Assembly (NCBI RefSeq): GCF_037975245.1
Contig: NC_092563.1
Coordinates: 26,345,960 to 26,409,959 of the forward strand
Direction: 5' to 3'
Length of the DNA: 64,000 bases
Origin: Apostichopus japonicus
Taxonomy: Eukaryota > Echinodermata > Holothuroidea > Aspidochirotida > Stichopodidae
Both the position numbers and the translations under genes were made by a program. Positions 1-64,000 of this stretch are shown piece after piece (within the stretch, counting starts at the first letter, position 1; the number at the start of each line of letters is the position of its first letter). A model generated the notes under the pieces. The model ran no database searches and was not told where the DNA came from. It saw only the letters and a list, made by a program, of their open reading frames with translations.

Positions 1-300
1 ACAAGATTCACTTCTTGAGATATCGTGTTTACAAGCTGGGCGTCACAAACGCACACACATACACACACATGTTTGTGTTTCATTCAGACCGAGGACCCCA
101 TTGTATTTTCCATTGTTCAAATTCACGTACCCTAACTTTAACAATACCCCATACAATAGAATTCTTCCGAGGACGTGGTGATTCTTTAGAAATCACAACC
201 GAGGACCTGAAATTCTTTTGTTCAAGTCCTCGGTCAGATAGCAAAACAAACGCACACACGCACGCATGATTGCAAAGGTTACGATTGTCATCGAAACCCA
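1..300. repeat. Low-complexity repeat insertion with CCGAGGAC motifs
   Basis: This stretch is flanked by CA/GT-rich runs at about 48-70 and 248-266. It carries the motif CCGAGGAC three times in direct orientation and once inverted. The pair at 198-236 could form a 9-bp-arm hairpin. It sits where intron 8 of the left SIAE copy should continue and has no counterpart in the right copy, so it looks like an insertion. Its GTAACCTTTGCAATC-GTGTGTG-like stretch on the minus strand resembles the repeat at about 27940. No gene is seen. Confidence 0.4.
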
Positions 301-764
301 AAATTGCATATCTAGTAGTCCTTATTACTGCCTTCATATTTTTATAGAGATTATTTTTACCATTCATTTCTGGTTGCCAACTTTTTATACTACATACACA
401 CCAGCTCAGTTATGAATTATTGAATTCTGTTGCCTTCTGTAGCACCAGTGATGAAATGGGCCATTAAGATTAATACTGTTATGACATGTGTGAAGATACA
501 TGTCAGATTGTAACTTCACTTGCTAGAAAGAACCACTTAACGAAAGGACAGACCAGATTTGGAAACATGGCAACAGGGAGGGGGCAAATAGGTATCTGAG
601 ATTGGCGAGGTGAGGATGGGGGCTGGCCAGAGAACAGGAGGACAAGGATGCAAAGAAATTAGGATAGATGATTGAATACAATAATTAGAAATGAATGATT
701 ATCCACGATGAAGAATGTAAAGTCACATTAACCGATATAACAATAACTCTGACAGTCCACTTAC

Positions 765-919
765 GCATCATCCGGTGATTCAGGATCAGGCAGGTCCAAC
801 GACACAGCCATGAACACTTTTTCCATCATAGGATTAGGAACATAACCGTAACTCGCAGTCTGAGCCCGGCGGATTAATGGATAGTTGGTATTGATGCAAG
901 GAACGTTAGAAGTACACAG
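765..919 (-). CDS. SIAE: SIAE paralogue exon 8
   Basis: It is 155 nt in phase 0 to 2, with acceptor CAG at 922-920 and donor GT at 764-763. It encodes 51 residues including Y-G-Y-V-P-N-P. About ten residues differ from the intact gene's exon 8, far more than in exon 7. Confidence 0.8.
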
Positions 920-982
920 CTGAAAGATTATCACAGAAATACCACATTATTTCAATTGATGACAAAACAGTATGCACTCTTG

Positions 983-1128
983 ACCCAGAGGTATGGGGTG
1001 GGAGCAGTGGGGCCATGAACCCCAACATCCAAATGTAAAGGGTGGCAGCAGTGGGGCCATGAACCCCAACCTCCAAAGGTAAGGGGTGGGAGACGTGGGG
1101 TTAAGAACCCCAACCTCCATCATCAGTT
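983..1128. repeat. 44-bp minisatellite, about 3 units (left copy)
   Basis: Units contain GGGGTGGGAGCAGTGGGGCC and lie in intron 7 of the left SIAE copy. The same array, in reverse complement and with about six units, lies at 22325-22600, so the array predates the inverted duplication and changed copy number afterwards. Confidence 0.85.
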
Positions 1129-1266
1129 GGGGCTAAATCATTCTTATTTATCTTAAATTTAGTCTGGAAAGAATTGTTTCAGAGAAGGTCAGACAAAACT
1201 GAGGGCATTAAACAATGGCAATGATAAGGTTGTAACCAGGATAGATACAGTTTGTTTCATCCTCAC

Positions 1267-1397
1267 CTGCACAAAACCAAATGGGAAGGCTACTTCGGTG
1301 TTTCCTCCCGTCCCTTCATACCACTTACGACGCCAGTCGTTAATCATCGCAGGAAATAAGCAAGCATATCTATCGGATTCAGCGGCGTTAGCTTCTC
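1267..1397 (-). CDS. SIAE: SIAE paralogue exon 7
   Basis: It is 131 nt, the same length and phase as exon 7 at 21348-21478, and differs from it at only about four bases by eye. It encodes the G-E-A-N block, matching the oxyanion-hole Asn motif of the SASA/SGNH family, then S-D-R-Y-A-C-L-F-P in the shared part. Only one residue differs (Ser to Ala). Confidence 0.85.
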
Positions 1398-2110
1398 CTG
1401 CAAGAGAAGATGAAATCATTTCAAATCATTCTACAGTCAAAACTGTCAAACAAACGATTTGGGAAAGGATGCTTCAGATTAGTTAGTTAGATTTCTAATT
1501 GTTTATCATTTATAGTCTGCCAAAAAAACTATATATACTTCTGAGGTATTTACGTGTTACATATCAGCACAAATAATAAAATAAAATCTTACTTTTACGA
1601 AGAAAATACTCCACATTCAGTGCCAGCTTGAAACTACCCTTGGTCTAGCCAACGACCCAAATCAACCTTCGGGCCTTTGAACACAATCTCCTTATTCATT
1701 GCCTGTATTGCCTCAAGATCTTACTGAAAATACAGCTCTTCTCTCAGTATCTTCAACATCCTCACTCCTCCATCCTCCCCCAAAAGACGCAAATACACAC
1801 ACAACAACTCCCTTTATACCTCACCATAGTACAACACCCTTCCCATCCGACCATACCCACCAAAGAAATGACAAATTTTGCTCAAATTGTTTTTATTGCT
1901 CCCAACTGACCTAATCTAGTTCAAAAGCAGGAATATATGCTTTGATGTTCCTAATATATAAATGTATAAAAATGACAGACATACCTTGATGCCATAAAAC
2001 TCCTTTGATGGTGAAATTTAACAATGGATGAATCATAGCGTTCCATAATATGCTTTCTCCACTCGGACCTTCCACCCCCATTCTCTCCCAGATATTCATT
2101 GGCTTCGACA

Positions 2111-2391
2111 TATACAAAAGTCTACTTGGATTATCTTGTTCCCTGATTTTCTTTCTGCAGACGCCCATGTATTTCTCCAAACTAAATTTCTAAGCCATGA
2201 GATCTAAAACTTAAGGAGGTTTAGGAGCATCATTAGGTCTGGGAAGTGTTATTTCCGGCGATCTGGAAGGTATATTTGCCCCAAAAAAATCGTACGCTAC
2301 GCGCGAACCCATGGTCGTGCTCCGCTTAGATAGTGTCATAGAACAGACACGCGTCCCCACCATTATCCAAGACTGATCTGCGCCCATGCTC
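2111..2391. repeat. Dispersed repeat at the SIAE breakpoint
   Basis: This segment matches 31820-32096 closely. The shared block starts at TATACAAAAGTCTACTTGG in both places, precisely where SIAE homology ends here. It ends at a GCCCATGC motif in both. It contains one copy of the GC-rich core module (2290-2335). On the plus strand it also shows a pyrimidine tract followed by CTGCAG at about 2136-2160, which resembles a splice acceptor. Confidence 0.75.
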
Positions 2392-2468
2392 AAAACAATG
2401 CTGGATCAAACTGCGCCAAAGTTCAATACAGGGGAACTTGAAATGCAGCTATTGGTCAAGACCAATTG

Positions 2469-2501
2469 GTGGGGACACGGTACAGTATATCGTGTCCCCA
2501 C
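2469..2501. repeat. Perfect hairpin, 11-bp arms
   Basis: GTGGGGACACG and its reverse complement flank an 11-nt loop. It lies between other repeat pieces (2391-2745) that carry the recurring motif ATCTGCGCCCATG, so it is probably part of a transposon remnant. Confidence 0.5.
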
Positions 2502-2574
2502 TACTGAAAAAGTTGGTGGGGACGCGTCCCGCTGTCCTCACCAGGATCTGCGCCCATGGTTTGGAGGCTGTTTA

Positions 2575-2745
2575 TCGTGGAACGCCATTTTCATGCTCAC
2601 TGATATGATGTGATATCTGCTGTTTGCTTTACAAATTCGAATAATTTTGTCACTGTTCCTCTTTCTCTTCCCGTTTTCTTGCCGTATTTTCTACTCCATG
2701 CTTTTCTCCTGTTCTCTCTTTCTTCTTTTTCTTTTCCTTCCTTCA
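2575..2745. repeat. Repeat fragment shared with 34489-34556 and 35112-35160
   Basis: The stretch from TGGAACGCCATTTTCATGCT to the TACAAATTCGAA motif matches about 34489-34556. The following TGTCACTGTTCCTCTTTCTC part matches about 35118. It is a mosaic of two elements found in the 30-35 kb transposon cluster. No coding signal is seen. Confidence 0.6.
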
Positions 2746-3187
2746 CCTCGTTGAAGTTGGCAAGTGTATACAGTTCCAAAGCTATTTCAACAGCAACAAA
2801 AAGTTATTTTGTGTATGTCTGTTGTGGGGTGAAGTTAGCGCTATGAGCTACAAGTTCCAATGCGCAAGGTGGGGGAAAGGGGCTAGAAATAATGTGTGGG
2901 TCAATTCTAACTCGGTTTTCGGTCGTTAATTGTTGATGTAGCCTACCAGGTAAAAGGTTTAAAAGACTTTTACAATTTCAAATTTAATAATTTGATTTAT
3001 TATGCCATTTGGAGCACATAACATAGGCTATAACAGAACATTACTGGCAAAACTAGGGGGGGGGGTTGATTGTGTGGGCCAACCGACCCTCTTCAAAAAG
3101 TGGGGGGTTAAAAAAAAAACCCACCCCCCTGTTTCTCCTCCACTGGCTGCTATTGTTATCAAATTAATAAATTATCTCATTCCATAG

Positions 3188-3312
3188 GTCAAGAGACAGA
3201 AGACGAATCGGCGGGTCGAGACTTCTTGGAGCAACTAATCTGCGAGGTGGAAGCAAGAACAAAAGCAAAGATGGGAAAACGACAGTTCATGGACGTGCCG
3301 TGTGGAAAGAGC
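3188..3312 (+). CDS. Possible terminal coding exon of an unidentified gene
   Basis: After a TTCCATAG acceptor-like site, one frame from about position 3190 reads about 41 residues (QETEDESAGRDFLEQLICEV, then a basic stretch) and ends at a TAG at about 3310. The composition is protein-like, with acidic then basic heptad-like spacing. No upstream exon, homologue or polyadenylation signal was recognised, and the other two frames also stay open for a while. It could equally be chance. Confidence 0.2.
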
Positions 3313-3779
3313 TAGTTGCCAAGGCGACATTGTATATGTTTGTTGTGTTGTAATAATGTGTTTGTACTGAATAATAACTTGTGTAAACATTGATCGAGTG
3401 ATTAAGAGTTGTTTGACCAAAATGGTGCTTTGTTAATATTTGTATTATCCTAGCCTTGATTATGCATGTGACTCGATTATGCTCTGTACATGCTACAGCT
3501 GATGCGCTTTAAGTTAAAATCGTCAACATTGTTGTTCCGTGTGGAGATTTATTTGTCATCTTGTAATCAACGTAGACTGTACTGTGATTTTGAACTTTAG
3601 TTTGCAACGTCGGTTCAACAGTCTTTCGTTTATATTAAGGCTACCCCCCCCCCCCCCCCTCTTAGACAGTCGGATAGACATATAGACATTTTCATAGCAG
3701 TATTTATTGCGTTGAAGACCACTTAGCCTATATAGAGTGGGCCCCAACAAAAGTCACTGAAGGGAGCACCATAAACTTT

Positions 3780-6040
3780 ATGTCTGCATACTATAGGCGT
3801 TCAAGCCGGAGAGGGGCGGGCCACTAAATTGATTGGCTGAGAATGCAGAGGTTCGCGAAAAGGAAGGACTGGGCGGAACACTGGTGAGCGACAGTTTTCT
3901 CAGACATATCGTGGTCTCCCGTAACGGTTTTCAAGCACAAATAACACACATGGATAAGAAATTAGCTGGAAAAAGTCACATCGACTGTTACTTGCTTGAA
4001 ATGGTCTACTATTCAAAGTGAAATTTTGTACCTTAGCAAGCAATAGTACAAATTCCATCGTAACAGTAACGCCATGATATTTCAATTAATGACCCATGCA
4101 ATATTGAAATAATTAATTGTGTCACTGACTAGTAAATGGGCCAGATTTGTTCGGATCTGGTTCCTCCAAACCACGTATATTGCGGGAAATCATTCTATGG
4201 CAAGCCAACACAACGGCTGTATATGTTATGTCGAAACTACCAGTCTCCATTCTCGCAATATGTTGGCAACCCTTCTACGATACTTCGACAACTCTTTGTT
4301 CAAAATATTATAATGGATTAAAATATATTACCATAATATGGTATAGCTATAGACGAGAATGTTCCGTGCAGGTAAGGTCAGAATTAGAACTAGACATGGC
4401 TCTATATGTTGCTTCACTTTTTAGACAACTCAAACAAAAAGACAAAAGGGAGACCTTACCCGTGTTGCCAGGTTCACAAGATGGACGTGTCTGATGCCGG
4501 AAGCACATGATACATTCTTTTTCATTGTAATTTACATTTTAAATTACAAAACAAGCCGTAACGTTATGCAAACAAAGATTTGTGGTTGTTGCTGTTGTAG
4601 TAATAAACTCACAATTCACTCCCAAAATTCCAAGAACGGGTTCTCTGGAAGTTTGTTATGCATTGCAGAACTTCGATGACGCGTTGATAAATGTATCACA
4701 CATGATTAAATATGCCACACTCATTGGTTTATTGAGCACGCCCAAATAGGCAACCATTATGGCTCCCGTTGGCTTTCCATACTATGTCGCATAGTTCCGT
4801 GGATTCCACACATCTGACAGAGATGGAAATCATGTCTCAATATACATAGGTACAAATACGAGTCGGCATCGTGTATAAATTTAAAAGAAAATATATTACA
4901 CCCTGAAAACTATCCGAGCTCTTCCCTTCATAGAGGCTGATTTCATGATCTTGAAATTTGCTGAAATGCTTATTAATCTTGTACATGTTTATAATCTCTT
5001 AGAACAATGGTATTATCATCACCTTGAAGTTGTTCAATTTGTTCTGGCTATGTTAATGCAGGGTTGTTGCCCTGGTTTGTGGGAAATAAATTGAGGTTGC
5101 AGGTGCGCGCATAAACAGATGGTTAGATTAAGCTTATGATATGTCGATTGTTAACTTTAATGTTCGTCATGACATGCATGTGTTGAAAAGACAAAGAACA
5201 TATATGCAAGCAGAATAACAGGTGGCCCTATAGTACGATATGTTATATAAACTACACTGGTTGCAAAATATTTCGAGACCTTAATTCACATGCATGTAAA
5301 TGTATATGATCAATTAACAAAATATGCGTAAAATAATCTCGGCATAGTTAATAACTATCCTTTCTCTTTTGGGAATGGAGGAGTGATCGGGGCACCGGGA
5401 AGCAGCTGGTAACTTAGTGGATAAGGACCGGTCGGCTTTATGAAATCAGTGGGGAGCCTGCAGAGGGCGCCTCATATTAAAGGCATTGCATAACGTTAAA
5501 AACAAGGCATGTTATACCTCGATCACCGCCTTCCCATATGATTACGGATTCAGTTTATTATGTCTGTCTGGTATGTGATTTCCCCAAACTAACCAGACTG
5601 TCCCGCACCGAACGGGGTGGGGGGGGGGGCGGGGAATAAATTGTACTGAATCGGACGTGACTTTGAAGCCTTGTCTGTCTTTGATTTTAATTTGTGGGGT
5701 GGGTGGTGCGAGGGGACGATACGGGCTGAGGGAAGGGACTGAAAAAATTAGTTACACATTCTCTACGGTTTCGGAGTTAAAAGATAGATTGAGTTTGATA
5801 TCGAAATGCTTTCAGAAAAATAGTGGAACAGAAGAAAGTTGTACTCGTAAACCTATTTCAAAATTTCGATACACACTGTCAAAATGTCGACCTTTTTTTA
5901 TTTTTTACACTGAAACTTTTTACATGGGGAGCATTCAAAAAATGTTGAGATAAAACAATCGATTTTCTTAGATGAAATTGTGAAATCCGGGACAACTTAC
6001 ATCCACAAAGGTAAAAATCTCCTGGGAAAGAAGGCTCAAG
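3780..6040. other. Intergenic stretch, nothing recognised
   Basis: No exon pattern, RNA gene or transposon end could be supported here. Open frames are short and have no recognisable protein. A poly-C tract lies just before it (3645-3660) and a poly-G tract at 5621-5632. Confidence 0.5.
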
Positions 6041-6043
6041 ATC

Positions 6044-6180
6044 AGGCGCGTAGCCTGGGGGGGGGGGGGCAGCCGCTCCCCCACTTGAGCATATTTTTAA
6101 TTTTTTTTAAAATGATTTTATGATATCGCTAGTATTTTCAAAAGAGGAATTATAAGCTGCAACTTACAAGGCCTGGGAAG
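6044..6180. repeat. Transposon fragment headed CAGGCGCGTAGCC
   Basis: It starts with CAGGCGCGTAGCCTGG followed by a G run. Its body matches the reverse complement of about 34760-34860 (ACTTCCCAGGCCTTGTAAG and a GCGATATCAT motif). The two mark one non-autonomous family seen in both places. Confidence 0.6.
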
Positions 6181-6790
6181 TGACGACAAAATTCAGAAAA
6201 TTGACGTTTTGACGAGATAACGGATCTCGTCAATCAAGGGCGTAGGAACCGGGGGGGCAGTGAAAAATGTGAGAGGGCGGAAGTATCATTCCGCCCCCCG
6301 GTTCGCAAGTCAGAAAACCCCTTTTTCATTTCCAAATGAGAAAAAAAATCTCATTTGGAGCACCAAATTGCATCTAAGGCCAGGTGAAAATACAAAATTG
6401 AGTTTACAAAATGGAGCGGGTGTTGAAGTGTGCTATATTGCACCAAATTGCATCTGAGGCCACCTGGAAATGCAAAGAATTCCAAAGGGGAGGGGGACAC
6501 CCCCTCCCCTTAGACCCCTCCCCCAGGCTGACCATCAGTCTTCAGCCCCCCCCCCCCCCCCACTCAAAAGTACCTTCCTACGCCACTGTCGTCAATGCAA
6601 CAATTTTCTGCAAATTGACGGGTTGCACAGTTACTACCATCTCGACAAAACGACAAAATTCAGAAAATTGACGTCAATTTTCTGAATTTTGTCACGTTAC
6701 CATCTCGACAACTCATCAATTTTCAGAAAACTGTCGTTTTGTCAAGTTGGTAACTCGTCAATGCAATGTCCCTTCTACGCTTCCGTATTA
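6170..6790. repeat. GTTTTGACGAG-type palindromic repeat, split by a MITE
   Basis: Multiple direct and inverted copies of TTTTGACGAG and GACAAAATTCAGAAAATTGA lie at 6182-6234 and 6589-6770. The unit ends TGTCCCTTCTACGCTTCCGTA. The same family, with the same end, is at about 46705-46892. The hAT MITE at 6235-6588 sits inside it. Confidence 0.7.
6235..6588. mobile_element. hAT-like MITE, 354 bp, with 8-bp TSD
   Basis: The element starts CAAGGGCGTAGGAACC and ends TTCCTACGCCACTG, imperfect terminal inverted repeats. It is flanked by a perfect 8-bp duplication, TCGTCAAT (6227-6234 and 6589-6596). Eight-base duplications and CA(G/A)-type ends are typical of hAT elements. It encodes nothing. A sister copy is at 40901-41272. 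Confidence 0.85.
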
Positions 6791-6986
6791 CCGACTCAGT
6801 TTCCCTGCTCCCATCAGTTCAAGGGCAGAACGCTAGTAATACAAATAAGACAAACGAGTCCACTGGTTCCGCTCTCGTGACAGAGCAACAACAAAGCACT
6901 TTACGTCATGCAATATAACCTTGTACCATAAATTGAAGTTGTACACTTTTCACTAGAACTTAGATTGAGCTAAAGACACTGCCAAA

Positions 6987-7059
6987 ATGTCGCTCAGATA
7001 CTCACAGGATTTGATTTATGCTGTGATTGCCCTCTGCATGTCATCGGCATACATTTGTG
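6987..7059 (+). CDS. SIAE: SIAE exon 1 (signal peptide)
   Basis: It encodes 24 residues starting M-S-L-R-Y-S, with a hydrophobic core L-I-Y-A-V-I-A-L, ending in phase 1 before a GTATGA donor. The ATG follows GCCAAA. Splicing to exon 2 gives C-D-G-A-S-T-G-N, the start of the mature protein. Confidence 0.85.
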
Positions 7060-10000
7060 GTATGAACTGGTCTTTATTCTTAAGTTTAAAGGCGTATTTC
7101 AAGCCGGTCAGACAACACTTTACGCCGAGGAGTATTAAATTTACTAGCTTAGGCTATATGCAATAGGCCCTCATCATGCTAGTCTAGGCCGAGGTTAAGA
7201 AACGTCTGAAGTTGTTATTATCGCGTGAATCATTTACACCAGTGGCAATTTGTAGCCATAACCTACATTCACATTAACATGAACTAATCGCACTTGTTTT
7301 TACTCCTAGGCAGCATAAAAGAGCACTAATTTGTATGATTACAAGGGACGAAATAGTTTTAGAGAATTGATTAGCAATAATTGCTCGACAATTCTTGGAA
7401 ATAGCAATTAGCATTAGCAGGTACTGCATCTTTTGCTAATCAAAAGTAATATTGATTAGCAACTGGCAATTCTTGGGTAGCAAATTGCTATGCGAACCCA
7501 GTTATTTTGCCCCTTGGATTAGAAGGAGTTTTACATATTGGTTGAGGAAATAAATTATGCACACACACAGTACACTTGACTTTGGCAGTAAGGCCTTTGA
7601 CAATAGGTACAGACATCAAATTTTAAACAACTAAGCTAGTATATGCTTTGTAGGGGAAGAGGGTGTGGAATTGGGTTGGTACGTTGTTGGTTAAGCTGGT
7701 AAGTTGCATTCAATGATATAGAGAGTGTTTATTACAGTCAATGTTCATGAGTTCTCTTGATCTTGGCAAAGAGAGAAAAAAAATGTTAACCATGAAAGAA
7801 CCTACTGTATGTAGCATGGTGGATTGGTGGGCTCATAATTGACACACTTAAGGATTTGATCAACGATGTCTATCAAGGAAAAAATCCAATCATTCAACTG
7901 TATGTGTTTTTCGTATGTGTAGTTCCTCCAAAATGTTATGATCTCAAAATATTTAAGGTTCTGTGCTTATGCACCGTACAATTGATTAGTATTTGACCAC
8001 AAAATGTCTGCCGTATCAAGTTCTTTCATACCCCTAAATTGACACATGCGTCGATAAACTAACTGTAGTGTAGGCTTCAGTAAACATCCATTGACTTTGG
8101 ATGCTGTTTGCAATGCTCTGAGCCTCTTAGCTCAGACAGGTCAGGTCCCAGAGAGTAGCGTTATCATATTGAGTTAATGTTGGTTATTTTTAGGGTGTAA
8201 GATTTCCAAATGTCCAAAAATTGTGCAAAACTGGGGGGAGGGTGTTAAAAGTTTAAAAAGTACCACAATTTAGTCGGCAAATAGCTGAAATGGATTCAAA
8301 CTCATGAAATATGTGATTCTGCTTGACTGCAAAAGTTTAGGTTGCCTGCTGTATCATTGCAAGTAATAACTGAAGGTGCGTCAATTACGGGGGTGCGTCA
8401 ATTATGAAGCCTTTACTATACTTGAAATGGTTATGCGACATTCAGTTCTGTATATATTATAGCTTTTCAATGTTGCGAACCATCTAATATTGTAAGTAAT
8501 ATCAATCAATTTTGAATCGAGGTAATGAATTGTCAATGAAGATTGCCATCCAAAGAATTTCACTGTGCATATTTACAATTGCTTTCATCTGGTTCATAAC
8601 CTCATTTCTGCAGATGGAGCATCTACAGGCAACCTCTCTTTGGCCTCTTACTACAGTGATCATATGGTTCTCCAGATGGGCCCCAAATCTGCAATCATAT
8701 GGGGTTATGCAAATGCTGGACAAAAGATAGCTGTGACTTTCAAAGAAAAACTTTACAAAGCTGTTGCAACACCAGGTGAAGAATCAGTTCATTAGGATTG
8801 TATGAATTATTCAACAATAGCTTGTGGAATTTTTGCAGTATACTACTTCACATAAAATGGATTGAGCATTTATTCTTGTTGTGACACATTGCTTTCAACG
8901 TATTCATCCCTCTGCAGTCACTGAATGTAATATAAATAATATGGCATCTGGAGGCCAGTTTCCATTTATTCACTAAATGGGGAAAAACTGTTTATCAGAA
9001 CCGTTTAACGGTCTTATTCCAGCACAGTTTGTTAGCCATGTTCTTGCTTTCTTGGGCAAGTTTAAGTCTGAAGGCTTCTAAACATTCACTATACATGGAA
9101 ATTATGACTTGTTTGTTTCCATTTTCTCTTCTTATGCAAAACAATTTTTCGCAACCAGCTTCTCCTCACATGGAGTTAAACAACAAGTCTTTATCGCTAG
9201 TGAACTGTCACCAATTGCCTTGTCCCAAAGACACAGGTCTCTTCTTTGCAAAAAATCTTGGCAAGAGTACAAGACTACCAAGTACACACTCAGTCCTACA
9301 TATATGCTGTGTTGTATAAATTACTGTAGCAATTCCATTTGTCTTTATGCAACAATAGTACCTGGGAGAAAATTAATAAAAAATCCTACATATATGCTGT
9401 GTTGTATAAATAACTGTAGCAATTCCATATTTCTTTATGCATAACAATGGTACCTGGGAGAAAATTAATAAAAAAATTAAACCTGTGACATTTCTTAGTT
9501 CAAGTATCATTTTATTATGTTAGTTCAACTATCAGTATCATCTCCAGATGTTATTAGCTTATTACCAGAGCAACTACAAGCTTGACATTGTGATCTTACG
9601 TGCTTTTTGTACTACATTTTTGTAGTAAAGTAATTGTGCCTAGATGCATGACTACCTTTCAGTATATATATTAAATGTTCATACTGGTTTATATAATGTA
9701 CTGTGGTACAATGTGTATCAAATGATTTCAGTTCCAATATGAGGGACAAGGTCATATTTTAAGATATGAAACATAACCAATTTCAAAAGGAAGGGGAGAG
9801 AGTGAATAAGTGCTTTGTTTGTAAACATATTTTATATTGGGGAAGGGATTGAAGTGGGTGGACACTACCACATGGTCTTGTTGTACTCCAAATGGAAGAA
9901 TGAAGCAATATACAAATTTATACAAGGTATACATATGAATACTACTCTTCCAACAAAACAAAAAAAGCCTAAAAATAATTTATCAGTACTCAATGGAGGA

Positions 10001-13000
10001 CTTTGTGCAAAATATATTAGAAATGAAAGTTCCTAGTAATATTTCTATAGCTATTCTGGTTTTCAAAATATTCATCTTTAAAATATGCTACATCTCTGCA
10101 ATCTCCTTTAAGTTTTAAGTTAATGATAATTCAGCTCCTAAATGCAGGCTAATGTTAATGTCAGTCCATGTTTTGCATCACATTCAACAACCCGAACAAT
10201 ATCTGTTAACTTTTAAGTAAATCACAAATATCACAATTAGTTTTCTTCCTAAAGAAATCCTTTCACTATAGGGCTGGACTGCTCAGGTTATGCAAGAGAA
10301 CACAACACTTGTATGAATTCACTGGTTTGAATCCTATTTTAGCCAATATTTCAAAGGATCTGAATTGAATTATTAATATTACTTTATTATAATTACTTCC
10401 AGGGTTATAGCCACGCCGGCCGGCGGCAGCCGTTGGTAACCGCCACTCACGTCTGCCGGCCGGCATTGGAAGTGAATAAACAGTCCACCGGCCGGCACAA
10501 AAAAATAGTAAAATGCTTGTGAAATACAACAAAAGTAACAAATTTATCTTTCCCTTGCCGTAAAACATGATAATAACGTCACCTTTTTATGTTATTTACC
10601 AAAATACCCTCGACCCCCACCGGGGCGTTGCCCTGGACCCCACCAGGGGCCCTTAAGCGGGCCCCTGGACCCCCGGCCGTGAGATGCGAGAGCTTCGCTC
10701 GCTACGCTTCGCAAATTTATTTAACCAGCGCTCACAATCTCCTAGCTATAACCCTGCTTTCTTCCTTTTTTCATCATCATCTAGATACCTTCTACTCCAG
10801 TGCAGTATGGAAGGTGGCTCTTGACCCCACACCTCCCAGTGGTCCTTTTAATATCACCATAACTACTGTCACTGACCACATGTCAGAGGGAGAAGAAATC
10901 CTACTGCAAGACGTCCTGTTTGGTGACATCTGGCTATGTAGTGGACAGAGCAACATGGCCTTCCCTGTACCAGCTGTACGTATCAAATAATTAGACTCTT
11001 AGAGGTCACTTCAGAGTAGATGACTATTTAAAGGATATATGTTCTCATTATATATTTTGTTTCATTCTGTATACTGTCCAGATTCTGTATAACTTTCTAT
11101 GTGTGGACAGAGAAGTTACCATCAGTAACATGCAAGAAATGTAATGAACACTTGCAAATAGTTGATGCCAAAAATATGAAAAAAAAACTGTTATAACATT
11201 TTCTAATAATGACTAATAGTGAAATAGTTGGATTACTGTAGATGGAATAGAGGATGCCAAAAATAAGTTTAGGAAACAAAGTTCTACAATGTTGTAATCA
11301 TGGATCTAGGAGTTACCAGTGCTCTCTATCTGCTTCACAATAACAATAGCAATTTTGTAGTCATGTAGTCGTGGATCTAGGAGTGACCAGTGCTGTCTTC
11401 TGCTTCATGCAATAACAATAGCAATGTTGTTGTCGTGGATCTAGGAATCACCAGTGTTGTCTATCTGCTTCATACAATATCAATAGCAATTTTGTAGTCA
11501 TGTAGTCATTGATCTAGGAGTTACCAGTGCTGTCTGTCTGCTTCATACAATAACAATAGCAATTTTGTAGTCATGTAGTCGTGGATCTAGGAGTTACGAG
11601 TGCTGTCCAGTCTGTCTGCTTCATACAATAACAATAGCAATGTTGTACAGGTAGTCATGTAGTTGTACTGTAGATCTAGGAGTTACCAGTGCTGTCTATC
11701 TGCTTCATACAATAGCAATAGCAATGTTGTAGTCATGTAGTCGTGGATCAAAGAGTTACCAGTGATGTCAGATCTGCTTCATACAATAACAATTGATAGC
11801 AATGTTGTAGTCATGTAGTCGTGGATCTAGGAGTTACCAGTAATGTCTATCTGCTTCATACAATAGCAATAGCAATGTTGTAGTCATGTAGTCGTGGATC
11901 TAAGAGTTACCAGTGATGTCAGATCTGCTTCATACAATAACAATTGATAGCAATGTTGTAGTCATGTAGTCGTGGATCTAGGAGTTACCAGTAATGTCTA
12001 TCTGCTTCATACAATAACAATAGCAATGTTGTAGTCATGTAGTCGTGGATCTAAGAGTTACCAGTGATGTCAGATCTGCTTCATACAATAACAATTGATA
12101 GCAATGTTGTAGTCATGTAGTCGTGGATCTAGGAGTTACCAGTAATGTCTATCTGCTTCATACAATAGCAATAGCAATGTTGTAGTCATGTAGTCGTGGA
12201 TCTAAGAGTTACCAGTGATGTCAGATCTGCTTCATACAATAACAATTGATAGCAATGTTGTAGTCATGTAGTCGTGGATCTAGGAGTTACCAGTAATGTC
12301 TATCTGCTTCATACAATAACAATAGCAATGTTGTAGTCATGTAGTCGTGGATCTAAGAGTTACCAGTGCTGTCAGATCTGCTTCATACAATAACAATTGA
12401 TAGCAATGTTGTTGTCATGTAGTCGTGGATCTAGGAGTTACCAGTGATGTCTATCTGCTTCATACAATAACAATTGATAGCAATGTTGTAGTCATGAAGT
12501 CGTGGATCTAGGAGTGACCAGTGCTGTCTTCTGCTTCATGCAATAACAATAGCAATGTTGTTGTCGTGGATCTAGGAGTTACCGGTGCTGTCTATCTGCT
12601 TCATACAATAGCAATAGCAATGTTGTAGTCATGTAGTCGTGGATCTAAGAGTTACCAGTGATGTCAGATCTGCTTCATACAATAACAATTGATAGCAATG
12701 TTGTAGTCATGTAGTCGTGGATCTAGGAGTTACCAGTAATGTCTATCTGCTTCATACAATAACAATAGCAATGTTGTAATCATGTAGTCGTGGATCTAAG
12801 AGTTACCAGTGATGTCAGATCTGCTTCATACAATAACAATTGATAGCAATGTTGTAGTCATGTAGTCGTGGATCTAGGAGTTACCAGTAATGTCTATCTG
12901 CTTCATACAATAACAATAGCAATGTTGTAGTCATGTAGTCGTGGATCTAAGAGTTACCAGTGATGTCAGATCTGCTTCATACAATAACAATTGCTAGCAA

Positions 13001-16000
13001 TGTTGTAGTCATGTAGTCGTGGATCTAGGAGTTACCAGTGATGTCTATCTGCTTCATACAATAACAATTGATAGCAATGTTGTAGTCATGTAGTCGTGGA
13101 TCTAGGAGTTACCAGTGCTGTCTATCTGCTTCATACAATAACAATAGCAATGTTGTAGTCATGAAGTCGTGGATCTAGGAGTTACCAGTGCTGTCTATCT
13201 GCTTCATACAATAACAATAGCAATGTTGTAGTCATGAAGTCGTGGATCTAGGAGTTACCAGTGATGTCTATCTGCTTCATACAACAACAATTGATAGCAA
13301 TGTTGTAGTCATGTAGTCGTGGATCTTAGGAGTTACCAGTGCTGTCTATCTGCTTCATACAATAACAATAGCAATGTTGTAGTCATGTAGTCGTGGATCT
13401 AGGAGTTACCAGTGCTGTCTATCTGATTAATGTAATAACAATAGTAAAGAAAAATGTTAGAAAACACAGGTCGATTCATATAGCAGTAGGTAAGAAAGGA
13501 ATTGTAGAATTTTAGCAAATAACATTTCAAACTTAAAACATGTCTGTAGTTCTGTCAAAAGTTTGTTCCTTAACACACTTCTCGCTGATTAGGTATGCGT
13601 TATGAAAGTCCATGGGCAAAGGAGCCCAATTTGATTTGGAGAGGTGGGGGTGAGGAGTTGGGGGGGGGCTGTAAAGATTTGCTCGAAAATGTATATAACT
13701 GAGATACAGTATGGAAGGGCATACTGCTGAGATCCTCCTCACCAATGAAAATTTGAATTCATTATATTGAGTGCCATCAGTGATCATAACAACATCTTGG
13801 ACAGAGAAGGAAAGCATGGAGTGTGAACTGTCAGAACTCCACAACATCTATGTCAGAGTAGTAGGGCAAGCTTAGAATGTTAGTCTCATTACCTAAGGCT
13901 GAATTTTTCTCTCTCATCAAGAAACATTATTGCAGTTAAGCTTTTTTTTTGCAGTGCCTGACACAATATCAGCATATTTACAAAAGGTACACTGAAATAT
14001 CTTGTTGGGAGGGGGATGGGGGGGGAGCTACAGCCCCCTGCCTCCTATGCCTATGTGAAAGTCCCCAAATGATTTTCCTGGTTAATTGGTGATTGGTCCT
14101 GAACTCCTTGGAACCAATTACACTCTAAAGCATGAGTTGCAACTCTGATGTTTTACTGTATGCTGCCAAGCCTCATCAAAACCTAGTTGGATTGTCAATA
14201 GTAGATAACTAGAACAGTGGGTTATCCTAAGGCTTTTAAGTTAAAGATCAAGTCCCCTCTGGTACAGTAGCTTCATTCATAATATGACAGCGTTAGTAGA
14301 AATGTGATCACATCTCAATGCTTCTGTCTGACAAATATGTTTTATTTCTCAACAAAAATTTACAAGATGAAATGGAATACTGCAATTTTCAAAATGATTC
14401 AGTTTCGTTCTTTGTTCTGTGCAAAAATATAATTACTTGTAATATTAGTTGTACAAAGCATATTCATTATTGAATCCTGCCCTCACTTTTGCAAAAGGCT
14501 CACTTGAGTGCACTTTTCCACTTGCATGGTGCTGTGTTAGTGCAGTATCAGTCAAAGGGCTCTTTAGAATGTCAGTGACACCATAGGTTAATTCACTCAT
14601 TGAAGGATGTTACATATCATGAGAGGCTAACACTTCTCAAAGTCTTTGTATGTAATTAGGTTGTGTAACTGAATGATTCAGCTAAAATAGATTGTCTTGG
14701 CTTTGAGAACTTTCAGCTTTCAAATTGTAGGTATTCAAAAGGTCATCGTTGTAAGGTTGGAGAAAGTTTGTAATGAAGGTTGACATGTTTTGCAGAACTT
14801 CTTTTCTCAGAGGGTTTTTGAAAGAGTTTGAAGATGGCTGTGGCACTTCCAAAAAACACCTGTGCAATAACATTCCTGCCAACCCCACACAGCCACAACC
14901 CACCCCTAAGAAATAGTGGGCTATAAAATGTTCCCTTGCAGCTTGGTTTAGAAAGTGGTACAGTAGTGTGTTAGCACCTCACCAGAACAACACCTTTTCA
15001 TATAGAAATTTCAAGTTTTTCCATCTAAACTGGTAACATTACCAAAGGCCTGTGCATTAACTCAGCGTCTGGTTCTGTGTCTTAAGAGCACAGCTTTTAC
15101 TTCAATTGTATATTCCAAGAATCAATAAAATTGATTAATATAGATTGATTGAGAAAATGACTCAGAAGCAAAACTAAGCCACAAATCAAAGTATTACATC
15201 ATTTTTATCATGAACATGGTAACAAAGAGTCTTCATATAAATACTGTTGCTATGGCAACTGGGTTATGTGTGTTTTTGTATTTTATTCATTTCTTACAGT
15301 TAAACAAACATTTAGGGCAAACACCATTATATATCAGCAAAAAATTTACTAGGTTTTTAGTATTTTAAGGCACCAGCAAGCTTCAAATATTATTTCTAGA
15401 GACAAACACAGTAATTACAAAATCAGACAATAATATTGTTATTGATTGATAAATATCTTGCCATATAAATTGCTTTGAAAAGATCAAACAAGCTGAAGGT
15501 AAGATTATATTTTCAAGTCATATGCACAACTAGGATAACACAAAGTGGGTGCATTTCCTCAGTTTGTTTTTCCAGTATACAGCCCAGGAGGTGTTACAAG
15601 ACATTTATGTTGTTTATTCATGTTAGATCATACAAGGAAAAAAAAGAAAAAAAAAATCAGAAATCTATTGTCTTTGTAAGTAAGGAATGAAACCCTAAGG
15701 GGCATCTAAATAGCATTTAACTGTTATGGCTAGAGACCGACCATACACAGTGGAAAACCTATTTATTGTTGTATGGCCTCCAAACTGCTCTAATGCATCA
15801 CAAAGAAATAGATTTGTGAAGTTTAAGGTCACAATATTGATAGATAATAATTGAGGATGAGCCCATGGATTTTGAATTATTGGTACTAATTTTTATACAG
15901 TCTTCTGGTTTTCACTTTGTATAGGTCCGGTTACCTTTTCATGCAAATTTTAACAAATTTCCATCTGTTTCATTATGAAATTATTATTGAATGAAAGGAT

Positions 16001-19000
16001 AATGAAGAGCATACAAGAGCAAACATGTACAAAGCGTCGTTGATTTCGTCTATGGTACGTGTACGACTTGCTTAGGGTTATTTTGTTATTCCACTATTCT
16101 GTAGTCACAATTGAGAGGGCTATAAAACTAGACCAAATTGAAGCCTTGACAATGTAATTACACCAACCCTGAAAGTTTTACGGTCGGTTGCCCTTTATCC
16201 TCAGTAGATAAAATATGCAATAATAAATAGACTAAAAAGAACTCTTTGTTGAGGGAAAAACTCTTTGTAGGGAAAAACAATATGGATTTGGTTTGAGAGG
16301 TTTTTTTAAAATTTTGTTTTAGATCCAATAGCTACTACTCAAATAATCAGTCAACTCCAGCATAAGTTCCAATTATTTTGCATAACGAGACGTATTTACA
16401 GAATCGTTGCTTTTTCTTCTAATTTCAGGTCTTCAATGCATCACAAGTATTGAATGATTCCTATAATCACCCAAACATTCGATTACTCGCAGTGAACGAG
16501 GTGTCTTCAACGACTCCGTACTATGACCTGAGCTCTTTATATGAACCGTGGTCTCTACCATCTCCCAGTTAGTATCTCTTTATTAATAATAATAATAATA
16601 ATAATAAACAGTTCTTATATAGCGCAACTTACAATAAAGTCTCGTCGCGCTGTACTTAACCCTGGTCATTGGTAACTTGTCACACCTACACACCAAAGTG
16701 TGCACATTTCAAACAATCTCTCCTGGGGCACCACAGTGCACCACAGCCACGTGTGCCCTGGGGGACTTCCCATAGGGTGCAGGCACAAACCGGCGCACGC
16801 AACTATATTTACAAGTCACCTCGCAAGTCCACATTTATACACCTGGGTGAAGAGAGGCAATGGAGATTAAGTGCCTTGCCCAAGGACACAACGCAATGAT
16901 CTGGCCAGGGCTTGAACCTGTAATGTTTACATCACAAGTCCACTGCCTTAACCACTTGACCACAATGCCCTTTCTGCATCTCCTCATTCTTTATTATTGC
17001 GACCTATTGCATTTATTTAACATTTTTGTTGTTTTTTTAGCTCATACCAGCATGCTGGTGTGAGCTATTGTTACAGTGCGGCGTCTATCACTCTATCACT
17101 CTATCATTCTATCACTCTATCACTCTATCCGTCAACAATTGGTAAAACCGCTCCCACTCGCACAGTGTTTGATGGAATTTCATGAAATTTCGACACAAGG
17201 ACCATTGGGTAAAGGGCCATCAGAGATGGTCCAAAATTTGGGGTCAAAGGTCACCTGTGGGCCGTAATGGGCCATTTTGTGGAAATACGCCAAATGCTTC
17301 TTCTCCTACAGATTCCATGGTACAATGTTGAGGGTTTGTCACGATAGTACTATGGTAGTTTTACCTTCAGGGTGTTCATGAATTTGAGATCAAAGATCAA
17401 CTAGGGGTCTTTTGTGGCCCGGACCGCGGCCCTATATTTTCAAATTGCTCCTGTTCGTACAGTGTATGGCCAATTATAATGAAACTTGGTCACAATGTTC
17501 CTCGGGATGAGAGTTACGAGGGGTGTTCGGAAAATTGAGGTCAAAGGTCATTTAGGGGGTCATCGGGGGTCATTCTTTGTAATATTTTCAAATATCTCAA
17601 TCTCCTCAAGATTTTGATGAATCATATTCAAAGTTGAACTGATGATTGTTGGATTGTGTATGAATAAGGTGATGCCTAAAAAATTTTGGTCAAAAGTTAA
17701 TTAATTACAATTAATCCCCATTGTTTAAAAAAATCTGAGCCTTCACTTTTTGCCAAAGCTCCTTTAATTTGTCTCCCAGTGTCTGCAGTGTTTGTTTACA
17801 TTTGTGGTTAAGCTCTGCAGAGGCTGTTAGTGGAATTAAAGCAGGACTGGGAGTTGTTATTAACTGTTGAACTGTAAGCATGAGAGCCCTATAGCCAATC
17901 AGCACTTGCCGATTCTTAGAAGTCTTTGAGCCTGAGGTATGTAGGCAGCTTGTGAAGTTATAAAGGGAGTGCTTGTGAAGTTATGTCTGCAAAGGTAGAG
18001 GGGAGAAGGTTTAATAAGGTACAGTAGGTCAGTGGTATTGTTTGAGAGAGTGGGTAAAATAGGATTTAAAGGGGAAAATAGGAATTACAGCCAGTGGTGT
18101 GGCCAGGATTCTGCTAACGGAGGGGGGGGGTATCCCTCACAGGCCCAAAATTGGTTTTGTGGGCCCTACATTTTTCAGCTCGAAAAGGTATGAGCTTCTG
18201 CACCATTGGTGCTCTAGTTTGTTGTTGTAAAAAACATTGGGAATATTACGCATGTTAGATTAACAAGTGACCAGACCTTGAATCCATCCTTGTACATTAT
18301 TTCACCAAATGACAGTTAATTAGTAATAGCAGGTAATCAATAAAAAGTATACTTGTTTCTTGCAAAATTTCAACCCCAAAAAATGTTTGCATATTGTGTC
18401 AGAGACATGCAAGCAAGGCAAATTAAATTTTCCAAACATTCTTTATTATACCAAAGTGAAATTTCTAATTGGGCATTACATACATGAATGAATGGACACA
18501 AGATGATCGCATATCATCAGTAGAGGCTGTTTCTCCAGGAATAATGTTTGGTGTCGGTTAAGCATATTTTTCTTTCATGAACATTTGAAACACAAAATGA
18601 GTCCCAGTCCTTCATTGGAAGGCTAGTTATAGAATGTATAAGCTACATTTCAAAGCAGGTGCACATGTCATACATGTACTCATCACACATTATTTTCTTT
18701 TATTTATAATTTGTAACAGTTTTCCAAATTTGAACCAGAGTGAAAAGATTTGTCTGTCGACATGTGATGTGGAAAGTGTATTTGCATGAACAGGCATCCT
18801 CAGGTACCATCTGTTATTATTGTCACTTTAGGTGGTTGATCTAATGGGTCCTGATCATCTGTTGTGGTCACTCTAGGTGGTTGAGCTAATGGAATCTGAT
18901 AAGTGACATTGTGGTCACTTGAGGTGGTTGAGCCAATGGGATCTGCAAAGTGACATTATGGTCACTTTAGGTGGTTGAGCCAATGGAATACGATAAGTGA

Positions 19001-22000
19001 CATGGTCACTTTAGGTGGTTGATCCAATGGAATACGATAATTGACATTGTGGTCACCTTAGGTGGTTGAGCTCATGGAATACGATAAGTGACATTATGGT
19101 CACTTGAGGTGGTTGAGCCAATGGAATACGATAAGTGACATTATGGTCACTTTAGGTGGTTGAGCCAATGGAATCTGATAATTAACATGGTCACTTTAGG
19201 TGGTTGAGCCAATGGAATCTGATAATTAACATGGTCACTTTAGGTGGTTGAGCCAATGGAATCTGACAAGTGACATAACAGAAATTTCCATTTCATATTC
19301 GTACCAAGAAAAAGCACAAGAAAGGTTGACGTGCCCATATTTGTATTGTCATATAGTGATAGGTCCATTGTTGTCCACATGATTGCAATTGAAAGATTTT
19401 CCATTGGCTGGGTTTGCACTTTGTGGTACTCTTTGTTTCGTTGACAGAAAGTCTTGGCGGTAACGGCAGTCAAGGATTTCTATACTTCTCGGCTGTGTGT
19501 TACCTTTTCGGAGTTGAGTTGCAACAGCATCTTAGGTACCCGATTGGACTGGTATCGGATAATTGGGGTGGTTCCTACATCCAGGCCTGGTCCTCGTCGG
19601 ACGTTCTCAAGAGCTGTCCATCTCAAATGTAATTATCGTCAGTTCTTTCTCTTAGTCTTCATAATGTCAGGAGCTGTATCATTTCCTTCGACAGAAAGCC
19701 TCGGCTACAGCAACAATAACAGCTTTTACTACTTTTCGGCGGTGTGCTATCTGTTTGGACTTAAGTTACATCAGCATCTCGGGTACCCAGTTGGACTCAT
19801 ATCAGACAACTGGGGTGGTACCCACATTCAGGCTTGGTCTTCACCCGATGTTCTCAAGAGTTGTCCAGCTTCAGTGTAAGATGTCTAAATGTTTGTCGTA
19901 AAAAGTGGATTTTTTTGTGAATCCACATACCCGTGTAGACTTGTGTACGTGGTTTACCGAGGCCGTCCCAAATCGAGAAGAAAAATATCACAATAAATAC
20001 ATGAACGACTTTTATTGCCTAAATATTGAAAACTTGAACATGGTTTGATTTATTTCCCATGCAGTCTCTCACACTGAGATTATTAAGATTGTTGCAAAGT
20101 AAATCTCTCTGAGATGATTGAAAACATATGAGAGTAAAACATTGACTACCAGCTGAAAGAGTTTGCCCCAGACAATGGTTGAATTTGATTCGCAAATGAT
20201 TTCACTTCACTTTCATATGCTCTGCTGATAGCTCAAGGAGACTCTGCAGTGTCACGACATTCCATTGCTTCCATCTTATCGAGGAATATCATTCCTTATA
20301 ACAGCAAATTATTGATATCAATGATGATATTCTCATATTTCATATGGAAATTAGAATAGATAACTGACTTAAAAAATGGAAAAAAAAATGGTGGATTTGT
20401 GTGCCAGAACAAAACTGATCTTTATCTCCATAGTTACAAGCTTTTACAAGAGGCTGGATAATTTAGTTGGTAGGTGCACAGAACTTGAAATCCTGTGTCA
20501 AGTTACTGGATGTCATGAGTCTTGCTCTTAGCCAAGGTTTCATTTTGCTCTATCAAGCTCAATGCATTTCGTAAACATGAAGTGATACTTGCAGACCTTT
20601 AATCTTAACAATCGTTTTCTGTTTTCCAGGGATGAGAAGCCCAAGAAGGTCGTGAATATATCGAAGCCAATGAATATCTGGGAGAAAATGGAAGTGGAAG
20701 GTCCGAGTGGAGATAGCATATTATGGAACGCTATGATTCATCCAATGTTAAATTTCACCATCAAAGGAGTTTTATGGTATCAAGGTATGTCTGTCCTTTT
20801 TCTACATTGAACATCAAAGCATGTATTTCTGCCTTAACTGGATTCGGTCAGTTGGAGCAATAAAAACAATTTGAGCAAACTTTGTCATTTCTTTGGTGGG
20901 TGTTGTCGAAAGGTGAGGGAAGGGGGGGGGGGGGGGTACTATTGTGAGGTATAAAGGGAGTTGTTGTGTATTTATTGTGTCTTTATGGGGAAGGATGGAG
21001 GGGTGAGGATGTTGATGATCCTGAGAGAAGAGCTGTATTTTCGGTAAGACTGTGAGGCAATATAGGCAATGAATAAGGAGATTCTGTTCAAAAGTCCAAA
21101 GGTTGATTTGGGTCGTTGGCTAGACCAAGGCTAGTTTTAAGCTGGCACTAAATGTGGAGTACTTTCTTCGTAAAAGTAAGATGTTATTTTCTTATTTGTG
21201 TCAATATCTAACACATAAAAACTTCAAAAATATATTGTATTTTTTTGCATATAGAAACTTAAAATATAAACAATTAGAAATCAGACTAACTAATTATTTA
21301 TTTGTCAGTTTGACTGTAGAAGGACTTCATTTCATCTTCTCTTGCAGGAGAAGCTAACTCTGCTGAATCCGATAGATATGCGTGCTTATTTCCTGCGATG
21401 ATTAACGACTGGCGTCGTAAGTGGTATGAAGGGACGGGAGGAAACACCGAAGTAGCCTTCCCATTTGGTTTCGTGCAGGTGAGGATGAAACAATCTGTAT
21501 CTATCCTGGTTACGACCAAGTTATTGCCAAACTTTTACTGGAATTCAGTTGTCATTTTCAAATGACAGTTTTTGATGGATAAATCATTTCTCGCTAAACC
21601 AAGTCCTTGGACTAGAGGAAGATCATGTATTTAACTTTCACGGTGCATGAGTAGTGTTTGATTTAAAGTTTGTACCAAGCTCTTAAAATGTTGAAATTAT
21701 GCACATCCAAATAATATTTGGGCTTATCTTAAATTGTCTTAATTAGTAACACCTAATCATGTTTGGACTGATCTTAAATTGTCTAAATTAGTTACACCCA
21801 ATCATGTTTGGACTGATCTTAAATTGTTTAAATTAGTTACATCCAATCATGTTTGGACTGATCTTAAATTGTTTACGTCCAATATTAATATTTCAACTGT
21901 CCTAGTTTTGATGTTTACTTAAGTTTCCCCTCATGAGATTAATTTTTCACAATATAATTTTTGAAATAACTGTTATAGTAAAGGCAGAATAAATGAATAG

Positions 22001-25000
22001 CTATTGTCTGGTATAATTCTTGGTCAATTTTGTACTCTTTCTCATTTCTATTTTGACCTTGTTTTCATATATGTGAAGTTGTTGTTTCTCTAAGGGCTCA
22101 ATGACCTTGGAAAAAGTTGTTGATAAAGAATTGTTATTAAAGTTCTCTTAAGGTCTTTAACAGGGGACCTACTTTTGACTGAAATATAGAAAGCAGTTGC
22201 TAGAGACTGTACAGTCATACTTTCCGTTTTCTCCATTGTTTAATGCCGTCATATTTGTCTGACCTTCTCTGAAACAATTCTTACCAGACTAAATTTACGA
22301 TAAATTAGAATGATTTAGCCCCAACTGATGATGGAGGTTGGGGTTTATAACCCCACGTCTCCCACCCCTTACCTTTGGAGGTTGGGGTTCATGGCCCCAC
22401 TGCTCCCACCCCTTACCTTTGGAGGTTGGGGTTCATGGCCCCACTGCTCCCACCCCTTACCTTTGGAGGTTGGGGTTTATAACCCCACGTCTCCCACCCC
22501 TTACCTTTGGAGGTTGGGGTTCATAACCCCACGTCTCCCACCTCTTACATTTGGAGGTTGGGGTTCATGGCCCCACTGCTCCCACCCTGTACCTCTGGGT
22601 CAAGAGTGCATACTGTTTTGTCATCAATTGAAATAATGTGGTATTTCTGTGATAATCTTTCAGCTGTGTACTTCTAACGTTCCTTTCAACGATACCGACT
22701 ATCCCTTAATCCGCCGGGCTCAGACTGCGGGTTACGGTTATGTTCCTAATCCAAAGATGGAAAATGTATTCATGTCGGTGTCGTTGGACCTGCCTGATCC
22801 CAGTTCACCCTACGATGCGTAAGTGCACTCTCAGAGTTATTGTTATCTGTTAATGTGACTTTACATTCTTCTTTGTGGATTATCATAATTTTCTAATTAT
22901 TGGATTCATTCGTCTATCCTAATTTCTTAGCATCCTAGTCCTTTGATCTTGAACGCCCACCCCCCCCCCTCCAATCTCCCAGTGATTCGTTCGAGCAAGT
23001 GAAGTTAAAATCTTAAATTTATCTTTACACATGTCATAACAGTGTTAATCTTAATGGTCCATTTCATCACTGGTTCCACAGAATTTAATAATTCAAAACT
23101 GAGCTGGTGTGTATGTAGTATACAAAGTTGGCAACCAGAAATGAAGGGTAAACAAATTTACTATAAAATATGTAGGAATTAATAAGAACCACTAGACATG
23201 TAATTTTATTATTTTGGCCGAAATATTTGGCTCGCAGTCCATATGTGGTGATATTGGTGGGGAATGTTGGGTGTAGTGTGTTGGGAATCGTAGATGCCAC
23301 TGCAACCCCCGCCCCCCGCTCACCCTCCTCCTGCTCAAATTGTTGTGTAGCCAGTATTTTATTTTGGTTGGCACATGGGGAGGGGTGTAAGGTGAAGGGG
23401 TATTCTATATCTTCTCTTTTGGAAATTAGCAGTGGTTGTTGGTGTCATCTGTATAGAATGGTTTTGAATGGGAAGAGAGTGCAGGAGAGTGGGAAGCAAG
23501 GGCAGGAGAGGTTAGGAGCTTTCCCCCTGGTGAGGCTTTTGCTCCCTAGTGTGTATGCTCTCATATAGATTCACATGTAATGCTATTCCAAGTAAATCTC
23601 TATTGTAGTATTGAAGCAAAGCAAGCATATTTTAGCAGAGAAGACCCACATGACACCGTTAATTCTATTGGGATGTTGATTTCTTCCGATGTAAGGTCTC
23701 ACAGAGGTATATTATTTTCTTTTTGTTCCAGAATTCATCCACGTGACAAGCAGGATGTGGCCCATCGTTTGGTGCTCGGTGCAAGAGCTATTGGTTACAA
23801 TGAAGCATACACTGAATTTCAAGGACCGTATCCCAGGAGGGTCTGCGGTATAACCAACAACAAAATTGTTGTTGATTATCAGTTTAGCGATGTCAAGCTC
23901 ATTTCAGGGAAATTATTCGAGGTAAGACTTTCTTGAGTGCATTCCTTCCCCTGTGAACACTCCATTGCATATCTTGCTTCGATTTATCAGAATATAAATA
24001 TGCCCAGAATTGGTCACAACTGAAATTCTCTTGCTTGATGATGACTTCACAGAAAAGCAGAAAAAGTTGGCCAACCATTAAAAATGGGCTCTGCTAGGTA
24101 TATTCAGTAGGTTTGAATGGTGGTTATTCCATTACCCAGTCAACCCAGGTGAATTATCCTCACAGCTGATTAAATTGAATGACAGTGACTGCTTATTAGC
24201 TGGTCGTGGAGGCACATAACCGTAAATACCCCCTCTGAACTTTCGATGGGGTGAGTGAGTTAAAATGGTGTGAAGTCATGTGAGAAGGCCTTGCTTTGAA
24301 ACAAGAATGTAAACCTTCAACATTGTGAAATACCTCAGAATCCAATTCAATACACAGCTCAGGTGTTACTCGATTAATTGTCTGCATTTTGTAAAGTAAA
24401 GCTTTCGAAATAATTGCACAGACCTCCAGTGGAACTGTTCAGCCGTGTGTCTAAACTGTCTACAGAAATATCTCAATGAAACGTTCGTTGCAACGCAATG
24501 AAAGTCATACAAAACAAAATATAGAGTTTACTCCATATATTTGCTTGGCTAGAGAATTTACGGACACAAAATGATATTTTATCAGAGATTGCTGTAGTCT
24601 GTCATGAGATTTTTTAAAAGCAAAACAGTGGATAATCTATGTCTGAATGAACTGAAAAAACATATGTTTGGGGTCAAGTGAGAAAACCGTTACCATGGAT
24701 ACCTTCGATGTGATCCGAAGTTCAAAGTGAACTAAGGTTGTATGATATCAAATTGAATAATGTACTCTAGTTATGATTCCTTGCCGGGGGCAGAAGGAAT
24801 TTATGAGATGATGATGGCGTGTGTGTTTGTTAGTGTGTGTGGGTTTTTGTATTTGACACTTGCTTATTCAACATGCTTGTTATCATGTTTGGTCAAAATT
24901 GGTGTAGTTTTGTGAAGGATCTATATAGGTCTTCAACAGAACAGTCATCCAGGAAATGAAATCTCCGTCAATCAGTCTATAGCCTTGCTTTAACCCACTC

Positions 25001-25897
25001 ACAAGGGCTCTTATCAGGTTTCACCCTCTGGGCATCTCAAATGGCACATTTTAATTAGCTCAAAAGGATCAACAGGTTATCTCAATTCGTGTCAAACTTG
25101 GCCATTTTCTCTGTGGTTTCTACTAGATGATATTTGCAGTGGCAGTGAGTTGTGAAAATATTTCTCAGTGTAGAAACCATGTCATGTAATTCTCATTTAT
25201 TAATAACAATTAGTCAAGGGATTGTTGGTAGCAGAACTGATTTGCTAGCTCAAAATGGGTAAAAAGAAAATGTTCTCTTATCCATAGATCTATGTCTCAA
25301 TATTTCACCTAGGAAGACTGTTCTTTCTGGATATTGAAATATTTTGGAATAAAAACCCTATATTGTAAAATCCTTGCGAGTGAATGACATGGTTGATGCC
25401 CACAAGGGAGTGCTACAAATAATAGCTGGAAACCTCCCATCTTTTCTGGTTCTCGCTTAAACTCTTGGACAAACGTAACTTCACTTGCTCTGCTTTAAAG
25501 TCAGATATTTATTTTGAAGTTTGAGCAAATTGTATGACAGGGAATCACAAAGCCCAACCTAGCTTTCTGGTTTTGTAACATGTTACTCAGTTTTAGCGAA
25601 AAGTACAGATGGACTACTTCAGTGAGCTGCTATCATTGATTGTCTCTGCAGGTCTGTTGCTACGACGAAGTCACCTGCGATCTAGAACCGGATGCCTGGA
25701 AGACGGCAGATGTTGTATACCAGGTGAATTCGACCTCTGTGATGTTGGGCTATCAGTGTGACAAGACTTACTCAGCTACTTACCTCAGGTACCTCTGGAA
25801 GGACATGCCATGCGAGTTTAAGAATTGCGCTGTCTATGGGGCCAAGAACGATTTACCTGGTCCTCCCTTTCTCCTGCCTGTCCAGAGTTGCGAGTGA
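6987..25897 (+). CDS. SIAE: Sialate O-acetylesterase (complete gene, 10 exon positions)
   Basis: Exons: 6987-7059, 8614-8775, 10785-10975, 16429-16567, 5A 19448-19628 or 5B 19695-19875, 20630-20784, 21348-21478, 22664-22818, 23732-23921, 25652-25897. All borders are GT/AG and the phases agree, giving 540 residues, close to the roughly 520 of vertebrate SIAE. The enzyme removes acetyl groups from O-acetylated sialic acids in the lysosome or secretory path. Residues 1-24 form a signal peptide. The catalytic serine lies in L-C-S-G-Q-S-N-M (Ser134). W-G-G (228-230) and Y-Q-G-E-A-N (299-304) match the oxyanion-hole blocks of the family. D-A-I-H-P (His398) supplies the likely catalytic histidine. 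N-glycosylation sites include NIT, NAS, NFT and NST. The start codon is the first ATG before the signal peptide. Exon 5 is duplicated, and a partial inverted copy of exons 6-8 lies at 765-2113. Confidence 0.95.
7060..8613 (+). other. SIAE intron 1
   Basis: The 1.55-kb intron has a GT donor and a TTTCTGCAG acceptor. At about 7370-7500 it carries several short direct and inverted runs around TTAGCAAT/ATTGCTA. No other feature is seen. Confidence 0.8.
8614..8775 (+). CDS. SIAE: SIAE exon 2
   Basis: It is 162 nt, phase 1 to 1, and encodes the N-terminal beta domain, including L-A-S-Y-Y-S-D-H-M-V-L-Q and I-W-G-Y-A, motifs typical of SIAE and its bacterial relatives. The donor is GTGAAG. Confidence 0.95.
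9296..9476. repeat. Tandem duplication of a ~90-bp unit
   Basis: Two adjacent copies begin TACATATATGCTGTGTTGTA and end GGGAGAAAATTAATAAAAAA. They differ at only a few positions, so the duplication is recent. Confidence 0.85.
10390..10730. repeat. GC-rich repeat pieces (GCCGGCCGGC and GGGGCCC types)
   Basis: At 10412-10498 GCCGGCCGGC-type palindromes recur three times. At 10606-10672 the direct and inverted motif CCAGGGGCCC/GGGCCCCTGG recurs. Base composition is sharply unlike the AT-rich intron around it. They look like ends of an unidentified transposon; no target duplication was found. Confidence 0.45.
10785..10975 (+). CDS. SIAE: SIAE exon 3 (catalytic serine)
   Basis: It is 191 nt, phase 1 to 0, with acceptor ATCTAG. 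It encodes G-D-I-W-L-C-S-G-Q-S-N-M, the nucleophile block, and an N-I-T glycosylation site. The donor is GTACGT. Confidence 0.95.
10976..16428 (+). other. SIAE intron 3
   Basis: The largest intron of the gene (5.45 kb). About 2.2 kb is the satellite at 11285-13445. From 13446 to 16428 the sequence is AT-rich with one G-rich stretch at 13640-13667 and another at 14009-14022; no further gene or element could be supported. Confidence 0.8.
11285..13445. repeat. Higher-order tandem array of 73- and 78-bp units
   Basis: About 28 units share GTAGTCATGTAGTCGTGGAT and CTGCTTCATACAATAAC. Type A (73 bp) has CTAGGAG and CAATAGC. Type B (78 bp) has CTAAGAG, a CAGATCTG insert and CAATTGATAGC. In the middle of the array A and B alternate as a ~151-bp dimer, and at the ends units are more irregular. 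It is confined to SIAE intron 3. Confidence 0.95.
16429..16567 (+). CDS. SIAE: SIAE exon 4
   Basis: It is 139 nt, phase 0 to 1. It starts V-F-N-A-S (a glycosylation site) and contains I-R-L-L-A-V. It ends L-P-S-P before the GTTAGT donor, and its last base A completes a Lys codon with either version of exon 5. Confidence 0.9.
16575..16980. repeat. Interspersed repeat with (AAT)n head
   Basis: It opens with an AAT/TAA microsatellite, then TTATATAGCGCAACTTACAA. It ends with GTGCCTTGCCCAAGGACACA and a GGGCTTGAACC / CACTGCCTTAACCACT stretch. This layout is familiar from SINE- or MITE-like repeats common in aquatic animal genomes. No target duplication was identified. Confidence 0.6.
17040..17700. 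repeat. Interspersed repeat with palindromic head
   Basis: It begins with a near-perfect palindrome AGCTCATACCAGCATGCTGG and its mirror, followed by a CTATCACT microsatellite (17083-17130). The body has several similar blocks of the type TTGGGGTCAAAGGTCA, spaced 120-170 bp, suggesting internal repetition. Confidence 0.55.
18090..18200. repeat. Fragment of a G-run transposon end
   Basis: CAGTGGTGTGGCCAGGATTC followed by a G run resembles the CAGTGGCG(T/G)-type ends of the hAT-like elements elsewhere in the window. No matching second end was found. Confidence 0.4.
18822..19275. repeat. 44-46-bp minisatellite, about 10 units
   Basis: Units read GGTCACTTTAGGTGGTTGAG followed by CCAATGGAATCTGATAA. 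Units vary at ACTTTAGG/ACTTGAGG and TCTG/TACG. The array ends about 170 bp before the alternative exons. Confidence 0.9.
19448..19628 (+). CDS. SIAE: SIAE exon 5A (alternative)
   Basis: It is 181 nt, phase 1 to 2, with a TTGACAG acceptor and GTAATT donor. It encodes K-S-L-G-G-N-G to P-S-Q-M, including Y-F-S-A-V-C-Y-L-F-G and S-D-N-W-G-G-S-Y-I-Q-A-W. The W-G-G block matches the oxyanion-hole region of SIAE-type SGNH hydrolases. It is about 42 of 61 residues identical to exon 5B. Exon 6 completes its last codon as Met. Confidence 0.85.
19629..19694 (+). other. 66-nt spacer between alternative exons 5A and 5B
   Basis: It carries the 5A donor GTAATT and the 5B acceptor TTCGACAG. A 66-nt intron is short enough that splicing 5A to 5B may be physically hindered, and that product would be out of frame anyway. 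Confidence 0.7.
19695..19875 (+). CDS. SIAE: SIAE exon 5B (alternative)
   Basis: It is 181 nt, with exactly the length and phase of 5A, and a GTAAGA donor closer to consensus. It encodes K-S-L-G-Y-S-N-N-N to P-A-S-V with S-D-N-W-G-G-T-H-I-Q-A-W. Splicing from 5A into 5B would hit a TAA stop within about nine codons. Hence a transcript should use one or the other. Confidence 0.85.
19876..20629 (+). other. SIAE intron 5
   Basis: Plain AT-rich intron, about 750 bp, ending in a TTTTCCAG acceptor. No repeat or regulatory element was recognised. Confidence 0.8.
20630..20784 (+). CDS. SIAE: SIAE exon 6
   Basis: It is 155 nt, phase 2 to 1. It encodes S-I-L-W-N-A-M-I-H-P and G-V-L-W-Y-Q, both family signature stretches, and an N-F-T glycosylation site. 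The partial paralogue at 1985-2113 matches from its I-S-K-P-M-N onward. Confidence 0.95.
20785..21347 (+). other. SIAE intron 6
   Basis: A G run lies at 20925-20937. The block from about 21080 to 21170 matches 1600-1690 inverted. Nothing else is recognised. Confidence 0.75.
21348..21478 (+). CDS. SIAE: SIAE exon 7
   Basis: It is 131 nt, phase 1 to 0. It completes Y-Q-G-E-A-N with exon 6, then encodes R-Y-A-C-L-F-P-A-M-I-N-D-W-R and F-P-F-G-F-V-Q. Acceptor CTTGCAG, donor GTGAGG. Confidence 0.95.
21706..21885. repeat. ~46-bp tandem repeat, about 4 units
   Basis: Units read AATCATGTTTGGACTGATCT followed by TAAATTGT(C/T)TAAATTAG. The first unit is the most diverged. The corresponding intron of the left copy (about 922-1266) lacks it. 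Confidence 0.8.
22325..22600. repeat. 44-bp minisatellite, about 6 units (right copy)
   Basis: Units read ACCCCTTACCTTTGGAGGTT followed by GGGGTTCATGGCCCC. Two unit types alternate: one with CATGGCCCCACTGCTCCC and one with TATAACCCCACGTCTCCC. The counterpart at 983-1128 has about three units. Confidence 0.9.
22664..22818 (+). CDS. SIAE: SIAE exon 8
   Basis: It is 155 nt, phase 0 to 2. It encodes R-A-Q-T-A-G-Y-G-Y-V-P-N-P-K-M and S-L-D-L-P-D, ending with Asp395 of the D-x-x-H pattern. Donor GTAAGT. Confidence 0.95.
22819..23731 (+). other. SIAE intron 8
   Basis: Its first 400 bp match the left arm of the duplication. A C run is at 22961-22971. After 23215 no match to the left copy was found inside the window. 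Confidence 0.7.
23732..23921 (+). CDS. SIAE: SIAE exon 9 (catalytic histidine)
   Basis: It is 190 nt, phase 2 to 0. It encodes A-I-H-P-R-D-K-Q, the histidine block of the active site, then L-G-A-R-A-I-G-Y and F-Q-G-P-Y-P-R-R. Acceptor TTCCAG, donor GTAAGA. Confidence 0.95.
23922..25651 (+). other. SIAE intron 9
   Basis: AT-rich, 1.7 kb. At about 24800-25080 it resembles the GATGGCGTGTGTGTG-headed repeat at 27940-28470. Otherwise nothing is recognised. Confidence 0.65.
25652..25897 (+). CDS. SIAE: SIAE exon 10 (C-terminus)
   Basis: It encodes the last 81 residues, cysteine-rich, with V-C-C-Y-D-E, Y-L-W-K-D-M-P-C-E-F-K-N-C and L-P-G-P-P-F-L-L-P-V, matching the family's C-terminal W-P-C-E / P-A-P-P-F pattern. 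The stop is TGA at 25895-25897. Confidence 0.95.
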   Translation, partial: VCCYDEVTCDLEPDAWKTADVVYQVNSTSVMLGYQCDKTYSATYLRYLWKDMPCEFKNCAVYGAKNDLPGPPFLLPVQSCE

Positions 25898-27365
25898 CCA
25901 CTTTGGTCTGTATTGATCCAACGCAGACTATAGTCTTTCACTCACGACTGAGGCCTTACATAATGCAACAAATCCTATAAGTATTTTTTTTCTCTTTTTT
26001 TCTCTTTTTTTCTTCTTGCTTAAAAAGTTTTGTTCTGATGATGTTTGTATATAAAGAATTAAGAGATAGTTTTTATATGTGGTTAAAGTGGTTAATAGTT
26101 TGATTTAGTTGGTATAAAAGGAGATTTTCCAAAGAGCAATGCTATAGTCAGAGAGGCAACCATCAAAAGTTTTAAGGAATCAACCCAGTTTTATTTACGC
26201 AACACAATTAAATTCTTTGCATTTTGCCAATGGTAGAGGCACTTTCAGTTGGGCTTGCAATCATGCCTTTAACTGTGCTGTTTGAATGGCTGGGCCTATA
26301 CTAGAATAATGCTATAGTCAGAGAGGCAACCATCAAAAGTTTTAAGGAACCAACCCTGGATGGTCATTTACACAATCTTTCAAACCCATGTTAATCTACT
26401 GAATATTCAACATCAAAACAATTTGATTGGATAAATAGTTTTCTAGCAATTTGTGGTGTAGAAATGTATAGATTTCAGTTTTACAACAGCATGCTTTAAT
26501 TTGCCAATTAGGCCCCTTTTGTTTATGTAAGAGGCATTAACAGGGAGGTTGAAAATACCAGCATTCAAACTTAACATTTTCTTTAGAGAAACCTCATATG
26601 CATTCTGTGTTTAGTCTGATTTTATCTAAAGGAACTATATCAGTATTTTTTTTTTATCCTATCCTTCTTTTGATGACCTCAGAATATTTTCCAGAAATTT
26701 ATATCAGTGTATTGTGAGCAGATATCAATTGGTTCACCCATGCATACATTAAGAGGAATGTCAATTATTAATCTTGAAGCACCAGTTCTAGATTTCAAGG
26801 TCATAGGAATTAGTCAGTGTGTAGTTGTTTCCACGCTAAGTATTCGTAGTTGGATCTAAGCTTTCCAGTAACTTGGCAATGTGTTTCATTCACCAACGTT
26901 GTTGTTGTCGTTTACTCTGTACTTTACCAAACAATAATAATTTCAGTTTTATTGGAGAGATCATTTCTGGATACAAATAGAAACAAATATTGAGCAATCC
27001 AACCATCGTGGCAAATTGAGCCAAAACGCATGAATCCTATTGTCGGAGAAGTTTTCTGATCCTCGGCGGATCCAATCTTTTTTAAGTTTGCGGTCATTGT
27101 GCATGTTGGATCTTGCCCTTTGAATATGCGGCTGGGTTTCTATTGACAGCGAAATAATATGCAGGATAGTTTTATGACCTGTTCTCACTAGATTTGCAGC
27201 TCGATAAAAAATCCCTTGTGTAAATGCGGCAATTTGCTTAAACTTTGTAGAAATTCAATGTATGAATGTTCAATTGATGTGGTGCTTAATACTGTTCTGT
27301 AACAAGCACCGGTTCATTCAATCTGTAATATAGTATTCATTCATATTTAGTAAAGATTCCTAAAT
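25898..27365 (+). other. SIAE 3' UTR and downstream region
   Basis: It contains a direct repeat of ~53 bp (26138-26190 and 26308-26360, sharing GCTATAGTCAGAGAGGCAAC). No clear AATAAA lies close to the stop codon, so the transcript end cannot be placed. A T-rich run lies at 25985-26020. Confidence 0.6.
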
Positions 27366-27369
27366 CCTA

Positions 27370-27735
27370 TTGGTCCATTCAGGTCAGCTGACCGTGGTTA
27401 ATCCTGTGAGTAACCCACGGTAAAATTACGGGGCATCACTTTAATAAATCTTTGGTTATATGTAACCAAACGTTTTGTTTTATGATTTTTCCCCCACACA
27501 AATGGTAGTGTATGAATGAACGGGGTTAATCAACGGTCTAGCGTGCGTTACTCACATGATTAATGCACTCCGGGTGTTAATGCTATCGCTGGATGCACTC
27601 GGGCTCCGCCCTCGTGCATCACTTGCATTATACCCCGATCGTGCATTAATCCTGTGAGTAACGCACGCTAGACCGTTGATTAACCCCTTATTAATGTGCG
27701 ACTGTTCTTCTCACAGTGAATGGTCTCACCAATAG
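27370..27735. repeat. Palindromic MITE-like element
   Basis: Near-perfect arms of about 46 bp at 27520-27567 and 27642-27688 (GGGGTTAATCAACGGTCTAG and its complement) flank a 75-bp GC-rich loop. Weaker outer inverted similarity links CCTATTGGTCCATTC at about 27368 with GAATGGTCTCACCAATAG at about 27718. No open frame. A foldback-type MITE is likely; the superfamily is unknown. Confidence 0.65.
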
Positions 27736-27939
27736 AATCAGTTGTCTTTGTGTGTGCTTTGGGGGGGGGGGGGGTGCTTGAGGCTGAACCAATAGCTGAA
27801 ATATTATTTCCAATGACTCTGCATTGTTGCATTGCTTCCCTTGTTAATTTTGCCCCATTTTGAGATTAAGTTGACTATTCCTGTTCTTGAGTTTGTCTTT
27901 CAACTGCCAATTTTTGGTTCCATGCCGAAGGCTCAGTAA

Positions 27940-28470
27940 CCTTTGCAATCGTGATGGCGTGTGTGTCCGTACGTGTGCGTGTACATGTATGTGTGTATGT
28001 GACAGTCAGCTTGTAAGCACGATATCTCCAGAAGCACAAGTTAAAGTCAATGTCATGCTTGGTAGGTGGATGCCCCATACATTTGCCCTATTGTTTGTGG
28101 TTCCCATCTCATGCATATTGATATGTGGGAGGGCCTTAACGTAAAGTTTTTATAATGGCAATATCTCTTCAACCGTATGTCGGATTTAGTTCATACTTGG
28201 TATGGTGATGTCAGTTGATGATAGATGGTCACATATATCAAGAAATTTACTCTCATTAATATGCATGAATGGGCATGGCTAGAATGTTATCACAGTGAAA
28301 AGCTTGTAAACATAATATATCTTCAACAGTACGTCTAATATTGTTCATACGTGGTATGGTGATGTAACTGCATAGTAAGTATATGCTCCTTGCAGCAACA
28401 ACTTTTACCTCATTAATATTCATGAGTTGGTGGGGCTGAATGGGAAATAGTATGAAATGCTTTTAAGCAT
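27940..28470. repeat. Interspersed repeat with three degenerate ~150-bp units
   Basis: After a GATGGCGTGTGTGTC head, three units start CTTGTAAGCACGATATCTCC, GGCAATATCTCTTCAACCGT and CTTGTAAACATAATATATCT. Each has a GTTCATAC(T/G)TGGTATGGTGA-type core (in the last two) and ends around CATTAATAT(G/T)CATGA. The same head occurs at about 24810 and, diverged, at 255-290. Confidence 0.6.
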
Positions 28471-28869
28471 GATATCTCATCAACCATGAGATGAGATTGT
28501 TCAAATCTTTTTAAGTTTTATAAATCGTTATCTATTGTCTTTATTATTAAATTGATAATTAAACCTTGAAATATGACACATTGTGAAATGTTTTCTCACC
28601 AGTAAACAGTGTTTTCTCTGATTTCATGAAATGAAGTCAAAGCTCCAGTTGAAAATAAATCTATGCTCATAATCATAACGCACTTATTGTGTTTAAGATT
28701 GGATTCTTATAAAGTAAATGTTTCATATGTCACAAACTCTTTTATAGTAGATTAAATTTACCGTATTTTTGACTTTGCATAAACGAAGTAAAATACAACA
28801 ACACATAACTTATTTGTCCTTGTTGTCTTTTTGAATCATGTAATTGTTACATATGTTTGTTAATTAAGT

Positions 28870-29954
28870 CAGTGGCGGCGGAACCGGGGGGGCTTGGGGG
28901 GGCTCAGCCCCCCAATGAAAAAGTTGAGGGGGCAAATGCATGATAAGCCCCCCCAATATTTACCAAGGCTCCAAAACGTGCATATGCCCATTTTTCAATG
29001 CATACTTGTCGATCTGTCCGACGCACACGTATACTATATAGGTGTAATAATTTTAGTAATTGCTGGGGGACCCTCGGCCCGTCCCCTGGCTATAGACCAC
29101 ATTGTCACCCCAACCGCGTCTTCACGCCCCGTGAAAAGTGGAAGCAGTGAGTGTGAGTACCGGTAAGCGTAACACAACTTCGTCTTAGGCCAATGACTTG
29201 CCTCATTTCAGCCAGTTCTCCAACATCCCCTTACTTAGTGGCGGAGCGTCCATATATACAGTCAGGGGGCGGGTGCCCCCCCCCCCCCCTGACGGACTCA
29301 AATGGACTGCTGGCGCCCTTTTCAGCTTTTCACTACTTTTTACTTATTCGCAATTATTGACTATTTTATTGCGCTCTCATATACCTATTGACATTTGTCA
29401 TATTCTGTTGGTGTAATTTTCCGACAAAATGGCTACGACACCTAGTTATTCTCCGTTTATCTGCAAATTAGCAAGGCCCGGAAAGGGTCATTTCCTGCAA
29501 TCTAGGGAGTATCTTTACTCAAAAATTTTCTGTACGCTCCGCGCCAACCTGTGGTGGCGCTCCGCTTAGATAGTGTCGAAAGCGCCCCTAGAGACCATTC
29601 TTGCCCCCCCTGACCAATACCCCTAGCCCCGCCACTGCCCTTACCACACTCAAAAACGTCTTTTCGAGTACACTACGAGCAATAGCTACTCTCTTAAAAC
29701 ACCATCGAATATACAATTTACAATGTTTTTACAGACTTTTACGTGCAATCTGAGAAATTGCAGGCTTGAGACCCACACTTTAGGGCTAGGTATTCGCAGC
29801 ATAAAACACTCGGGAAGGGCCGTTTCCGGCCATCTGGGGGTTTGAAAAAACCCAAAATTTTCTTGTACGCTCCGCGCCAACCGATGGTGGCGCTCCGCTT
29901 AGATAGTCTCCACACATTAGCCCCCCCAATAATTTTTCCGTTCCGCCGCGCCTG
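28870..29954 (+). mobile_element. hAT-like non-autonomous element, copy 1 (1085 bp)
   Basis: The left end is CAGTGGCGGCGGAACC and the right end CCGTTCCGCCGCGCCTG, imperfect terminal inverted repeats. A perfect 8-bp target duplication, AATTAAGT (28862-28869 and 29955-29962), fixes both borders. It has no transposase frame. It carries a nested element at 29236-29637 and two copies of the GC-rich core module. Copy 2 lies inverted at 30685-31769. Confidence 0.9.
29236..29637 (+). mobile_element. Nested hAT-like MITE in copy 1 (~402 bp)
   Basis: Ends are TAGTGGCGGAGCGTCC and GGGGCTAGCCCCGCCACTG-like (right end CTAGCCCCGCCACTG). Flanks CCCTTACT and CCCTTACC match at 7 of 8 bases, consistent with an aged 8-bp duplication. 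The same family stands alone at 33817-34198. Confidence 0.8.
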
Positions 29955-29955
29955 A

Positions 29956-30684
29956 ATTAAGTTGTTAATTTGAGACCAAATTAGCTACAGTAGTGTATGA
30001 TTATAACAGTTAATGCCCCTGCCGCCCCACCCCCAGTTTACAGTTAATGTGTGTTATACTTCAAAATTATAATTATTATTGGCGATTTCAATTCCTCAAG
30101 TTGTAAAAAGAAACTGAAGCCAAACATTTACCCACAACAGGCGCGTATCCAGGGGGGGGGGCGTTGGGGGCGCGCGCCCCCGGGTAAGAAAAAGAGGAGA
30201 GAAAAAAAGAGAGAAGAAAAAGAAGGGAAAAAGAGGAGAAAGGAAGGGAAAAGAAAGAGAAAAAGGAGGGAACAGAAGATAACTTATAAAAGTGTGCTAT
30301 GAAAGCAACTGTGGCTGGTCTTGAACTCGACCGAGTCGTCGGGGAACATGACGCATTTTGGTATTAGCCCAGGATCTATATGCGAACTGCGCACTAGACA
30401 TAATTTATGTCCTTCGATGCAACACTGTCATCCAGAGATAAAATATTTTACAACGCGAACTGAATGCTAATTGTTACCCCACCCCTAGAACCGTAACTCA
30501 TACAATGAATCTAAAAATAAAAAATTTCGCATGCGATTTGAGAATTGAGCACATTTCCTATGAATATCATGCAGCGGATCCAAATGTGTATCATTGCCGG
30601 CGGGGGGGGGGGCGGACGCACACATCACTTCTTAAGATTGTTCCCACCTGCATGAAAACGCGCGCCCCACAACCCTACGCCCAC
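29956..30684. other. Spacer between the two 1085-bp elements
   Basis: It contains a further element head (CAGGCGCGTATCCAGG at 30138) followed by a purine-rich AGAAAAAGAGGAG run and GTCTTGAACTCGACCGAGTC. The rest shows nothing recognised apart from a G run at 30601-30610. Confidence 0.6.
30138..30365 (+). mobile_element. GCGCGTATCCAGG-headed element, partial
   Basis: It starts CAGGCGCGTATCCAGG, then a G run, then a purine-rich tract to about 30290, then GGCTGGTCTTGAACTCGACC. The reverse complement of these blocks lies at 34881-35338, where an extra 160 bp separates them. The second end was not identified. Confidence 0.65.
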
Positions 30685-31769
30685 CAGACGCGGCGGAACG
30701 GAAAAATTATTGGGGGGGCTAATGTGTGGAGACTATCTAAGCGGAGCGCCACCATCGGTTGGCGCGGAGCGTACAAGAAAATTTTGGGTTTTTTCAAACC
30801 CCCAGATGGCCGGAAACGGCCCTCCCGAGTGTTTTATGCTGCGAATACCTAGCCCTAAAGTGTGGGTCTCAAGCCTGCAATTTCTCAGATTGCACGTAAA
30901 AGTCTGTAAAAACATTGTAAATTGTATATTCGATGGTGTTTTAAGAGAGTAGCTATTACTCGTAGTGTACTCGAAAAGACGTTTTTGAGTGTGGTAAGGG
31001 CAGTGGCGGGGCTAGGGGTATTGGTCAGGGGGGGCAAGAATGGTCTCTAGGGGCGCTTTCGACACTATCTAAGCGGAGCGCCACCACAGGTTGGCGCGGA
31101 GCGTACAGAAAATTTTTGAGTAAAGATACTCCCTAGATTGCAGGAAATGACCCTTTCCGGGCCTTGCTAATTTGCAGATAAACGGAGAATAAATAGGTGT
31201 CGTAGCCATTTTGTCGGAAAATTACACCAACAGAATATGACAAATGTCAATAGGTATATGAGAGCGCAATAAAATAGTCAATAATTGCGAATAAGTAAAA
31301 AGTAGTGAAAAGCTGAAAAGGGCGCCAGCAGTCCATTTGAGTCCGTCAGGGGGGGGGGGGCACCCGCCCCCTGACTGTATATATGGACGCTCCGCCACTA
31401 AGTAAGGGGATGTTGGAGAACTGGCTGAAATGAGGCAAGTCATTGGCCTAAGACGAAGTTGTGTTACGCTTACCGGTACTCACACTCACTGCTTCCACTT
31501 TTCACGGGGCGTGAAGACGCGGTTGGGGTGACAATGTGGTCTATAGCCAGGGGACGGGCCGAGGGTCCCCCAGCAATTACTAAAATTATTACACCTATAT
31601 AGTATACGTGTGCGTCGGACAGATCGACAAGTATGCATTGAAAAATGGGCATATGCACGTTTCGGAGCCTTGGTAAATATTGGGGGGGCTTATCATGCAT
31701 TTGCCCCCTCAACTTTTTCATTGGGGGGCTGAGCCCCCCCAAGCCCCCCCCCCGGTTCCGCCGCCACTG
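30685..31769 (-). mobile_element. hAT-like non-autonomous element, copy 2 (1085 bp)
   Basis: It is the near-identical inverted counterpart of 28870-29954, of the same length by coordinate. Its own perfect 8-bp target duplication, ACGCCCAC (30677-30684 and 31770-31777), differs from that of copy 1. So this is an independent insertion and not a segmental inverted duplication. Confidence 0.9.
31001..31400 (-). mobile_element. Nested hAT-like MITE in copy 2 (~400 bp)
   Basis: It occupies the same site in copy 2 as 29236-29637 does in copy 1, with flanks GGTAAGGG and AGTAAGGG. The nested insertion therefore predates the spread of the 1085-bp composite. Confidence 0.8.
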
Positions 31770-31819
31770 ACGCCCACCCCTCTAATCGCTTCCCGATGAG
31801 TTACGAAACCAGACCCATC

Positions 31820-32096
31820 GTATACAAAAGTCTACTTGGATTATTTGTCCCCTGATTTTTTCTGCAGATGCCCATGCATTTCCCCAAACTAAATTTCTAA
31901 GCCATGAGATCTTAAACTTAAGGAGGTTTGGGAGCATCACTGGGTCTGGGAAGTGTTATTTCCGGTGATCTGGGAGGTATATTTGCCAAAATTGTCTTGT
32001 ACGCTACGCGCGAACCTATGGTCGCGCTCCGCTTAGATAGTATCAGAGAACAGACACGCGTCCCCACCATTATCCAAGACTGATATGTGCCCATGC
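31820..32096. repeat. Dispersed repeat, second copy of 2111-2391
   Basis: It shares the start TATACAAAAGTCTACTTGG and the end GCCCATGC with 2111-2391. It carries a core module at about 32000-32043. It abuts the element ending at 32664. Confidence 0.75.
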
Positions 32097-32664
32097 ACCA
32101 AAAAATTAACTGTGTTTGATTTTTCGAAATTTCCCTGACCAACATTCCTAACACATTCTTCCCTCTTCTCGTGCAATTTTGACCGGTCTGTAGGGGTTGA
32201 AGGAGGTTTTTTGTATTGGCTGTCCATAGATGAAATTTTGTGCATTATTGGTATGTTTTGAAGTGAATTTATTTCACGAGAAGTGTGAAGTTTCAAATTC
32301 TGAACGAATAATGGGCTTAAAACCTTGAAAAGTAGGGCTGACGGGTATTGTGGGCCGCGACGTAGAATCACCTACAAAAGCAATGATCCACAGGAGATGC
32401 GATGAGGTCGAACATGATGTGTGACTGGTGACAATCCTCAAAAAGGTTATGGATGGAAAAATAATATTGGGAAAATACTTGGTCTACTCAGGCAAAAGTG
32501 AACATCTAGTTGGTCATTTTCAAGCGCGATATGTGCCATTTCCGGTGATCTGGGGGGTGTCGAAACCAGAAATTTTCTTGTGCGCTGCGCGCCAACCGAT
32601 GGTGGCGCTCCGCTTAGATAGTCATTCGCGCCCCCCGGGTTAGAAAATCCTGGATACGCCCCTG
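32096..32664 (-). mobile_element. GCGTATCCAGGATTTT element, left copy
   Basis: Read on the minus strand it begins CAGGGGCGTATCCAGGATTT and runs through a core module (about 32579-32624) to GTGGGCCGCGACGTAGAATC-complementary sequence and a CACCAA...AATTAACTG end. It pairs with 33130-33700 as an inverted copy with roughly 465 bp between heads. The two copies are clearly diverged, so they are older than the 1085-bp pair. Confidence 0.75.
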
Positions 32665-33129
32665 CACAATTGCAAAGAAAATATACGTGATATGTTTCTT
32701 AGCAGTGCCTAAACTGGCGTAGTTGTTGTGCCCTTGGTAAGCAGCGCCCAGGTTGGAGCAAACAGGCTGTCTAAAAGGTAGGCTATATAATGCCAACATT
32801 ACACTGTTAGGTGGAGTAGGTATGACAGCTTATGTACGTTACTATGCTTAGCTTTCCTTTGAGCTTGGTGGAATAATCTCATTACTTTTCCAGGTGGTGA
32901 TAATGAATGGAGGGGTGTTTTATAGGCGGGGGAGGGTGAGGGGGCGTGGGGAGGGTTCCATTTGTAAAAACCTTTTGGCGACTGCAATGTACAAGTTTTG
33001 CTTTCTATGATGCATAAGCAAGCTTGTATTTGGACATGTCCTTCGATGAATATTTTTATTGCTTGAGTTAGGTCGTCATTCCACTCATGAAAACATGTTC
33101 GTCTTTATCCAGTGTCTTTTCTCAGTCAT

Positions 33130-33700
33130 CAGGCGCGTATCCAGGATTTTCAAACCCGGGGGGCGCGAATTACTATCTAAGCGGAGCGCCACCATCGGTT
33201 GGCGCGCAGCATACAAGAAAATTTCTTGTTTTGAAACCCCCCCAGATCACCGGAAACGGCACTTCTCGGGCTTGAAAAGACCAACCAGATGTACACTTGT
33301 TGCCTGAGAACCAGGTATTTCCTAATAGTTTTTTTTTTGCATCAATAACCTTTTTGAAGTTTGTCAACCCGGCACACATCATGTTCGACCTGATGGCATC
33401 TCCTGTGGGTCTATGCTTTTGTAGGTGATTCTACGTCGCGGCCCACAATACCCGTCAGCCCCACTTTTCAAGGTTTTAAGCCCCATATTTGTTCAGAATT
33501 TGAAAATTCACATTTCTCGTGAATAAACTCACTTGAAAACATACCCATAATGTTGTACAAAATTTCATCTATGGACAACCAATATAGAAAAACTTCCTTC
33601 AACCCCTAACAGACCGGTCAAAATTGCACGAGTAGAGGGAAGTGTGATGCAGAATGTTGGTCAGAAATTTTGGAAAATTCAGACAGTTAATTTATTGGTG
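33130..33700 (+). mobile_element. GCGTATCCAGGATTTT element, right copy
   Basis: It begins CAGGCGCGTATCCAGGATTT at 33130, has the core module at about 33172-33216, and shares TTCTACGTCGCGGCCCACAA and CCCCTAACAGACCGGTCAAA with the left copy in inverse. No intact frame was seen. Confidence 0.75.
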
Positions 33701-33816
33701 TAGAAACATTAAAACCTCTTATAACGGCTATTATAAAACTTGGTTGAAGGAAATGAAGAAATAGCAGATATTTCCGAAACCGAACACTACACACATAGGC
33801 GTAGGAGGCGCGGCGG

Positions 33817-34198
33817 CAGTGGCGGAGCTAGGGGTATTGGTCAGGAGTGGCGAGAATGGTCTGTAGGAGCGCTTTCGACACTATCTAAGCGGAGCGCCAC
33901 CACTGGTTGGCGCGTAGCGTACAGAAAATTTTTGAATAAAGATACTCCCTAGATCGCCGGAAATGACCCTTTCCGGGTCTGGCTAATTTGCAGATAAACG
34001 AAGAATAAGGTGTCATCGCGAAATTACACCAACAAAATGTGACAAATGTCAATAAGTAGATGAGAGCGCAATAAAAAAGTCAATAATCACGAATAAGTAA
34101 AAAGTGGTAAAGAGCTGAAAAAGGCGCCAGCAGTCCATTTGAGTCCGTCAGGGGGGCATCCACCCCCCCCCCCCGACCGTATGGACGCCCCGCCACTG
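33817..34198 (-). mobile_element. hAT-like MITE, solitary copy of the nested family (382 bp)
   Basis: Ends CAGTGGCGGAGCTAGG and GGACGCCCCGCCACTG, flanked by CGCGGCGG and CTCGGCGG (7 of 8 matching). Internally it matches the nested elements of the 1085-bp pair in the orientation found in copy 2, core module included. Confidence 0.8.
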
Positions 34199-34552
34199 CT
34201 CGGCGGGGGTGCAGCCCCTAATTCGCCATTACTAATGTAAAAGAGAGTTTTGACATAATTGGACCTCCATGCTTTTTATACATCTACATGAGACATGTCG
34301 TTGTTTACACTGGCATCCCGCGAAATACTGCGCAATTTGAACGGACCGTACGGTACATGATGGCATGCGATGTAATAACCGATGCTTGCTTATATGATAT
34401 TGACATGAACACGTTGAACGCGCGCTTTGCGCGCGAAAATTTTTGGTTATTTTTTCAGGCAAGTCGGACAGTTTTGAAGCTTTTCATCCTGGAACGCCAT
34501 TTTCATGCTCACTGATATGATGTCATATCTGCTGTTTGCGTTACAAATTCGA

Positions 34553-34870
34553 ACAGGTGCGTAGCGAGGAATTTGCCAAGGGAGGGGCGAAGCCTGTAGG
34601 CAAATTATCTAAGCGTAGCGCCACCATAGGTTGGCGCGAAGCGTACAAGAAAATTTTGGCCGAAAATGCCTCCCAGATCGCTGGAAATGGCACTACCCAG
34701 GACCATTTGTTAGCGCGAAGCGTACAAGCAAATTTTGGCCGAAAATGTCTCCCAGATCGCTGGAAATGACACTTCCCAGGCCTTGTAAGTTGCCTCTAAG
34801 CACTTTCTATTTTGAAATTACTTAGCGATATCATTTAAAAAAAATGCTGAATGGGGGGGGGGGCGGGCGT
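34553..34870 (+). mobile_element. GTGCGTAGCGAGG-headed element with doubled core
   Basis: It starts CAGGTGCGTAGCGAGGAATT. The core module occurs at 34606-34650. The following block, GCGCGAAGCGTACAAG to CTGGAAATG(G/A)CACT, is present twice in tandem (about 34635-34700 and 34710-34780). It ends in a G run at about 34853. Its distal half matches 6060-6180 inverted. Confidence 0.65.
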
Positions 34871-34880
34871 CGCCCCCATC

Positions 34881-35338
34881 CCAAAATGCGTCATGTTCCC
34901 CGACGACACGGTCGAGTTCGAGACCAGCCACAGTTGGTTTCATAGCACAATTCTACACACGCGTTATGATAGACCATATATAGTACATATATAGATCATT
35001 AGTGAGAGAGGAAAATGGAAACGTCAAAAAATGGAGTTGTCGGTGTAAGGGGTAGGGTGAGTCACACTTTTACGAAATCATTGATCCGTCACTGGCTACC
35101 CTTCAGCGCTGTAATGATGTCACTGTTCCTCTTTCTCTCCCCGGTGTCTTCGCGTTTTTCTTTTACTCCCTCCTTTTCTCCTTTTTCTCTCTTTCTTCTT
35201 TTTCTTTTCCCTTCCTTCCTCTCCTCCTCCTCTTTTTTCCCCTCTTTTCTCCTTTTTTCTTCTCTTTTTTTTTCTCTCCTCTTTTTCTTACCCGGGGGGC
35301 GCGCGCCCCCAACGCCCCCCCCCCTGGATACGCACCTG
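34881..35338 (-). mobile_element. GCGTATCCAGG-headed element, inverted longer copy
   Basis: On the minus strand it starts CAGGTGCGTATCCAGGGGG, followed by a long purine-rich tract (pyrimidine-rich on the plus strand, 35112-35290) and GGCTGGTCTCGAACTCGACC. It is the longer relative of 30138-30365. Confidence 0.65.
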
Positions 35339-37010
35339 GTCATTAAGTCATTTGACTTGATATTGATAGTCTGAATATCCATGTTCATGGGGCTTTGTCA
35401 CGGAGGGCAGTTTTGCATAAACTTATGCCTTGATATCTGCGCCAAGAGGTGAGGGACTTCCATTTGTTAGAGCAGGCTAATCAACATGAACGCATCGGAA
35501 ATTTGACGAATATTAAATGATTACTACGGTTGGGGAAAATCATGACCGAACATGTATTCCCCACGCCGTGAAATGAATTGTTCATGGACTCGTCCAGCCT
35601 AAAAATAAAGAATTTATCACCTAGCTAGCTCAAGCAATATTTGGTCAAAAGTTCCTTCTTCCAAGCAATCTGTTTCTTGTTCAAATCTGTTCTTTGCACA
35701 ATGTATTTTTAAATATCAACATATCATCTTTTGACTTGCTTGAGTTTGACCAGAATGATAAATAAACATGCAGTTTCTTCTGTAAACAAGACGACATAAA
35801 TACTGGATAAACAGAAAGTATTAATAGATGAAGAAATACTATTTTATGGTCTTAACCTTTTTTAACCGTTTTAGGCTTCATCAGATATCTCTGATAGCGA
35901 AAGAGTTTTAATACAAATCATGCTTTGCATTCCATGATATATAGAGTATACAGTGACGTAAATGTGTGTATTAGTTGGTAATGTGTTATGGTATAGATTG
36001 TAAATTATGAATGGACTCGACTGTACGGTTGATTAAAGGTGGTATTCATTCACAGAATAATGTAAACACTGTGTCGTTGGTTTATCAACACCATGCATTA
36101 TAATAGTAATATTTACTTTGTCACGCGCTAGGGCGCTTGCGCACGATAGTGTTCAAACCTCAGCGCATGCACCAATGGTTGTCAGGGATTGCTCAAGTCC
36201 GTAAGGCCAAATATAGCACGTACCCTTACGTATATATGCATACAGTTGATACAGCCTGGGTGTTTTGAACAGCGGTAATTTGTGAAAACCGATTTCTATA
36301 ACTGAAGAATTTTTATATTTAACATAACTACCGCCTTATTTCAAGCTTGTATGGAAATGGTTAAGGGTGGAATCCCTTGACTGACAATGGCCCTCAGTAA
36401 TACTTCATTTTATTTAATATTCAAGTTATAAACCTTCACCAGTGATACCTACTACACTTTCTTGTCTAATCAGATGAACAAGTGAAAAATGTGCATATCA
36501 TTGAAATATTCTTAAAAATTCTGGTGGATATAAACATTTCTCATTTTGGTGCATGGTCGGTGTTGGGGGTGTGATTTACACAATATGGAAAGTTACGCTT
36601 GGTGAGCAAGCTTTTCCAACTCATTGTCATAGTTGTTAACTTATTAGTTTAGTGGTGATTGTTTTTTTTTTCAATATTTCTCTATAGTTTGTCATTTTGT
36701 TGACGAAGAAGACTAGACCACAGAAGCATACACTGACTTCATAGCCATAGAGACGAGCAGAGGCCCCAGAAAGGGGATAAATTAATTCTGGTTGTAAAAG
36801 GCTAATAGGTTCTTTTAAAAGGCTTTGTCATCAGGAATGGCCGATATATTAACGTGCGACGTGTCAACATATGCATATGATGCATATGCATGGCATTAAC
36901 GGTCATTCGTATTGCCCCAGATATCAGCTTGCTTAAATTGTAAACAGTTTTTAAAAGTAAATTCCTGGAGGTTCTGAATTTGCATTTAACCCACAAACCG
37001 ATTGAAGATA
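35339..37010. other. Intergenic stretch, nothing recognised
   Basis: AT-rich unique-looking sequence. A short palindromic ATATGCATATGATGCATATG run lies at about 36868-36890. No exon or transposon end could be supported. Confidence 0.5.
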
Positions 37011-37012
37011 CC

Positions 37013-37203
37013 TTTTAAGAAAAAAGTCCCCCAAGAAAGAACCTGAGCACGAAAACCAAAGTACCGAACGACTGATCCGCTCTCAGCCCCAGTCCCCTTG
37101 CATCGGGACTGTGACTGTGTGACCATCGTCGGGTGTGCATCACCATTCCCCTCGAAAGGGAACATATACTACACATGATCTTAGCCAAAAGGCCGAGAAG
37201 CCT
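37013..37203 (-). ncRNA. U2 snRNA-headed retroposon-like sequence, copy A
   Basis: On the minus strand it starts with the U2 snRNA 5' domain (CTTCTCGGCCTTTTGGCTAA, then GATCATG and GTAGTAT, the branch-point recognition element). The following body does not match U2 stem-loops IIb-IV. It shows two strong hairpins (TTCCC..GGGGAA and CAGTCCC..GGGGACTG), a GGTTTTCGTG stretch where an Sm-like site could lie, and a TTTTTT run near the 3' end. Total length is close to that of U2. Copy C at 56212-56406 is closely similar over its whole length. It is more likely a U2-derived SINE or pseudogene than a functional spliceosomal U2. Confidence 0.65.
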
Positions 37204-37243
37204 CAGGCCAAAGGCCGAGAATCCTCAGGCCAAAGGCCGAGAA
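37192..37243 (-). repeat. Triplicated 22-bp unit at the U2 5' end
   Basis: CCAAAGGCCGAGAAGCCTCA-type units recur three times, repeating the U2 5' nucleotides directly upstream of copy A. This differs from copy C, where the 5' end occurs once. Confidence 0.75.
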
Positions 37244-37244
37244 G

Positions 37245-40200
37245 CTGGAAGAGTTCTTAGTCAGAGACATTAAAAGGTTTCAACCTGCTTCGACATGCTT
37301 TAATTAAGAGTGCCAGTCAAATGCTTGTTTAATTAACTCTGGGCCATCAGTGACCACTAGTTTCATTTTCTAGCATATGTTAGTGCAATACTCTCATGAT
37401 CTTTAATATGGAATAAACGCAACGTTAAACAATTAAAGGAGGTGGCATTTCATATTGTTAAATTTCTCAGCAATTTCATTGATATATCATCCTTATTATA
37501 TCAGATGCAAGATGGGACCATTAAACGTCTTCTCAAAGTAGGGTGGCACCTGTTGCCATGGTGATAAGAGTTCATTTAGCCGATTGCATTAACATGTTCG
37601 CATACAGTTTTACTGAAGTTATTTACTAGTGTTATTTTCTGTTCAAACTCCCTATAAAACGTGGTTCCTCGTGTTCTAACAAAGTATACGTAACAGTTGA
37701 ACATTTGGCCACAACACATAACGGCAACATGCAACTTATATACACAAAATAGGCTAGGTTATAGGTCTGTCTATAGATAGGACTATATACAATGCAGTAT
37801 AAATAACATCATAGAAAGAGATAGTTTCTAGGATCATCGATTAACCGTCGCATTCCAAAGATTAAGCACATTTTAAAGCTGAATATTTTGACAACATTGA
37901 AACAGCCACAGAAATATTACTAACATTATTCTAACACTTTTCTTTCTTCGTGGACATTGATATAAATATATATGATCAAGACTAACTAATTCTGTCCACA
38001 ATCATTCTCTTTTTAAGTGATTGTTTTCATTTAATATTCTAACAGTTTCTTCATAAAATTCCATGCCATGCATTCAATATAGTCTGCATTGAGTTTAAGT
38101 ATTTGGTGTTGAATACATTCAACTAGGCTATATTCAAAATCAGCTAATACACGTTGCTAAAGGGTCTTTACGTACTCTGACACCCTTGCAAATGATTCAC
38201 CATTGAATAGACAAAGTCATGTCGGCAGTGTATAATGACTCAGTGATTAGGAGAGTGGTGGACGCTGTATAGGCAGAAGGCATTAAATGGTTCTTTCAAG
38301 ATTGAGTGACCTGAAATATTGATAAGGCTTATTTATGAGCAAATATCGATTAACAAAAATATAATGACATTTTGTTGACCATCACTTCATGTCTTCGAAC
38401 ACATTTTTCTTGGAGAATTATAATCATTGAGAAAATTACTTTTGAAAGTTTCCCCTTATATAGGGGGAAAATTAGATGCCCTTAAATACCGTCATAGTTA
38501 TAATTATGACGGTTTTAAAGGGCATTTGAATATTTTCCTTATATAAGCAAAAAGTCTAGCGAAAAGTTGAGTTCTGAGGGTCATGAGGCTATTAAAGCCT
38601 AATAGGCCTATAATGATTTTCCATAAATTCTAAAACTTTAAAAATTGACTTATTTATTGTTTGAAAACTATACAAACCACTCCATGCACGACCAAGCACT
38701 TCGTAAGGGCGTGAATGGAGCATCGATTTTAGTGCAGCTTTATACTTTAGTCAAGCTCTATACTTCAAAGGATCTAAAATTTCAAGACTAATGTCTGTGA
38801 ATAAATAAACAATAATTATTGTAGAAGATGTCAATGGAGTATTTACACGAATCACAATAACACTATATATAAGTAGATTTTACAGTTATTATAGTTACCC
38901 TAGGCTCCCGACGATCGAGGGACCAACTTTTCAAATTTGAAATAGTGCACTGAATAATATGTAAACAAACTGTTTGTTAAATCTCTCATATATCTTCGTG
39001 TAATAGTAAAAATGCATTTACAATCATTTGAAAACAGAAATTCTGCTTGACACGCAATGCATTATACCATTGTTACTATAGGATAATAACAGACAGAAGG
39101 ACCTTGGTTTGTTGCGAGTTATGATCATTTGGATCTCGAATACGGTTGATTAATGTTAATGTTCTTTGTAAAATGTCACCCGGTCTAAGATCAGTCAAAT
39201 TAAGATGAGAGTATACGAACACACCATTGATATACAAGACCTTACAGTACATTATGGAGGTATCTTAACCCATTTTAACAAAAAAAAACACCTTGAATTC
39301 CAAAAAGACGGTTATTCATATCATTGATATGAGGCACCAGGGAAGCATATGTTACCTGGGAAATATTCTTGAAGTTTTCACTTTACCATCATTAAATTAT
39401 GAAAGTAAGAATAAAATATACTTTTTTCAAAATTGCACCGGTCCCTGACCCCGGAATTCCGGGGCGGTACAGTCTCTCATTAGGCCTGATTGTACGCTGT
39501 ACGCCTTTTTTCTCCAGGCATCCAGTCACAAATGTGGCGTTTTCTCCGGACTAACACACCATTTTTTGCTTTATGAATCTATCTTTGGCATCGCATTCTA
39601 GTCCCACGTGTCTATTGACGCAGTTCAGATTAACGTCAATTGTAATATGTCTATAACTCTATTTTCTTTAACAATAATAATATCCATGTCACCGCTTTCA
39701 GTCCTACCATATAACCATTCGATTTAGTTTTGAGCTCCATTTACCATGTAGATACTACCCGAGACCCTCGTACCCCCCCCCCCCCCCGCCCCCAACAATT
39801 GGTTTAAATGTTGATCTTATTATTAAGATGTTCTATTAAATATCACCGAATGTATTTATCATCAGATCTACCCAACCAGTATCAGCTTGAACCTGATGTG
39901 ACGTGTAATGGGTACTGTCACGCCCGTTGTTATTTGATTTCTTTGAAAACACAAGTGACACTAATGAAAATAACGAACAAAGGCAATTAAAAGGTGAAGT
40001 AACTGATTAATCCACTTTTTCGAAATGTGAATACTCCCATATAGACGTTTAGTAAACCTAACATAGCGTTATGTTCCGCAACTTGGTTATTTATACATAT
40101 CGTGTAAAACGCCTTCTTATCGGCTAAGTTGTGTCCATGTTATTATTATTATTATATATTTTTTTTTTGGGGGGGGGGGGGAATATTTTGATAACATTTT

Positions 40201-40900
40201 ACTGTGATTACGCGAAAAAAGTTGCTAAACATTACGCTATGCAGAGATTGGTAGTAACGGGACTTCTCATTTTACTCAGTGTTGAGTAGATCTTCAATTC
40301 GGTCGGTTGATTAATGGCCGTTTACTTCCAACGTGTCTTTACGAAATGGTTCGATGTCATGGTCTAAATCTGACAGCGTGTGTGACAAACACCAGTTGTG
40401 GTCGAGGGAATCTTAGTTGGTTCCTGTATTCGGCAAAATCGAATGTGTGTGTGTGTGTGTCTAAGGATCTGAAAAATTAAACAGTATTGCTACATTTGGT
40501 CCAAATGTAATGGGCGTTTGCTGCGGGCGGAAGTTGCGCCACGGCAAACTAGGTCAGTTGAACTGGTAGCCTATAGTTGTGTTCTTATTTTTTACTATTT
40601 TTATTTTTTTTTTATTTCTCATGACATATACAAACAGACATATACAAGATTAACTTAAATTATTTAAAACGAAAAAGCTATTACAACCCCATCGGCAAAG
40701 TACAAAGTATATATACTCTTAATAATAATAATAATAATAATAATAATGTCCAAATATAGCCTATAGACTAAGTTGATAGTTTTGTAATTTCATCACTGTC
40801 TCGGACTGACAATAATTGTCAAGTTGACCTTGTGACCTTGCATTTACTGGTTCTAATTTGACAAATACTTGTTTTCTTTGTTTGAATGTGTATATTTAAA
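37245..40900. other. Intergenic stretch with palindrome and microsatellites
   Basis: It contains the palindrome at 38452-38546, a C run at 39773-39787, a T/G run at 40152-40181, a GT run at 40445-40460 and (AAT)n at 40719-40746. No exon pattern was recognised. Confidence 0.5.
38452..38546. repeat. Imperfect palindrome, arms about 40 bp
   Basis: GATGCCCTTAAATACCGTCA and its near-complement meet around a GTTATAATTA centre at about 38496. The outer parts CCTTATATAGG and TTCCTTATATAAGC add weaker inverted similarity. It could be a small foldback MITE. Confidence 0.6.
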
Positions 40901-41272
40901 CAAGGGCGTAGGAACCGGGGGGGCTGGGGGGGGGCGCCAGCCCCCCCAGTGAAAATGTGGAGGGGCGGAAGTATCATTCCGCCCCCCCGCTTCACAAGTC
41001 CGAAAACCCCTTTTTCATTTCCAAATGAGAAAAAAATCTCATTTGGAGCACCAAATTGCATCTAAGGCCAGGTGAAAAATACAAAATTAAGTTTACAAAA
41101 TGGAGTGGGTGTTGAAGTGTGCTATATTGCACCAAATTGCATCTGAGGCCACCTGGAAATGCAAAAAAATCCAAAGGGGAGGGGGACACCCCCTCCCCTT
41201 AGACCCCTCCCCCAAGTGGGCCATCAGTCTTCAGCCCCCCCCCCCACTCAAAAGTACCTTCCTACGCCACTG
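40901..41272. mobile_element. hAT-like MITE, 372 bp, sister of 6235-6588
   Basis: Ends CAAGGGCGTAGGAACC and TTCCTACGCCACTG match the copy at 6235. The perfect 8-bp target duplication is TATTTAAA (40893-40900 and 41273-41280). The interior is near-identical to the sister copy, including the GAGAAAAAAATCTC palindrome, with indels in the G/C runs. Confidence 0.85.
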
Positions 41273-42849
41273 TATTTAAAGGTCTACGGACACCTATATG
41301 AACAACATTGTCCTATAATCACTCTTACATGCATTAGAAATAATGAAAATAGCTGCAACCCCATCAAAATCCATCTTTATTCTAGTTTTATTTATGAATA
41401 AATATTAGCTAATTATGCACATCGATGATAGAAGAGGGGGTGACTGCCTAATTTGCTGTTATGTCATTTCATGTTATTCCTGTGTTTTTAGAACATTCGT
41501 TACAAAGACACTGAAGACAGTATTGTGGCCTCATGCGATTTTTTGAAATATTTTATTGTCTTTTGAAAGAGGAACATCGTATTATTCAAATCATATATGT
41601 GGGATTGTAATTAGGGGTTAATTTATTAAGGCCTAAAATAAGACATTTTAATAAGCGCAACAATCCAGGTCATAGTTTGCACACATTAAATGAGTTTCCC
41701 AGATTTATCAAAACCTCAAATATGCTTACCTAATTGGAAACGAGAAGAGCTTTTCGAAAATTTTAAATGAGATTATCATACACAACTACTGTAGTAATGA
41801 ATTTGGTGCAAAATGGCTAGGCGTCGGTAGTACTTTAACTTTTGTGTGCTAAAATAAGATGGCTGACTGGATTGTCGATGCAGGAGTAGCAGCTATATCG
41901 GTAATTTTGTTGTCCGTCCGTCCGTTCGCTTCAAGCATAAACCTTGTAGTTTGACAATCGTTAAAGTATTTGTCTATATGTTATTCCTTTACTTGGACCG
42001 ACGGTTACACTCAATCTGATAACCCTAAGAATTCGCGCAAGGAGTACATTTCCTACAAAAGGGGATGTGTTTTCGTGTGTATGTATTTTATTTGCAGCTT
42101 CGGTAAAGTTTGAGTTGAGTATGAATCGACTTGAAGTTAGAGTTGCAGTTCAGGACTGACTTTTACTGGTTTTAGGACGTGGGATGGAGTCCGGTGAGAT
42201 AGTTTTAATGTCCCACAGTCCTTCGCCATGTAGCCGTGAACCTTTTTATTGTTGCATCGTCGTTAGCAGTTTATAATATATCTTCTTCTGTGGATACCGC
42301 TCGTCCTGTGTCTTCGTTTTCTGTTCCGTGTTTAAATTGGGAACCCAGCAATATCACCTCACCCACTTCAATTAGGAGGTTAGGAGTCTCGGGGAGAAAT
42401 TCTTGCCCGTGCAGGCGTGCACTTCTATTAAGACTAAGATTGCTAAGAAGACTAATTGTAGTCAAATTGTAACAATGTCATGATAAGAACAACAAAAAAA
42501 TGCTTATTAATTACAAAGATTGCAACAATTTATGCTTTTCAACTACTTTTAACAGTTCCATACATTTTAAGTATAAGCTGCTGCAATTTTATGGTACAAT
42601 AACAATTTTTGCAAATGACTGGTTCCAAATAACCAAGCTAACTAACTACTAATCGAGTGTATAATTTGTGTCCCTCATAATGTTACGTGATACCACCATC
42701 ACTTTACAATATATGGCATCCTCTCTTTACTGGTCACTCAGTCCGTATAGTGCCACATATACCGAATGTATCAGGATCTTCAATTGTTATAACGGTAATT
42801 TACCTGTTATCGTATTTAATGATTCTTTTCCCCCGTGTAATATAGAAAA
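41273..42849. other. Intergenic stretch, no gene supported
   Basis: Two small open frames overlap on opposite strands at 42236-42472. They have no splice context or recognisable family. An ATG at 41860 followed by 14 codons and a GTAATT could be a first exon, but no continuation was found. Confidence 0.45.
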
Positions 42850-43200
42850 CAGGGCCGGATTTACCAATGGGCAACGTGGGCAGCTGCCCACGGGCCTCCA
42901 CAACAAGGGGCCTCCACATACTTCATGAAAAAAATATATATAAGAGGAAATTAGAAGAAAAAAATTAAATGTAGGCTGACAAACAGGCCTACATACCGTA
43001 AAGAAAATTCTTCAGAAATCACAAAATTTACTTCAGAAATCACAAAATACTGCACCATTTCGGATCCAAGAACCCTTAGTTATTGGAAAAAATCCAAAAC
43101 CCCTCCCCTTACAAACCTCCCCCAGGACGGCGATCACTGGAGGGGGGCCTCCACCACTGAAGGTTGCCCACGGGCCTCTACATGTCTAAATCCGGCCCTG
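42850..43200. mobile_element. hAT-like MITE, 351 bp, 14-bp perfect TIRs
   Basis: It begins CAGGGCCGGATTTA and ends with the exact reverse complement TAAATCCGGCCCTG. The 8-bp target duplication ATAGAAAA is perfect (42842-42849 and 43201-43208). CAGGGCCGG-type ends are a hallmark of one hAT group. The interior has GGGCCTCCA repeats and no coding frame. Confidence 0.9.
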
Positions 43201-44040
43201 ATAGAAAAGTTTACAATCCATAAATACATATGCTACATATACGGTCTCTTGTATATATATAGTTCTCCGACTTTATAATAAAGTGCCAACTCACGTAAAT
43301 GAAAGTGGTTTGCTGTCTGGCTAAAGCTCCAGCGACGCTGACGTGTGAGTCTTTTTGCTCAAACCAGCATTTAAAAGGTGAGACACCCTCACTCTTATAC
43401 GCGAAGTATCCAGTTGAGAACTATATAGCCACATACTTATTCTATAACCCCTATTATAGAATATAATATAATTAATGGTATTCAACAATTACTGGTTTAC
43501 TTCAGTAACTCTCTGTTAAGTTAGATATTTACTTACACTACTATATATACTGACGGTTATGAAATTAAAGATGCAGATCTCTAGTGTTCATTTCACCGAT
43601 AGACATTCTTTAGCTCTGCAAGAAATGAGCTGTAGTCTGCACATGTTTCCAACACTGCTGGATACAAGCTACTTTAGCCAACAAGTGCATAGTAATGCTA
43701 TACACATTATAAGTACCGTGCTGCGCCCTAACAACAGGTTTGTTTTTTAGGAGCAATTCGCTGAATTCTCAGGACCTTACACCAGCCTAAGTAAGCATAT
43801 AATGATATCTGAATCAGCCGGGGATTGTAGTACTCATCATTATCACTATTCAACTAAGCACGGCCATCATCAGCTAAAATAGATTATCATCATCATACTT
43901 CTTGAACAGTAACTATCTTTAATAGAGATTAGCTATAGAACAACACTTTTTAATACATGGAAGCTAGTTTATACCTGGAAGTCATTTATATTTGTAACCC
44001 AGCAAAATGTACAAACTTTAGCAGGGAAACCAGTTGCACA
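43201..44040. other. Intergenic stretch, nothing recognised
   Basis: AT-rich sequence with several TATATA runs. A 63-codon open frame at 43559 has no support. Confidence 0.5.
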
Positions 44041-44487
44041 ATTCGTCCCCGTTCTGGCGTAGTGACGAATGTTCAAAATGTGAGTTTTGAGAAAACGCGC
44101 TCTAAAGATTTTCATATTTTGACTTTAGTATAGCGTAACTAAAAGAGGATCTTTTTACCGAAAGTTGTCAATATTTAAAATATAACAAATAGAACTTTGA
44201 GTTCTCATGTTTGTTGCTGATCGAAAAATTTCTTACATAGTAGTAATTTTAGTGTAAACATATTCGTCGTTATATCATGTCATTTTCAGTTAATTTTAGA
44301 CATTCGTCACACATTCGTCACTATGCTAGAACTAAATTTTGAAGTTTCGTCCTGTCACAGACTTGTATTCGTCACTTTTGTGTGTAGTAGCCATAGGGAA
44401 CACCGTGAATGTTCACTGTCACATGGGGAGAGGAAGGGGGGGGGGGGGTTAGGTGGAATAACCTTACGATAGAAGAAAATATTCGAA

Positions 44488-44940
44488 GGGGTGGTACATT
44501 GGTCTTATTAATTTTAAAAAGAATGTCCACGGTTTACTTTAATGTATAAAATAGACAAGGAATGGGTTATACGCAGGTATCAACATACGTGTTTTAGTAT
44601 GTTTTTCTTGAGTGGCATGGATGGAGTCGGATATGACGAGGGGAGGTGGTATATAGGGCAAGGAGAGCCGGCTGTTGAAATGGTGGTATATTGGTCTTAT
44701 TGATTAAAAAGAACGCCCACGTTTTGTAGCAATGTATAAAATAGACAAGGAATTTGTATGGGTTATGGGCGGATGTAAGTGTTTTAGTATGTGTTTCTTG
44801 GGTGAAATGTAGGGTGTCGGATAAAGAGATGTTGAGGTAGGGAGGGCAAGGAGAGCCGGCTGCTGAAAGGGTTATATATTGGTCCTATTTATTTTAAAGA
44901 ACCCCCACCATTTTCTATAATGTATAAAATAGACAAGGTA
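44488..44940. repeat. ~200-bp tandem repeat, about 2.5 units
   Basis: Units share GGTACATTGGTCTTATT-type starts, AATGTATAAAATAGACAAGG and GGCAAGGAGAGCCGGCTG. Copies differ by small indels. Confidence 0.8.
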
Positions 44941-45172
44941 TATGATGAAATGTGAACACATGCAGTTGCAAAAATAATAGTTCCAGTGGCGTAATCTGTT
45001 AAGTCGGAACTCTTATAAAGCACACAGACTACGGAAAATTGTGTGCAATTCTTCATTTTCAAGTTAGTGTATTACGTGAAATGTATCTAACGATAGTTTC
45101 TAAGTATCCTTCAAACGCTTTGGGAAGCTATTCCACTATACTATCCCCTTAAACGGAATGTGAAATATTATT

Positions 45173-45449
45173 ACGCTCACAGGCACATTCATAATATCCA
45201 ACCCAACAACTGTGCCATTGTTCAAGTGTTTCCAAGTTGTACTATAGTATGTTGTTCCTTCTTTTTATTTCCTTCCAGTATACATATAAAAAAAATCTTA
45301 CGCTCACAGGCACATTCATAATATCCAATCCAATCGTGTGAATCCTCAGATTTAAAGAAGGAAATAACTGTGCCATTGTTCAAATGTTTCCAAGTTGTAC
45401 TGTAGTATGTTGTTCCTTCTTTTTATTTCCTTCCAGTATACATATAAAA
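45173..45449. repeat. Tandem duplication of a ~120-150-bp unit
   Basis: Both copies run from TTACGCTCACAGGCACATTC to TTCCAGTATACATATAAAA. The second holds an extra ~38 bp (ATCGTGTGAATCCTCAGATT and following). Confidence 0.85.
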
Positions 45450-46704
45450 TTTATAGAGAGGAGTCATATAATACCTCAACAAGAAGAATAACTCATTTAA
45501 AAGTTTTTTTTTAAGATGATAGGATACCAAACAGTCCAAGAATAACTAATATAAAAAGGGAGAAATTGTCAAGATGATAGGATATCATATAAAATACATC
45601 TACTAATACAAAAGTTATTACATAAAACAGACTATAACAAACATTTTAAGTGCTCGAATGGAATGTATAAAGCAGCACGGTAAATAAATGAGTTGCTGTA
45701 AACTTACGTTCGGTATTTTGTGTGGATTTCTTAGATTTCTGCTCGATTTGTGCAGGAGAGTTTTTAGTAAAGTATACAAAGGGTTATTCTGATCACTGTA
45801 AATCTTATTAGCCATTCTTGTAAACTCAGGTCTTGCAGCAGCATTTACTTTTTCTAAAAGTATATTGTATTCTAAATTAATATAGATGATGTGTATTTAA
45901 GAAACTTCATTCTTCTTTTCTTTGCTTCTTTTTTTGCAATATAAAATGGTACCAGACAGGCACTGTATAGATCACATGTGCCAGGGTAGAATAATAGTAT
46001 TGAAAACATTTTCCTTAGCATTTTGGTTAAAGAAAGACACAACGTAAGCCACACTAGATACTATATAATATACTTTCTTAATACCTTAATGCTTTGCAAG
46101 AAAAGGTCAAACTGTCGTCACTGTATACTCCCAGTACTCAGTATTGGAGGTTCTAGCCACATCAGATCCCTCAATAATAATAATAATAATACGTTGCGAC
46201 CTTGATAGAATGAGACCTTCATGTTTTATGGTTTATTTTCAAAAACAAATTTCCCATATTTTTTTGGTTTGGGGGGGGGGGGAGTTACGCAATAAAGTCT
46301 TGCGGTCACATGTTGGAACTATGTCATTTACAGAACACTGAAAATTTCATTGGTCAGTTTCAACAGAGCTCTTATGAATTGTGCATGATACAGCAGTTTT
46401 TATCGGCATATTTTGTTATAGAAATGTGTGAGTTTGACCTAATTTCATCAGTATATATAGTAAATAATATAGCATATAATGGACCCCCACCCAAAGGCAC
46501 ACCAACCTTTATTTTCAATATTTCCGGTAACCCTTTATCCAACCTTACTTGTCTGGGCCATCCTTGAAGAAATTGTGTCAGCCAATGAATAAGCCATGTT
46601 TCTTTGATCCTTCATTAATTGATTTGGCAAGACAGTATTAAAGGTTGCTATACAGATTTTCTAGTAATTCGGTCTAAACGCCCCCCCCCCCCCCTCCTCG
46701 TCCT

Positions 46705-46892
46705 TTGTAGCAAAACGGCAAAACGTCAATTTTCAGAATTTTGTCATTTTGATGACTTGTTGCATCTCGGCAAATTTAATAATTTTGTCGTTTTGACGAG
46801 TTGTTAAACTCGGCAAAACGTCATTTTTCTGAATTTTGTCATTTTGACGAGTTTGTTTCTCTTTCATCACCATGTCCCTTCTACGCTTCCGT
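46705..46892. repeat. GTTTTGACGAG-type repeat, second copy
   Basis: Several copies of TTTTGACGAG and TTCTGAATTTTGTCATTTTG lie here, ending TGTCCCTTCTACGCTTCCGTA-like as at about 6770-6790. Confidence 0.65.
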
Positions 46893-47319
46893 AGTATATG
46901 AATACTGTATTAGTCAATTAAATGACGAGGTAACTAATAAAAATATTACCTTCCCATAATCCTGGGTGTTTTCAAATGGCAGTTAGTTGGTTCTCAAGTC
47001 AATATGACATGGTTGTTATGTTCGGCTTGTTCCAAAGGGTAATTTTCGTCGATATGCAAAAATGCATGGACCTTAGACAGATAGTGTTACTGAGTGGTTG
47101 TAATGATGACTAAAGTATTCGTCAGTATGTAAAAACGAGAGTGGGTCTTAGGTGGACATTCGTCAAAAATGAGTCAGAAAAAACGGAAAAAAATAGACAG
47201 TTTTAAAACTTCTAACCCGGCTCAACCGATTCTTCACCCTCGAAATAGGTAAGAACAATATTTAATTCAATTTCGCCAAAAGTGCACGTTCGCCACTACG
47301 CGAAAACGGGGACGAATTA

Positions 47320-49046
47320 TATTAATTTATTCAGCAAGCAAGGACATTTCCTCGAACATCTTGCAGGGCAGGTCCTGTATTCACAGCCTGTCAAGTGGGA
47401 TGTTAGAAGATCTTCACGAAAACACATGGTTAGCTGGACGCCATTTCGGGCCCTGCTATTAGTTTCATAATTTTTTTTCCTGTACCCTGTAGCCAGGACC
47501 CGCTATACAGCTTTACTTTGGATAACTTCCGAGATATTGTGTGGGGGAAAAGAACTACAAAGTTTAGGGTGAGTTAAAGTCATTGATACTTGTTCTCTTC
47601 AGTATTCTATTTTCTAAGCTCGATAGATGATAGGACTTCCTTTGCAGTGGTTCAGAAATTACATTAGTACTTTAATTGTTACGATTGATTGAAATTAATT
47701 CGAATGAATCGAAACCCCAGTACCCTTGCATCGAGACTGTGACCGTATGATCATGACGATGTTACGTCAAATGTTTATCACAAGTTCCTTGGAAAGGAAC
47801 ATATACTACACATGATCTTAACCAAACGGCCGAGATGGGCATGAATAAACAACGACGTGCTTGTAATAACGTCTTACACTTACAAGAGCAGCGACAACCA
47901 CACCTTAGGTATTTTCACCCGTACTAAACCCAACTCTAAATTATCGCAGAATTGTTCTAATTTGCTAATTATCCTGTCTTTCAATGTTTCATATGTCATA
48001 CTGATAACGTAAGGTTGAACTGAAGTTACAGTTTGAAAAATACACAATAACAGATTCAACTGAAAGCAACACTCAGTTTGTTTAACCTATAGTGTTTTTC
48101 TGGAGTTCTTAGTCGTATCGAATAATGACAAGGCACACAGATATGTTTTCGAAATCAAACAGTTGACCAATTTGTAAAATCTTATTTAACATGTTACAAA
48201 CACCGATGTATGTGATTTTTGCTCATGTCCTTTAGGTCTATGTACCTAGTATATAAATAACCAGACATCAAAACTGCAATGTGGTTTCGATGATGCTACA
48301 TGAATAATCTTATATGAATGTGACACACAATAGTGTATGTCCAGAATGAACAACATACTTCAATCCAAGTAGTACAGCAAAAAGCATTGAGATATGACAA
48401 ACAATTTTCACTTTGGCAGCTGATGACCGAGATGTTAACATTGATTGTAGTCAGCATACAAAGCCACCTTTTCTTGACATCTCTTTACTTTCAAATGAGC
48501 CAAAGTTTACAACTCGAAATTGACCTAAACCCAAACAGGCTCGATGCCAAGTGACGCCATGTGCTTGCTTACATATCCAATTATCCAACTGGGGTGAATA
48601 AGTCTTACTTGCAGCCCATATATCAGCTGTGATTTCTGCATATTTCCCCTTTATTTTAATTATGTAAAGACCCCCCACCCCCCCCCCCACAAAAAAAGAG
48701 AAAAAATTAACAATGGCCAAAGTTCTGGAACGCATCGCAAACACCCTTAAAAACTGTGTTCATGAAAAACGAAGTATTTGCTTGTTATTTTCGGGGGCGT
48801 GTTTTTTCGCGTACTTCATTGAACATGTATAGACGTACAGTTTCAATTTTCGAACTTACAATATCAGTTGCCCTCCAGATATGTTTGTTTTATTCTACAC
48901 TTGATACTTTTCCAAACGGAGTGCAGGGGTACGGTACCTTCTTACAGATACACAATTGGGTTCTCATGATTTCCATCTATCGTTATTAAACAGATCGACT
49001 TTGGTGGTAACATTTCTTATTCTTCTCAAAATAAAAGAAAAAGAGA
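47320..49046. other. Region upstream of the aquaglyceroporin gene
   Basis: Apart from the U2-headed fragment at 47710-47838 and a C run at 48672-48689, nothing is recognised. No confident TATA box or untranslated first exon can be placed. Confidence 0.5.
47710..47838 (-). ncRNA. U2 snRNA-headed sequence, degenerate copy B
   Basis: On the minus strand CTCGGCCGTTTGGTTAAGAT and GTAGTATATGTTCC resemble the U2 5' domain with several substitutions. The hairpin body is diverged and the 3' third seen in copies A and C is missing. It is an old, truncated relative. Confidence 0.6.
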
Positions 49047-49151
49047 ATGCCTACTGAACAATTAGTGAAGAAATTGAAGTGTAAGCTCCGAGTGAAGAGC
49101 GATTTAATACGATGTCTCATGGCCGAATTCATCGGGACTTTTGTGTTGGTT
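49047..49151 (+). CDS. Aquaglyceroporin exon 1
   Basis: 35 codons, phase 0. A lysine-rich cytoplasmic N-terminus is followed by the start of helix 1 (L-M-A-E-F-I-G-T-F-V-L-V). The ATG is chosen because it is the first in-frame one and gives a normal-length tail. Confidence 0.85.
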
Positions 49152-52100
49152 GTAAGTATACTTGACTAAACTTATAGTTATTGTGTGGTTGTAAATACTT
49201 GATGCAATACTTAGTAATTGGTTGTAAATACTTGATTATAGCTTTGTATGGTTGGAAATACTGTTTTTCTACTGATAGTTATACTGATAGTTGGTTGTAA
49301 GCACTTGGCTCTACCTGTAGTTATTACATGGTTGTAGAAGTAGTTTTTGTATGGCTGTAAATACTTGATTCTACTGATAGTTATTGGGTGTAAGCACTTG
49401 GCTCCACTTGCAGTTATTACATGGTTGTAGAAGTAGTTTCTGTATGGTTGTAAATACTTGATTCTACTGATAGTTATTGGTTGTAAGCACTTGGTTCCAC
49501 GTGTAGTTATTACATGGTTGTAGAAGTAGTTTCTCTATGGTTGTAAATACTTGATTCTACTGATAGTTATTGGTTGTAAGTACTTTGATCCACCTGTAGG
49601 TAATACATGGTTGTATAGTTTCTGTATGGTTTTAAATACTTTATTCTACTTCTACTGATAGTTATTGGTTGTAAGCACATGGCTCCACCTATATTAATTA
49701 CTTGGTTGCATAAGTACTTGGTTATAGATGGACAGGCGGAGTTATTTAAAATCTTAAAAAATTAAATAAAGTAAAGTACAATCTTACAATCAATTTTTGG
49801 TACCCCTTTGCAGGCCTCCGGGCAGGGGACTCTTACAGTATACAGTTTTAACCTTTAAAAGTGAACCAGTTTTGTGTGTGGGAATTGGTGTATAGATATA
49901 TTCCACTTGGGGCTTATCTTGAGGGTATAGCTGGAGTACTGCTACAGGCGTGTACTGAGGCCTGGCAGGTGGGGTCATGGGGGTCAAGTGAGAGGAGGGT
50001 TTCGTCCAGCCATGGGTTAGAGGTTGGAATTTTAATGAGTTTTATTGGGGAAGTTAGAACAGTAGAAGTAGGCAATCTTTTAGATTTTAGGGTGTGTCTA
50101 GCAGTAGAAAAAATACCTTCAGAGAGGAAGGAGTGTAGAGAAGATACCTTCAGAGAGGAAGGAGTGTAGTAAAGAGATCTTGAGTGAGGAAGGAATTAAT
50201 AAATTAAAGCTTATAAAGAGCAAGAGAAAATTTTCCTGTCTATTTTTTAATGCCATTCTCGGCCTCGAGAACAATAGTTTTTGTATGGTTGTAAATACTT
50301 GATTCTACTGATACTGATAGCTATTGGTTGTATAGTACTTGGGTATAGTTAATTGTAAATACTTGATTATACTTAGTTAAATCCTTAGTCATGACATGTG
50401 TGTAAAATACTTGATTAGCTATTGCATTCTTGTAAGTACTTGATTGATATATATAGTTATTACATGATTGTAAGTATACTTGCTTGAAATGACAACAGAT
50501 TTTGGTTCCAAGTTTATCGTACTCGATTCAACGTAGTTATTGGTTTCGTTAATTATTACTGGTTGTAAGTACATGACCGATCTTGATATTTTATAGGTTG
50601 TATATAACTATACCCTTGATTCAACTTTTAGACTATATATAGTTATTGCATGGTTGCACTTTTAGTCGCTATACTTGATTACACTTATTGCTGTTGGATA
50701 TAGATACTCAATTCAACCTACATGTCTATGGCTATTTTTATTACTGGTAAGTACATAACTGATCGTAATATTTTATCGGTTGTATATAACTGTACCCTTG
50801 ATTCAACTTTTATACTACTGTATATAGTAGTATAATGGTTGCAGAGTTAGTCGCTATATTTGATTACACTTATTGCTGTTGGATATAAATACTCAATTCA
50901 ACCTACATGTCTATGGCTATTTTTTTTTTAGTTGTTAGTACTTGATTGAACTTTACATTAATTGGTCGTGAAAAAGTATGTTGTTTGTAAATATTCAGTA
51001 CTTAATTCAAATTTCCTCAGCTGAAAACTATATATGATACTATTAAATACTAATGCCCCAGTCGCCTATGCCCTAATTTCGCCTATATGCGTCTAGGGAT
51101 AGGCCTATATGTACATTATCGGTATATTTATTGTTTAGTGTAAAACACGGTGGACACTATGCCACTGCATTGAGTATTCATCAATTTACTTGGTACACAA
51201 TGCTTCAGTATATATGCTAATGCAAGGCTTTCTCTGAGCTCATCATCGGCCAAGCTGACCTCTTATCAATTAATCAAAATACATATTGAACTTTGGAGTT
51301 GTTCTTATTAGTTTAAGTAGTATGTCAATGGAGCACCGGTTTAGAGACGTATTTCTCGTTTTCAACCATGGAAATGTCGTAACCACACCGTAAAAAATCA
51401 TTCCATTCAGAATTCCAGGACCGCAACATGAATGTAACAGATATACGCTGTCCGTTCTTTATGCTTGCTTTGCTGAGGCAAATATATATACACACTGCTT
51501 TGCAAAATCATGAATGAGCAGATTGGTAAGCTTAAAAAAGACTAGATAAGTCGCCGAAATGGTCACCTACTGCAAAACTATTACATCACTTCTCGCCCCG
51601 GCAGCATCATATCAATTACCATATTAGGCCTATCTGACAGTAATGGCCAATACATTTATATCACGGAAAACTTTCGCCTAGTTTCTTATATGCAAAATAG
51701 GCTGGATTGGGTAGCGTACATAATAGTGTTGTAGGTGAAGGCTTACCCGCCTATGATAATTACATTCAGGTACTGAAGTTACTGAACCTACCAATAAAAC
51801 AGTTTCTGTACAAAGGTTCGCTATGCATTACGTTACAAACGCAACCCTACCATCTTCAATTTTTTTCATATGTGGAATTTCTCCCTCCAACCCCCTCCCC
51901 CTCCCCCCCCCATCCGAATGGAATGCGATCTGTTACCACCATGGATTATAACTCATTTCAATCACTGGTCGCGTTGAGAGCAATTAAAAGAATCAAATAA
52001 GACTAGACTGGCGGCTTGATTATTTAGTTGTACTGTATACCTGGTAATCGGCTTATATTTTTGACTGTATATATATAATCATAGTAACAGACTATTTTCA

Positions 52101-55100
52101 GACACTATTGCCTACCCAGCCATGTTATAATTTGATGAATTGCAGGTTATGCATATACTTATTATGCTTGGTCAATACTTCAAAATAATGGCTTCTTTCA
52201 ACAACAACAAAAAAAGGGTGTTACTAAAACGAATGACAATTGCGTTTCACATAACGAATGACAATATGTTGTACACACTAAAAAATTGCGTTTACTAAAA
52301 CGAATGACAGTAATGACAGCACATAATTTTGCTTCAACCGAATATCACAGCCATATATTAAAGCCACGCAAACCAAGTGGACGCGAAGTGCGTGGCATAT
52401 CTAGTAAAGTACGGACAAGATACAAACGCACCTTATGGTAAGCGAAATTGTAAGTCTGATTTTAAAAAGTAAATTTAACGTCATTTTCCGATATTAATTG
52501 TTAGAAACTAACAATGAATACTATAATCTTTAAACGGCTTCAGTTATCTTTCTATATAAATCTACAGAAGTAAATGTCAAAAGCACAGCACTCAAGCGCA
52601 TTCTCACACAATAACTTTCCATGTGGTTTCTATCCGTAAATTACACCAAAACCCTGCAACCACGTAACATGCGATTTTCCTCAAATCATTTTTGCGCATA
52701 AAACCAATAACCGCATTTACTCCACCCACTCATTCTATCTCTTCTCACCACTGTCCTTCGTTTTCATTCGTTGTCATTCGTTGTCATTCGCTGTCATTCG
52801 CTGTCATTCGCTGTCATTCGCGAATGATATTTAACCCTGTACAAAGTGAATTGTCATTCGGTCATTCGCTGTCATTCGTTTTAGTTTGTCCCCAAAAAAA
52901 GCTTCCAAAATCAGCTTGTTGCTTTCATGTTGACCAACCAAACTGAATGTCAACCCGACAGGAATTAGTCGTATACAAATGAACAATGTTGACACAGTAT
53001 AGTTTCCATTCTTTTAATGGTTGCACTAGATTCACGGTCCAACTGGTTTTCACGTTAACGGTGATAGGAGCATTTCTTTATGTATCATATCTCCCTGCAA
53101 ACACATTGCATTTGTAAATTGAAACCTACCTACAGCCGAGGCCCAGTGTCATGCTATATGAATTCAATATTGTAGCTTTATGTATACCGATCATCCCACT
53201 GGGTCAAAGGGTCGCGTTCTTTAGACCATGGAGCTATAAAAAGTTTATAGCTCCATGTTTAGACAATAAACAATTTATTGCCTTGTACAGGTGGATATGC
53301 TGCTATACTGATGAAAATAATAATTTGGTTGGCCACAGATGCTCAAATAAATCTCCTTGGCTGAAATATACGCCACTGTGGCAGTCATGAGTGTCCGTGC
53401 GTCTCACGGACACTCATTACTAGGATATAGTGTCCCCACAATATAATAAATACCTCCGTTAAAGTTTGGTCAAATCGAGGTTTTATTACCGACGAGGGAA
53501 ACGGCTATACTTTTGAGCGGCATAGGAGCGTTTTTTTTTTTGGGGGGCAGAAAGAAAGTTTCTCACTAGCTCGCTCTAAATATCGGACACAGTGATTAGG
53601 GCTAATGTTGGGTTAAACGGATTTTCGTCGCGGAGGCGAGGGGGAGGGGGCGGGGGGGGGGGGGGTGGGAAGCAAGCTCCCTCTATCCGTGTCCAGAGTG
53701 AACTATTAATATTTTCAACACTGAAACATTGAAATAACACTATGTATGATCGCAGTGATATGGAAATTAACGTTCAAATGCATTTTATAGAAAACCTCTA
53801 AATTAAAATCCTCCGTTGTTTATATGGTAGTATAGAGAAAAGTTGTATTTTATTGCAATTTATATAACTGGAAAACTGAAGTATTTTAATTTATATAAGT
53901 CAAAATATAAAATGACCTATCCAAAGTCTCTCTTTTTTTTGATCCTCACTTGTGTATCCATATAGTCCATGGATACCAAGGGTCACCCTTTAAGACTGTC
54001 ATTTTTTCTCGCCTTGATACCAACAGGCTCTTGTAGATGGCGGCGGGGCAGGGGTGATAACTAGTAGATTAAGTGGTTTGGAGAACTACCTCTGGTTGTC
54101 TTTCGGATCTGGATTTGGCGTTGGCTTTGGCATCTGGACTGCGTATGGTATTTCAGGTAAAATGATGTTTTATTAACTTTTGACCTCTGTGTAGATTGTA
54201 ACTGAAAATAATGTGAGTATCGGTGAACATCGGATAAATTCGGAGATAGACATGCGGATAGCTGTTAACAATGAACACGCTTGTACCCAGTGGCATTGGG
54301 TATTTCGTAGGGATCCCATACCAGCCCCATACCCCATGCAAAATAGCTGCACCTTTACACTGAAACAAATATTCCCGAAACTTGCGAGGACTGTACGTTT
54401 GGCTGTGGTGAGGTGAACGGGTCAACTGACTGTTTCAAAGTTGGGGACAGATGATCTTCAAAACTGTATTGTAAGCATTATTGATACAAAATCAGCCATT
54501 AGTCCTGTGTGGAATTTCTGCCAGAAGTAACATAAACATCTGTCGCGCCCTAACCCTTGCTTCTTTAATGTTCTATTCCACAATGAATACATATATAAAC
54601 ATTAGACTCCACGCTGTAAATTGCGGTGAAAATGGTTGTATATACTAAATGATTTGTCTCATCGGTTTGTAATCAGGTGGTCACGTGAATCCAGCGGTAA
54701 CTCTTGGTTTGACAATGACAGGAAAGTTTCCATGGCGAAGAGTACCATTTTACTTCCTGGCTCAACTATGTGGCGCTTTCTGCGCATGTGTAGTTTGTTT
54801 CCTTGTCTACTTTGGTGAGTTGATCAAGTGCTAAGGTATTAATCTACAGCTTCTTTCCTGTTCGTTATTTTTTTTTATATTACGTCATCACTTGAATCCC
54901 ATTCTGCAATGGGAATCTTAAATTCATTATGCTATTACCTGTCTCTTCACTACTTCTGCACTATCCTGATGCAACGTTTAGAAATGATGGCTCGTCAGAC
55001 TGTATTACAGAAAGAATCCAATAATATTTGATTCAGATATATACAACATCAAGAAATAATGGTACTCTTCCATACAGTTTGGGCTTTTCGTTCATAGCTA

Positions 55101-58100
55101 CTAAAAACTTAAAAGGAAATCGGTGCTTTTGGAAAAAGGAAATACCTAAAACTGCTCATTTTCAAAGAATGGAACTTCGTTTAAGCGGCTGATCTGACGA
55201 ACCACGAAGAGGAAGAAGGATTCACGAAGCTAAAATAGTTTCATTAATTAGGAAATTATTGATCGAAAGTATCCAAAAATATATCCGCTAAAAATAGATT
55301 TCATTTATGTATTATGTTACGCCATGCCTGTTGATTTACACAAGCCAATGAGAGAACGCACTTTAATGCATATTCAGTACCAACGAATCTCTCCTTTCTG
55401 AACTTATGAGCTGATCGTCGATGCAACTAGCAGACTATAGTGTCAACGATAGTAAATGTACGAAACCTATATGGCCACATATAACACTAACACTTGGTAT
55501 CACAGACCTTCGATCATCTTCACAATCTCTCTCTGACAAGGCCTAATAGCGTAACTTTCTTAGAATTAGGTCTCTGACTACGCTACTAATATAACACTAA
55601 GACCTAGGCTACTTACAGTTAGCTCAAGTTCGGTGAAGTTGATCAAAGGAACACGAAGTAATCAATTTTATTGTATAATCAGCAATAATCTCGCTTCCAA
55701 AGTCCTATGATATGATAATAGTTGTCCGGTGATAAACCCTAACGTAAATGAAAAATTAAGGCGAGGAGAAAACAACCGGGATCACTACTACTACAACCTA
55801 TACTACTTTTTAACAGGATCAGTGTATATTGTACACCTTATCGATCAATGCATTACCATGCTGACGATAGAGCTAAATAAGTAATACAGGCCACGATGCA
55901 GTTATTTTTACGACCACTTATGTGGGAGAAGCCTGCAGGGGATTATGGATTACAACTTCACCTCGGGTGGCTTCCAATTCAATTTTGGAATCTAAAACTT
56001 AAACTGGGCTATAGTATGCATTTGTCACCTCGGTGACACCGTCTCTATGAAGTGTTGCATATTCATTGTTTAAATCACATCTAGCGTGGTCTATCTCTTA
56101 AAAAAAATGCTTTCAAAATGTTACCGTTTTTACGCCGTTTCCGTTAGTTTTAAAAACTATCACTGTCATTTGCAGTCATTAAATGACATCAATGAACAAC
56201 AGCGGTGGTACTTTTTAAGAAAAAGTCACCCAGGAAAGAGGAAAGAACCTGGGCACAAAAACCAAACTACCAAACGACTGATCCGCTCTCAGCCCCAGTC
56301 CCCTTGCATCGGGACTGTGACTGTGTGATCATCGTCGGGTGTGCATCACCATTCCCCTCGAAAGGGAACAGATACTACACATGATCTTAGCCAAAAGGCC
56401 GAGAATCGGTGGTACATTGAACTATAAAAGAAAAACATAAGTTCACACATTATCTGAATTTTCCCGCCCTTTTCGGTAGGCACGGAATTACTTTAAGATA
56501 CTGTTGAAGAAAAGAAAGAAAAAAAAAGCAAGAATGAACAGCACGTTATACACAGAATATATGTGATAATCGTGTATAACAGTATCACCACAATTTTAAA
56601 TAAAATTCCCAATATAAGTGATCAATGTTTACAGTTTTTATTTAGTCTTGCAAGTAAGGTTTGCGATTATTACAATTTATGTCAATATTTACACAATGTA
56701 ATTTCTGGTTCAGATGGTATTAACAACATTGATGGAGGTACCAGGATAGCGGTCGACCATCCCAACGCGACTTGTGGTATCTTTACCACGTTCCCTGCTG
56801 CATACGTATCTCTCAGTACTGGATTCTTTGAACAGGTATCATAAAATACCATCGCAGTACGACTGACAATCTGCTGAAAAACAAGATCAAAAGTCACGTG
56901 GTCAAGTCGATGTTTGATTTAACTTGATAATTGTCGTTTAATGGAATGTAAACTTTTCTTCGAATGATTAAATATATATGAAAGAATGCTCAAGAGAGGC
57001 GGGGAGGTGTGATGGGATGGGATGCTATCATGCCCCATTAAACTTCTAGGCCAAAATATTGCGAAATACCAATTGAAGTCAAAAGTCAGTAAGTTGTTGT
57101 GAATATGGATTCTGACATGAGAACTTCTAAATCCTTGTTGTTTAACGATGTGAAGCATTCATTATCCACCAAATAAAGTGTTTATATACCTGGTTACTGC
57201 TTGTCGAAGTTCTTAACCAAATTGTTCACAGCGCATTAGCTATGTCTATGCGAGTAATACGTTCTTCCTTCATATAGCTTTTTACACAGTTCTCGTATAA
57301 AATAGCCTGAGCTCGGAACCAGGACACGAGTGTACATGACTCTTGGCTTAAAGGTTCTTATATTATAGACATGCCACCTTACACGTTATGACGTACATCT
57401 TGGAAATATAAATCTTACTTTGTGTTGAAAATTGTGTGTCAAAATAATTCAAAACTGTTAGCAAACAGCTTATCCACTAAACAGCCTGTGTAAGAGAATG
57501 TGTAAAAGTAAGTTGGTCTGACGTTTCGATCCTAGCAGGATCTTATGTGTGTCCATTAATTGTGTGTGTCCATTACCCACAGAGCAAGAGCAGAACCGTA
57601 CTGCAATGCCAGTTTGAATATGTCAACCATTTTAAGTCAACTCTTTCTACTTCACTTCTTGATTTCGTTTTCAACATTACAGCCTTTGGTGAAACCTTAA
57701 AATTGACCAAATGCGTGACTACCATTTTTTTAATTTTTTTTAATTATTTCTTAGGGACGTGACTATGGACATTGAAAGGACGAATATACAAAGGAAATTT
57801 GTCGAATGGCTGAATAATGTTCATAGTTTGTGGGAAATAACCCAATTTGTTTATTTCATTTCGAGATCGTGAATACTGGTATTATGCTTGGTCTTATCCA
57901 CGTGATCGGTGACATGCGCAATGCAGGCCCTCCATTCAACCTTGCCCCTCTCTTCTACGGGCTGATTGTCTTCTCCGTTATCCTGTCATATGGTACGAAT
58001 GCGGGCGCTCCTCTAAACCCCGCCCGCGACTTCGCCGGTAGACTGATGTGCGCTATCGCTGGATATGGACCAAAAGTTTGGGCGTAAGTATAAATTTGAC

Positions 58101-59650
58101 GGTTAAATGCATTCCGAAACTGTTCATCCTTTTCTGCAGGTCTTCATGCTGACTATATGACATCATAAAAGGCCAAAATCTTTGTGGGTTGAGTACGTAG
58201 AAAGTCGTCAAAAGCTGCAGCTAATGTTAAATTCTCGCATCACAGTTAGTAATCTAAGCATCAGTTTCTAACCTGCATATGTCTTGCTAGAGTTACTGCA
58301 AATAGGGAAAGATTACTTGGGAGGGAGGGGTGAAGGTCAATAAAGAGAGGAACCGTGGTGTAACCAGAAGTTGGGGCTAAAGAGGTGTAGTGGAGTAGGT
58401 GGGTAACCTTACTTTTTTAATTGCCTGTATCGCGGTCAGAATTCCCTTAAGACTTAGAATATAGGGGCGGATGGGGGGGGGCGGATGGGGCGGGTGGCGG
58501 AGGGGATATCAAGAGCATGTTTCGCTTATTCTTTGATAGACTGACTAACAATAAAAGTATAAAAAGTAATTTTATATATTCTTTAAAAAAATAGACCGTA
58601 CGGTGTCCAGTGGTGGTGGATACCAACCTTTGGTCCCCTGGTAGGGGCAGCTGTCGGTTCATTGGTCTATCTGTTCCTCATTGAAATTCACCATCCACCG
58701 GAAGAGAAATGCCCAAAGGATGACTTTGGAGAGCTCGGTGAGTATCGTACATTGTACTAAGAAAAGATAATGTATTTAGCTTGTCAAAGCGACTGAACGA
58801 ACTGGGAACCACACATCGACATCTTTCAACATTACAATGCAGCGATGGTGAGGGGGTAGGTCTAATATGTATCTAGTGTGGGTTATCGTGTTTAATGTGG
58901 TTTATCGCGTTGTCTATATGACGTCAGGCTTTAACGGATGGTATAGAGCATGTTGTACAAATGAACAAATTTTGCAAACATCGAACGGCTCTAATTGTGA
59001 TCGGTGAATGTTCTGTAATAGTATGGACATACATACACCAATAAAATGTGTCTTTCTTAAAAATAGCTTGTTACTCTTGAACTTCTAGGAGAAGGGAGGT
59101 GGCTGATAGGGCACGAAACGGGACAGGGACAGCGACATGAGGGGGGAGGGGAGGGAGAGGGACGGAACCGGTATACAGGAACCGGTATATACAGGAACCG
59201 GTATATAGGAAATAGGAACAAGAGGGGAAGGGGAGGGGAGAGTTACGGAAAAGGTAGAGACAGGGGCAGGAAGTGGATTCGGACCGACCTACCCAACGTC
59301 GCTTTCTGTATCGTTGCTAGCTTGTTTCGTTGCAGTAGTGTAACTTATTTGTTGGGCTTTCACCTAATTTGTGTGGATAGAGCAAACTTTTGAGGTGGAA
59401 GGTGCCAAAAAAAAAAATAGTAACTTCGTTCACGTGGCTTTATTGTGATGACATTTAAACCTTTTTTTTTTCTTTTTTTTTTTTGTATATTTAGATTGTA
59501 GTTTGTCTTGCACATTTCTTCTCAAGTGTATTATTAATAACTATATTATTTGTAATGATTATTGAAAACTGTTGTTTTTTGCTTTCAGTCGAGGATATCA
59601 CAAATAAAACACAAAACGGAGGAGCTTCTGCTGAGGAAGTTAAAGTTTAG
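49047..59650 (+). CDS. Aquaglyceroporin (complete gene, 7 exons)
   Basis: Exons: 49047-49151, 54027-54156, 54677-54814, 56714-56835, 57866-58083, 58595-58737, 59589-59650. All borders are GT/AG with matching phases, giving 305 residues, usual for the family. The product is a six-helix membrane channel passing water and small solutes such as glycerol. The first half-helix motif is G-G-H-V-N-P-A-V-T. The second is L-N-P-A-R-D, whose Asp after N-P-A-R marks the glycerol-transporting AQP3/7/9/10 branch. Other family signs are M-A-E-F-I-G-T-F in helix 1, P-A-A-Y-V-S-L in loop C, and W-W-W-I-P-T-F-G-P-L-V-G-A then I-E-I-H-H-P at the end of helix 6. Loop C has an N-A-T glycosylation site. The N-terminus is basic and short. 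Which vertebrate paralogue it equals cannot be told by eye. Confidence 0.95.
49150..51000. repeat. Degenerate tandem repeats in aquaglyceroporin intron 1
   Basis: Blocks such as GGTTGTAAATACTTGATTCT and ACTGATAGTTATTGGTTGTA recur from 49150 to about 49740 with a ~90-bp period. They resume from about 50280 to 50460, and a related 180-bp duplication follows to 51000. A ~500-bp unrelated stretch (49745-50265) splits the array. The first units begin at the splice donor itself. Confidence 0.75.
52220..52890. repeat. Candidate MITE with CGAATGACA repeats
   Basis: ACTAAAACGAATGACA at about 52223 is mirrored by TGTCATTCGTTTTAGT at about 52870. CGAATGACA recurs several times at the left in this orientation. 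TGTCATTCG recurs as an 11-bp tandem array at the right (52755-52822). The interior is AT-rich. No target duplication was fixed. Confidence 0.55.
53227..53257. repeat. Perfect hairpin, 14-bp arms
   Basis: CATGGAGCTATAAA and its exact complement flank a 3-nt loop. Together with the hairpin 130 bp downstream it may belong to a small unrecognised element. Confidence 0.6.
53387..53417. repeat. Perfect hairpin, 13-bp arms
   Basis: ATGAGTGTCCGTG and its exact complement flank a 5-nt loop. No T tract or histone-type flank follows it. Confidence 0.6.
54027..54156 (+). CDS. Aquaglyceroporin exon 2
   Basis: 130 nt, phase 0 to 1. It encodes the end of helix 1, loop A and helix 2 (W-L-S-F-G-S-G-F-G-V-G-F-G-I-W), leading into G-I-S-G-G-H with exon 3. 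Confidence 0.9.
54157..54676 (+). other. Aquaglyceroporin intron 2
   Basis: A 520-bp intron with no recognised element. Acceptor GTAATCAG. Confidence 0.8.
54677..54814 (+). CDS. Aquaglyceroporin exon 3 (first NPA)
   Basis: 138 nt, phase 1 to 1. It encodes G-H-V-N-P-A-V-T, the loop-B pore motif, and helix 3 (P-F-Y-F-L-A-Q-L-C-G-A-F). Confidence 0.95.
54815..56713 (+). other. Aquaglyceroporin intron 3
   Basis: 1.9 kb, AT-rich. Its only recognised content is the U2-headed retroposon at 56212-56406, inserted antisense to the gene. Confidence 0.75.
56212..56406 (-). mobile_element. U2 snRNA-headed SINE-like retroposon, copy C
   Basis: On the minus strand the insert starts ATTCTCGGCCTTTTGGCTAA, followed by GTAGTATCTGTTC, the U2 5' domain. 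It ends CTTTTTCTTAAAAA. It is flanked by a perfect 9-bp duplication, CGGTGGTAC on the plus strand (56203-56211 and 56407-56415). The duplication plus A-rich 3' end point to LINE-mediated retroposition. The body keeps two hairpins, a GGTTTTTGTG Sm-like run and a terminal CCCAGG..CCTGGG hairpin, all shared with copy A at 37013-37203 but unlike the normal U2 3' half. Confidence 0.75.
56714..56835 (+). CDS. Aquaglyceroporin exon 4 (loop C)
   Basis: 122 nt, phase 1 to 0. It encodes G-I-N-N-I-D-G-G-T, an N-A-T glycosylation site and F-T-T-F-P-A-A-Y-V-S-L, the long loop C usual for aquaglyceroporins. Confidence 0.95.
56836..57865 (+). other. Aquaglyceroporin intron 4
   Basis: About 1 kb, AT-rich. 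The acceptor is CATTTCGAG. No repeat family was recognised. Confidence 0.75.
57866..58083 (+). CDS. Aquaglyceroporin exon 5 (second NPA, NPARD)
   Basis: 218 nt, phase 0 to 2. It encodes helices 4-5 and loop E with L-N-P-A-R-D-F-A-G-R-L. The Asp after N-P-A-R and the Arg three residues later are aquaglyceroporin-type positions. The conserved Arg of the selectivity filter is present. Confidence 0.95.
58084..58594 (+). other. Aquaglyceroporin intron 5
   Basis: About 510 bp with a G run at 58472-58481. The acceptor is an atypical A-rich AAAAAATAG, but phase and protein continuity support it. Confidence 0.7.
58595..58737 (+). CDS. Aquaglyceroporin exon 6 (helix 6)
   Basis: 143 nt, phase 2 to 1. 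It encodes W-W-W-I-P-T-F-G-P-L-V-G-A and I-E-I-H-H-P-P-E, the last helix and the start of the cytoplasmic tail. Confidence 0.95.
58738..59588 (+). other. Aquaglyceroporin intron 6
   Basis: It contains a purine-rich tract (59090-59260) with three units of GGAACCGGTATA(TA)CA at about 59164-59212, and T runs at 59462-59484. Confidence 0.75.
59589..59650 (+). CDS. Aquaglyceroporin exon 7 (C-terminus)
   Basis: It encodes 20 residues (V-E-D-I-T-N-K-T-Q-N-G-G-A-S-A-E-E-V-K-V) and a TAG stop. The tail is short and polar. Confidence 0.85.
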
Positions 59651-61570
59651 CAACAGATCACTCTGGACATTATATATGACGTCATGGATCTGTTGGAAGG
59701 GCAAATTCAGTGGCTTAACCAGTACGGGATATGGGTGGGTGAGGGTTGGGAAGGGGGGGCGAGTTGTGGGAGAAATTAAAAAGCTAAATGGTGACAGGAA
59801 AAAAAGAGGGGAGAAAATTCTTATTTGAAAAAAGAGTTATTGTATAGTAACGTCAATGTATCCTTAATGTATCTTTCTAGTATATACCAACATAACATAT
59901 GTTGATGGTAACTGTTCTTACTGTGTTCCTATGCTATAGCTTCTAAAACTCATTAGTATTGCCTCGACATATTAGCTGCTAGTCACTATTGTGTGCGAAA
60001 CTTAGATAAGATATCCGAGAGAGGGATTAAGTTCAGAGGTTTGAATTGACAATGAGCGACCACATAGGCTATAGTATGTGGATTTCAATGGAGCTGACCT
60101 TTAAATAATATGGCGCTCATCTATCGTGTAACTGATTCATAAAGCACATTTACGTATGTATTCAACGCATCAACCGTAGTCTCGGACTGTGAACATGTCC
60201 GCGTGCCGCGGTGCAGAGTCTGCGTATAGTGTCCCTGTCGGAATTGGAAGTTGTGCACGGAGATGGCTTTCGTCATCCATCGTTCCTGAAACTCCCTATC
60301 GGTTCATTCAATTACCGAGGAATTCATATCGGGCATATGCTTCATCTGTTGGAGTCCTACTTTTATACCTAGCGGCGTCACCAGAGACAGGAGCGGAGGT
60401 GATTACTTTCCTTTGGGGTCACAGAAAGGCTTGTCGCGAATATCTTTCTTCGACTACTTACCTCTGAGTGCGAGGAGGGGGATTATGGGATAGAACCGAC
60501 CTCCGTCACCTGTTCTTAAAACATAAGCTATAGCGATATTTGTTCTTCGAGAGATGTAACGTACCCAGTGTCACGAGTTGTCATTTTAGTATTTATGTCA
60601 TTTTCGCGAAATTTCGGCAAATTGGTAGATTTTAGTAAAACTGTTAGCACCATGAGTAGTCAAACCATGTTTATAGGGACGCCCATGATTATTCTTTAAT
60701 ATGTAACTCCTTGTAGGATAGACTGATGACTGATTGTAATATTCCATATAATATACTGCAGGTTCTACTGCTATATAGTACAATGTTCGCATATATAGTT
60801 TATTTACTATATAAATACATATATTCTTAAACGACTTATATATATTTTTGATATGTTATCCGCAATGAAACAACACTATATTTACTCGGTTATGAAAACA
60901 AAGATTTTGTTATTTTATAAATACAAATATTTTAGTGATCATTGCAAGGATTATCGAGTGAGGTGTGAGCCCCCCCCCCCCCGCCCCCACATAATCTCCT
61001 CACCCCCATAACCGTTTTGTCACAAAAACAGCTCATTTTTTGGGCTCTTCCTGTTGTATCATCATTGTCCATGGGTGCAAACAGACAATCCTTGGGGTGG
61101 TTAAGTCATTACCAAGAGTTGTATGACTAAAAAGGATTCTGGAAGGTTCATCAAGAGGGCTTAAACTAAAAGGGGTTGACTTATCAAATGCCAATGTCAC
61201 ATACTCCCCTGCTACAGCATTGTCTTCCACGGCAACGTCAAACAACAAAGTAAACAAAACAAATATACTGATATATACTCAAGCAAGCTAATATCATACC
61301 ATTACATCACCTGTATTGGTCTTACCAAAAACTAACCTGGGTCAACACACGTTGACCTGTAGACATGGTGTCCAAACTTTCACTGAAATATCGTACCTAG
61401 GGATTACAACTATTTCAAACCAAACGGATTTGACACAATACTCAAACAAGAACCCGGTTGCTGGACAACGGAATAAGTCACTAATAGGTCTTATTGTTCT
61501 AATCACAAATCACTTCAATCTTACAACACAACAATACAGAATAACACGAACTATATTTTACGGCCTATGA
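59651..61570. other. Downstream of aquaglyceroporin, nothing certain
   Basis: A 92-codon open frame on the plus strand (60189-60467) has no recognised family. On the minus strand a TATAAAAG lies at about 60367-60360. A C run is at 60970-60982. A long terminal repeat for the downstream retroelement could lie here but its borders were not identified. Confidence 0.4.
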
Positions 61571-64000
61571 GTGGTTCCTTGTGCAAGCATTCTAGCAAGT
61601 AGAAGTTGTGTCTCACTGTGGTGTGCCAAAACATGGGGGATCTACAACAATTTCCTGTTTCAAGAATAACCTTGGTTCATCGTGTGGGTTAGGATTTTCC
61701 CCAGCCGTGTAACGTGTGCTCCTACGAAGTGTCGGTGTAGTGTGTTATATTGGTGCGTCTGACAATGTAGATAGTCGTCCCTGTGTTTCACGCTACCTGT
61801 GCGGCTTGGCGGCTTCTACTGCACCTAACTTTAATGATTTATTTAGGTAGCTCAGAGGGTTATTATCGATGAATACAGTAAAATCTGTACCCTCCAGTAA
61901 ATCCCTTAACTTCACAGAGATTGCCCAATGCAAATCAAGTAGTTCTAGCTTCATACTGATAAAATTGAGCATGTTTTTTCATCAACATTTAAGCCTCGAC
62001 TTCCATACCCAATTACCCTCAGCCCATCATCTTGTTCTTGGGATAAAACTGCCCCAATCCCCAGGAGAATTGTGTCAACCTCAAGTATGAAATGTTTACT
62101 GCAGTAAACAAAAAATTTGTATTTTAGGATTATTTTTATTAGGTTATTATTTGTTTTCACTGTATTTATTTCCTTGCTATCGTTTTTGCTTTTTGTGAAG
62201 CGCGTTGATACTTTTTGTGATTTAGCGCTATATAAATGACGTATTTATTTTATTTTATATTTATGATTATATTAGTCATGATAGCAAAGAACAGGTGCTG
62301 AAACTAACCTTTGCTTGAGATCGTGCAAGACGACTTCGTGCTTCACCTCACATACCCCCAACAGTTGGTTAGTCGTTGACTTACCAGAATTCTTTGGGGA
62401 TCTTTTACAACCCACCAGGGCATAGAGGGATTTTGCAATCTTTGCGAAGTATGGAACAAACCTCCGATGATAACACGCCAATTAACTCCTTATGAACCTC
62501 TCAACTCCTTCTGGATCTTCGGTGTAACCCATGCCTGTACTGCCCTAGATTTTTTTTAGGGTCGGGGCAATCCAGTTTGCACCCACCACATGACCCAAGA
62601 TAGCGCACCTCATTTCAGGAATAACTTGCACTTTTCAGGATTGACCTTCAGGTTGTAATTAGTCAGCCTCCCCAGGATCATGTCCAAGCGGTTCAAAGTG
62701 TCTTCATATGTGCTCCCAAATACAATGATATTATCCAAGTATATGAGCACCGACTGAAAATTAATATCTCCGAACAGCTAGTCCATTAACCTCATGAATG
62801 TGGCTGGGGAATTGCACAACCCGAAAGGCATCCTAGTGAACTCATAGAGAGCCCCAGTCCCCACCATGAATGCAGTCTCCTTGATTTCCTTTTCAGCCAT
62901 GGGCACTTGGTAATACCCCTTTGCCAAATCTAAGCTGAAAAATGTATTTTGCACCTTTAAGGACATCTAAGGCCTCATCAATTCGGGGTTGGGGATAGGA
63001 ATCCCTATGAGTTTTCATGTTAAGCGCCCTATAGTCCACACACATTATCATGCTACCATCATGCTTGCGCACTGAGACAACTGGAGATGCATATGGACTT
63101 GACGATTCCCTAATGATTTTCCCATCTCATAGTTTCTGTCAGTGTTGTCTCACTTCATCCCACTGATGAGGCGGTACCCTACGGTGAAATACCTTAACAG
63201 GTACATCATCCTTTGTGATAATTCGATGAGACACACTATCACAGAAACCAATATCGTCATTTCCTTTACTGAACACTCTAAATACCTTTTCAATAATGAT
63301 TTCTGCTGTTCTTCATGCAGGGAAATATAATTATACATTTATTCTACTAAACAATTCTGATGGCAGGTTCTTACCATCAGAAGGAATTTGTGCAATCATG
63401 AACTCTGTTTCACCGATAGAGGCTATTTTGACCTGGCGATGCACGAGTCAGACTCCCTATGAGAGTTCTAGGTAGGATATATGCATCTTCAACACATGTA
63501 CACATGTACAGGTGTAACTCCAGCTTCACTTATATGCACATACCCTGGAGAAAAAATGATTCCCTTGGGAAGGTGATTATAAAAATCACTTTCTGGCTCA
63601 TATAATGCCCAAAATCCCGTCCCCGTCTCCGCCTGTCTAACTGACCCGGAGATCATGATTGCACTCCTAGATGAGACCAAGATGGGTCTTGTTCCCAATG
63701 CTCTTACTTTGCCTAAATTTGGCATTCCTTCATGTATAAGAGTACTCTTTGCCTTATTGACCAAAGCTATAATACTTTGCCTGTCAGACAGAGAACCTGC
63801 TACCATCTGATCTGCCTCTTAAATCATTTCTAAGGAGATGAGGCCCCTATAGGTGTTTAAGTATATTGCAACCTATCAAGCCCGGAACCTCACTCTTCCG
63901 TTCTTGCATAGGGGTCCCCTTAAGTCCCTTAGTATCAGGAATCCCATATCTGCAAGCTCTTGACCAAACAGACAAACTTTTAGCTCAATATAGCCTATAT
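61570..64000 (-). pseudogene. Ty3/Gypsy-type pol remnant
   Basis: Read on the minus strand, pieces in different frames give a protease-to-RT linker region (about 63806-63489), the RT start (about 63130-63050), the RT core with D-L-A-K-G-Y-Y-Q-V and F-G-L-C-N-S-P-A-T-F (62966-62778), a connection domain (62481-62272) and an RNase H region (about 62160-61800). The polymerase site reads Y-L-D-N (62741-62730) where the family has Y-L-D-D. Stops and frameshifts separate the pieces. After the RNase H part the sequence jumps to one resembling the extreme C-terminus of integrase (about 61700), so nearly all of integrase is deleted. The element continues past the right edge and is clearly inactive. 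Confidence 0.8.

What the first reader, a model, noticed from the sequence alone, without database searches (positions are those of the whole stretch)
19448..19875. Tandemly duplicated, frame-locked alternative exons in SIAE
Exons 5A and 5B are both 181 nt, both phase 1 to 2, about 42 of 61 residues identical, and 66 nt apart. Using both brings a TAA within about nine codons of 5B; using neither also shifts the frame. The exon encodes the W-G-G oxyanion-hole block, so the choice could change the substrate pocket: 5A has G-S-Y-I-Q, 5B has G-T-H-I-Q. Seen in sequence: lengths, phases, motifs. Known: W-G-G belongs to the active site of SIAE-type SGNH esterases. Inferred: mutually exclusive splicing giving two enzyme forms.
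Basis: partly seen in the sequence, partly recalled or inferred. Interest (0 to 1): 0.8.

Follow-up and report, generated by a model that had tools for sequence, protein, structure and literature searches.

The report
Twin alternative exons in sialate esterase
A sea-cucumber-like animal gene for an enzyme that trims acetyl groups from sialic acids carries two old, intact, interchangeable copies of the exon that builds part of its active site, and a neighbouring gene copy shows the same pair fused into one hybrid exon.

Summary
Two 181-nt exons (5A 19448-19628, 5B 19695-19875), both phase 1 to 2 and 66 nt apart, sit in a complete SIAE-like gene. Either exon gives an open 540-aa SASA-family protein. 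Using both, or neither, brings a stop eight codons after the junction codon.

The main new result is history. A tandem paralog about 30 kb upstream ('1b'; aligned introns mostly 80-95% identical) has one exon 5. Its 5' part and upstream flank are 5A-type; its 3' part and downstream flank are 5B-type. One switch explains 42 of 47 informative sites and 25 of 27 third-position sites. So the pair predates the gene duplication, and 1b probably lost it by one exon-internal crossover that removed one 247-nt period. Synonymous divergence is 1.23 for 5A-5B and 0.096 for 1a-1b outside exon 5. Both exons stayed open and constrained meanwhile (dN/dS about 0.16).

Best explanation: mutually exclusive splicing giving two enzyme forms, enforced by frame and perhaps by the short intron. 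No transcript evidence was available. Tandem exon pairs of this kind are well known; this is a new member with an unusually readable history.

The parts
6987..7059 (+). exon 1 of the SIAE-like gene (1a), start codon, likely signal peptide
   Evidence: open frame and GT donor; signal peptide inferred from composition, not tested
8614..8775 (+). exon 2
10785..10975 (+). exon 3, with nucleophile block C-S-G-Q-S-N-M (role recalled)
   Evidence: GTACGT donor chosen to keep frame with exon 4, same in 1b
16429..16567 (+). exon 4; exon 5 then starts in phase 1
18822..19276 (+). about 47-nt minisatellite, about 10 copies, in intron 4 upstream of exon 5A; also present in paralog 1b
19448..19628 (+). exon 5A, 181 nt, W-G-G-S-Y-I-Q
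19629..19694 (+). 66-nt intron between 5A and 5B; the only full yUnAy branch site is A at +33; A at +36 and +53 are partial
19695..19875 (+). exon 5B, 181 nt, W-G-G-T-H-I-Q
20630..20784 (+). exon 6, enters in phase 2
21348..21478 (+). exon 7
22664..22818 (+). exon 8
23732..23921 (+). exon 9, with H-P-R-D-K-Q block (role recalled)
25652..25897 (+). exon 10 with stop codon

Best explanation
This is a SIAE (sialic acid O-acetylesterase) gene with a tandemly duplicated internal exon, spliced one at a time: exon 4 joins either 5A or 5B, and either joins exon 6. Exclusivity is most likely enforced in two ways. The 66-nt intervening intron puts its likely branch site near or below the roughly 50-nt limit from the 5A donor, so 5A-5B joining is hindered. 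Any double-inclusion or skipping product is frame-shifted and soon stops. The result is two esterases differing at 19 residues around one active-site block. The pair is old: it existed before the gene was duplicated in tandem. The other copy (1b) later lost it, most simply by a crossover inside the exons that deleted one 247-nt period and left a 5A/5B hybrid exon. Shown: anatomy, frames, mosaic paralog, divergence, constraint. Inferred: that both exons are used, the splicing mechanism, the crossover itself, and any change of enzyme specificity.
For: Both isoform frames are complete and match Pfam SASA equally (43.6 and 43.5 bits, cut-off 24.8); isoform A, the one searched, matches solved SIAE chains at E 4.5e-116. 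Double use or skipping gives an early stop. 5A-5B dN 0.197, dS 1.226 (bootstrap 95%: dS 0.61 to saturated; dN/dS up to 0.41); 0 of 2034 neutral runs as conserved in protein. Age: 1a-1b dS outside exon 5 is 0.096 (0.061-0.134; 473 codons). Mosaic: 1b exon vs 5A has dS 0.19 in the first 29 codons and 1.10 in the rest; vs 5B 1.48 and 0.14; one switch fits 42 of 47 sites and 25 of 27 third positions, 0 of 20000 shuffles each. Upstream of the exon 99 of the nearest 100 nt equal 5A's flank, downstream 37 of the first 40 equal 5B's. Intron: 66 nt against 26 of 26 estimated chaperonin introns of about 180 nt or more (from 54 of the 57 rows). The roughly 50-nt threshold is stated in PMC5740500 and PMC7969005 (passages).
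Against: No RNA data: use of either exon is unproven. A53 in the intron, 13 nt before the acceptor, could serve as a branch site just above the threshold, so steric blocking is not certain. Two AGs (41, 44) lie between A33 and the acceptor. The distant paralog on C6 shows one exon 5 only, and 1b lost the pair, so the pair is dispensable to at least one gene copy. Five of 47 mosaic sites do not fit one switch. dS is near saturation and rests on 61 codons; other estimators give 0.68 to 1.29.
Confidence: 0.8

Rival explanations
1. Only one of the two exons is normally used; the other is a frame-preserved relic or a rarely used poison exon that tunes expression by nonsense-mediated decay of double-inclusion products.
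For: Double inclusion gives an early stop, which fits a poison-exon role; paralog 1b does without a pair.
Against: Both exons keep open frames, near-equal donor scores (4.92 and 5.11, recalled human matrix) and equal pyrimidine counts before the acceptor (12 of 17 each), with dN/dS about 0.16 at dS about 1.2. A poison exon would not need its coding content kept.
Confidence: 0.14
2. The single exon of 1b is the ancestral state and the 5A/5B pair arose later in the window gene alone.
For: 1b and the C6 paralog both have one exon 5.
Against: 1b is a positional mosaic at 42 of 47 sites and at 25 of 27 third positions. The pair's dS is about ten times that of the gene duplication. The intervening intron is unlike 1b's flanks (26 and 19 of 60). 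This rival would need 5B to change almost only in its 5' half and 5A almost only in its 3' half.
Confidence: 0.03
3. The exon pair or the hybrid is an assembly artefact or haplotype mix.
For: The locus has tandem and inverted copies.
Against: 5A and 5B differ at 49 sites and their flanks are unrelated. 1b differs from 1a in most exons and has a complete 536-aa frame. The paper that fits this assembly by size reports PacBio HiFi reads.
Confidence: 0.03

Closest known systems
Mutually exclusive tandem-duplicated exons (MXEs; OGDH exons 4a/4b, PGM1, FYN, CACNA1 genes)
   Same: Neighbouring homologous exons, here with equal length and phases; frame-incompatible double use; short intervening intron. 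[quoted passage not shown] Human OGDH uses branch points 25-41 nt from the donor (PMC7969005, passages). Exon switching at catalytic sites is also known: 9 events in PMC7954323 (passages).
   Different: No transcript evidence here. The gene is SIAE; 'SIAE' had 0 occurrences in the main texts of PMC5740500 and PMC9741552.
Fates of tandem exon pairs after gene duplication (PMC9741552, section 12 read)
   Same: One gene copy keeps both exons (1a) and the other has one (1b), like PGM1/PGM5.
   Different: That section lists both kept, one lost, or a different one kept in each copy. 1b keeps neither as such but a hybrid of the two.
Solved SIAE (PDB 8f9o, 8f9p, 8f9q, 8f9r; vertebrate origin recalled)
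   Same: Related over nearly the whole length, E down to 4.5e-116; exon 5 block aligned.
   Different: All four chains have G-G-T after W; 5A has G-G-S-Y. The loop before the F-S-A-V-C helix is a few residues longer here.

Membership tests
SIAE / SASA esterase (Pfam PF03629) | whole-protein match above the curated cut-off | tested here: met
   43.6 bits (isoform A) and 43.5 (isoform B), cut-off 24.8
SIAE / SASA esterase (Pfam PF03629) | full-length relation to solved SIAE | tested here: met
   8f9r_A E 4.5e-116, query 33-534 of 540, isoform A only
SIAE / SASA esterase (Pfam PF03629) | nucleophile block S-G-Q-S-N and His/Asp block | tested here: met
   C-S-G-Q-S-N-M and H-P-R-D-K-Q aligned; catalytic roles of these residues recalled
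SIAE / SASA esterase (Pfam PF03629) | esterase activity on O-acetyl sialic acid | not testable with these tools
   needs protein assay
Mutually exclusive exon pair | adjacent homologous exons, same length and phases | tested here: met
   181/181 nt, phase 1-2, 42 of 61 residues
Mutually exclusive exon pair | double inclusion or double skipping unproductive | tested here: met
   frame shift with a stop eight codons after the junction codon in both cases
Mutually exclusive exon pair | both exons under coding constraint | tested here: met
   pairwise dN/dS 0.16, 95% up to 0.41; 0 of 2034 neutral runs; a pairwise test, not one exon at a time
Mutually exclusive exon pair | splice junctions of each exon to both neighbours, no productive joint use | not testable with these tools
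   no RNA reads held
MXE enforced by steric limit | branch site less than about 50 nt from the upstream donor | tested here: inconclusive
   full yUnAy only at +33, partial sites at +36 and +53, intron 66 nt

The most novel reading that the evidence does not exclude
The locus makes three versions of the active-site block of one enzyme: 5A and 5B by splicing from one gene, and a 5A/5B hybrid from the tandem copy. These may have different preferences among acetylated or methylated sialic acids. The hybrid would be a fate of duplicated exons not among those listed in PMC9741552 section 12: fusion of both into one constitutive exon by crossing over.
Probability: 0.35. Interest if true: 0.65.

Novelty: new member of a known kind. 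Interest (0 to 1): 0.5.

Why it matters
If both exons are used, an animal switches part of the active site of a sialic-acid esterase by splicing, a simple way to change which modified sialic acids are trimmed. The neighbouring hybrid exon makes the age and loss of the pair readable from a single genome, and gives a natural comparison: three versions of the same block in closely related protein frames.

Tried and rejected
PF03629 against the own genome found 0 matches; that does not show absence, and the protein was used instead. First exon borders for exons 1 and 3 gave broken frames and were corrected. began exon 6 one base late in its skip test; the value given here comes. Paper searches: SIAE (spelled out) with mutually exclusive exons, 0 papers; sialate O-acetylesterase with sea cucumber, 1 listed, on rabbit mucin; SIAE with echinoderm, 0; Apostichopus japonicus with mutually exclusive exon, 3 listed, passages of one read, where the exon term concerns Dscam. 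For hybrid or fused exon pairs: one search found 30 papers and listed 20, one search listed 3 of 3; by titles and abstract starts none describes such a case, and none of these was opened for it. So I found no printed report of this pair or of such a fusion, within those searches only. No other animal genome collection was on hand, so other species were not compared.

Full report
What was checked. I rebuilt the gene around them. It has exons 1, 2, 3, 4, 5A/5B, 6, 7, 8, 9 and 10 from 6987 to 25897 on the + strand, with GT-AG borders, and with either 5A or 5B it encodes an open 540-residue protein. Joining 5A to 5B runs into TAA eight codons after the junction codon. Leaving both out also shifts the frame and stops eight codons after the junction codon.

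What the gene is. Both isoforms match Pfam SASA (PF03629) above its cut-off. Isoform A, the one searched, matches solved SIAE chains over residues 33-534 (best E 4.5e-116). The exon 5 block aligns with residues about 172-224 of four SIAE chains, whose shared core there includes W-G-G-T and I-E-A-W-S-S. G-G-T is found in the five chains printed (of eight listed), in 5B, in paralog 1b and in the C6 paralog; 5A alone of these has G-G-S-Y. The tryptophan is not universal: the C6 paralog has S-I-G-G and chain 9ega S-V-G-G. That a glycine of an SGNH enzyme helps form the oxyanion hole is described for the family (PMC9063846, passages), but I did not show which glycine does so here.

Which organism. 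The own genome has 671,581,487 bases in 35 contigs. This fits by size the Apostichopus japonicus assembly of 671.60 Mb in 34 scaffolds (PMC10344927, passages); total and contig number are close, not equal. The name is an inference from size alone.

The tandem paralog. A protein search of the own genome gave 33 matches: the window gene; a second complete copy at C3:26303925-26322880 on the same strand (1b, 536 residues, open); an inverted fragment; and a distant paralog on C6. 1a and 1b align through much of their introns, mostly at 80-95% identity. 1b has one exon 5. Its sequence is a mosaic: of 47 sites where it agrees with just one of 5A and 5B, 22 favour 5A and 25 favour 5B, and a single switch fits 42 of the 47; 0 of 20,000 shuffles did as well. 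Third codon positions alone give 25 of 27 and 0 of 20,000. The upstream flank equals that of 5A at 99 of the nearest 100 bases and the downstream flank that of 5B at 37 of the first 40 (the next 40 match at 15 without gaps, while a gapped alignment runs on from 5B past exon 7 at 84%). The other flanks match at 26 and 19 of 60. Synonymous divergence agrees: against 5A, 0.19 in the first 29 codons and 1.10 after; against 5B, 1.48 and 0.14. The span from 5A start to 5B end is 428 nt and 1b's exon is 181, a difference of exactly one period, 247 nt. The simplest event is one crossover inside the homologous exons, between about exon bases 69 and 96, in a copy that had the pair. Of the five sites that do not fit, two lie in that switch zone and three at exon bases 18, 19 and 27; conversion or later mutation could explain them.

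Age and constraint. Outside exon 5, 1a and 1b differ by dS 0.096 (95% 0.061-0.134; 473 codons). 5A and 5B differ by dS 1.226 (lower bound 0.61; upper bound saturated) and dN 0.197. The four estimators gave dS 0.68 to 1.29 and dN 0.17 to 0.22, so dN/dS of about 0.13 to 0.33. The exon pair is thus several times older than the gene duplication, and both exons stayed open. In a neutral simulation 0 of 2034 retained runs (of 5000) had as few amino-acid changes. This is the strongest evidence here that both exons are used.

How it likely works. The 66-nt intron is short for this genome: 26 of 26 introns estimated from chaperonin genes are about 180 nt or more. That is a small sample of one family, from 54 of 57 rows, counting only neighbouring matches no more than 15 profile positions apart. 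The one full yUnAy branch site is 33 nt from the 5A donor; partial ones are at 36 and 53. Published work puts the limit for simultaneous assembly at about 50 nt (PMC5740500, PMC7969005; passages). So 5A-5B joining is probably hindered, and any escape product is out of frame. What chooses 5A or 5B is unknown; donor scores are near equal by a recalled matrix.

Against this reading. There are no RNA data. 1b and the C6 paralog each do with one exon 5. The steric step is inconclusive. Nothing shows that the two enzymes differ in activity.

Known or new. Tandem duplicated, mutually exclusive exons are a well-known kind. Nine events that touch catalytic sites are reported in PMC7954323 (passages), and loss of a pair in one of two gene copies is described (PMC9741552 section 12). 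I found no report of this pair in SIAE in my searches. The hybrid exon is the unusual part: not one exon lost but the two fused into one. I did not see it in the listings (20 of 30 shown; 3 of 3), which are a thin search.

One fact was mended on re-reading: the stop after skipping both exons lies eight codons after the junction codon, not at the second codon.

Noticed in passing
window 1-2135 (- strand), continuing left to C3:26344040 (L009): Inverted, truncated copy of the 3' part of paralog 1b (exons 6, 7, 8 and the tail of exon 10; the stretch with exon 9 missing), about 96% identical to 1b; a gene fragment between the two intact copies.
   Followed up: partly
C3:26303925-26322880 vs window 6987-25897: Divergence between 1a and 1b is very uneven: exon 3 nearly identical (dN 0.007) and exon 9 low (dN 0.034, dS 0), exons 6, 8 and 10 with dN 0.11-0.19; overall dN/dS outside exon 5 about 0.74 (0.47-1.17), suggesting relaxed or diversifying selection or patchy conversion.
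   Followed up: partly
window 19448-19485 (5A) vs 1b exon: In the loop before F-S-A-V-C, the differences between 5A and 1b change the amino acid in six codons; possible fast evolution of this loop, or conversion from 5B at three of the sites.
   Followed up: no
window 18822-19276: About 47-nt minisatellite of about 10 copies ending about 170 nt before exon 5A, shared with 1b; possible splicing regulator, untested.
   Followed up: no
window 11350-13450: Long intronic minisatellite with units of roughly 75 nt in intron 3; its copies align to a single stretch of about 70 nt in 1b.
   Followed up: no
C6:1027342-1027521 (L008): Distant SIAE paralog with a single exon 5 found and S-I-G-G in place of N-W-G-G.
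   Followed up: partly
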